This document shows, in pieces, positions 1-35,935 of a DNA stretch of 35,935 nucleotides. This DNA comes from a virus. A program made the position numbers and the translations under genes. The DNA is taken from the IMG/VR virus record IMGVR_UViG_3300030382_004741, positions 1 through 35,935 of that record; one strand, written 5' to 3'. The notes under the pieces were generated by a model. That model did not search any database, was not told the origin of the DNA, and saw nothing but the letters and a program-made list of their open reading frames with translations. How positions within the stretch are numbered: the first letter of the stretch is position 1; each line of letters begins with the position of its first letter.

Positions 1-3000
1 TGAGCATTCTCTTGGCCACTAACTCAACCCAACCTTTATCCTTGTATGGAGCATCAGGGACCTTTCCCCAGGTAACAGTTATGGCTCTCATTTCTCTTCT
101 TACCTGTTTCTGGTCCTTTTTAAAGTCTGCCCTTCTTTTCTTTAATTTTGCCAATTTATTGAATAATGCTATATCTGCATCAGTTCCTTCTGTGTCTTCT
201 AACCGAGGGAATTTGGCATAATCCAGGTCTAACGGACCTATATCTCCAGTGATTTCTTTTATACTGGTTTCTAATTCTTTTATCTTTGAGGATAAATGTT
301 TATGTTCAGCCGAAAGTTCTCTAACCTCTTTTCTTTCATCATCTGGAATATCTCTTTTGTACCCCTGTTCCCTTCCTTTTGAGTGCCAATCTGATTGGAA
401 TTCCTCAAGAAATAAGATCTTCTCTCCAGTTGGTGAGATCCTGGTGTTGAATCTTATGTGGGCCATAATATTCTCTTCAGTATATTTATGAGCATCTGGT
501 ACTATAAAAGGTTCCCTGGCCTTACCTTCTTTTGCCTCTAATTCTTTTATAAATGATTTAGCCTCTTCTAATGTTTTAAAACTACCCCTGAGAGTTCCCA
601 TACCAGTTTCAGGATCGGGAACTGAATCATCAAAAACATCAACACCATCTTCATCTGCATTTTCACCATAAGAGTAGTGCCAAGTGAATTTTTTTCCTTT
701 ATCTGGATAAATTAACAACAGTTCCCGGTAGCCTTCACTTTCTCCTGGTAGTTGGTATAGTGCGTGTTGAGGTGACTCACTTGACTGCATACCCATTAAT
801 GCTACTGCTTTATCCATATCCTGTATGTTTCTGTCCATAAGTGATACCGATCTATATCCCTTCCAATCTGGATCCCATTTTATTTTTTCAAGACTATAAT
901 TACCATAATCTTCATCCGTATATAATAGAAATGTAGAATTCTCTTTATCTTTGAGTTTATATATTTCAAATGAGTGATAAATACCATCATCAAGAAATTC
1001 CATGAATTCCTCATCTAATAATATTTCTCCCTCTTGATCTGTAAACTGGTCTACTAATTCCTGCTCACTATAAGATGTTACATCTGCCTCTACTGATCCA
1101 CCACCCTTGAACACATCCTCAACCTCAATTTTATTAGCATTGATATAGTCTAAGAGTTCCTGTTTGGTGACTCTCTTTTTACCCTTAGTTAGGGAACTTA
1201 TATCAAGCCACTCTATCTCTTCTGGTTTTACTTGGTTATTTCTGAGCCAGTTTTCAACTGACATCCCCACCATGGTTGGGGGGAATTTTGACTCTACGGT
1301 CTTCTCTGCCCTGGAATACCAGGTGGGACCTAATCGGTAGGACGGTTCTACCTGTACTTTTTCAGGTAGTTTTCCTTTACTTTCTTTCTTGCTTTTAGAC
1401 TTTTTGCCTGGAGCAGTTTCCACAGGTAACTGTCCTTGAGGGTCTTTGCTATAGCCTTTTTGTGTTGCTCTTTCATTTGCACTCCTACTGTAATTTACAC
1501 CTTCAAGATAGTTAATATCATTATCTTTATAATATAACTTTTCAGCATACCAGACAAGTGCCTGTACTTGGGATATACTAAAATCCTTTCCCGTTTCTTT
1601 ATTAAAAATATCTCTAAGTTGATTTAACTCTTCAATAATAAGATTTCTTTCTGGATCATTTTTTGGTGATTCTATTTCTACTAAATCTTTAAACTTAGTA
1701 CCCATTATCCTGTTATGCCATCTGGATATCCAAGAGTCAACCACAGGAATATCAGTTTTATTCCAAAAAGTTAAACCAAAAGGACCGACTTTAGGACCAA
1801 AGGTCATCATACCACGGTATCTTTGAGTATTTAAGGTACCTTTCTGATTACCTTTTGCACCGGCTTTTCTGTGGATCCTGTTTAACTCTTTACCAAAATG
1901 TTTTTTTGTCAACCAATCTTCAGCACCATATATTCCAAACTCATCTATAAGAACCTGTAATTTATTTACAGATAATCCCATATTTCCAGGTCTTTTGGCA
2001 CCCAAAGGTTTTTCTCTGCCTTTAATTTTTACCACTAACTGTTTAATAGGAACTTCACCAGTAGTCATCCCCTCATATATGGGCAGTCTGCCGAGCCTTT
2101 TATACTCATTCATAATATCAATTGTATCATTATATTGCACAGGCACCTTCTGACCACTGGATGTAATAGCAATTAAAGCAGTAAATATTATTTGATGTTC
2201 TTTAACTAAGTCATTTTCTTGTGAGGCAATATCTATAGTCTTAATAAAATCATCACCATACCAACTTAATGATTCTTCAAATTGCTCAAGTCTATTCTTC
2301 TTCATATCTAACAAACGGGGAAGAGTATCTTTTATTATTCTTTTAACTCTAACTTTTATCTGGCTTTTTGTTAAAGTTTCAGTCTTCCCTGGAGATCTTA
2401 AAGCAGGTTTTGTCCTGAGTTTTTCTAATCCTTTTTCTATTGATAGCCTGTAAGAACTGTGAAACTGTTGTGTTATGGAAGGACCTTTTCCACCACGAAA
2501 ATAATTAAGAATATCCCGTTTTATTGTTTCATAGGGAGTCCCTTTATCATATTCACTGTAGAATCTTTCATCATATCGGGCACCCATAGTTTCGGCTTCT
2601 ACTTGTATATATTCCGGGTTAACAAGTCCGGCATCATTTATTACCATTTCTCTTATCTGTGCCCATTGTGCATTCTCTGGGATTCCCATAAAATTAAATG
2701 CATTAGACTCAGGCATCCACCGTATGGCACCACTATCTATAAATTCATTCATACCTACATCATCCCACTTAGGATCACCACCTACACCCTCTGTATCATC
2801 ACCAACACGGTTAATCTCCCGGTGATCATAATTTCTCATCCCTGAACTACCACCTTCATTCTTTCCTGAGAAATCAAGCATGGTCCCATCATTTAATATA
2901 TAACCTGCCTCCCTGGGATCTTCAGTGGTCCCAAAAATATCTTTTGCAAGTTCTTGGACCTCATTGGATTCTCCTACAGACAATTTTCTTTTTTGCTCAC

Positions 3001-5215
3001 CTCTTGGAATTTTAGCCATATCCTCGGCTTTCATTCCTTCTGGATATTGATATTTCTCTGTTAAACGGTAACTTGGACCTTTTTTCTTTTTGGTCTTTAC
3101 CTTTTTAGCATAGGCCTCACTGGCCTCAGTAACCTTTTTAGATATGGCCTCCGGTGTGGTTGCCTCTTCCAGGGCCTGGATCAGATCCTCTGATACATTG
3201 CCTGCCTTTATTTCTCTTCGGAGCCTGTGGGCCTGTCTGAGGATGACTCTGGCATATTCTGCAAATCTATCAAGAATCTTCCGTAGTTGGGTCCCTGCTT
3301 TCTGAGGGAGTTTATTGTGCATCGCATACTCAACTGCTCTGTCCGAGAACCATTCAAGGTCCGACTGCTGTTGTTCCTGCTCTCCTGGTTTTTCCCAGGT
3401 GCCTTTCTCTCCTTCTTCTGTGGGGAGCCTATATCTTTTATCATCATATTTATTCCTCCATTCTGATATCTTACTTTCAAAATTTGGATCTATTTCAGCC
3501 ATGGCCTTATAATATTTCTCAGCCTCTTCTTCAACTACTGTCACTGGCTCTTGACCGGCAAATATTCTACTGACTGCCTTTCTTACTTTACCTGTGAACT
3601 CTGCAACAGTTTTACCATGTACTGTTACACCGGCAGGATCTGATTCATCACCTAAACCGGCATCAATCATCTTCTGCCTGGCCTGCTCTATAGTCAGTAC
3701 ACCTTCATCAACCTCATCCATAAGTGTTTGGAAAAACGGGAGATCCTTGATCTGGTTCAGTGGGTTATCCTTATCCTGGTAATACTTGATAAGGTCTTTC
3801 TTTGCTTTAGTTGCTACCGGGTCCTTCATTTCCTTTAATTTCCCGATACTCCTTTTTTTCATCTGTCTCTGGATTATGGTATCTTTTTCAACCTTATAAC
3901 CACCCTCTACCAGATCCTCTTCAATGCCCATTTCCATTTGTTCTTCTTTGGATAGGGTTGAAACAAAGTCTTTAAATTCCTGGTCTGTGACATCTTCCAG
4001 TTGCACCTCACCTTCAGGATCCATTGCAGATAATACTTTTTCACGGACCCCTTTCCTGTACTCTATAGCCTCCCCAAGTTCTTCCCTTTGTTTATTCTGT
4101 TTATTAATGGCCATAGCACTTGGTTTTGTTATAGTGTAACCTGCTCCTGCTCCTACAATATAACTATCTATGGCTCCCTGGAATAGATCCCTATTAGGGT
4201 CCTCACCTGTTAATTGTGCATTTAGATTTTGCATAACAGTTGTAGAGAACTCTTCCAACCCCTCCTGGTTAGCACTCTTTAAGGCAATAAACCTGTTTGT
4301 ACGGTTTTTGAATACTTCAAAGATTGTCTTCTTTAATATCTTTTCACCCTCTTCCTTACCCACCTGTTTGTAGAGATCTTTTGAAAGTTGTCTCAATGTA
4401 CGGCCTATTCCGGCAGATCCCATTTGCTCAAACACACCTTCAGCCATACCATCTACAAGTGCATTCATAACTTTTACATTAAAATCCATTGACGGTTGTT
4501 CTTCCATAAGTGTACCTAATTTTTCACCACCAGATACTACAGTAACAGTAGGTACCATTAGTTTTGCAGGAACACCATACATACCACCTGCAATCAGTGA
4601 GGCTGTATATGGAATGGACCCGACAATCCCCTGGGCCGTTAAACCTAATGCCGAATCCAGTTTACCTTCTTTTATATAATCAACAATTTGTTTATCATAC
4701 CGATTATTCACCTCCCGGTATTCACCAGAAAGGTCTTTGTAATATTTTGCTACAGGATTATTGGTAAGATATTCAGCCGTTGCAGAGTTATCTAAAAACT
4801 CAAGTCCTGGAAGTTTTGCCAGATAATTTTGTGGAATAGATACAAAACTATATATAAACCCTGGGAAACTTGCCATCCCCTGGCCAAGTCTTGCTGAACC
4901 TTCTGCAAGGGAATACCAAAGTCCTTCATAAAACCCTGCCTTTTCCGGATCATCCTTGGTGAGTTGTGTACTATAAGTATTGTTTAAAACTTTTTTCCGT
5001 ATCCCAGGATCTTCATCCTTAACAGAATTCTCAGTAGATTGGAATTGTTTTAATGTGGCATGGGGATCATCAGAGTTTATAAGTGTATGATGTCTTAGTT
5101 TTGCCCTCGCCAGATCCTTTTTGGACTCATCCAGTATTAGATCCAGTTTGTTCTTTGGTTTCTCCTGGGGACCCGTAAATCCATACTTTCGGGCCGATTC
5201 AAAAAAATCAGTCAT
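1..5215 (-). CDS. Giant polyvalent internal virion protein (C-terminus beyond left edge)
   Basis: Open from an ATG at 5215 to the left edge, at least 1738 codons with no stop. The start shares one base with the stop of the upstream gene (TAATG), so translation is probably coupled. The N-terminal third has hydrophobic or glycine-rich stretches near residues 115-132, 187-230 and 342-362, as in membrane-inserting ejection proteins. Further segments resemble those of large phage polyvalent proteins: near 622-640 (W, LPQKAG), 761-804 (AGYILNDGTMLDFSG then DHREI), 821-846 (GAIRW), 1318-1337 (ENWLRNN then EEIEWL), 1487-1522 (GYRELLL) and 1582-1618 (AHIRFN, then FLEEFQSDWH). The last visible part is VPDAPYK then KRML, where that family continues for more residues. 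The role inferred is a protein injected with the DNA that carries several effector domains. Placement after two ejection-like genes agrees. The family call is from motif memory, without alignment. Confidence 0.8.
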   Translation of the reverse strand, partial: MTDFFESARKYGFTGPQEKPKNKLDLILDESKKDLARAKLRHHTLINSDDPHATLKQFQSTENSVKDEDPGIRKKVLNNTYSTQLTKDDPEKAGFYEGLWYSLAEGSARLGQGMASFPGFIYSFVSIPQNYLAKLPGLEFLDNSATAEYLTNNPVAKYYKDLSGEYREVNNRYDKQIVDYIKEGKLDSALGLTAQGIVGSIPYTASLIAGGMYGVPAKLMVPTVTVVSGGEKLGTLMEEQPSMDFNVKVMNALVDGMAEGVFEQMGSAGIGRTLRQLSKDLYKQVGKEEGEKILKKTIFEVFKNRTNRFIALKSANQEGLEEFSTTVMQNLNAQLTGEDPNRDLFQGAIDSYIVGAGAGYTITKPSAMAINKQNKQREELGEAIEYRKGVREKVLSAMDPEGEVQLEDVTDQEFKDFVSTLSKEEQMEMGIEEDLVEGGYKVEKDTIIQRQMKKRSIGKLKEMKDPVATKAKKDLIKYYQDKDNPLNQIKDLPFFQTLMDEVDEGVLTIEQARQKMIDAGLGDESDPAGVTVHGKTVAEFTGKVRKAVSRIFAGQEPVTVVEEEAEKYYKAMAEIDPNFESKISEWRNKYDDKRYRLPTEEGEKGTWEKPGEQEQQQSDLEWFSDRAVEYAMHNKLPQKAGTQLRKILDRFAEYARVILRQAHRLRREIKAGNVSEDLIQALEEATTPEAISKKVTEASEAYAKKVKTKKKKGPSYRLTEKYQYPEGMKAEDMAKIPRGEQKRKLSVGESNEVQELAKDIFGTTEDPREAGYILNDGTMLDFSGKNEGGSSGMRNYDHREINRVGDDTEGVGGDPKWDDVGMNEFIDSGAIRWMPESNAFNFMGIPENAQWAQIREMVINDAGLVNPEYIQVEAETMGARYDERFYSEYDKGTPYETIKRDILNYFRGGKGPSITQQFHSSYRLSIEKGLEKLRTKPALRSPGKTETLTKSQIKVRVKRIIKDTLPRLLDMKKNRLEQFEESLSWYGDDFIKTIDIASQENDLVKEHQIIFTALIAITSSGQKVPVQYNDTIDIMNEYKRLGRLPIYEGMTTGEVPIKQLVVKIKGREKPLGAKRPGNMGLSVNKLQVLIDEFGIYGAEDWLTKKHFGKELNRIHRKAGAKGNQKGTLNTQRYRGMMTFGPKVGPFGLTFWNKTDIPVVDSWISRWHNRIMGTKFKDLVEIESPKNDPERNLIIEELNQLRDIFNKETGKDFSISQVQALVWYAEKLYYKDNDINYLEGVNYSRSANERATQKGYSKDPQGQLPVETAPGKKSKSKKESKGKLPEKVQVEPSYRLGPTWYSRAEKTVESKFPPTMVGMSVENWLRNNQVKPEEIEWLDISSLTKGKKRVTKQELLDYINANKIEVEDVFKGGGSVEADVTSYSEQELVDQFTDQEGEILLDEEFMEFLDDGIYHSFEIYKLKDKENSTFLLYTDEDYGNYSLEKIKWDPDWKGYRSVSLMDRNIQDMDKAVALMGMQSSESPQHALYQLPGESEGYRELLLIYPDKGKKFTWHYSYGENADEDGVDVFDDSVPDPETGMGTLRGSFKTLEEAKSFIKELEAKEGKAREPFIVPDAHKYTEENIMAHIRFNTRISPTGEKILFLEEFQSDWHSKGREQGYKRDIPDDERKEVRELSAEHKHLSSKIKELETSIKEITGDIGPLDLDYAKFPRLEDTEGTDADIALFNKLAKLKKRRADFKKDQKQVRREMRAITVTWGKVPDAPYKDKGWVELVAKRML

Positions 5216-5898
5216 TAGAACTTAATATTTTGTGATGCTAAATACTGTTTTCCTTTTTTACCATGTTGACCCACAAACTTAATAAGTGCTTTTTTAGTGG
5301 CCATTCTATTAGCAATGTCTCCACTACCTGGAGCCTCTTTTTGCATCTTATCTAATTCTTCTTCAAATATGGAATTTAGATGTTCCTTCATTTCTGATTC
5401 AGTATTATCATACATCTTTCGGACTTCCGGAGTAGTCATTCCGAGATCCATAGCATCCTGTGCAACACCCATAGAGTCTACATATGCAGAATAGGCCTCT
5501 CTTGCTTTTTCTGCCCCAGGCCCTGGTCTATCAAGCACAACTCTTTCTTTAAAAAATTCACCATCCTGTTCCTTATCAACAGTTGACAAATCCCATCCTT
5601 CTCCAAAATAATTACTTGCATCCTTTAAATATCTGTCAAAATCCCCTTTAGGACTTGATTCTCTCTTTGCCTTCTTTAATTTAATATCTGCCTGGATCTC
5701 TTCTGTTTCTCTTTTCTTTTTTTTCTTTTTTATCCCTTCTTCACTGGCCTCATATTTTATTTTATCAGCCTTAGTTTTTTCCTCTGTTTTTTTCAATTGC
5801 CTTTTTTCAACCCTGGCTGTATCATACGGCATTGTATATAACTCTGAAAGTTTTAATGGCTCAAATTTATATTGTTTTTTCTTTTTTATTTTGCCCAT
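5215..5898 (-). CDS. Lysine-rich virion-associated protein, 227 aa
   Basis: I do not recognise a family. The first 80 residues are extremely basic (MGKIKKKK start, further K-runs near residues 57-63), then the protein becomes acidic/helical with a likely coiled region around 165-190. The N-terminus matches those of two small proteins by the portal gene (17816-18055 and 18055-18399), suggesting a shared signal or DNA-contacting tail. It lies between the small ejection-like protein and the giant polyvalent protein, so an internal capsid or ejection role is likely. Its stop overlaps the next start as TAATG. It starts 10 bases after the previous gene. Confidence 0.75.
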   Translation of the reverse strand: MGKIKKKKQYKFEPLKLSELYTMPYDTARVEKRQLKKTEEKTKADKIKYEASEEGIKKKKKKRETEEIQADIKLKKAKRESSPKGDFDRYLKDASNYFGEGWDLSTVDKEQDGEFFKERVVLDRPGPGAEKAREAYSAYVDSMGVAQDAMDLGMTTPEVRKMYDNTESEMKEHLNSIFEEELDKMQKEAPGSGDIANRMATKKALIKFVGQHGKKGKQYLASQNIKF

Positions 5899-5907
5899 AA
5901 TATACTC

Positions 5908-6627
5908 CTACTCTTGAAATAACCATGGATATATTTGTTGTAACAATGGTAGTATTTTTGCCCTTTCTTTATCATCCATACCTTGTATGTATTCCGTTAC
6001 AGTTGCTTTTATTTTTTCCTGCTCTGCCATCGTGGGTTGTCCTCCTGGTCCATAGCCAATCTTTTTCCCTTGATACATAACCTTCTGTGGATCATAGCCT
6101 TCTTGTGCCATTTTAAGGTATTGGGCTTTCATATCGGCTGATCCGTCCGCCTTACTGCCTAAATAACTTGTACCCATACCTACCAAGTCATTTAATAATT
6201 GCATCTTTGTATCTCTTTTCCTTTTTGCATCAGCATCTGACCCTTCTGCTAAAGCACCTTTTGCTTTATGTTTAACATCCTCTTCTGATTGATAAATATC
6301 TTTGGCATAATCTGTTAGAGTTCGGTTCACATCTGATTGGGCATCCATATACCCCTTTTGAGTTGCAATAGAATCGGGTCCCATCCCAGATGCTATCTGC
6401 ATACCCTGGACATCAGATAAATTCCTCTGGGACAGTTCACCTGCTGTGGCCCCTGAACGGTTAATAAGATTGGCCTCCTGGCCAGGTGTCATTGCTCCAT
6501 GCTCTGACATAAACTGCATTCTTCTGCCAACTGCCGTATCACCATAATCTTTTTGTGTTAAACCTCCTAATGCTTTTACACCGGCTCCTACACCCTGGGC
6601 TATTAAATACATTGTCATTGGGTCCAT
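5908..6627 (-). CDS. Putative internal virion/ejection protein, 239 aa
   Basis: The N-terminus is short and hydrophobic (MDPMTMYLIAQGVGAG...), followed by a glutamine- and alanine-rich helical body. This composition and size suit the small internal core or ejection proteins of podoviruses (T7 gp14-like or P22 gp7-like in position). The assignment rests mainly on synteny: it sits between the nozzle-like gene and the giant polyvalent gene. The SD is good: AGGAG upstream of the ATG, lying inside the last codons of the preceding gene. No catalytic motif was seen. Confidence 0.65.
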   Translation of the reverse strand: MDPMTMYLIAQGVGAGVKALGGLTQKDYGDTAVGRRMQFMSEHGAMTPGQEANLINRSGATAGELSQRNLSDVQGMQIASGMGPDSIATQKGYMDAQSDVNRTLTDYAKDIYQSEEDVKHKAKGALAEGSDADAKRKRDTKMQLLNDLVGMGTSYLGSKADGSADMKAQYLKMAQEGYDPQKVMYQGKKIGYGPGGQPTMAEQEKIKATVTEYIQGMDDKERAKILPLLQQIYPWLFQE

Positions 6628-6629
6628 AA

Positions 6630-9600
6630 TTATTCTCCTAATTCTATTTGGAGTCTCTCAAGTGAAAAATCATCTTCACTTGCTCTTGTCTCCAGTTCTA
6701 TTTGAATTTTTTTTGCATACCTTTTTACCGCGAATTCACTAAGTTTTGAAGTGCCACTACCATGTGGTATATCACTCTTAACAAATTTAGTCACATCATC
6801 AAGAATTATCGTGGCCGACAGAGGATCTTCCCCTGTAAACTGTGCCATCATATATCTGATTAATTTTTTCTGGTGAAGGTCAAGCACAAATCTCTTGCTT
6901 TTCCATTTTAACCCTGTTGCACCAGGCTCATTAAACCCGTTTATTGAATTATCAATAGTATCATATATAACTGGCACCCCCTGATAATCAGATGCTATGA
7001 TACCCATTTCTACATCTGTCTCCGGGTATGTATCTTCTTTTACTACTGTTAACCTTCTCCAGGATCCGTTAACAATACTATATGCCCACACCCTCTCCTC
7101 TATAACATCTTGTTGACCAAAAGTTGGTGTAGTTTCCTGCCATGTATATATAACCTCTGATTTCTTTGGATTATATGCACCTTTAACCTTAGTAAGATCA
7201 TCACACCTTAAAAATTCATCCTCAATATCATGTGTTATTTTAGCCAACTCAGATGGGGTATCTGATGTAGATGCAACTGTATTGGCATCAATCTTATATA
7301 TTCCATCAATGAAAACAAAATATACAGAATCCATAACCTCTACAATACCTTCTGGGGCTACATTACCTATATTCATTTTACTTTCTTTACGGGACCATCC
7401 TGCCGGATAAGACGGATCATTAATGGTTAATACAAATATAGCCTGTGGTTTAAAAACAATAAGCCTCCCAAATAGTTCTGCAAGCCCTGTAATCTCTCCA
7501 CCCTCACGGTCTGACATTGAAATAACATTACTCACAGGCATCACATCAAAAGCATATAACGCTGAGTATGCTATCCAATCAGGATGGGCCTCTGCTTTTC
7601 CTTTTGGATCAAGAATTAAAGCCCCCATAAACAGCCTTCCTTTTATAATCTTAGCATATCGTGGGTTTATATCTATAGAAACTTCATTTTCATATGGATG
7701 CTCTCCTAACTGAATAGCACCGTCATCCACAATGGTAACTTCCCATTTTCCTGGTTCGTCAGTCTCTAAAATATTTTCAGTTGCCTGGATCTCAGAGTCA
7801 CAGGTCCATGGGACACCACCTGTGTTACCACCTAACATAGTCATTGCAAACTGACCAATTTCATTATACTCACCAAGAAAATCAACCCTGAAAGCACCTC
7901 TTGCAGTATGATCTATTATATCATCATTATCAAGATCCGTATCCTTTGTTACCAAAGAGTATCCCAGTAATGGGATAATATCAACATCACCATTACTATC
8001 AAGCCATGGCTTTAAAGACAAATTGCCGTCATCATCTGGTGAAGGCATTACTCTTACATATCCTACAGAATTATTACCACAGGTGGCATTAGGTCCTTGT
8101 GCCCTCCGTTCCCATTCTCCACCATAGATCCTCCAAATCCACTTATATAATCTCCATTCAATTTGGAAATGATCATGGTTAAAATCATTATGTGATTCAC
8201 ATTTCCAATACCCAGAATTATAATCTATAGTGGTAAATATATGTGTTCCCTCAGTATGAACTAAAGGAATTGTATCCATATCCTGCTCAGAAAAATCCTC
8301 ATTCCAACCCCTGGAAATATGAAGTGTATTATTTGAATCATTACCTTCTTCTACTACTCTAATCTCAATGGTGGATCCGACATACTCCATTGGGTTGGGA
8401 ATGGTTTGATTATATCCCCTATCAAATGTAATGCTATTTGCGACCTCATCAAGTGATGTTATTTTATAATACTCCCAACTATGAGAGTCTGCCTCTGCTG
8501 TTGGAAGTCTAAAAACATCACCGTTTTCAAAATAGTCACCAACAACTCCACCCACACTAAAAGTAAGTGTGATACCAGTTAAGCCTTCATCTGTTGAATC
8601 CCACGCAGGGAGTGTGAATTCACCTACTGCCTGTGGACTAAGATAGTCCCCGATTCCTGTAACTTGAATAAACTCTTCACCTATACGCAAAAATTTATGA
8701 TCCCCCTGAAGTCCTATATCTAAATCAGGTCTTTCTACACCATTTATTGGAGGTGCAAAAGTAGATGTTACATATGCCTTAACTTCACCCTGATCCAAAT
8801 CGTCAGTAAGGCTCATTCCACGGTCTGCCTTACCTACAACTGGTTGGGCACCACCGGCACCAATACTCTTAACAGTATTAGAGTATCCTGCGTTATGTCC
8901 AATATCAATTATCCAGGATGCAGAATCATCAGTTTGCAATGTATTAAATAAATCAGCATTTGGATCCCAGAGCCATGCCGTATCAGCCCGGATAGATGAT
9001 AATCGGCAATTTCTTTTTGATACTTCAGTTGCCCTTATAATAAAATTTACTTCCTTGATCTGCCTATAAGGTTCCCAATGTCCTGCATATCTTCCTGATC
9101 TATATACTCTAAGTCCGGTGATCCTCTTGTTCATAGTATTTAGATCTACAGGTATAGTCATATGGAGCCTGCACTGTGCTATATCTCTGTCACCATCTTC
9201 GTGACCTATAAATGAATGCTCATCACTTAATAAACTTTCAGCAACTGAATCATATACAGTGCTTACGGCATACTTTAGAGAATCTGTATCATGTACCACT
9301 TGCCCAGTTTGTGTTACACCTGTTGAACCAATCTTGAATGCCGGATCAATAGCATTACTAAAAAAATAGAACATTGGCTCTATCTGTACTTCATCAAATA
9401 GTTTTCTGTCTATCCACCCAAACCATGCGTGAGTACAGTATACTGGCTCATCATCAGTAGAAATAATTGCTTCTGCCTGGTCACCTGCTAAAAATCTTAA
9501 ACCATCATAAGAAGGTACAATAGGATTCCTGGCATCCTTTTGATAAATAGTAAAATCAGTAAGGTCAATGAATCCAGTCCGACAGGAGGCCTGTCTTTGT

Positions 9601-12083
9601 GTCCAAAGTCCATAATTTGATCTCCAACCAATATCCAAATGACGGTATATATCTGCATTGTTAATAGTTATCTGATCTGGGTCAGCAGGATCAACTGGAC
9701 AAGGGTTATCACCGGAGTAGGTATGGGAAGTCCCGTAACAGACTATATATGATTTTGAATATTTACTAATATATATACCATCACCTGGTGCTGTAGGGGC
9801 CATAACTTTTCCTACACCAACTTCCCCCTGATCATTTACTACAAGCATACTACCTAAAAGATTTAATGATAGGATCCTCCCTGCAAAAAAATCATCCGGT
9901 GTACCCGGATCATAAGAAACATTGCGAGTTGGTGTATTTATAAACAATATATAACTGGCCCAGGCACTACCTACTGCTCCATCGTCTTCATAAGCATTTG
10001 GAGTAGGCCCAAGTGCTGTTAAACTACTTATTGTCTCTGCTCCATTTGTCGGTATATAATCATCAAAAATACCTTCCTCACCTTCACCCCCACCCGGACC
10101 ACTCAGTGGCATCCATCCAGGATCAAATCCGTTAGGATTTATATTATATAATGGATCAGTTATATTAGCAATGGCCGGATATCCTGTTGTTTGATATGAA
10201 AACCAATCAGGTATCCCAACTTTAAACTGATGATATAAATCTTCTTCTTCTTCGGTAGCAAGTCTATAAGCCATAAAAAGATGCTCATACCGTTTATAAT
10301 CTACATTAACTTGATTGGACAGGTTAGTTTGAACATATGGCATAGTGGCAAAATCATGAATTTCTGCACCCCAGTGATCTGTCTCATAGTCACCGAATGG
10401 ATCACCTACCATTTCCTGCCATGTAACAGCATCCCAAACTGCACCCGTGCCAATGGTCGGCAATGCTGTTGAAACATATATTTTGGGGTTAGGATTTGGT
10501 GCCTCCCATCCTCCCGAAAGAACCCGATAGACGGCAATTAAATGGATATTACCATCCCACATCCATCTCTTTACACTCGCTAATTCCAAGTCATCTCCTG
10601 ATAAATCAGGTGGGGGGGTACAAACGTGTTCATATGTATTTGTAGCAGGATCCCCTTTATATACTGTGGAAGTTGTGCCATCATATTCAACTCTAATAAA
10701 AGGATGTTTAACACCAAAAGCACTACCTTCTGTAGGTATTAATATCCTATAAACACCCCGTTGAGCATCCTCATATACAGAATTGTTATCATCTAATTTT
10801 ATTATTCCAAGGGGTGCCGTTGAGCATCCCATATCACCATAGTTGGCACCTTCGGCAGGATCAATGTGAGAAGTTAATAGCAATTGATCTACATGGTCAG
10901 CCTCATCACCATATGGTAACTTAATTTCTAATAGGCTATAAACAGAATAGTTATTACCTGAGTCATATTCTTTGGTTCTTAATACTGCATACATTACATT
11001 AGTTTTTGCTATCTGAGAATCTGCCATTGTTCCCTCACTGGGTGGGACATGATCACGACAACTACCATCCTGTATTCCTATCAGGTGGATACGCTTGATT
11101 CTTTGCCACGCACCTGATGCACCCGGATCAATTGATTCATTAACTATTGTTGTGTATGCAGTGGTCTCCAGATGATTCATCCCACCGGCATTCCCCCCTG
11201 ATGCCCAAAATATTCCATAATTTCCACCAGTACCACCAACTGCATATACATTAGTTTTACCAAGAGATCCATTAGCAATGAGAACAGGGTTTTCAAAAGT
11301 TCCTACATTAAAACCACAGTCGTCTACGCCTGGAACTTCAGGTACTGATCCTGGAAATTCTGTAGAAATTGCTGTTTTCTTAAAGTGACTTGCATGATAT
11401 CCTGTATAGTTTATATTATAACACCCATGATCAAATGAGGGATCATTTGGATCATATGGACCTGTAAATGGGAAAATATCACCACCCCATGCCTTCCCTA
11501 CTGTTTCTGTTCCAACTCTTACGCTATTAGTAAAACCATCTACAATAGTAAAAGCAGTTGGTCCTGGTGCTGAACCATTTGTATCAGGGACAAGATCACC
11601 TCTGTTATCCCTTTTTTGTGATATTAGAATTTCATCACCTGGCAGAAATGTCTCATTATTACACCAAAGAACACAACAAGTATCATCTACCATTATAAAT
11701 GGTATCCCCTGATCCTGACAAGCAAACCAGTATACTTTCATACTATTAGTATCAGGATCTACTAATGTTACTACAAATCTATATTCATCTGGTATTTTAT
11801 CAGATATGAATGTGTATAAACCCTTTACCTGAAAGTTAGTACTATGTTGCTCATTGTAAAAATCAATGTCAAAAGTGGGTATAGGATAACATTCATCAGA
11901 AACACCCTCAAACTCAGGTGGACAGCACTTCATCCGTCCTAAACTAAATGTCTTTTGGAGTCTCCCCTGGATAGGTCTGGCATTCTCGGAATCAGTAGCA
12001 ATAGAAGGATTTAAATCCTCTGGGTCACCAAATGTGTTGATGCCACCAAATTCAAGAATATCTATTTTTTTACCATCACCCAT
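6630..12083 (-). CDS. Giant tail-nozzle-like protein, 1817 aa
   Basis: The N-terminus (FGGINTFGDPEDLNPSIATD, then ENARPIQGRLQKT) and the C-terminal part (about 1480-1600: KGRLFMGALI, ISMSDREGGEITGLAELFGR, LIVFKPQAIFVLT) follow the pattern of podoviral tail nozzle/stabilisation proteins, the T7 gp12 and P22 gp10 type, which form the distal short tail tube. T7 gp12 is about 800 residues and P22 gp10 about 470, so this is two to four times larger. The excess is in the middle, a beta-rich stretch of roughly 1300 residues with no recognised enzyme motif. The first 160 residues hold an unusual cluster of cysteines (CC twice plus others). The gene follows the adaptor gene with only 7 bases between, and its SD is weak, suggesting coupling. 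Confidence 0.75.
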   Translation of the reverse strand: MGDGKKIDILEFGGINTFGDPEDLNPSIATDSENARPIQGRLQKTFSLGRMKCCPPEFEGVSDECYPIPTFDIDFYNEQHSTNFQVKGLYTFISDKIPDEYRFVVTLVDPDTNSMKVYWFACQDQGIPFIMVDDTCCVLWCNNETFLPGDEILISQKRDNRGDLVPDTNGSAPGPTAFTIVDGFTNSVRVGTETVGKAWGGDIFPFTGPYDPNDPSFDHGCYNINYTGYHASHFKKTAISTEFPGSVPEVPGVDDCGFNVGTFENPVLIANGSLGKTNVYAVGGTGGNYGIFWASGGNAGGMNHLETTAYTTIVNESIDPGASGAWQRIKRIHLIGIQDGSCRDHVPPSEGTMADSQIAKTNVMYAVLRTKEYDSGNNYSVYSLLEIKLPYGDEADHVDQLLLTSHIDPAEGANYGDMGCSTAPLGIIKLDDNNSVYEDAQRGVYRILIPTEGSAFGVKHPFIRVEYDGTTSTVYKGDPATNTYEHVCTPPPDLSGDDLELASVKRWMWDGNIHLIAVYRVLSGGWEAPNPNPKIYVSTALPTIGTGAVWDAVTWQEMVGDPFGDYETDHWGAEIHDFATMPYVQTNLSNQVNVDYKRYEHLFMAYRLATEEEEDLYHQFKVGIPDWFSYQTTGYPAIANITDPLYNINPNGFDPGWMPLSGPGGGEGEEGIFDDYIPTNGAETISSLTALGPTPNAYEDDGAVGSAWASYILFINTPTRNVSYDPGTPDDFFAGRILSLNLLGSMLVVNDQGEVGVGKVMAPTAPGDGIYISKYSKSYIVCYGTSHTYSGDNPCPVDPADPDQITINNADIYRHLDIGWRSNYGLWTQRQASCRTGFIDLTDFTIYQKDARNPIVPSYDGLRFLAGDQAEAIISTDDEPVYCTHAWFGWIDRKLFDEVQIEPMFYFFSNAIDPAFKIGSTGVTQTGQVVHDTDSLKYAVSTVYDSVAESLLSDEHSFIGHEDGDRDIAQCRLHMTIPVDLNTMNKRITGLRVYRSGRYAGHWEPYRQIKEVNFIIRATEVSKRNCRLSSIRADTAWLWDPNADLFNTLQTDDSASWIIDIGHNAGYSNTVKSIGAGGAQPVVGKADRGMSLTDDLDQGEVKAYVTSTFAPPINGVERPDLDIGLQGDHKFLRIGEEFIQVTGIGDYLSPQAVGEFTLPAWDSTDEGLTGITLTFSVGGVVGDYFENGDVFRLPTAEADSHSWEYYKITSLDEVANSITFDRGYNQTIPNPMEYVGSTIEIRVVEEGNDSNNTLHISRGWNEDFSEQDMDTIPLVHTEGTHIFTTIDYNSGYWKCESHNDFNHDHFQIEWRLYKWIWRIYGGEWERRAQGPNATCGNNSVGYVRVMPSPDDDGNLSLKPWLDSNGDVDIIPLLGYSLVTKDTDLDNDDIIDHTARGAFRVDFLGEYNEIGQFAMTMLGGNTGGVPWTCDSEIQATENILETDEPGKWEVTIVDDGAIQLGEHPYENEVSIDINPRYAKIIKGRLFMGALILDPKGKAEAHPDWIAYSALYAFDVMPVSNVISMSDREGGEITGLAELFGRLIVFKPQAIFVLTINDPSYPAGWSRKESKMNIGNVAPEGIVEVMDSVYFVFIDGIYKIDANTVASTSDTPSELAKITHDIEDEFLRCDDLTKVKGAYNPKKSEVIYTWQETTPTFGQQDVIEERVWAYSIVNGSWRRLTVVKEDTYPETDVEMGIIASDYQGVPVIYDTIDNSINGFNEPGATGLKWKSKRFVLDLHQKKLIRYMMAQFTGEDPLSATIILDDVTKFVKSDIPHGSGTSKLSEFAVKRYAKKIQIELETRASEDDFSLERLQIELGE

Positions 12084-12090
12084 TTAATTA

Positions 12091-12837
12091 TCAGGATGAA
12101 TATGGAGGATAAATAGGATCTACAAGGTTACTTGATGTTGAGTAATCAAAAGGAATACCCTCTCCTAATACATTAGTAGCAGGAATACCATTTAATAATG
12201 ATATCATTGCACCTGCATTATGCTCAGCCATATTCATTCTGGCCTCATTGTTTACCGTCCTCCATAACTCTGCCTCTGCCAGTTCTACTAATGCATCGTG
12301 AAATGTTAGATCCCAACTACCGGCCCAATCACCCCCTACATCTATAGTAACACCGTCATCAATTTCAATCGGATTTTTTATAAAAAAAACATCAACTTTC
12401 CCAGTATACATATATATATGTAGACCCTGGTTCCAAACAAAATAAACCGGCTCGGTTGTTGAGAATGATGTATATCCAGTAACTGAATCCTTTACCATAT
12501 CAAAGGATACCTTCCGGATAAAACTACCCCCTGACTTTTTTAGTCCTAATACACCCTTTTCAAAACCCCATGGGGAAGGATTGAGAGAACCACCATCACC
12601 TGTAGCGTTTAAACTTAAAAAGTACTGGAATTCTGTAGGCATACTTAGATCAATATCCAGTGCAATATCCTTTTGAGTACCTCCAAAAAGCCCTCTTCTT
12701 AAATGTGGATGTATAAGTCTCATTAACTTATGCTGTGCCCTGTTAAGAAAAAGGTACTTAACTTTATCTGTGAATAAGTCACCCTCCGGATCTTCAAGCC
12801 GGTGGCCTAATATTATTAACATTTCCTGTGGAGTCAT
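12091..12837 (-). CDS. Head-tail adaptor / tail tubular protein A-like
   Basis: 248 aa. The N-terminal helix-rich part (MTPQEMLIILGHRLEDPEGD, then LFLNRAQHKLMRLIHP) resembles the tail tubular protein A / adaptor proteins (T7 gp11, P22 gp4 role) that seat on the portal and receive the nozzle. The rest is beta-rich. The position between the capsid gene and the nozzle-like gene is the expected one. The ATG has an AAGGA SD. The family was recognised from the start sequence and gene order only. Confidence 0.7.
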   Translation of the reverse strand: MTPQEMLIILGHRLEDPEGDLFTDKVKYLFLNRAQHKLMRLIHPHLRRGLFGGTQKDIALDIDLSMPTEFQYFLSLNATGDGGSLNPSPWGFEKGVLGLKKSGGSFIRKVSFDMVKDSVTGYTSFSTTEPVYFVWNQGLHIYMYTGKVDVFFIKNPIEIDDGVTIDVGGDWAGSWDLTFHDALVELAEAELWRTVNNEARMNMAEHNAGAMISLLNGIPATNVLGEGIPFDYSTSSNLVDPIYPPYSS

Positions 12838-12872
12838 ATCTTCATTCCTTTTTTAAAAATCTTTAAGGTTTT

Positions 12873-12899
12873 GCCGGGAGCCTTTTAATGACCCCCGGC
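12873..12899 (-). terminator. Hairpin downstream of the capsid gene
   Basis: GCCGGG at 12873-12878 pairs with CCCGGC at 12894-12899 around a 15-base loop, in the 106-base gap between capsid and adaptor genes. No run of T follows directly on the minus strand (AAAACC comes first), so it is not a canonical intrinsic terminator. It may be a weak terminator or a 3' stabiliser that lets capsid mRNA exceed downstream message. Confidence 0.45.
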
Positions 12900-12943
12900 A
12901 CAGTACCTATAAACTGTTAACCCTTATGAATTCGGGTTAAGTA

Positions 12944-14008
12944 TTATGCTCCACCTACATATGGTGCATATGCTGTTGGACTTGCCACAGTACTGATAAC
13001 ACAATGTGCCCTACGGTTTGTAACAACCATATTCCCATAAGTGTGTACCTTCTGCACGAATGTATTACTCCTTGTGTCTTCCAACATATCGGATGCCGTA
13101 AACTTGGCTCCGGAATTGAAGAACATATAGAGATAGTTCGTGTTAATGAAGTAGATCCTTCCATCGGTATTATCTGCCTGTGCATTGACCATATCCTGAT
13201 CTGCAACTACATCAATACCTCTGAAGTTCAACCCTGTAAAGCCCATGGATCCCATTCTCTCGGACATCTTGGATCCCTGTTTCCGTGGATCAAGTTCATT
13301 CTCAATTAAGTCATAGATGAACTGTGGACAGACAATGATATCAGGATTCTCACCAGTATAACCTCTGGAATTTGCAACACCCTTTTGCAACAGTCTCAGG
13401 ATATAAGTATCCTTTGTACTGTCAAGCATCTCAGATTCAATGATTACATCACCGGCTGTATCATCAAAGTCAGTTCCATCAAGACTTGGTGTTTTCCACC
13501 AGGTATCACTTGAAACATCAATTCCACCAATATCAAATGAATCACTATCCGACAACAAGGTACCTATTGGATGAAACGCATCGGTAGCCTGGGCAACAGC
13601 AAAGAGATTCTCTGCTACTGTTTGTTCCAGGGACTTCTGAAGATTCTTAACCTTGGCTGAAACAATGTTCTTAATGGCCTGCTTAGAGTTCATCAAGAGT
13701 GTTTCTGCTTTAGTCAATAAGAAGTGACCGGTAAGCATTGTTGGATTGTATGTTGCTGATTTTGCAATCTCTTTATATTCCGGTGTGTATGCAGAACCAA
13801 GACCGTGTTGATCACCCCATGCTACTCCTGCACCATCATTATATTCAACTGGTACTGATATAACTCTACCGTTGAATGTTTTTGCCTTTCCCTTCAATAA
13901 TGCCAGAAGTGGATGAGATTTCTTAAAAATCTGATCAAACAACTCAGGCATATAATACTCTTGTATAAGAGCAGATAAAGAGGAAGAGGACGTTACTATG
14001 TTAGACAT
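12944..14008 (-). CDS. Major capsid protein (HK97-fold)
   Basis: 354 aa. It forms the shell of the head. The evidence is position directly after an acidic scaffold-like protein and before the adaptor, a typical length, and a sequence pattern seen in podoviral capsid proteins: an N-terminal helical arm (LIQEYYMPELFDQIFKKSHP), a VISVPVEYNDG strand, and a C-terminal region with NTDGRIYFINTNYLYMFF. The SD is strong (AAAGGAG) six bases before the ATG. A hairpin follows the gene. No slippery-site extension was seen. Confidence 0.82.
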   Translation of the reverse strand: MSNIVTSSSSLSALIQEYYMPELFDQIFKKSHPLLALLKGKAKTFNGRVISVPVEYNDGAGVAWGDQHGLGSAYTPEYKEIAKSATYNPTMLTGHFLLTKAETLLMNSKQAIKNIVSAKVKNLQKSLEQTVAENLFAVAQATDAFHPIGTLLSDSDSFDIGGIDVSSDTWWKTPSLDGTDFDDTAGDVIIESEMLDSTKDTYILRLLQKGVANSRGYTGENPDIIVCPQFIYDLIENELDPRKQGSKMSERMGSMGFTGLNFRGIDVVADQDMVNAQADNTDGRIYFINTNYLYMFFNSGAKFTASDMLEDTRSNTFVQKVHTYGNMVVTNRRAHCVISTVASPTAYAPYVGGA

Positions 14009-14070
14009 TTTCTAACTCCTTTCCACACTCCGGAGCAGTATCCCCATACTCCCCAGAGAGTAGTATTTAT

Positions 14071-15009
14071 TTAACTAAAAAAACTATTGATATCAATGTC
14101 CTCATAAGAGGTAAAAGGTTTTTTCTGAGAATCAGCCTTTACACCAACACCCTTTTTAACATTAACCGGTACAGATGGCTTTGGTTTAGCCTTTTGCTTG
14201 TCATAGTTCATTACCTTATAAGCATCCTCTGGTGAGAGTAGAATCCCGGTTTTTTGCTTATGCTCTACAGCAAAGGCTAAAACTTTGTCTACTTGCTCTG
14301 AATCTATTTGGTGCTTATTCATTAGAACTGATAAATGTGCATTCAGACCCAACTCTGCTTCCAACTGTTGGTTATGTTGCCTTAGTTCAGTTACCTCATT
14401 AGATTCCTGAACATTAGGACTTTCTTCTGGAAGATCCATCTTTTCTGCCTTCAGGGACTGTTCAAACAGTTGCCCTGCATCATCTCCTAATTCGTCAACA
14501 ATGGCCTCTTTGACCGTGTCGGCAAACTCTTCCGAACCCTTAAACTTATCCATAAGTTTCATAAAGGGTTCCAAGGACCGTTTAGAATCAGCAATTTCCT
14601 GGGCTTTTTCCGTATTGGACTTTTGCCATTCATGCCGATTCATACTGTCAGCCCTCCAATTATCAATATCAGAAGAAGTGTATTGGGTGCCGTCATCTGT
14701 TTCATACACGAGGATATCTTCCTCGGAATCATCACTAACCGTTTCGGTTTCACCCTCATTCTCTGATATTGCTGTGGCCTCTTCATGTGACTCTGTGGTC
14801 ACTGCCTGTGTATCTGGATCCGGTTGCTCCTCACCAAATAATGCTGAGTCCGGGATCTCAATTTTTTCATAGCCATCACCAGGGCTATATTCATCTTTGT
14901 TGGTATCATTTTGTGTATCAGGATCTACAGACATATTTCCTGTTACTATTGTCTCAGATGGCTCCTCAACAGTTAACACATTTGTACCTACTATTTGCAT
15001 TTCACTCAT
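14071..15009 (-). CDS. Capsid scaffolding protein
   Basis: 312 aa, very acidic in the first half, then a helical region (RSLEPFMKLMDKF onward) with Q/E-rich coiled coil near 205-220, and a basic proline/lysine-rich tail ending in DINSFFS. Acidic helical body plus basic C-terminal helix is the usual scaffold design, where the tail binds capsid subunits. It lies immediately before the capsid gene, as in T7-like and P22-like gene order. Strong AAAGGAG SD. Confidence 0.8.
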   Translation of the reverse strand: MSEMQIVGTNVLTVEEPSETIVTGNMSVDPDTQNDTNKDEYSPGDGYEKIEIPDSALFGEEQPDPDTQAVTTESHEEATAISENEGETETVSDDSEEDILVYETDDGTQYTSSDIDNWRADSMNRHEWQKSNTEKAQEIADSKRSLEPFMKLMDKFKGSEEFADTVKEAIVDELGDDAGQLFEQSLKAEKMDLPEESPNVQESNEVTELRQHNQQLEAELGLNAHLSVLMNKHQIDSEQVDKVLAFAVEHKQKTGILLSPEDAYKVMNYDKQKAKPKPSVPVNVKKGVGVKADSQKKPFTSYEDIDINSFFS

Positions 15010-15045
15010 GTTTTATCTCCTTTCAGTTGGTCCTCTCAGACACTG

Positions 15046-15213
15046 TTATCTATCCTCATCAAATTCTACACCATCATTATCCCAATGCTTTCCCCTCTTC
15101 TTTCTTCTACTACCTACACCCATTGCTTTAACATATGATTTATATGCATTCTGGCCACTCCTTGTATAGGCAAAATGTTTTTTCTTACCGGAACTTAAAG
15201 TTGCTACTGGCAT
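15046..15213 (-). CDS. Small basic head-region protein, 55 aa
   Basis: An open frame extends upstream to a TTG at 15234. I chose the ATG at 15213 (MPVATLSS...) because an AAGGGG lies 11 bases before it and the longer form overlaps the preceding gene. Contains KKKHFAYTRSGQNAYKSYVK, a pattern common in small conserved phage proteins near head genes, then a KKRGK patch and an acidic end. Function unknown. It is one of several basic mini-proteins in this operon. Confidence 0.6.
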   Translation of the reverse strand: MPVATLSSGKKKHFAYTRSGQNAYKSYVKAMGVGSRRKKRGKHWDNDGVEFDEDR

Positions 15214-15217
15214 TGTA

Positions 15218-15748
15218 CTAATGCCCCTTCCCAAACATCTTCAACAGTTGTAAAAGTCCACCTCCACCTGCACCACCAAGCATTGCCAGATAATCCTGAA
15301 ATGAACCACCTTTTCCACCAAAATATTTACCTGCTTGACCCAATGCCGGAATCATACTTTGTTGAAATGGCATTCCACTTCCAGATCCAGTAACTAAATT
15401 TGAAACTCCCTGTGGAACACCTGCCTGTCCCATTGCATAGTTCCCTGCTCCCTTTAACATTGCTTGGCCAGGGTTTGCCATATTACCTACAAAGCCAATT
15501 GCATTTGCCCAACCTTGGGCACCCTCACCAAAGAACTGATCCTTAACACCTCCAATTCCACCTTTATAAGGTTCATCCCAATGCCGTGGTTTATCTCTGC
15601 CATGCATACCAAATGCTTTTTGCCAATCACTCCTCCCTTCATGCTTACCCCACTCTTTAGGCTTTACATAACTTCTCCAATCTCCTGCCTTACCACCTAA
15701 TCTTCCCTGGGATCCTACCTTTATGCTACTTGTTGTTGTTCCATGCAT
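15218..15748 (-). CDS. Glycine-rich structural protein, 176 aa
   Basis: No family recognised. The N-terminal 75 residues are basic and Gly/Trp-rich; the C-terminal 100 residues are Gly/Ala-rich and weakly hydrophobic, ending in GGGGLLQLLKMFGKGH. The composition suits a membrane-active or internal virion protein. Its ATG overlaps the stop of the 48-codon gene before it (TAATG) with a GAGGA SD inside that gene's last codons. It sits between portal and scaffold genes. Confidence 0.65.
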   Translation of the reverse strand: MHGTTTSSIKVGSQGRLGGKAGDWRSYVKPKEWGKHEGRSDWQKAFGMHGRDKPRHWDEPYKGGIGGVKDQFFGEGAQGWANAIGFVGNMANPGQAMLKGAGNYAMGQAGVPQGVSNLVTGSGSGMPFQQSMIPALGQAGKYFGGKGGSFQDYLAMLGGAGGGGLLQLLKMFGKGH

Positions 15749-15765
15749 TATTTAATCCTCATTAC
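15746..15765 (-). promoter_or_regulatory. Re-initiation module A (GTAATGAGG...TAATG)
   Basis: On the minus strand GTAATGAGG, then ATTAAA, then TAATG. GAGGA acts as SD for the next gene while encoding the VMRIK end of the previous one. The same arrangement occurs before the portal gene and before the 79-codon gene. Confidence 0.55.
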
Positions 15766-15894
15766 TCTCTTTCCACCTTCCATCTGCTTTCTCCGGGCCT
15801 CTGCCTGCTGTCTGGTTGCAAACCTGGCAACAACCTTTGGAGGTGGTTTCTCTGTCATCAAAAGCCAGTGTTTACCCTGTTGTACTACTAACAT
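15748..15894 (-). CDS. Short basic peptide with VMR-type C-terminus, 48 aa
   Basis: ATG at 15894, stop TAA at 15748-15750. Reads MLVVQQGKHWLLMTEK, then a basic helix with RKQMEGGKRV, and ends VMRIK. The end resembles those of the 79- and 114-residue proteins upstream of the portal gene (VMRVT, VMRVS). No strong SD is seen ahead of its own start. Its stop overlaps the next start (TAATG). The tight packing supports a real gene. Function unknown. Confidence 0.55.
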   Translation of the reverse strand: MLVVQQGKHWLLMTEKPPPKVVARFATRQQAEARRKQMEGGKRVMRIK

Positions 15895-15923
15895 CTAATT
15901 ATAATAGGTGGACAGATTCCCAT

Positions 15924-17816
15924 TTAGGCCCTGGGTTGAACATTTTGTTGTTCTTGCTCCTGCCCACCTACTAATCCTACTACTGAAATAATCCTTTGTT
16001 GCATATCAGGTGGCAATGACTTAAAAGAAGGACTCTCTGCCAATGCCGGTGCCTGCATTATTATATTAGCCAACTCTTCTTCTGCCGGACCACCAGGACC
16101 CTCCTGCATTGCCTGGGAAACTAATACATCAAACTTTTGCTGAAGTTGCTCTGTCTGTTCCTTCTGTTGCTGTGGTGGAACCATCTGGTTCCGGATATAC
16201 CAATTCTGGATAACCTCCTGCTTGTTATCAATATTCAAAGCATTAACTACCTCTTCTATACCTGTGATCCCTGCCCCAAATAACTGCATTGCCCTCTCTT
16301 CATTTGCTACACGGCCCTGGGCATACCTGGATCCAGTAGTGACATTTACATCAAACTGACTGTCTTTTAAACTCTTGGATGTCCTGGGATCAAACTCAGG
16401 TGAGGTTTCAGGGTTGCCATCTGAATCATATATACCCATTGGATCATATTGAGTAAACTGGAATTCACCCTCAGAATCCTTTTCACGGATGGATCTTGTC
16501 TGCTCATCAAATGCCAATAACATCTGGACCATAAACTCACCAATATCCTTTGTGAACTTGGCTACTTCCTTGTTTATCTTGAACCTCTGCCTGGTCTGAC
16601 TTGCCTCCTGGAGTGCCACTACAGCACGGCCTGAGAGATCCCTGTGGGTCCTACCCTGGGTAACATCATTTACACCAGAGATCTGCTCCATGAATAACCC
16701 CATCTGAGTAATAAAATTCTGCATATAAGCAGGGATTGGTGGGGGTGCCTCAAATGTTACATCAGTGGGATCTACAACAGTTATCTCTTCACCTGGTGCC
16801 CCCATGATTGGCCTGGTCATCTGACCCTTGGCCCGTTGGGTTACCTTCCTGATCGGGAAACCGGTCCTCTTTATGTTTTCATTTATTGCTGAGAAAACCT
16901 CATTGAATGATTTTGTTTGGGTCCTAACATTGTCAGGCTCACCAATACCCCAGAATGTATGGGGACTCTTGTAATTTGATACCATAAATATTGGAAGTCT
17001 GTATAGTTCCAGGGGTTCATCTACAATCAATTTATCCCCTACTATAATGGTATGTCTACCATGGGGATACTTTTCTATATCAGGCTCATTGGAATAACAC
17101 TCAATTAGTAGTGCTATATCATCATCTGCATCATGGGATCCATGGAACGGTGTTGATCCCTCATCTGATGCCTGGAATGCACGGTAGTCATCCAGTTTAC
17201 CCTCCGGTTCACACTTAACTCCATATTCCCGGTAGATCTTCCCTACCTCCATTGGAACTGCAAAACAAAAGTATTCACCCTGGTTTAAATTCAGGTCAGT
17301 TGCAAATGGATGAGGAATAACTGTAAATGGATCTATTATATGGATATCAAACCCGGTAAACACACCATCCTTAATCTCAGGCATAATCTGGATAAACCCA
17401 TTGGAATAGATCAGTGCATCCTTTACGGCCAGTAGGATCTTGTGATAGAGATCTGTTTCATCTACCACCTGCTGAAACCTCTTAGACATCATGTCTGCAA
17501 AATATACATCATTCTGCTCCCTGGGCATAATGTCCACAGTAGGCTGAAAGTCATTAATAATAGGTATAATGGTTTCAACAATAGCCAGGGGAAAATTGAA
17601 TGTTAACCTGGACTGATGCTCAGTACCCTTTGAAGGACTTGCCCAATGCCTGCCATAATACAGGTTCTCATTCTTTCTCCACCGGTCTGCCTGCCTCTCC
17701 CTGGCCTTCTTTGATCTGTCCAACCATGCCCGTATCTGTGGGATCCTGGTTGCTACATCTGCCAGTTCAGTTATTGGATCCTGGGATGCAGGATAGTAAT
17801 CCATGTTACCTGCCAT
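15924..17816 (-). CDS. Portal protein (podovirus type)
   Basis: 630 aa. The portal is the dodecameric ring through which DNA enters and leaves the head and to which the short tail attaches. Sequence supports the P22/T7-type: an N-terminal helix with RQADRWRKNENLYYGRHW, then LTFNFPLAIVETIIPIINDF, a DPFTVIPHP wing-like segment, a stem region with SINENIKRTGFPIRKVTQ, and VNDVTQGRTHRDLSGRAV. The C-terminal 100 residues are Gln-rich (barrel or tail-end). The start overlaps the previous stop (TAATG) with GAGGG as SD. It follows the terminase after two lysine-rich genes. Confidence 0.85.
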   Translation of the reverse strand: MAGNMDYYPASQDPITELADVATRIPQIRAWLDRSKKARERQADRWRKNENLYYGRHWASPSKGTEHQSRLTFNFPLAIVETIIPIINDFQPTVDIMPREQNDVYFADMMSKRFQQVVDETDLYHKILLAVKDALIYSNGFIQIMPEIKDGVFTGFDIHIIDPFTVIPHPFATDLNLNQGEYFCFAVPMEVGKIYREYGVKCEPEGKLDDYRAFQASDEGSTPFHGSHDADDDIALLIECYSNEPDIEKYPHGRHTIIVGDKLIVDEPLELYRLPIFMVSNYKSPHTFWGIGEPDNVRTQTKSFNEVFSAINENIKRTGFPIRKVTQRAKGQMTRPIMGAPGEEITVVDPTDVTFEAPPPIPAYMQNFITQMGLFMEQISGVNDVTQGRTHRDLSGRAVVALQEASQTRQRFKINKEVAKFTKDIGEFMVQMLLAFDEQTRSIREKDSEGEFQFTQYDPMGIYDSDGNPETSPEFDPRTSKSLKDSQFDVNVTTGSRYAQGRVANEERAMQLFGAGITGIEEVVNALNIDNKQEVIQNWYIRNQMVPPQQQKEQTEQLQQKFDVLVSQAMQEGPGGPAEEELANIIMQAPALAESPSFKSLPPDMQQRIISVVGLVGGQEQEQQNVQPRA

Positions 17817-17832
17817 TAGGTGACCCTCATTA
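17814..17832 (-). promoter_or_regulatory. Re-initiation module B before the portal gene
   Basis: Minus strand GTAATGAGGGTCACCTAATG: the codons for VMRVT carry the GAGGG SD for the portal gene, whose ATG overlaps the TAA. Confidence 0.6.
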
Positions 17833-18055
17833 CCTTTTTCTTTTTCTTTTTCTTCTTCTTACCACCTTCACCAAGAGGTAAACTTCCACCGGCAGACTCA
17901 GGGTATTTTAGTCCCATAGCCTCTTCTATTGCCTTGACTCTATCTTTAGCCTCTTTTAGTAATATACTTTTTGGTTTCTCCTGTACCCCACCACCAATCG
18001 GCTCATTCATATAACTGTAATCTGTAGTATTTTTCTTTTTCTTTGTTTTACCCAT
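17816..18055 (-). CDS. Lysine-tailed small protein, 79 aa
   Basis: Starts MGKTKKKKN and ends with nine lysines then VMRVT. The middle is short and helical (LLKEAKDRVKAIEEAMGLKYP). Function unknown; a DNA-contacting packaged peptide or portal-region factor is possible. Start and stop both overlap neighbours as TAATG. The lysine tail is coded by tandem AAAAAG repeats, prone to slippage. It shares both ends with the 114-aa protein beside it, so the two are probably duplicates that diverged in the middle. Confidence 0.6.
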   Translation of the reverse strand: MGKTKKKKNTTDYSYMNEPIGGGVQEKPKSILLKEAKDRVKAIEEAMGLKYPESAGGSLPLGEGGKKKKKKKKKVMRVT

Positions 18056-18071
18056 TAGGATACCCTCATTA
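18053..18071 (-). promoter_or_regulatory. Re-initiation module C
   Basis: Minus strand GTAATGAGGGTATCCTAATG: codons for VMRVS hold the GAGGG SD for the next gene, whose ATG overlaps the stop. Nearly identical to the module before the portal gene. Confidence 0.6.
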
Positions 18072-18399
18072 CTTTTTTCTTCTTTTTAGACTTTTTCTTT
18101 TTAAGTATCTTATTAGCCTTTCTTTTAAATTCCTTATCAGTATATGTTGTTATCTTACCATCCTTATTTTCTTCTCTATAAAATCCGGATTTAGGATCCC
18201 ATGAAGTAGTTATATCATTTACTTTCCCATCTTTTTCTTCCATCGTGTCCCACAGCCTTTCACCTGTATCTAAGTCTCTGGTAACCATTCTCTTCTTAGT
18301 GTGTTCACTTGCTTTTCCATCTTTTTCTGATATTTTATCAGTAAGTTTTGAGTAAATATGAGTCCTGTTTATTTTTTTCTTTTTCTTTATTTTACCCAT
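18055..18399 (-). CDS. Lysine-tailed small protein, 114 aa
   Basis: Starts MGKIKKKKK and ends in lysine-rich KKSKKKKK then VMRVS. The middle holds beta-like repeats (DTGERLWDTMEEKDGK; DPKSGFYREENKDGKITTY) resembling short strand-turn-strand units. Function unknown. It follows the terminase gene by 9 bases with an AAGGAG SD. It shares both N- and C-terminal basic ends with the following 79-aa protein. Confidence 0.65.
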   Translation of the reverse strand: MGKIKKKKKINRTHIYSKLTDKISEKDGKASEHTKKRMVTRDLDTGERLWDTMEEKDGKVNDITTSWDPKSGFYREENKDGKITTYTDKEFKRKANKILKKKKSKKKKKVMRVS

Positions 18400-18408
18400 C
18401 AGATCTCC

Positions 18409-19722
18409 TTACACATTGTCCCATAATGATATTGATTTATCTTCAACTATAATCTTATCAATAAATTTTTGTGTATCACTTCTCTTGTCTACAACCTTTA
18501 CGCTGTCCACAGCCTCTCCAACCAGGTACCTGAGACTATCCACGGCATGGTCATCCTTCTTTAATGGCTTTTCCGGTTGATTAAGTAATGCCCTGGATGC
18601 TGATGGTTGCTCCCACTGGTAGTTGATCATCTCCCGTTTGAGGTTGGTGCATGACTCCATTATCTTGATCTTATTCTTTTTCAGGTACTGAGTCACCTTG
18701 TCTATACCACCCTGGACATCATTATTGGCACCGACTACCGGGACCTTCAACTGCCTGTACCGGTTACCTATAGTCTCAGGATCATCCTTCTTCCCTGCTC
18801 CGGTGGATGGATCTATCACATAGGTTTCATACATACCTTCCTTCCGGTGGGCATTGATGACCTTGGCATGGTAGTCCACATCCTGGCCTGCCTGGTAGTG
18901 TTCCCGGTAGATCCACAGGTTATCATCCTCATCCACAGCACCCCACAGTACTGCTGTAGGATTGGTCCGGCCATGGTCTATGGCAATGAACCTCCTCCAA
19001 CTATGTGGGATATCCCTGTCTGCAACAACATGGGCCTTATTGCTGTAGTCCGGATAGATCTGCCCGGCAAAGGCATCCCAGGATCCATATAGGTACCTGT
19101 TGACCCAGATCTCATTGTAGTTGTTGATCAGACTATCTATATACCCTGGTGGCAGGTTGGCTACATTCTCCTCAGTCTTGGCATTGTACATGACATTACC
19201 CTCTACCGGATCATGGATGAACCTGTGCCATACCCAGTTGTGACCCAGGGGATTACCAGTGATCCAACACTTGGGATCATTCACGGCTCTGAGCCTGCCC
19301 AGGAGTGTGAGGAACACATCCTCTGATACCTCTTCTGCCTGATCTATGTAGAACCACCCCAGGTTGATGGACAGTAGTTTAGCCGGATCGTCCAGGGCAC
19401 GGAAGACAATCTCATGCCCATTCTTAAATAGGACCCGATTCTCCTGCTTATTGTATTCATAGTGGATCCCTGGGAGTAGCCCAAACATATGGGTCAACTC
19501 AAAGAATGTTCTCTGGGTAGAATCCCTTAACTCTGGGTAAGTGAGCCTGGAGATCATGCCCAACTGCGGAGGCTGATCTTTATCAAGCACTCTCACCAGG
19601 CCCTTTAAGATCCCTGCATAGGTCTTACCATTACCAATACCACCATAGAATCCCACAACCGGAGACTGATCCTTAATGAACCTGGCCTGGTTGGGGTTCA
19701 GATCTATGTTGATAGTCTTCAT
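18409..19722 (-). CDS. terL: Terminase large subunit
   Basis: 437 aa. It is the ATP-driven DNA packaging motor and headful/cos nuclease, acting at the portal. Walker A is GGIGNGKT at 27-34, the Walker B-like strand WFYIDQAEE is at 123-131, and a coupling-type ITGNP is near 154-158. The C-terminal RNase H-like nuclease shows acidic residues in AIDHGRTNP (D249), VIDPSTG (D304) and KKDDHAVDSLRY (D391/D395). Full-length for the family. The preceding gene ends 37 bases earlier, and the SD is AGGA before the ATG. GC content looks higher than in the tail-fibre genes. Confidence 0.93.
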   Translation of the reverse strand: MKTINIDLNPNQARFIKDQSPVVGFYGGIGNGKTYAGILKGLVRVLDKDQPPQLGMISRLTYPELRDSTQRTFFELTHMFGLLPGIHYEYNKQENRVLFKNGHEIVFRALDDPAKLLSINLGWFYIDQAEEVSEDVFLTLLGRLRAVNDPKCWITGNPLGHNWVWHRFIHDPVEGNVMYNAKTEENVANLPPGYIDSLINNYNEIWVNRYLYGSWDAFAGQIYPDYSNKAHVVADRDIPHSWRRFIAIDHGRTNPTAVLWGAVDEDDNLWIYREHYQAGQDVDYHAKVINAHRKEGMYETYVIDPSTGAGKKDDPETIGNRYRQLKVPVVGANNDVQGGIDKVTQYLKKNKIKIMESCTNLKREMINYQWEQPSASRALLNQPEKPLKKDDHAVDSLRYLVGEAVDSVKVVDKRSDTQKFIDKIIVEDKSISLWDNV

Positions 19723-19759
19723 TTAATCCTGTAAAAATACTTTAATAGTTTTTTTACCA

Positions 19760-20224
19760 TTAACTTTGTGCTACAAAGAACTCCACATCTACAGTCTGAG
19801 CAGAAGTTGCACACCATGCTGATATGGTTGACAGATTCTGTAAACTGACTGATGAAACAACTCCTCCTGATTCCGAATCTATGCAACTTGATACTGTGGA
19901 GAGTATGAAACTGTGACCTGGTTTTACAATATAATAGAACTCGTCAGCAGTTGCACCTATGCAATTAACAACTAAGTTATATGAGTCATCAAGGTTGGTT
20001 AACCGGACATACTTAGTGGTGCTTGTGATCGTCTGACCTCTGCCTGCCGTGGATGCAAACTTTAATAATTCTGTTTTAGTCTCTGTTACATTAACTATCT
20101 GCTTTAATACCTCCCCCACTGATCCTATTGCTACTACTGTTGATGCTCCCTGGTTCTGCCCATTAAGGGTTACTGCCTCTGTCAGGGTTACTGTTAGTGT
20201 TGATGCTACTACGGTGGTTGCCAT
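19760..20224 (-). CDS. Putative beta-rich structural protein, 154 aa
   Basis: No firm family. The sequence is Thr/Ser/Val-rich throughout, with few charged residues, as in virion beta-sandwich or decoration proteins. It starts right after the small-terminase-like gene (one base between) with a strong AAAGGAGG SD and lies just before the large terminase. That location is unusual for a structural protein. Related in style, not in clear sequence, to the small proteins at 34712-35470. Confidence 0.6.
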   Translation of the reverse strand: MATTVVASTLTVTLTEAVTLNGQNQGASTVVAIGSVGEVLKQIVNVTETKTELLKFASTAGRGQTITSTTKYVRLTNLDDSYNLVVNCIGATADEFYYIVKPGHSFILSTVSSCIDSESGGVVSSVSLQNLSTISAWCATSAQTVDVEFFVAQS

Positions 20225-20506
20225 CTAATCCTCCTTTAACTTAATATTGATAATTGGTAACTGGATGTTGCCATCCACCTTTACCTCTGATGCCCTAAGA
20301 TTAGGAATTGCCTTATCCATCAAGATCTTTGCACAAGTCACGGCCTGTGGATGTTCTTCCTCAGTTCCCAATGATGTTGCTGACTTAAATACTTTATCAA
20401 TAACCTCTTGGAGTTTAGGATTCTTCCTTAATTCTTCTGCCAGGGAGATCCTGGGCCGGCCATTAGGATTGTTTGTTTGTCCTTTCTTGAGTCCAGGTTT
20501 AGCCAT
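20225..20506 (-). CDS. Putative terminase small subunit, 93 aa
   Basis: The N-terminus (LKKGQTNNPNGRP) is the GQ-NPNGRP pattern common at the start of small phage DNA-recognition proteins of the DUF5681/small-terminase type. A helical middle follows, then a C-terminal beta segment (NLRASEVKVDGN, then LPIINIKL) as found at small-terminase ends. It would recognise phage DNA and recruit the large subunit. Gene order supports it: two genes ahead of the large terminase. Short for a small terminase (usually above 120 aa). AGGA lies before the ATG. Confidence 0.5.
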   Translation of the reverse strand: MAKPGLKKGQTNNPNGRPRISLAEELRKNPKLQEVIDKVFKSATSLGTEEEHPQAVTCAKILMDKAIPNLRASEVKVDGNIQLPIINIKLKED

Positions 20507-20532
20507 TTGATCCTATTTGTTTAACAAATTCA

Positions 20533-20658
20533 TTATGCAAGCCCAATAATTATATCCATAGGAGTGTAACCTGCTTGTATTGCTGAAATTGCAAGATAAG
20601 CCCACAACTCCTGTAGATCTTTAAAATCTTCAAAATGGTATGGAACCTGAATGATCAT
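20533..20658 (-). CDS. Hypothetical 41-aa peptide
   Basis: ATG at 20658 overlaps the stop of the preceding 54-codon gene (ATGA). Reads MIIQVPYHFEDFKDLQELWA and ends IGLA. Support is coupling and gene packing only; function unknown. Confidence 0.4.
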   Translation of the reverse strand: MIIQVPYHFEDFKDLQELWAYLAISAIQAGYTPMDIIIGLA

Positions 20659-20819
20659 ACTTCATCCCATGCCTGAGTACTTTCAGGTTCTTTTTTGTTT
20701 GGGTTAAACGGAAATACAGGAGCCTGATCTATCCCTTTCCGGTAGATATAAGCACCTGCTATAAATGATAAGATGCACAGGATCCCCTGCACAATGAATA
20801 TCCCCATACTCATTCCCAT
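20655..20819 (-). CDS. Small single-pass membrane protein, 54 aa
   Basis: One hydrophobic segment (MGIFIVQGILCILSFIAGAY, about residues 5-24) is followed by a charged cytoplasmic-type tail ending WDEV. ATG codons at 20819, 20813 and 20807 are all possible. The candidate promoter just upstream would place the transcription start at or near 20818, so an internal Met may be the true start. Function unknown. It is the first gene after the candidate late promoter. Confidence 0.5.
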   Translation of the reverse strand: MGMSMGIFIVQGILCILSFIAGAYIYRKGIDQAPVFPFNPNKKEPESTQAWDEV

Positions 20820-20824
20820 AGTTT

Positions 20825-20853
20825 ATAATACTGATGTAAATAAACTATTCCAA
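20825..20853 (-). promoter_or_regulatory. Candidate late promoter (leftward)
   Basis: Minus strand TTGGAA (20848-20853), 17-base spacer, TATTAT (20825-20830): a good sigma-70-like match in an AT-rich gap between the early/replication block and the packaging genes. Not tested; AT-rich DNA gives chance matches. Confidence 0.4.
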
Positions 20854-20873
20854 ATTATATTATGTAAAGTAAA

Positions 20874-21092
20874 TTATTTTTTCTTCAATTTTCTCTCCTT
20901 CCTTTTTCTTCTATGATATTCCATTGAGGTTTCATAATTCATATCCCAACCCTTACCATCATTACACCACCATCCATTTCCATTCTCTATCTCTGTATCT
21001 CTTCTGTCTTTTTTATACTGAGGATCAGTGAGGGCATTACCTTTGTATGGATATGGGATATTCTCTTTATTATTCCAATCACCACTACTCAT
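20874..21092 (-). CDS. Hypothetical 72-aa protein
   Basis: Tryptophan/asparagine-rich (GNGWWCNDGKGWDMNYET) with a basic C-terminus (RRKRKERKLKKK). Its ATG overlaps the preceding stop (ATGA). Function unknown. It is the last gene before the candidate late promoter. Confidence 0.5.
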   Translation of the reverse strand: MSSGDWNNKENIPYPYKGNALTDPQYKKDRRDTEIENGNGWWCNDGKGWDMNYETSMEYHRRKRKERKLKKK

Positions 21093-21238
21093 TCAATTAT
21101 CTTTCCGGCCTGCCGTAACAGTTGTTTATACCTTTTTATGATCACTTTAGGGACCACCTTCTTTTGCCTAATGAAACCACTTATTACCTTCCTATAAACA
21201 TCCAGGATCTCTTCCCGTTTATACCTTTCAGTTTTCAT
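21089..21238 (-). CDS. Hypothetical basic 49-aa protein
   Basis: ATG at 21238 overlaps the previous stop (TAATG); its stop overlaps the next start (ATGA). Reads MKTERYKREEILDVYRKVIS and on, basic and helical, ending GKIIE. Possibly nucleic-acid-binding from charge alone; no family recognised. Confidence 0.5.
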   Translation of the reverse strand: MKTERYKREEILDVYRKVISGFIRQKKVVPKVIIKRYKQLLRQAGKIIE

Positions 21239-21477
21239 TATTCAATGGTTTTGGATACGGGAATATAACCATCATCATACTTCTTTAAATCTTCTTCTCT
21301 TGTTATGGAAATAGAAAAATACCTGTCATCATTTTTATTACAAGTGTGATTCACACAAATAAGTACTTCAATATCTTCATCCGGTTTCCATTTTAACTCG
21401 CTTAATATCTCTTTAGGTAAATTAAGTGACTCTACCTCAGTAATAACATAGGCTGTTTTCTTAAATAGTGTTGACAT
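21238..21477 (-). CDS. Small protein with AbrB-like segment, 79 aa
   Basis: The segment SLNLPKEILSELKWKPDED then IEVLI (residues about 17-40) looks like the first half of a SpoVT/AbrB swapped-hairpin DNA-binding domain (the pattern LPKEIL...LGWKPGD). If so, it could be a transcriptional switch protein; the resemblance is short. Its start lies inside the end of the previous gene (17-base overlap) with AAAGGAG as SD. Confidence 0.5.
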   Translation of the reverse strand: MSTLFKKTAYVITEVESLNLPKEILSELKWKPDEDIEVLICVNHTCNKNDDRYFSISITREEDLKKYDDGYIPVSKTIE

Positions 21478-21724
21478 TATTCAATCTCCTTTCAGTTCCA
21501 TATTTCCTCCAATTCATCCATTCTAAATACCATTTGTACGGCTCATTTACATCACGAATCATTTTATCATATTCTTCAGATTTACTTAAATACTCTCTGA
21601 ATGATTTAATCTCACTGTCTGTATAATGTTTATCTATTTGTATCAACTTACACGGTTCCTTTAACTCATCATCATCAAATATACAGTTCCATTGCATTAA
21701 GGATTCATATGCATCACCCACCAT
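21461..21724 (-). CDS. Hypothetical acidic 87-aa protein
   Basis: No family recognised. Acidic first half (FDDDELKEPCKL), helical and Trp/Tyr-rich end (YKWYLEWMNWRKYG). The SD (AAAGGAG, then ATTGAACA before ATG) lies within the last codons of the replication gene. Nearly the same junction sequence (AAAGGAGATTGAATAATG) recurs at its own 3' end for the following gene. Confidence 0.55.
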   Translation of the reverse strand: MVGDAYESLMQWNCIFDDDELKEPCKLIQIDKHYTDSEIKSFREYLSKSEEYDKMIRDVNEPYKWYLEWMNWRKYGTERRLNNVNTI

Positions 21725-21727
21725 TGT

Positions 21728-22621
21728 TCAATCTCCTTTGAAAGATTCATACTTCCATTTTGGTACAAACTCAACATGACAGCACTCAGATCCTTTCATC
21801 AAGTGATATTTATCTGAAGGCATATGTCTTCTCCCACACTTGGAGCAAAAGGCTTTATACAATCCTGATGGGAATTTAGTGAACTTATCTTCAATGGTTT
21901 TCTCTTCTACCACTTCACGGAATCCACCCTCAAAAAATGCCTTCATAGATTTGTGGTAGAACTTACCCCTGGATCTATTCTTTGCCCTGATATCCAAATA
22001 CTTTTCCCACTTGTCTACACTCTGGTAGGATAAAGCATTTACCAGGATCTTTCTTTCAAATGGTGTTGGCACCTGGCCCATCAGTTTATCTTCTCCAACC
22101 CACAACATAAACAAAAGTGATGAATCCTGAACTGACTTCTGAGTGTAAGGCCATTGCAGGACCCCGTTCCCCTTGGGGGGACTATAGGGGGGTTGTTTTT
22201 TATTTAATTCTTTTAATTCTTTCCTTATTGTATTTGTGTCCGTCACTGTGTCCGTTGGTGTGTCCGTTGGTGTGTCCGTTAGTGTATCCGTTTTATTATC
22301 ATGGTCCTGGTAAGTTCCATACTTACAGATAGTTATAACGGTTTGACCTGTGTCCGTTGCTGTGTCCACCATCGTGTCCGTTTTTAGTGCATCAATGAAC
22401 CGCCTAACTCTGTTCCTTGACCACTTCCAACGGGTTTCCAGGAACCTATATGATGCATCAAATGATCCCCTGGGAATGTTAACAACATTATCATTGATCA
22501 GTTCTTTCCTGGCCTTATGATTTGCCATCATACACATATCAAGCCAGGCTTTTAAATAGTCTGGATTATCCCAGACCCAGTGAGTTTGTATATCCCGGTG
22601 AAGTTTTATCCATCCAGACAT
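21728..22621 (-). CDS. Replication initiation protein, DnaD-like/replisome organiser type
   Basis: An open frame runs from 22633, but I chose ATG 22621 (MSGWIKLHRD) since GGAG lies six bases before it and family members begin this way. The N-terminal 110 residues have the GWIKLHR...W.W...LK.WLDM.MMANHK and later W.WSR.RVR.FIDALK pattern of the winged-helix domain of phage replisome organisers that bind the origin. A Thr/Asp repeat linker (TDTPTDT units, about 110-132) follows, then QPPYSPPKG. The C-terminus has a possible zinc site (CSKCGRRH... then CCH). The repeat linker is encoded by 12-bp iterons, possibly the origin itself. No helicase gene is visible, so host helicase recruitment is likely. 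Confidence 0.72.
   Translation of the reverse strand: MSGWIKLHRDIQTHWVWDNPDYLKAWLDMCMMANHKARKELINDNVVNIPRGSFDASYRFLETRWKWSRNRVRRFIDALKTDTMVDTATDTGQTVITICKYGTYQDHDNKTDTLTDTPTDTPTDTVTDTNTIRKELKELNKKQPPYSPPKGNGVLQWPYTQKSVQDSSLLFMLWVGEDKLMGQVPTPFERKILVNALSYQSVDKWEKYLDIRAKNRSRGKFYHKSMKAFFEGGFREVVEEKTIEDKFTKFPSGLYKAFCSKCGRRHMPSDKYHLMKGSECCHVEFVPKWKYESFKGD
22157..22385. repeat. 12-bp iterons with AT-rich block: candidate replication origin
   Basis: Plus strand copies of GTGTCCGTTGGT-like 12-mers start at 22236, 22248, 22260, 22272 and 22284 in tandem, with a second cluster at 22350, 22362 and 22374. A 40-base AT-rich stretch (22194-22235) adjoins the first cluster, and beyond it lie facing C- and G-runs (22161-22192). 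Iterons plus an unwinding-type AT block inside the initiator gene is the lambda O-gene plan. Confidence 0.5.
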
Positions 22622-23127
22622 ATCTTTCTCCATTTAATGAGGTTAGTTGGGCACACATATGTATCCTGTATCATGTTTTTGTATCTCCCATCTTTAACCA
22701 TCATTGAAGTCCAACTAGGATGTGTTGATGAATGGACCACTGCCATATTTTTTTCATCTTTGGCCAATAATATATAGGCATGAGGTATAGGATCTGCATT
22801 ATCAAAAGAATGTTTAGCACAAACAAAAAACTTAGGGTATGGCCAATCTCTTTCGCAAGTGAACTGTGTTGTAAGTTGTTTAACTTCCATCCTATCACCA
22901 GTAAGCATTGGTGGATTAATATATAGATCACCTTCATCTACATGATTCATTCTATCCTCATAACTTTTAGCCTTTGTCATGGGTGGAATTGTAACAGTTA
23001 CTCCTTTTTTAACTAAATGTAATGCTACCTTAAATCTGGCCGGCTCTGACAGATCTAAATTATTAACAAACAGGCCATGATCACTTTTATTATTTGACTG
23101 AAAACTTGGAAATTCATGTTTACTCAT
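22606..23127 (-). CDS. PD-(D/E)XK-like conserved phage protein, 173 aa
   Basis: The stretch GDLYINPPMLTGDRMEVKQL has D67 and E81-V-K83, the spacing of a PD-(D/E)XK nuclease core, after a helix with FKVALHLVKKG. The C-terminal half (FVCAKHSFDNADPIPHAYIL, then TYVCPTNLIKWRKI) recalls a conserved protein family in other phages whose function is unsettled. It may be a nuclease in DNA processing. The start overlaps the preceding stop (TAATG) with GGAGG as SD, and its end overlaps the replication gene start. Catalysis is inferred from motif only. Confidence 0.6.
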   Translation of the reverse strand: MSKHEFPSFQSNNKSDHGLFVNNLDLSEPARFKVALHLVKKGVTVTIPPMTKAKSYEDRMNHVDEGDLYINPPMLTGDRMEVKQLTTQFTCERDWPYPKFFVCAKHSFDNADPIPHAYILLAKDEKNMAVVHSSTHPSWTSMMVKDGRYKNMIQDTYVCPTNLIKWRKICLDG

Positions 23128-23534
23128 TATTCTGGTACCTCCAGGTAATCCTCATACCATTGTCTATGGGCATTCTGTTTATTCTTGGCCTCACGGTATG
23201 CAATGGAAAAGAATACCTGACCGGTCATAATTGGAATATAACAGATACATCTGTGCATCTCCATCGGAACTGCCATGATGTTTGCCTTAGAAGGCTTACG
23301 GAGCCTTATTTCAATGGAAGGTTTTGATTGTTGATATTTGGAATGAGAGTGGCTCTTGACCTGGACATAGTGTGTAGTATTATTCTTCTCAGCAACCAGG
23401 TCTACCCCGTGATCATCAACCACAGGCTCATATACATTCCATCCTTTTTTTAGGAGATCTATTGCAACTGATAGTTCCCCCATTCTACCCAACTTAGTGG
23501 TAGTATTAGCCAAAGTAGATATCTCTGATCTCAC
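23127..23534 (-). CDS. PD-(D/E)XK nuclease-like protein, 135 aa
   Basis: Pattern: E20 in GRMGELSVAIDLLKKGWNV, then DDHGVDLVAE (D45), then HYVQVKSHS (Q58-V-K60): helix, D, QxK order of the PD-(D/E)XK fold as in Holliday resolvase- and restriction-like nucleases. Start is GTG at 23534 with 29-base overlap onto the preceding gene and no strong SD, so the exact start is uncertain. It likely acts on phage recombination or repair DNA intermediates, or as a homing-type nuclease. Confidence 0.65.
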   Translation of the reverse strand: MRSEISTLANTTTKLGRMGELSVAIDLLKKGWNVYEPVVDDHGVDLVAEKNNTTHYVQVKSHSHSKYQQSKPSIEIRLRKPSKANIMAVPMEMHRCICYIPIMTGQVFFSIAYREAKNKQNAHRQWYEDYLEVPE

Positions 23535-23709
23535 TCATCAGTTTACCAACACCAATTTTACGGTCCTCATATAACTGCACAAGATTCTTAACATTATAGG
23601 CACTGGTAGCAAACTTGTTATTGTCTTTTACTACACCTATATATCTGTCGTGCAATACCTCATATCTTGTTCTACTGACAAACGGCCATAGTATCTTCCT
23701 TAGTCTCAT
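23506..23709 (-). CDS. Hypothetical 67-aa protein
   Basis: Begins MRLRKILWPFVSRTRYEVLH. Short basic/aromatic N-termini of this kind occur in small phage proteins, sometimes as a membrane anchor. Strong SD (AAGGAGG, 8 bases before the ATG) located in the end of the previous gene. Function unknown. Overlaps both neighbours by 29-38 bases. Confidence 0.55.
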   Translation of the reverse strand: MRLRKILWPFVSRTRYEVLHDRYIGVVKDNNKFATSAYNVKNLVQLYEDRKIGVGKLMSEIRDIYFG

Positions 23710-23965
23710 TATTATTCCTCCTTAGTATGCGGATTTGAATAGGGGTGTAATCACCTAAATATGATCCACACAGGTTAAACCCTATATGCTCATATGCCTC
23801 TTCATAACTCAATTTTCCTTCTTTAACAAAAATATCTGCAAGTTTATCATAATCATATATAACTATACCATCGGTACTTATTCCTACAATAGCATTATCC
23901 AGGGAATCCGGTTCCCATACTATGGAATGTGGATTATGACTCTCTATCTCTTCTCTGAGTGTCAC
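23672..23965 (-). CDS. Conserved hypothetical phage protein, 97 aa
   Basis: GTG start overlaps the previous stop (GTGA). The pattern NAIVGISTDGIVIYDYDKL then EEAYEHIGFN and GDYTPIQI is familiar from small acidic proteins of many phages that have no assigned role. Acidic throughout. Located among nuclease genes. Confidence 0.6.
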   Translation of the reverse strand: MTLREEIESHNPHSIVWEPDSLDNAIVGISTDGIVIYDYDKLADIFVKEGKLSYEEAYEHIGFNLCGSYLGDYTPIQIRILRRNNNETKEDTMAVCQ

Positions 23966-24291
23966 AATAACTTTAACAATTCTTTAAATGGTATAACTGC
24001 CAGGAGTTCACCACGGTCCTCTTTTAAAATTGTAAAATTACAACTCTCTGGTGGTTTAATATAGTTTGCTATAGTTTTCCTGCTTTTACATTGAATTGAA
24101 AATGACCTCTCAAACTTTGTTTTGTCAATGGGATGTACATAGTGCCCGGTCATCTTTACATCTACATCCTCTTCAAGGCCAAGTGATTTTCCATTGGATG
24201 CATATGCCCTCTCACCAACAAAACCGGCATCCTGGACCACTTTAACCACCTCTCTCTCTAATCTATTACCTTTCTGCTTACTTGGGTTCAT
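23962..24291 (-). CDS. Holliday-junction-resolvase-like nuclease, 109 aa
   Basis: An open frame reaches GTG 24459, but ATG 24291 has AAAGGA eight bases upstream and gives a start typical of such proteins: MNPSKQKGNRLEREVVKVVQ. E12/E14 in the first helix, then GLEEDVDVKM (D42, D44) and SIQCKSR (Q67-C-K69) are the PD-(D/E)XK residues in the order seen in archaeal Hjc-type resolvases. It would cut branched recombination or replication intermediates before packaging. If the longer start were used, 56 N-terminal residues of no recognised domain would be added and the gene would overlap its neighbour. Confidence 0.7.
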   Translation of the reverse strand: MNPSKQKGNRLEREVVKVVQDAGFVGERAYASNGKSLGLEEDVDVKMTGHYVHPIDKTKFERSFSIQCKSRKTIANYIKPPESCNFTILKEDRGELLAVIPFKELLKLL

Positions 24292-24400
24292 TTTATTATC
24301 CTTTATTAATGGGGCAGTATCTTCAGTAACGCCAACCACCGAAGATTGTGAGACAACTACTTTACCTTTTTGCTCAAGTTTTCTACACTGCCCCAATTTA

Positions 24401-24643
24401 TTAATCACATTCTTCACAATTTGTTGGTCCCCCGTAATCATTCTCATCACCTGGATCACCAGGGCCTAATGAGTCTGTTTTCTTTAAAATCTTATTTTTA
24501 ATTAAAAAACTGTCAACCGAATCATATAATTTCTGGAATTTAGATACCTCATTCTGACCAATAATTTTATTATTTTTCCATGTTAATAAGGCAACCTTGA
24601 GGCTTGTATGGATTCTTAACATATCATTACCTTTAATTTTCAT
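24401..24643 (-). CDS. Hypothetical 80-aa protein
   Basis: ATG at 24643, GGGGG upstream; overlaps previous gene by 11 bases. Helical N-terminal 55 residues (KFQKLYDSVDSFLIKNKILK), then an acidic Gly/Pro tail ending CEECD. Function unknown. About 110 bases to the next chosen start (24291) hold no convincing gene. Confidence 0.5.
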   Translation of the reverse strand: MKIKGNDMLRIHTSLKVALLTWKNNKIIGQNEVSKFQKLYDSVDSFLIKNKILKKTDSLGPGDPGDENDYGGPTNCEECD

Positions 24644-24944
24644 CTATATCCCCCTTTACTATTCTACCATTCTTAAAATCATTGAACAACTTAGAATAAC
24701 ATTCTAATATATTACTGACCAACATCCTCATTAATTTGGGGCTTGCCTCATGCATATATATTGGTCCTATTGTTTTATTCTTAATCTTTATACTCCTAAA
24801 CATACCTATACCATCTTCACCAGGTATGCCGGAACCCGTAAAATCTACCTGGGAACCGGCATACCTTTTCCTACACTTCTCCCATTCCGGATCACCGGAC
24901 CAATCAGATCGGTGTTTAGTCTTTCTTCCTGGAATCCAGTTCAA
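24633..24944 (-). CDS. Hypothetical 103-aa protein
   Basis: Best start is TTG at 24944 (AAGGG six bases upstream); no ATG occurs before residue 48. Contains WSGDPEWEKCRKRYAG and a helical C-terminus (KLMRMLVSNILECYSKLFND). No family recognised. It overlaps the annealing-protein gene by 29 bases. Confidence 0.5.
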   Translation of the reverse strand: MNWIPGRKTKHRSDWSGDPEWEKCRKRYAGSQVDFTGSGIPGEDGIGMFRSIKIKNKTIGPIYMHEASPKLMRMLVSNILECYSKLFNDFKNGRIVKGDIDEN

Positions 24945-25569
24945 GTTGTACCCTTATAAATGTACCAGGTGGGCAATCGGGATGTGCTTGGACCTCCTTT
25001 AAATATTCAGCAGATTGGGCACTCCATAGTTGACCCTTTTTAGCCCCCTTGTTTATTACATCAGTAGCAGGGGTGGTTGTGCTAACCTTTTCTTTTACCA
25101 TGGATTTAACCTTGTCCATTTTCTTATCCATAGTAGATGGCTTGCCGTTCTCTTTTTTATCAGTGTGATCAATTGAATGAGTGGTGGTGATTTGTCGGGT
25201 ATCAGGATCTATACTGCTGTCATCAATACAGAACATACCACAGAGTGCATATTTCCTTGCATAGGATGATGCTGAACCAAACTTCTGGCTCATATCCATG
25301 TTGCCTTTTTTACCAAGTTCAATACCTGCAATGGCCTTACACTCAATCATCTTCTCTCCGGACACTAACCTGGCCGTGGACTCTATGTATAGATATTCAC
25401 CTAAAGACTTAACTTCATCTGATAAAGTGAGTACCATATTCTGCTCGGCCAATAACGGCTTAACCACTGCTAATATACCTTCTGCCGTCCTGTACTTAAA
25501 GCCACCATATTGATTTGTATTATCCTTTGGGGCAGATAACTTATTTTGAATTGAACTAATATCTATCAT
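24916..25569 (-). CDS. ERF-type single-strand annealing recombinase
   Basis: 217 aa. ERF-family proteins anneal complementary single strands and act with an exonuclease in phage recombination. The core 91-117 (MDMSQKFGSASSYARKYALC then FCIDD) matches the family's conserved block, and the beta segment around 58-85 (YLYIESTARLVSG, CKAIAGIELG) precedes it as expected. The C-terminal 80 residues are a lysine-rich linker. AAAGGAG SD. It follows the YqaJ-type exonuclease gene by 11 bases, forming an exonuclease-annealase pair. Confidence 0.8.
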   Translation of the reverse strand: MIDISSIQNKLSAPKDNTNQYGGFKYRTAEGILAVVKPLLAEQNMVLTLSDEVKSLGEYLYIESTARLVSGEKMIECKAIAGIELGKKGNMDMSQKFGSASSYARKYALCGMFCIDDSSIDPDTRQITTTHSIDHTDKKENGKPSTMDKKMDKVKSMVKEKVSTTTPATDVINKGAKKGQLWSAQSAEYLKEVQAHPDCPPGTFIRVQLELDSRKKD

Positions 25570-25580
25570 TTTGACTCCTT

Positions 25581-26549
25581 TTATTTAAGTATGAACCTTC
25601 TGGACCCGTTTCCATTTGCCATGTATTCATCATACAGGTCCGGGTGTTCTTGTTTGAATAACTTTGATTGAAAATACTTTCTACCGTTAGACTGTTTCCA
25701 GGTGGCCAGTATACCATCATTGCCGATCAACTTCTCATTATCTCCAATGTAGATTTTGATCCTTGTTTCCAGATCTTCCACCAATTCCTTTTGCTGTTTC
25801 ACTTCCATCTTTTTATCTTTTAGGTAATTGATATCCCTAACTATTTCATCACTGGCATAGATCCCTGAATCCGGTATGTGAGTTGGGAATGCTACAGGTA
25901 GGTCTGCCTTTTGTGTTGGTTCTGGTGGATCCTTTTTAACAACATGGTTATTCCACCAGTCACTCAGATATAGTCCAGTTAATTTAAACTCTGGATCACG
26001 ATCCCATTCCTGGATTACATACTCTGTACGGTATTTAGAATACTCTCTCATTATCTGTACAATAGTATATGCCTTCTTATACCCGGTGATCAACATTTGA
26101 CCCTGGACCTGGATCTGGTAATCTGTTTTTAACCTGGCAGGGTTACCAAATATATCTAAACCTGATTCTTCCCAGGTATCATAGACAAAACCAACAGTTG
26201 TTTTTAATTCAACTATTGCTGAGTAATCAGGTGTAACAGTTACACGGTCCAGGTTGGTTGCCAGGCATGGATACTCTGGATGGAATCTGATAAATGGATC
26301 CTCAGATAACTTGAACTTTGTGGCTCTTTCAAACTCAGTAGTTACCACAGGTTCCTGGTCCCGGCCATGTTTGAGAATTGCATTATCAAATGGCTCAGCA
26401 CCGTCCACCTTCTCTGTATAAACAGATAGTGGAGTACCCCATTTGGATATTCCCAACACCTTGGCCCATTCGGATGTTCCCAGGTAACTTGATCTCAAGG
26501 CTAACCACTCTGGGTATTTCATTTTTTTAATATTAATTGACTCTCTCAT
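25581..26549 (-). CDS. YqaJ-type viral recombination exonuclease
   Basis: 322 aa from ATG 26549, chosen over an upstream TTG because GGAG lies five bases before it and it overlaps the preceding stop (ATGA). Conserved blocks: WLALRSSYLGTSEWAKVLG (about 15-33), ILKHGRDQEPVV (58-69), LDRV (D101), VELKTT (E114-L-K116) and the DYQIQVQGQM helix (about 143-152), all in the order of lambda-exonuclease/YqaJ enzymes. It resects double-strand ends for the annealing protein encoded next. The C-terminal 100 residues are helical. Confidence 0.85.
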   Translation of the reverse strand: MRESINIKKMKYPEWLALRSSYLGTSEWAKVLGISKWGTPLSVYTEKVDGAEPFDNAILKHGRDQEPVVTTEFERATKFKLSEDPFIRFHPEYPCLATNLDRVTVTPDYSAIVELKTTVGFVYDTWEESGLDIFGNPARLKTDYQIQVQGQMLITGYKKAYTIVQIMREYSKYRTEYVIQEWDRDPEFKLTGLYLSDWWNNHVVKKDPPEPTQKADLPVAFPTHIPDSGIYASDEIVRDINYLKDKKMEVKQQKELVEDLETRIKIYIGDNEKLIGNDGILATWKQSNGRKYFQSKLFKQEHPDLYDEYMANGNGSRRFILK

Positions 26550-26743
26550 TTTAACTCCAGTAGGTCTATTCCACAATCGTCACAGACCAGGCTTTCCTGA
26601 ATATTAGTTTCTCTCTCTTCAGGTTGATAGTTTTGGTTATTATGATTGCATTCCGGTAGTGCTTTTTTAGGTTCTACAGTGAATGCACCGGTCCCTTTGA
26701 ACATTTTATTAAGGACCTTTATTGTAAGGTCATGGTTTAACAT
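26546..26743 (-). CDS. Small putative zinc-binding protein, 65 aa
   Basis: The open frame extends to 26791, but ATG 26743 has AAGGAGT seven bases upstream. C32-x-H34 and C54-x-x-C57 could bind one zinc ion. First gene of the leftward unit; stop overlaps the exonuclease start. Function unknown; an early regulator is possible. Confidence 0.55.
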   Translation of the reverse strand: MLNHDLTIKVLNKMFKGTGAFTVEPKKALPECNHNNQNYQPEERETNIQESLVCDDCGIDLLELK

Positions 26744-26813
26744 AAGGTTGACTCCTTGTTTTATTCTGTTATAGATAGTATGTGGTACCATATGGGTATG
26801 GAATATACATTAT

Positions 26814-26843
26814 ATTAAAATATGAATCCACGGAAACTAACAA
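26814..26843 (-). promoter_or_regulatory. Candidate leftward early promoter
   Basis: Minus strand TTGTTA (26838-26843), 18-base spacer, TTTAAT (26814-26819), about 65 bases before the first leftward start. Moderate sigma-70 match. Confidence 0.35.
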
Positions 26844-26870
26844 GCCAAAACCCGGTCTGTTATTTTCCGT

Positions 26871-26922
26871 AAAACTCGGACAGATCCGAATTCCGAATAA
26901 AAACTCGGACAGATCCGAATTC
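26871..26922. repeat. Two direct 23-bp repeats containing TCGGA-N4-TCCGA palindromes
   Basis: AAAACTCGGACAGATCCGAA then TTC occurs at 26871-26893 and again at 26900-26922, centre to centre 29 bases. Each contains the inverted repeat TCGGA-CAGA-TCCGA, the form of a dimeric repressor or activator site. The second copy ends immediately before the -35 of a possible rightward promoter. Confidence 0.7.
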
Positions 26923-26949
26923 TTGTATAAGTATAGAATAATCTATAAT
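26923..26949 (+). promoter_or_regulatory. Possible rightward promoter beside the operators
   Basis: TTGTAT (26923-26928) and a perfect TATAAT (26944-26949), spacer only 15 bases. Weak by spacing; of interest because an operator abuts the -35. Confidence 0.25.
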
Positions 26950-26983
26950 TTCATTTTTTAGAGATAAAAACTATATAAAATAC

Positions 26984-27010
26984 AAGGTTTTATAAGGTTT
27001 TATAAGGTTA
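26984..27010. repeat. AAGGTT repeats with 10-bp period
   Basis: AAGGTT at 26984, 26994 and 27004, separated by TTAT, so each copy falls on the same helix face. Located 50-80 bases ahead of the extended -10 of the rightward unit, as in activator sites. Confidence 0.45.
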
Positions 27011-27060
27011 CAAAAGGGAAAACGGACACTACTTGCTTTGTATTATATTATTGTCTAACT

Positions 27061-27069
27061 TGTTATACT
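27061..27069 (+). promoter_or_regulatory. Extended -10 promoter of the rightward unit
   Basis: TGTTATACT matches the extended -10 form TGnTATAAT at all but one base and lies 23 bases before the first start codon. The -35 position (TATTAT) is poor, as is usual for extended -10 promoters. Confidence 0.45.
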
Positions 27070-27091
27070 AATTAAAGGAGTCAATACGCTA

Positions 27092-27247
27092 ATGAAATGT
27101 GATAAATGTCAAAAAGAGGTTTTTAAAAAAGGTCAAGATTGGAAATTTTTGAATAAAAACCCAAAAGGGATTGGTCTACTATCGGTAGACTTAAATCTAT
27201 TGAAGAGATTATGTAACAGTTGTTTTAAAAAGGAGTCAATAAGTTGA
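27092..27247 (+). CDS. Small CxxC zinc protein, 51 aa
   Basis: MKCDKCQKEVFKKGQDWKFL..., ending CNSCFKKESIS. Two CxxC knuckles (C3/C6 and C41/C44) make a likely zinc ribbon. AAAGGAG SD 11 bases before the ATG. First gene of the rightward unit; the next start overlaps its stop. Likely an early regulator or host-interaction protein; function unknown. Confidence 0.6.
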   Translation: MKCDKCQKEVFKKGQDWKFLNKNPKGIGLLSVDLNLLKRLCNSCFKKESIS

Positions 27248-27393
27248 AAAAAGCAAAACTAACCCGTAAACTAAAAGTGGCCAGGAATAAGGCCGGTACA
27301 CAATCAGTGAATTCCAAGTATGCTAAAAAGCATAACCTACAAAAGAAGGGTATTTTCAGTCCCAGGTCACCATTCTACAGAGGTGCAAAATGA
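27244..27393 (+). CDS. Basic 49-aa peptide (TTG start)
   Basis: TTG at 27244 with AAAAAGGAG upstream and overlap with the previous stop. Reads MKKAKLTRKLKVARNKAG and on, ending FYRGAK; very basic, likely nucleic-acid-binding. Its stop overlaps the following ATG (ATGA). Function unknown. Confidence 0.5.
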   Translation: MKKAKLTRKLKVARNKAGTQSVNSKYAKKHNLQKKGIFSPRSPFYRGAK

Positions 27394-27857
27394 TAGAACT
27401 ATTTGGCAATATCTGGAGATTAGAATATCCTTCATTAATTGTTTTTGATGGTTCCCTGGAACAGGCTTATGCAAGTCTGTCACTACCAGATAGAATGAGC
27501 CGTTGCAGAGAGGGGTGGACTGAAGTTGAGGATATCTCAGATATGAAAATACATGAGGTCCTCTTATTAAATAAATATCTCAGTGAAACCTATGACTTAG
27601 TTATAGATATGAATAAGTTACATAGAAGTGGTATTTCTTTATTTCATCCACCAACCCATCTGTTTAAAACTGATCAAATAACACACGGTCTGCCTAAACT
27701 AAGTGAAAAAGAGGCTATGGGTTTTAATAAAATGTACTGCACCTGTTGTGGTGAAGGACATGAGCCAAGGGACATTGGTATAGTATACGGATCCCATCAT
27801 TGTGTTGGATGTGCTGATGAAATGGGTGAGCCGTTACAAAATAGGGGGGTCCACTAA
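27390..27857 (+). CDS. Hypothetical protein with C-terminal zinc ribbon, 155 aa
   Basis: The N-terminal 110 residues are unrecognised and helical, with an acidic stretch (EVEDISDMKIHEVLLLNKYL). The C-terminus has CTCCGEGHE (C117, C119, C120) and HHCVGCADE (C138, C141), a plausible zinc ribbon. Start overlaps the previous stop (ATGA); stop overlaps the next start (TAATG). Possibly a host-takeover or transcription factor protein, inferred from location only. Confidence 0.6.
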   Translation: MIELFGNIWRLEYPSLIVFDGSLEQAYASLSLPDRMSRCREGWTEVEDISDMKIHEVLLLNKYLSETYDLVIDMNKLHRSGISLFHPPTHLFKTDQITHGLPKLSEKEAMGFNKMYCTCCGEGHEPRDIGIVYGSHHCVGCADEMGEPLQNRGVH

Positions 27858-28003
27858 TGAAATGGAAGATGGTCAAGGCAAACATCAGTGATGATGACAA
27901 AAGAGATCTGAAGATCCGGGCCATTAAAGACAATACCACAATACAGGAGTTAATTGGAAGGCTGATTAAAGCCTATCTGAGATCAAGGAAGGAGAGCCTG
28001 TAG
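27857..28003 (+). CDS. Ribbon-helix-helix-like regulator, 48 aa
   Basis: Pattern VKANISDDDKRDLKIRAIKD then NTTIQELIGRLIKAYLRS: one strand, then two helices with the hydrophobic spacing of CopG/Arc-type repressors, which bind DNA as dimers on short repeats. Length is typical. The start overlaps the previous stop. It is the last gene of the rightward unit. It could act on the palindromic repeats at 26871-26922, closing a feedback loop; that link is inference. Confidence 0.55.
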   Translation: MKWKMVKANISDDDKRDLKIRAIKDNTTIQELIGRLIKAYLRSRKESL

Positions 28004-28025
28004 ATCTAACAGGCCAATGAAAGAC

Positions 28026-28049
28026 CCCCTGAAATATGGGGGTTTTTTG
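28026..28049 (+). terminator. Intrinsic terminator of the rightward unit
   Basis: CCCCC (28026-28030), 8-base loop, GGGGG (28039-28043), then TTTTTT. It lies 22 bases after the last rightward gene and just before the 3' end of the converging leftward gene. Confidence 0.85.
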
Positions 28050-28053
28050 TTAT

Positions 28054-28542
28054 TTAGACGGAATCATAATACTTTACAGTATGGTCCATAAATTTATCTA
28101 TAGTACCCTTCCCACCTGCATTATAATACTTTAACCAATACTTAGCCTGGCCTTCAAGATCCCCACTGGCCGGTAATGGTTTAGGGACCCGATAATATTT
28201 GATCCTGGCCATGCAGATTGCAAAAGCAATATTGCAAGTAAGTAAGGTTTCCATTATCTTTAAATTAATTTCATCCAGGATCTGGTAAGGTATCATTGAT
28301 GCTTTAGCAACCTTATTTAAGAGTTCAGGCCGATAACTTAAATAGTTATCCAGGTTGTCTATAGCCGTAGCCGGTTCTATCTGCCAGTAAGATCTGGCAG
28401 GACCCTTTATCTGTTTTAGGTATTTATATCCTGACTCTACGGCCCCGGTCCCTATTAAAAGGGCCAGGGCCTCATCAGAGTACATACCAATGGACTTGAG
28501 GGTATCTGTAACTATTTCATTTATATCAGAATGGGAGATCAT
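28054..28542 (-). CDS. Endolysin (lysozyme/transglycosylase-like), 162 aa
   Basis: It would cut peptidoglycan to release progeny. The motif LLIGTGAVESGYKYLKQIKG (E near 36 as candidate catalytic acid), then SYWQIEPATAIDN and C-terminal KYWLKYYNAGGKGTIDKF, resembles a lysozyme-type family found in other phages, with the order GT-x-x-ES, QxxP-T and YN. No signal peptide, so export would need a holin; holin-like genes lie four to six hundred bases upstream in the same unit. Start ATG overlaps the preceding gene by 17 bases; SD weak. Last gene of the leftward unit. Confidence 0.7.
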   Translation of the reverse strand: MISHSDINEIVTDTLKSIGMYSDEALALLIGTGAVESGYKYLKQIKGPARSYWQIEPATAIDNLDNYLSYRPELLNKVAKASMIPYQILDEINLKIMETLLTCNIAFAICMARIKYYRVPKPLPASGDLEGQAKYWLKYYNAGGKGTIDKFMDHTVKYYDSV

Positions 28543-28792
28543 CTTCCATTTTAGATTCCTTGGGCTTATCAGGTTTAAATGTATCTACTTGTACACTGTG
28601 AGATCTACCATATTGATCAATCCCATCTTTCAATGCATTCACATTAAGTTTAATATACTTCTCGCCTTTAAACTCATAGATATATTCCTGGGCCTCATTC
28701 TCAAGTTTAGATAGGTTAATACTAATATTAACTTGATCACCATCAAACTTCTCTTTACCACCACCCAGGTATATTGGATTACCGTTAGCCAT
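28526..28792 (-). CDS. Small protein with SSB-type acidic tip, 88 aa
   Basis: The body (NISINLSKLENEAQEYIYEF, then KYIKLNVNALKDGIDQYGRS, HSVQVDTFKP) looks beta-rich, and the last residues are MEDDLPF, matching the DDDIPF-like tail with which single-stranded-DNA-binding proteins contact replication and repair partners. At 88 residues it is shorter than a usual SSB OB fold plus linker. It may be a reduced ssDNA-binding protein or a decoy for SSB partners. Placement in the lysis block rather than with replication genes is odd. AAGGAGG SD. Confidence 0.6.
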   Translation of the reverse strand: MANGNPIYLGGGKEKFDGDQVNISINLSKLENEAQEYIYEFKGEKYIKLNVNALKDGIDQYGRSHSVQVDTFKPDKPKESKMEDDLPF

Positions 28793-28840
28793 CTTATTGC
28801 CTCCTTATTAATGCCTGAATTTAATAATATTTCGCGGACA

Positions 28841-28993
28841 TTACATTAACTTTCCCTTAACATTTTTCCAGACCATATCATCCAGTTTATTCTTACTTGA
28901 TTTAACTAAATAATCGCCCAATATAAGCAGTAATTTTTTTATCATCTTTTCAGTGAACAGTGTTTTTAGTAAAATCCCCATTAATGCACTCAT
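28841..28993 (-). CDS. Hypothetical 50-aa membrane-associated peptide
   Basis: ATG 28993, AAGGAG SD nine bases upstream inside the preceding gene. Reads MSALMGILLKTLFTEKMIKK and on; amphipathic/hydrophobic N-terminal 30 residues, basic end. A lysis accessory role is possible from the neighbourhood. Confidence 0.5.
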   Translation of the reverse strand: MSALMGILLKTLFTEKMIKKLLLILGDYLVKSSKNKLDDMVWKNVKGKLM

Positions 28994-29140
28994 TTATTTT
29001 AACTCCTTCATAACTTTTAAGCATATGTAAGCCAATGTGAATAGTGATATAAGTAATTGGATTATTGGTGATATACCATCAATCCACCATACACCTACAC
29101 CACCCATACCGGCTGTTATTGTTTTTAGTGAATCTAACAT
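28994..29140 (-). CDS. Small holin-like membrane protein, 48 aa
   Basis: MLDSLKTITAGMGGVGVWWI begins it; a hydrophobic segment follows (ISPIIQLLISLFTLAYICLK, about 23-42), with a short basic end. GGGAGG SD. It ends next to the start of the following gene. Size and single transmembrane span suit a holin or antiholin. Confidence 0.5.
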   Translation of the reverse strand: MLDSLKTITAGMGGVGVWWIDGISPIIQLLISLFTLAYICLKVMKELK

Positions 29141-29464
29141 TTACCCTCCCTTATTATTTAACTTACCCATAATGTAGTTAAGCGTGTCTGTAACATTGTT
29201 CTGCATTTCAATGTTCTTTTCAAAACGTCTTTCATTTTTAGATTCAACAGAGTTCCACCGGTCCAGGAATTTTAAAACTATTGACTGAGTGTTATCATTC
29301 ACTGATTCCATCTTTCTGATAGCCTGTTTTATAACTTCCAGATCTTCGGTCTGTGCCTTCTGACTCTTAATAAGATTTATGATCATATAACTGAAGAGAC
29401 TGACAACAACCCCCCAGAGGCCATACTCTCCATATATACTATCCACTGGTAAATAGACTCCCAT
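29141..29464 (-). CDS. Holin-like protein with coiled coil, 107 aa
   Basis: One N-terminal membrane span (GLWGVVVSLFSYMIINLIKS, about 15-34) is followed by a long charged coiled coil (EDLEVIKQAIRKMES onward), the layout of BhlA/UviB-type holin-like and spanin-like phage proteins. ATG at 29464 overlaps the preceding gene by 26 bases; a GTG seven codons in is an alternative with GGGAG upstream. The role in lysis is inferred from layout and from an endolysin further on. Confidence 0.55.
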   Translation of the reverse strand: MGVYLPVDSIYGEYGLWGVVVSLFSYMIINLIKSQKAQTEDLEVIKQAIRKMESVNDNTQSIVLKFLDRWNSVESKNERRFEKNIEMQNNVTDTLNYIMGKLNNKGG

Positions 29465-29894
29465 TTGCTAAAGTTTGTGCCTCTGTCTTTGTTAATATTG
29501 AATTATTAGGATAGACTTTTCCATTACCTAATGCCATCATAGCAGTCAATTCCCCTTCTAACATACTGAATTCACCCTTTAATATAATGTGACCACCATT
29601 CAGACTCACCCTGGGTGCCCCTAATTTCCCCCTGAAGGCACTTTCTCTCCAGGTAGGTGTATAATCCTCAGTAGGAGTGGAGTCAACCGTATTAAGAAGA
29701 TCTGCTTTTAGATCATCTGATGTATAACTAAGGCTTTTGGTATCCATCCAGGCTTTAATCTCTACAACCGTATTTGCACTGGTTGGTCTGTCATCTGCCA
29801 ATACCTTCCATCCTAACTTTGGTTGCAGTACTGCCGGGACCGTGGAATTATAAGTATCTTTAGTTAAACTGATATACATTTCATAGTGTGCCAT
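29439..29894 (-). CDS. Hypothetical tail-region protein, 151 aa
   Basis: No family recognised. Mixed alpha/beta with strands such as MAHYEMYISLTKDTY and RVSLNGGHIILKGEF. It follows the large LamG gene by nine bases with AGGAG SD, so a tail-fibre accessory or chaperone role is possible. Confidence 0.5.
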   Translation of the reverse strand: MAHYEMYISLTKDTYNSTVPAVLQPKLGWKVLADDRPTSANTVVEIKAWMDTKSLSYTSDDLKADLLNTVDSTPTEDYTPTWRESAFRGKLGAPRVSLNGGHIILKGEFSMLEGELTAMMALGNGKVYPNNSILTKTEAQTLANGSLFTSG

Positions 29895-29903
29895 ACAAAT
29901 CTC

Positions 29904-32786
29904 CTAATTCTTATGTTTATTTACACCTGCAAGGTAGTTATCTTCAATTTCATCTTCTGATAATGCTTTGTTGAAGAACATTACCTCATCTATCATACCT
30001 ACATGACCGGAGCCACCACCACTCCCTTGACCAATTCTATCTATTGTTGTATCTAATTCCAAAGTATCGCTAGAATCATGCATTGAAGTCATAGTTTCCT
30101 TTAAAACAGCATTGATGTATATTTTGCATGAGGCTCCTTCTCTTAGAACAGTTATGTGCATCCAGTCAGTTGTATTTATTGCAGTTGTAAGTGCTGTGGC
30201 ATCAAATAAATAATAGGGTACTCCTATTCTCACATAAAGTTGAAGGTGACGATTAAGATATAAGAAATAATCAGAAGAATTGTCATCTTCACCTAATGGA
30301 ACAGTAATATCAACAGTTGGGTTATCTCTTTTTAACCATAGAGAAATAGTAGATAGTTCTCCTAAATTAATTGATTGTCCCAAATCTACATACTCACTCC
30401 CACTAAGATTTAGCCACCCATGATTCGGATGTGTAAGAGGGAAGCCGAGTAAATCTTTACCGGCAGTAGTGCCTTCTGGGATGAGGATTGTGTCTGGAGA
30501 ACCAGAAGATGTTAAATCATCTGAGCCTTCTAAATCTGTCCAAGTAGATGCCCCATCATTTTTCCAATAACCTACAAGTTCTGATGATGCTGAATGAGTA
30601 GTAGCATCTAAGGCTACACCATCATTAAATAGTTCTTGTACTTCAGCAAGAGATAAATCATCATTCCATAGGGAAACTTCAAAAATTTCTCCATCCCAAT
30701 AATTACCAACACCAGTCCGTGTTAATACTCCAATAGTAATATTATCTCTTTCTGCATCCCCAGTTACATTTAACCAATTACCATCATTCTCAGTAGATGT
30801 CGCTAATGTTTCAAGATGTCCATCTATATACAATTTATAAGCAGAACCATCGGCAGTTAATACACAATGATGTAGTTTATCATCATTAATACTTGTGGTA
30901 CTTTTTACCTGTGATTCAGAATCATCATTCTTTTCCCACATATTTAATTCACCTTGATACATACCAAAATCAAGATAATAGTCATCAGTACCAGTATCAG
31001 AAGTACCGAAAATAGTTCCACCTGTCAAACTACTTGGACATTTCACCCAAGCAGATATTGTTCCACTTGAATCTGATGCTCTATAATTAGCAACTGCCTT
31101 TGTTAGATAATCATCAATCCCATCAAACACCATAGGTTTACTATATCCCATCAAAGCAGTCTGTGGAATTAAAGGCTCTGCATCGGCAGTTGTCCAACCA
31201 GAGGCGACACCTACTTCAGTAATCTTTAGATCCTTTAACTTAAACTTCTTTCTACCAAGATCATCAGTAACTTTAAAGCCCCACCTGGAAGTTGCTGATG
31301 TTGCATCAGTCACTATAGTCTCAGATAATGAAGTATAGGTAGTAGTCTCCAATGCAGAAATAGTAACGGCTGTACCTTCCTTATATGTAGTTCCATTATA
31401 AATAACAGGAGTGACATCAAAATCAGAACCTACATCTTTGTTTAGAACTTTAAATTCAACTAAATAACTACTGCCTGCTGTTCCACTAAACTCACTATAG
31501 ACATAAGAGCCAACCCCCTCATTACCATGTTCATACCGATCAGTACTAAAAGAAAGAGTAGCAGAAGTCCCTGTGGTGGTCCAATTTCCTGCAATATTAT
31601 TTGCTGATGCATCATCTTCTTTTATCACTTCTGTGAAAGTAGTAGTACCATGATTGCCCATTTTGACTTCTTTGACAACAACATTATCCCAATTAGATGT
31701 CTTTGATGCCACTTGATGCATCAAGATTAATCTAGTACCAGAACCTGCTATTTGTGGGACATATACTGTAAAAGCAGTCCATTCACTCACTACAGGTAGT
31801 GTTTCATAATTAATAGAATTGCCACAATAGATTCTTACAATATTATCAGTCTTATAATAGCCAGTTACTTTATAAATAGCCCCAGATACTGTAGCAGATA
31901 TAGTTTGTTCTGCACCTTCATATGTTGTTGAGCCATCAGTCTCTACCTTTAAAGATTGACTCCCTGCATAAAAAACAGAAGTATCTTTTGATACAGTTAC
32001 TCCAGTTTTATCATCCCAATTATCTGTACCTGCTAACTCCATATCTCCATCTGTAACTAAATCACTCCCCAACTCTTTAGGAGAACCATCAAGTATTGAA
32101 GTTTGGGGACTTCTTGGACTCCCCTCTGCCATCGGATACCAAGCCTTTAGATTGGATATGGTAGTACCAGATGTTACTGAACTATTGTGTGTGATTAGTT
32201 TCTCAGGATGTGTGTATGCATATTGTACATCTGATAAAGACCAAGCCTTGTCCCAGAGTTGGACATTGGTTATTTTGCCAGTAGCAAAATGTTCAGGAGT
32301 AGCATCAATCTTCTGTGCTCCAAGCCCAAATTCAGAAGCACCATCAGCCTCTAATGATGCATCAATAGATGAAGTATTTTGAGCAGACTGTTCTCCATTA
32401 ATATATACTGTAATACTTGTCCCTCCAACATATACACAAACAATATGACACCACTGGTCTGCAACTAACACATTCCCAGTAACTTGATTTTGTGCATCAT
32501 TAATACCAAAATTTATTGTTGCATTAGTATGGTAAATATATAAAGGTCTGTTAGTAGAATCATTTTGCAATTTGGAAACTAAAGTCCCACTAACATTCAC
32601 AGCAGATGGTTTGAACCACAATGATACTGTCATAGCAGTATATCCCTCTAATAATGGAGAAGTACCAGAAGAAACATAATCTGCAACACCATCAAACTCA
32701 ATGGCTCTACCTGAGTAGAGTACCCCAAAATCTGGAGGAGAGCCGAGTTTGTAAGGATTAGTTCCTGCTGATATTGTAGTCGCCAT
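29904..32786 (-). CDS. Multi-LamG tail protein, 960 aa (probable receptor-binding)
   Basis: It contains three concanavalin-type LamG domains: about 28-200 (FDGVADYVSS, MTVSLWFKP, ITVYINGEQ), 545-730 (FDGIDDYLTK, GTISAWVKC, YKLYIDGHL) and 785-955 (GSEYVDLGQ, STISLWLKR, CKIYINAVL). Between the first two lie two jelly-roll segments resembling carbohydrate-binding modules (about 240-375, 385-535). It would bind glycans on the host surface. The start overlaps the preceding stop (TAATG); SD is weak, so coupled. The block is AT-richer than the head genes. No enzyme active site seen. Confidence 0.72.
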   Translation of the reverse strand: MATTISAGTNPYKLGSPPDFGVLYSGRAIEFDGVADYVSSGTSPLLEGYTAMTVSLWFKPSAVNVSGTLVSKLQNDSTNRPLYIYHTNATINFGINDAQNQVTGNVLVADQWCHIVCVYVGGTSITVYINGEQSAQNTSSIDASLEADGASEFGLGAQKIDATPEHFATGKITNVQLWDKAWSLSDVQYAYTHPEKLITHNSSVTSGTTISNLKAWYPMAEGSPRSPQTSILDGSPKELGSDLVTDGDMELAGTDNWDDKTGVTVSKDTSVFYAGSQSLKVETDGSTTYEGAEQTISATVSGAIYKVTGYYKTDNIVRIYCGNSINYETLPVVSEWTAFTVYVPQIAGSGTRLILMHQVASKTSNWDNVVVKEVKMGNHGTTTFTEVIKEDDASANNIAGNWTTTGTSATLSFSTDRYEHGNEGVGSYVYSEFSGTAGSSYLVEFKVLNKDVGSDFDVTPVIYNGTTYKEGTAVTISALETTTYTSLSETIVTDATSATSRWGFKVTDDLGRKKFKLKDLKITEVGVASGWTTADAEPLIPQTALMGYSKPMVFDGIDDYLTKAVANYRASDSSGTISAWVKCPSSLTGGTIFGTSDTGTDDYYLDFGMYQGELNMWEKNDDSESQVKSTTSINDDKLHHCVLTADGSAYKLYIDGHLETLATSTENDGNWLNVTGDAERDNITIGVLTRTGVGNYWDGEIFEVSLWNDDLSLAEVQELFNDGVALDATTHSASSELVGYWKNDGASTWTDLEGSDDLTSSGSPDTILIPEGTTAGKDLLGFPLTHPNHGWLNLSGSEYVDLGQSINLGELSTISLWLKRDNPTVDITVPLGEDDNSSDYFLYLNRHLQLYVRIGVPYYLFDATALTTAINTTDWMHITVLREGASCKIYINAVLKETMTSMHDSSDTLELDTTIDRIGQGSGGGSGHVGMIDEVMFFNKALSEDEIEDNYLAGVNKHKN

Positions 32787-34711
32787 TAGATTAGTTGTCC
32801 TGCACTGCCATTGACTTCTTTGAGAGAGATATCATCTATTGAAAATGTTGTACCACTTGTGTATGTATAAGGAAGTAGTCCTCCATCAGATACTGGTGCT
32901 ATAAAATATAATATATGAGTTCCTGCTGTATATAATGCACTCGCAATGTACACATTTGATATACTTGTATTATACCAAGCTGTAGACATAGTACCATCAC
33001 TAACTGTAAAACTAAGTCTATATACTTTACCAGATACTATTGAAGAAAGCATTTGAGCATCATTCATTATCAACTTTCCAGACATTGAATCATCATACTC
33101 TGCTTTCTTAGTAGTTGCATTATGAGCATAAGCATCATCAAAAACCCAGTTTGCACTCGTGTCAAAGTCACCATTTGGAATCATCTCACTCCCCAAAGTG
33201 GCATCCACTTTATCATATACAAAACTTGCACCACTTCCACTTGATTCTATAGTTTCATCCAAAGCCCAATATGAGACTAAGTTTGTTTTCTCTGATGCAG
33301 TCAATTCTTCATATGTCTTTTCCATTATACTCTGGATTTGTGCTTGGTCAAGAACTGCATCCCATATACCTACTTGACAGATGTTGCCGTCTGAATAGAC
33401 AGTATTATATCTACCTATTTGGACAGGTTCACCTTGATTTTCCATTGCAGTATATGAGCCAGATTCATAATCTGCATCATCTACTTGTACTCCATTTAGA
33501 TATATCTTGATTCCATCACTTCGCCCATTTCCACTATAAGTTCCTGCAAGATGAATCCAACTACCTTCATAAGATGTTAAAGCCGTATCATATTCCCTAC
33601 CTATATATGTTGTTCCTGCACTATCATCTCCACATATCAATTTGATGTCATCATCATTATAAGTTGAAAATCGCCATTCAATATCATTGCTAAATTCTCC
33701 TTTATGTGCAATGGTAAAATCAGTTGCATCTGTCATCTTTACCCAAGCAGATATGCTGAAAGCAGAATCAGTTGAACCATCTCCAAAAGATAGATTATCA
33801 CTATCAGCAATAGAAATATAATCATCTACTCCATCAAACAAAGCACTCCCACTTCCAATGGCATCTGCTTGTACTGTAGGTGCGTTATCTATGGCTCTTG
33901 GGATTACAGGGGTGTCTCCACCATATAAACTCCTATTTGCTGAACTATTTGCCATAGTAGGATGTGTTGCTCCACTCATTCCACCAGAACCTAAAGTACC
34001 ATTATTACTACCTGCATCATCTTTAACATGGAGATCACTCTCTCCTGCATATGAATGTTCCAAAGCCCACCAACTCACAAGTGTAGAATCACCAAGTCTG
34101 CCACTTACTTCAGCATATGTCTTATACATCACATTCTGAATTTCTGTAGCAGTTAAAGCACGATTCCAGATGGCTACATTTTTGAGAGAGCCATCAAAGG
34201 GATAAGAACCAGAAGAACCACCAATATATACAGGATTTGCAGTTATATCAATATTACCAGTAGCAACTTCTGTAGCAACTTGAACACCATCTATATATAT
34301 TATTTTAATAGCACCATCATAAGTAAGAGATATATGAGTCCAAGTATTAACAACTAAAGTACCACTTGAAAGAGTTTCATCACTTAACCCAGTTAAAGTT
34401 GTATAAACTAAGTCATTTACTACATGAAATCTATAAGAATCAGATTTATGTATAACAATCTTCTCACCTGAAACATTATCCAACTTTATCCAAGCAGAGA
34501 ATGTTGCACCACTTGTCAAATCTAATGTATCATCATCTGCAACAGATACATAATCATTACTACCATCAAAACTGGTAGAACCTGTGCCTACAAATTGTAC
34601 CGGTTTTTGTCCACCGAATGGCATAAAACATTTTAGTTTATCCCATACAATAGATCTAACATCCTGCAAAAACCTCAGACCACTAAGGGTCCTACTTATT
34701 CCTGTAAACAT
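32786..34711 (-). CDS. LamG-domain tail fibre/spike, 641 aa
   Basis: The N-terminal 45 residues (SGLRFLQDVRSIVWDKLKCF) may attach to the tail. Then come LamG 1 (about 48-205: FDGSNDYVSVADDD, ATFSAWIKLD, IKIIYIDGV), LamG 2 (about 288-495: FDGVDDYISIADSD, FSISAWVKMT, IKIYLNGVQV) and a jelly-roll module (about 515-632). Linkers repeat the same phrase: LVSWWALEH and LVSYWALDE. It starts directly after the preceding stop without a visible SD. Likely host binding with the 960-aa protein. Confidence 0.72.
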   Translation of the reverse strand: MFTGISRTLSGLRFLQDVRSIVWDKLKCFMPFGGQKPVQFVGTGSTSFDGSNDYVSVADDDTLDLTSGATFSAWIKLDNVSGEKIVIHKSDSYRFHVVNDLVYTTLTGLSDETLSSGTLVVNTWTHISLTYDGAIKIIYIDGVQVATEVATGNIDITANPVYIGGSSGSYPFDGSLKNVAIWNRALTATEIQNVMYKTYAEVSGRLGDSTLVSWWALEHSYAGESDLHVKDDAGSNNGTLGSGGMSGATHPTMANSSANRSLYGGDTPVIPRAIDNAPTVQADAIGSGSALFDGVDDYISIADSDNLSFGDGSTDSAFSISAWVKMTDATDFTIAHKGEFSNDIEWRFSTYNDDDIKLICGDDSAGTTYIGREYDTALTSYEGSWIHLAGTYSGNGRSDGIKIYLNGVQVDDADYESGSYTAMENQGEPVQIGRYNTVYSDGNICQVGIWDAVLDQAQIQSIMEKTYEELTASEKTNLVSYWALDETIESSGSGASFVYDKVDATLGSEMIPNGDFDTSANWVFDDAYAHNATTKKAEYDDSMSGKLIMNDAQMLSSIVSGKVYRLSFTVSDGTMSTAWYNTSISNVYIASALYTAGTHILYFIAPVSDGGLLPYTYTSGTTFSIDDISLKEVNGSAGQLI

Positions 34712-35197
34712 CTAATAAAGAAAAATTATTTGACCTGTAGTTGGATTGTTTATTACACCTGCATCCGTTGATGCCGTTGTAGCCTTAATTGGTAGCACTG
34801 TTCCTGGTTCTGTCCCTTGAAATTTCACTACTTTACCACCAACTGAGAATGTGATTGCACCTGCTCTTTCATGGTCTACAGTAGCAGTAAACTGTGTATC
34901 ACTATCAATAGAAGTAATTCTTGCATTTGTTCCAAATTCTCCTGCACCACCTGTTTTTGTTAGTGTTGACCCTACAAAATATCCTGAAGTTGATGTTACT
35001 GTTACAATAGCAGTAGATAAGGCTAATGTTGCTGTTTGCCTTGCAACTCCTGCACCAACGGAAAAATACCAGGTACCCAATATATTACCAATATATATAC
35101 CCTTACATAGAGGCTGTTCATCAACACTTGTAATATCAACAGCCTTTGATGCAGTTCCAATACTGCGTACTAATGACCTTACTGATCCTGTTGCCAT
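34712..35197 (-). CDS. Small structural paralog with inserted beta domain, 161 aa
   Basis: Ends match the next gene upstream (35210-35470): MATGSVRS start, VDITS, QPLCKGIYIG, VKFQGTEPGTVLPIKAT, and IIFLY end. Unlike it, about 70 residues (near 51-120) are inserted, a Thr/Ser-rich beta segment bounded by FSVG on both sides. Probably a virion surface or tail-attachment protein. SD GGAGG six bases before the ATG. Confidence 0.6.
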   Translation of the reverse strand: MATGSVRSLVRSIGTASKAVDITSVDEQPLCKGIYIGNILGTWYFSVGAGVARQTATLALSTAIVTVTSTSGYFVGSTLTKTGGAGEFGTNARITSIDSDTQFTATVDHERAGAITFSVGGKVVKFQGTEPGTVLPIKATTASTDAGVINNPTTGQIIFLY

Positions 35198-35209
35198 ATT
35201 CTCCTCCCT

Positions 35210-35470
35210 CTAATAAAGAAAAACTATATCACCGGATGTCGGTGCATTTGTACCATTAGTTGTTGCCTTAGTAGCCCTGATCGGTAAGACTGTACCTGAC
35301 TCAGTTAAATTAAAAACTACCTCAGTACCATCAATATCAAAATGCCAGGTTCCACTTGTACCAATGTATACACCATTACAAACAGGTTGATCAGTATTTA
35401 CTGTAATATCAACAGCACTTGATGCAGATCCCAGGCTTTGGGCTATTGATCTAATAGATCCTGTTGCCAT
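35210..35470 (-). CDS. Small structural protein, 86 aa (short paralog)
   Basis: MATGSIRS start, QPVCNGVYIG, VVFNLTESGTVLPIRATKAT, end IVFLY; beta-rich. First gene of the tail-fibre block after a terminator. AAAGGAG SD. Function unknown; a tail/fibre connector is plausible from its place before the LamG genes. Confidence 0.6.
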   Translation of the reverse strand: MATGSIRSIAQSLGSASSAVDITVNTDQPVCNGVYIGTSGTWHFDIDGTEVVFNLTESGTVLPIRATKATTNGTNAPTSGDIVFLY

Positions 35471-35492
35471 ACTCTTCTCCTTTCAAGGGCAC

Positions 35493-35527
35493 AAAAAGGC
35501 CCCAGATAATGATTTACCCAGGGCCTT
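35493..35527 (-). terminator. Leftward intrinsic terminator before the tail-fibre block
   Basis: Minus strand AAGGCCC (35527-35521), loop, GGGCCTT (35502-35496), then TTT. It separates the giant-gene end from the 86-aa gene. Confidence 0.7.
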
Positions 35528-35625
35528 AAACAGGAGTCAATCTGTTATATTTACTTTATAAACTATGTGGGTAGTTATAAAATGAATTAATGATATTAAT
35601 ATTGTTCAAACTCATTTCCAATTTA
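35528..35625. other. AT-rich intergenic stretch
   Basis: 98 bases with no gene between the right-edge partial gene and the terminator. It may hold a leftward promoter read-through region, but no clear -35/-10 pair was seen. Confidence 0.4.
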
Positions 35626-35935
35626 TTAATTTGCATATACCCTTTTCTTCTTTTTCCCTTTTTTAGGATCTCCCCAATTACGGTTCCTCTCCGGATCTAT
35701 TACTTGAGACTTACCATAAATTAATGTCTTGGCTGTCTTCCCTACACCCTCTACACCTTCTGTGGCCAGTTCAATGACTCCACTTGCTACTCTCTTAACA
35801 GTATAAAATGGTAATCCCGTGAGAAATGCAAAAGCCTTGGTAAGCCTTAAAAATGATTTCAACCAATCTTCTGTGGTCATCTCATCGTCAGTTAACATAA
35901 CCTTACCGGCTTTATTTACTACATACTTGATCTCA
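35626..35935 (-). CDS. 3' end of a gene entering from the right edge, probably the giant polyvalent protein
   Basis: Open in frame to the right edge, at least 102 codons. ATG 35898 lacks a convincing SD and the frame is open above it (GAG ATC AAG TAT...), so it reads as a C-terminus. It has a hydrophobic helix (SFLRLTKAFAFLTGLPFYTV) and ends KKGKKKKRVYAN. The tGLP segment recalls C-terminal parts of large polyvalent proteins. A terminator follows downstream. It may complete the gene at 1-5215 if the genome is circular. Confidence 0.55.
   Translation of the reverse strand, partial: EIKYVVNKAGKVMLTDDEMTTEDWLKSFLRLTKAFAFLTGLPFYTVKRVASGVIELATEGVEGVGKTAKTLIYGKSQVIDPERNRNWGDPKKGKKKKRVYAN

Follow-up and report, generated by a model that had tools for sequence, protein, structure and literature searches.

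The window (the whole stretch of DNA analyzed here, a 35,935-base virus record) carries its head and packaging genes on the minus strand. Read along that strand, the terminase large subunit (18409..19722; phrog_2, E 1e-41) is followed by a 114-aa lysine-rich gene (18055..18399), the product of which ends in KKKKKVMRVS, and a 79-aa lysine-rich gene (17816..18055), the product of which ends in KKKKKVMRVT. Next come the portal gene (15924..17816, 630 aa; phrog_156, E 8e-37, with ∼70 relatives among viral contigs), a 48-aa gene (15748..15894) with the product end GGKRVMRIK, a 176-aa gene without a family match (15218..15748), and the capsid gene (12944-14008). Pfam and PHROG scans of the small proteins returned no significant families. 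The 114- and 79-aa genes have the first ∼24 nt of their coding sequence in common, the shared first bases at the minus-strand starts 18399 and 18055 being ATGGGTAAAAYAAAGAAAAAGAAA, and their middles are unrelated. A 227-aa gene at 5215-5898 starts with MGKIKKKK too.

The three small genes end in a common base pattern. The junction motif GTAATGAGGNNNNNNTAATG has exactly three matches in the window, all on the minus strand: GTAATGAGGGTATCCTAATG (18053..18072), which combines the codons of the shared terminal peptide, a GAGG Shine-Dalgarno sequence (SD) and a stop-start overlap; GTAATGAGGGTCACCTAATG (17814..17833), which precedes the portal gene; and GTAATGAGGATTAAATAATG (15746..15765), which precedes the 176-aa gene. 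In 100 dinucleotide shuffles of the window the motif had no match. The genes upstream of these junctions encode the 114-, 79- and 48-aa proteins and those downstream the 79-aa protein, the portal and the 176-aa protein, respectively, with the TAATG overlap typical of coupled gene pairs at 18055, 17816 and 15748. The initial annotation had described small basic genes ending in a motif, a spacer of 5–6 bases and TAATG; all three window copies of GTAATGAGG-N6-TAATG do lie at gene junctions, with a spacer of exactly 6 nt in each. Its further statement that the same bases encode the VMRV/VMRI end and supply the SD of the portal gene and two others fits the sequence, with an SD-like GAGG or AGGA in the last codons. 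The geometry is GAGG at a distance of 8 nt from the ATG or, for the 176-aa gene, AGGA at 7 nt. These are modest 4-nt matches; 18 of the 39 tabulated window genes have stronger SDs of 5–7 nt. One more exact copy of GTAATGAGG, the fourth, is internal to a long gene (31517-31525), and with one mismatch allowed this 9-mer is not above chance frequency in the window, so it stands out only together with TAATG. Ordinary translational coupling is plausible from the sequence of the three junctions because each joins a stop-start overlap to GAGG 8 nt before the ATG. In prokaryotes, the upstream member of an overlapping pair commonly carries an SD within its 3′ end (PMC6728339), and coupling at overlapping genes has been demonstrated, with a variable contribution of the SD (PMC6728339, PMC12548453). 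The window has the SD-like motif expected within the terminal codons of the upstream member of a coupled pair; among relatives the motif is not constant.

About 70 portal-bearing viral contigs were gathered as relatives. These comprise near-identical copies of the window (L001, L002, L025 and others), close relatives with a portal 80–85% identical (L003, L004 and L005), a broad clade at 66–71% and three further contigs at 52%. The 114-aa gene has 100% identical copies in L001, L025, L028, L029 and L337. Among 50,697 phage records, the sole tblastn match to the portal was a weak one in Bacillus phage Pony (21% over part of the length), and the 104-, 175- and 48-aa proteins had none; no portal relative was confirmed in bacterial and archaeal genomes. 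In many relatives the terminase gene directly overlaps the portal gene by TAATG. The interval between the two is a hot spot where small plug-in genes occur in many combinations, the contents (in aa) being none; 49; 92+49; 104+92+49; 104+92+51+72; 92+51+72; 72; 106; 114+79; and 175 (from L292, L339, L342, L289, L305, L307, L328, L316, L324, L309 and others), and its gene joints are mostly exact or near stop-start overlaps such as TAATG. On the other side of the portal, L006 and L010-L021 of a sister clade encode a conserved protein of ∼160–173 aa, ahead of the next head gene, with an HxDG...H pattern that by its look makes it a putative 2-oxoglutarate oxygenase. A possible internal TAA in the capsid genes of relatives proved to be the ordinary terminal stop in all five cases checked.

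A scan of gene ends in the relatives placed the end x-[V/I]-[M/I/L]-[R/K]-[V/I]-x-stop, a short tag with a loose class definition derived from the very sequences tested, in six small basic families. Two of these are the 114- and 79-aa families of the window, between terminase and portal. The others are the 48-aa family (the window, L003, L004 and L005), a 175/173-aa family directly before the portal in L003 and L004, a 104–109-aa family (L289, L290, L292, L339, L341 and L342) and an 86-aa family after the portal in L310. The 48-aa homologues in L003, L004 and L005 end in TVMRIT, TVMRVT and KIMRVT; in L004 and L005 the 48-aa gene was not seen to be followed by the 176-aa gene. After trimming of the last 12 residues, blastp found no significant similarity between the six families. 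The same terminal peptide, as in a sorting tag, is carried by otherwise unrelated proteins. The 114- and 79-aa genes may represent one duplication, since both start and end are shared, and the independent families may then number five rather than six. All tagged genes lie within ∼1–2 kb of the portal gene, and in the longer contigs of about ten relatives the strict end occurred in no genes beyond the tagged families. The 175- and 173-aa proteins (L003:4477-5004 and L004:126-647) have common ends and strongly different middles, as if an internal segment had been exchanged.

The peptide is conserved more strictly than the bases that encode it. All 12 distinct ends keep the residue class V/I, M/I/L, R/K, V/I with varied codons: GTA, GTT, GTC, ATA and ATT for the first hydrophobic residue, ATG, ATA, TTG and TTA for the second, AGG, AGA, AAG and AAA for the basic residue, and GTA, GTC, GTT, ATT and ATA for the last hydrophobic residue. 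At all three hydrophobic positions, every one of the 12 ends has T as its second codon base. Four of the 12 ends keep the peptide class without a usable SD. The 175- and 173-aa proteins of L003 and L004 end in KVMKIN (GTC ATG AAG ATT AAC; GTCATGAAGATTAACTAATG), L292 has KILRIN (ATT TTG AGA ATT AAT; TTGAGAATTAATTAATG), and L342 and L339 have KIIKIK and KVIKIK (ATA AAA ATT, with ATAAAAATTAAATAATG in both). The initial annotation had named just this case, relatives in which the peptide survives in different codons with no SD, as one that would refute its reading. Its proposed comparison of codon-level with base-level conservation gives a divided answer. The peptide class is invariant while three of the four GAGG bases vary across the 12 ends; an AGG preference and a third-base excess nonetheless remain. 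Arginine in the shared ends is AGG in eight of nine cases, compared with 37% AGG use across window genes. Between families, third-base identity reaches 0.59, where free codon choice would give 0.41 (p ∼0.016); both comparisons serve as guides only, as the ends are partly related and not all independent. A base-level layer probably exists in the shared ends, given the AGG preference and the third-base excess.

The end is also specific. A codon-free pattern, K-[K/R]-K-[V/I]-hydrophobic-[K/R]-[V/I]-x-stop overlapping ATG, was scanned against 2.9 million viral contigs and matched 47 stretches. Wherever the ORF upstream was at least 70 aa long and the one downstream was real, the stretch comes from the phage group of the window, and these stretches span five families (114, 79, 175/173, 109 and 86 aa). 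The strict end occurs in ∼1 of 3,900 unrelated viral ORFs outside pattern-selected sites, a background based on mechanically picked longest ORFs rather than curated genes, versus three of the ∼40–50 window genes. The exact bases behave differently. The exact junction motif is repeated only within contigs nearly identical to the window, and relatives use other bases. A 14-base junction pattern matches at least 120 stretches elsewhere, scattered and almost never more than one per stretch, and many of these matches have no real in-frame gene; some junction matches are unrelated proteins that merely end in VMRI. The portable cassette of the initial annotation was rejected on these grounds, its matches elsewhere, among those listed, being scattered single ones and many of them away from real gene ends.

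At the level of sequence, the peptide class is common to families without detectable similarity elsewhere, is written in varied codons and does not need an SD. Among the sequences compared, it is also confined to this phage group and to head and packaging genes. We put roughly even confidence in the explanation that it is a lineage-specific C-terminal docking or targeting peptide on interchangeable head-module plug-in proteins, with AGG secondarily used as an SD. Small basic plug-in proteins beside the terminase and portal would then bear x-[V/I]-[M/I/L]-[R/K]-[V/I]-x-COOH, usually after a lysine-rich linker. The tag may act as a short linear element for docking or targeting; it would probably be an extended strand and bind one common virion-assembly partner (the portal, a scaffold or the capsid interior). 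Different small, probably DNA-binding proteins might thereby be brought to one place, as by a capsid-targeting or cargo-loading peptide. In the lineage of the window, the arginine codon AGG would double as the SD of the coupled next gene, as a secondary use. A more pointed form of this explanation, which we hold tentatively and at well under even confidence, is a sorting code: the tag would load the interchangeable terminase-portal plug-ins at the portal or into the head, perhaps for injection, in codons that can double as a ribosome-binding site.

The initial annotation had instead taken the peptide for a by-product of a coupling signal, with selection acting on GTAATGAGG-N6-TAATG as a ribosome signal and VMRV/I being simply what the bases encode. 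Several observations fit such an origin: the normal SD geometry (GAGG at 8 nt) with a TAATG overlap, the AGG preference and third-base excess, and the frequency of SDs in upstream 3′ ends in prokaryotes (PMC6728339). The sister clade (L010-L021) offers what does look like a by-product. There, small basic genes downstream of the portal end in KGY, encoded by AAAGGATAT and followed by TAATG or TAATTG, and the KGY end looks like an SD by-product because the AAAGGATAT bases persist in L017 and L020 as a leader where no gene end reads them. For the V/I-type end, the peptide class is retained without an SD in L003/L004, L292, L339 and L342, and a peptide that survives loss of the SD has the look of a tag for docking or sorting, not of a side effect of tightly packed genes. 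Moreover, xxG AGG is all that an SD with this spacing determines, which leaves the flanking V/I at two positions unexplained, and the junction is not enriched elsewhere as a repeated cassette. Other genes before the portal also provide an SD through different peptides. Plug-in genes in this position usually carry one (AAGGA where the end is SRK and also in the 106-aa gene, GAGGT where the end is EVGK, and GAGG in the window), and in unrelated small genes it comes with the end peptides SRK, SRKA or EVGK; a terminase running straight into the portal usually has none. The SDs at these junctions thus arise from whichever codons each family has, and the tag is a separate layer. We consider a by-product origin unlikely.

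Shuffling of gene ends, in which recombination or duplication among neighboring small genes gave the 3′ ends a common origin and their similarity mainly reflects that past, with little function of its own, is in our judgment improbable as well. It would account for the 114- and 79-aa genes, with their common start block and end and unrelated middles, and it suits the terminase-portal interval, a hot spot where small genes come and go and are joined by exact stop-start overlaps. Third-base identity between families does exceed free codon choice, an excess that gene-end shuffling or an SD constraint would also produce. Ancestry alone, however, would not explain a constant second-base T and residue class alongside changing first and third bases and SDs, and the tag is found on both sides of the portal and in the distant relatives L310, L339 and L342. 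Very unlikely, finally, are independent structural ends (in the 48-aa protein a terminal strand, in the lysine-rich ones tails that are hydrophobic and basic by chance), given a strict-end background of ∼1 in 3,900 ORFs and a contig-wide scan in which real genes with the lysine-rich form occurred only in this phage group. The end of the 48-aa protein taken singly could be a structural strand, as on our reading the chain might adopt a small strand-helix fold with a strand last; its AlphaFold2 prediction (mean pLDDT 53.8) is too poor to place the tag, as is the low-confidence prediction for the 106-aa family.

If the docking or targeting peptide is indeed a sorting signal, it would give a short handle by which virion or injected accessory proteins could be spotted among the many small orphan genes that uncultivated phages carry, and a candidate peptide, likewise short, for loading cargo into a phage head. 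The locus is also a clear example of base-level and peptide-level signals in the same codons, separable by comparing relatives.

Known systems offer parallels for both layers. The capsid targeting sequence (CTS) of phage T4 is N-terminal and is removed by the prohead protease, unlike the C-terminal tag of this phage group, and we claim no homology between them. Partial PHROG scans of the window, in which many proteins had no family match, named no protease. The likeness lies in the arrangement: T4 internal proteins are diverse and only their CTS is conserved (PMC3012670), and here too diverse small phage proteins have only a short putative sorting peptide in common, the cargo varying and the tag being constant. 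Encapsulin targeting peptides are short C-terminal peptides that load unrelated cargo into an HK97-fold shell (PMC8346489). The phage-group tag likewise is a short C-terminal end on unrelated proteins, but its sequence differs from the TVGSL-like motif, its setting is a phage head, and binding to the shell is hypothetical. We draw both comparisons as analogies and do not claim membership in either system. At the base level, the junctions resemble termination-reinitiation coupling in their TAATG (-1 nt) overlaps and in an SD within the 3′ end of the upstream gene. They differ from ordinary coupling in that the SD-bearing codons also encode a conserved peptide, one that outlives the SD in relatives.
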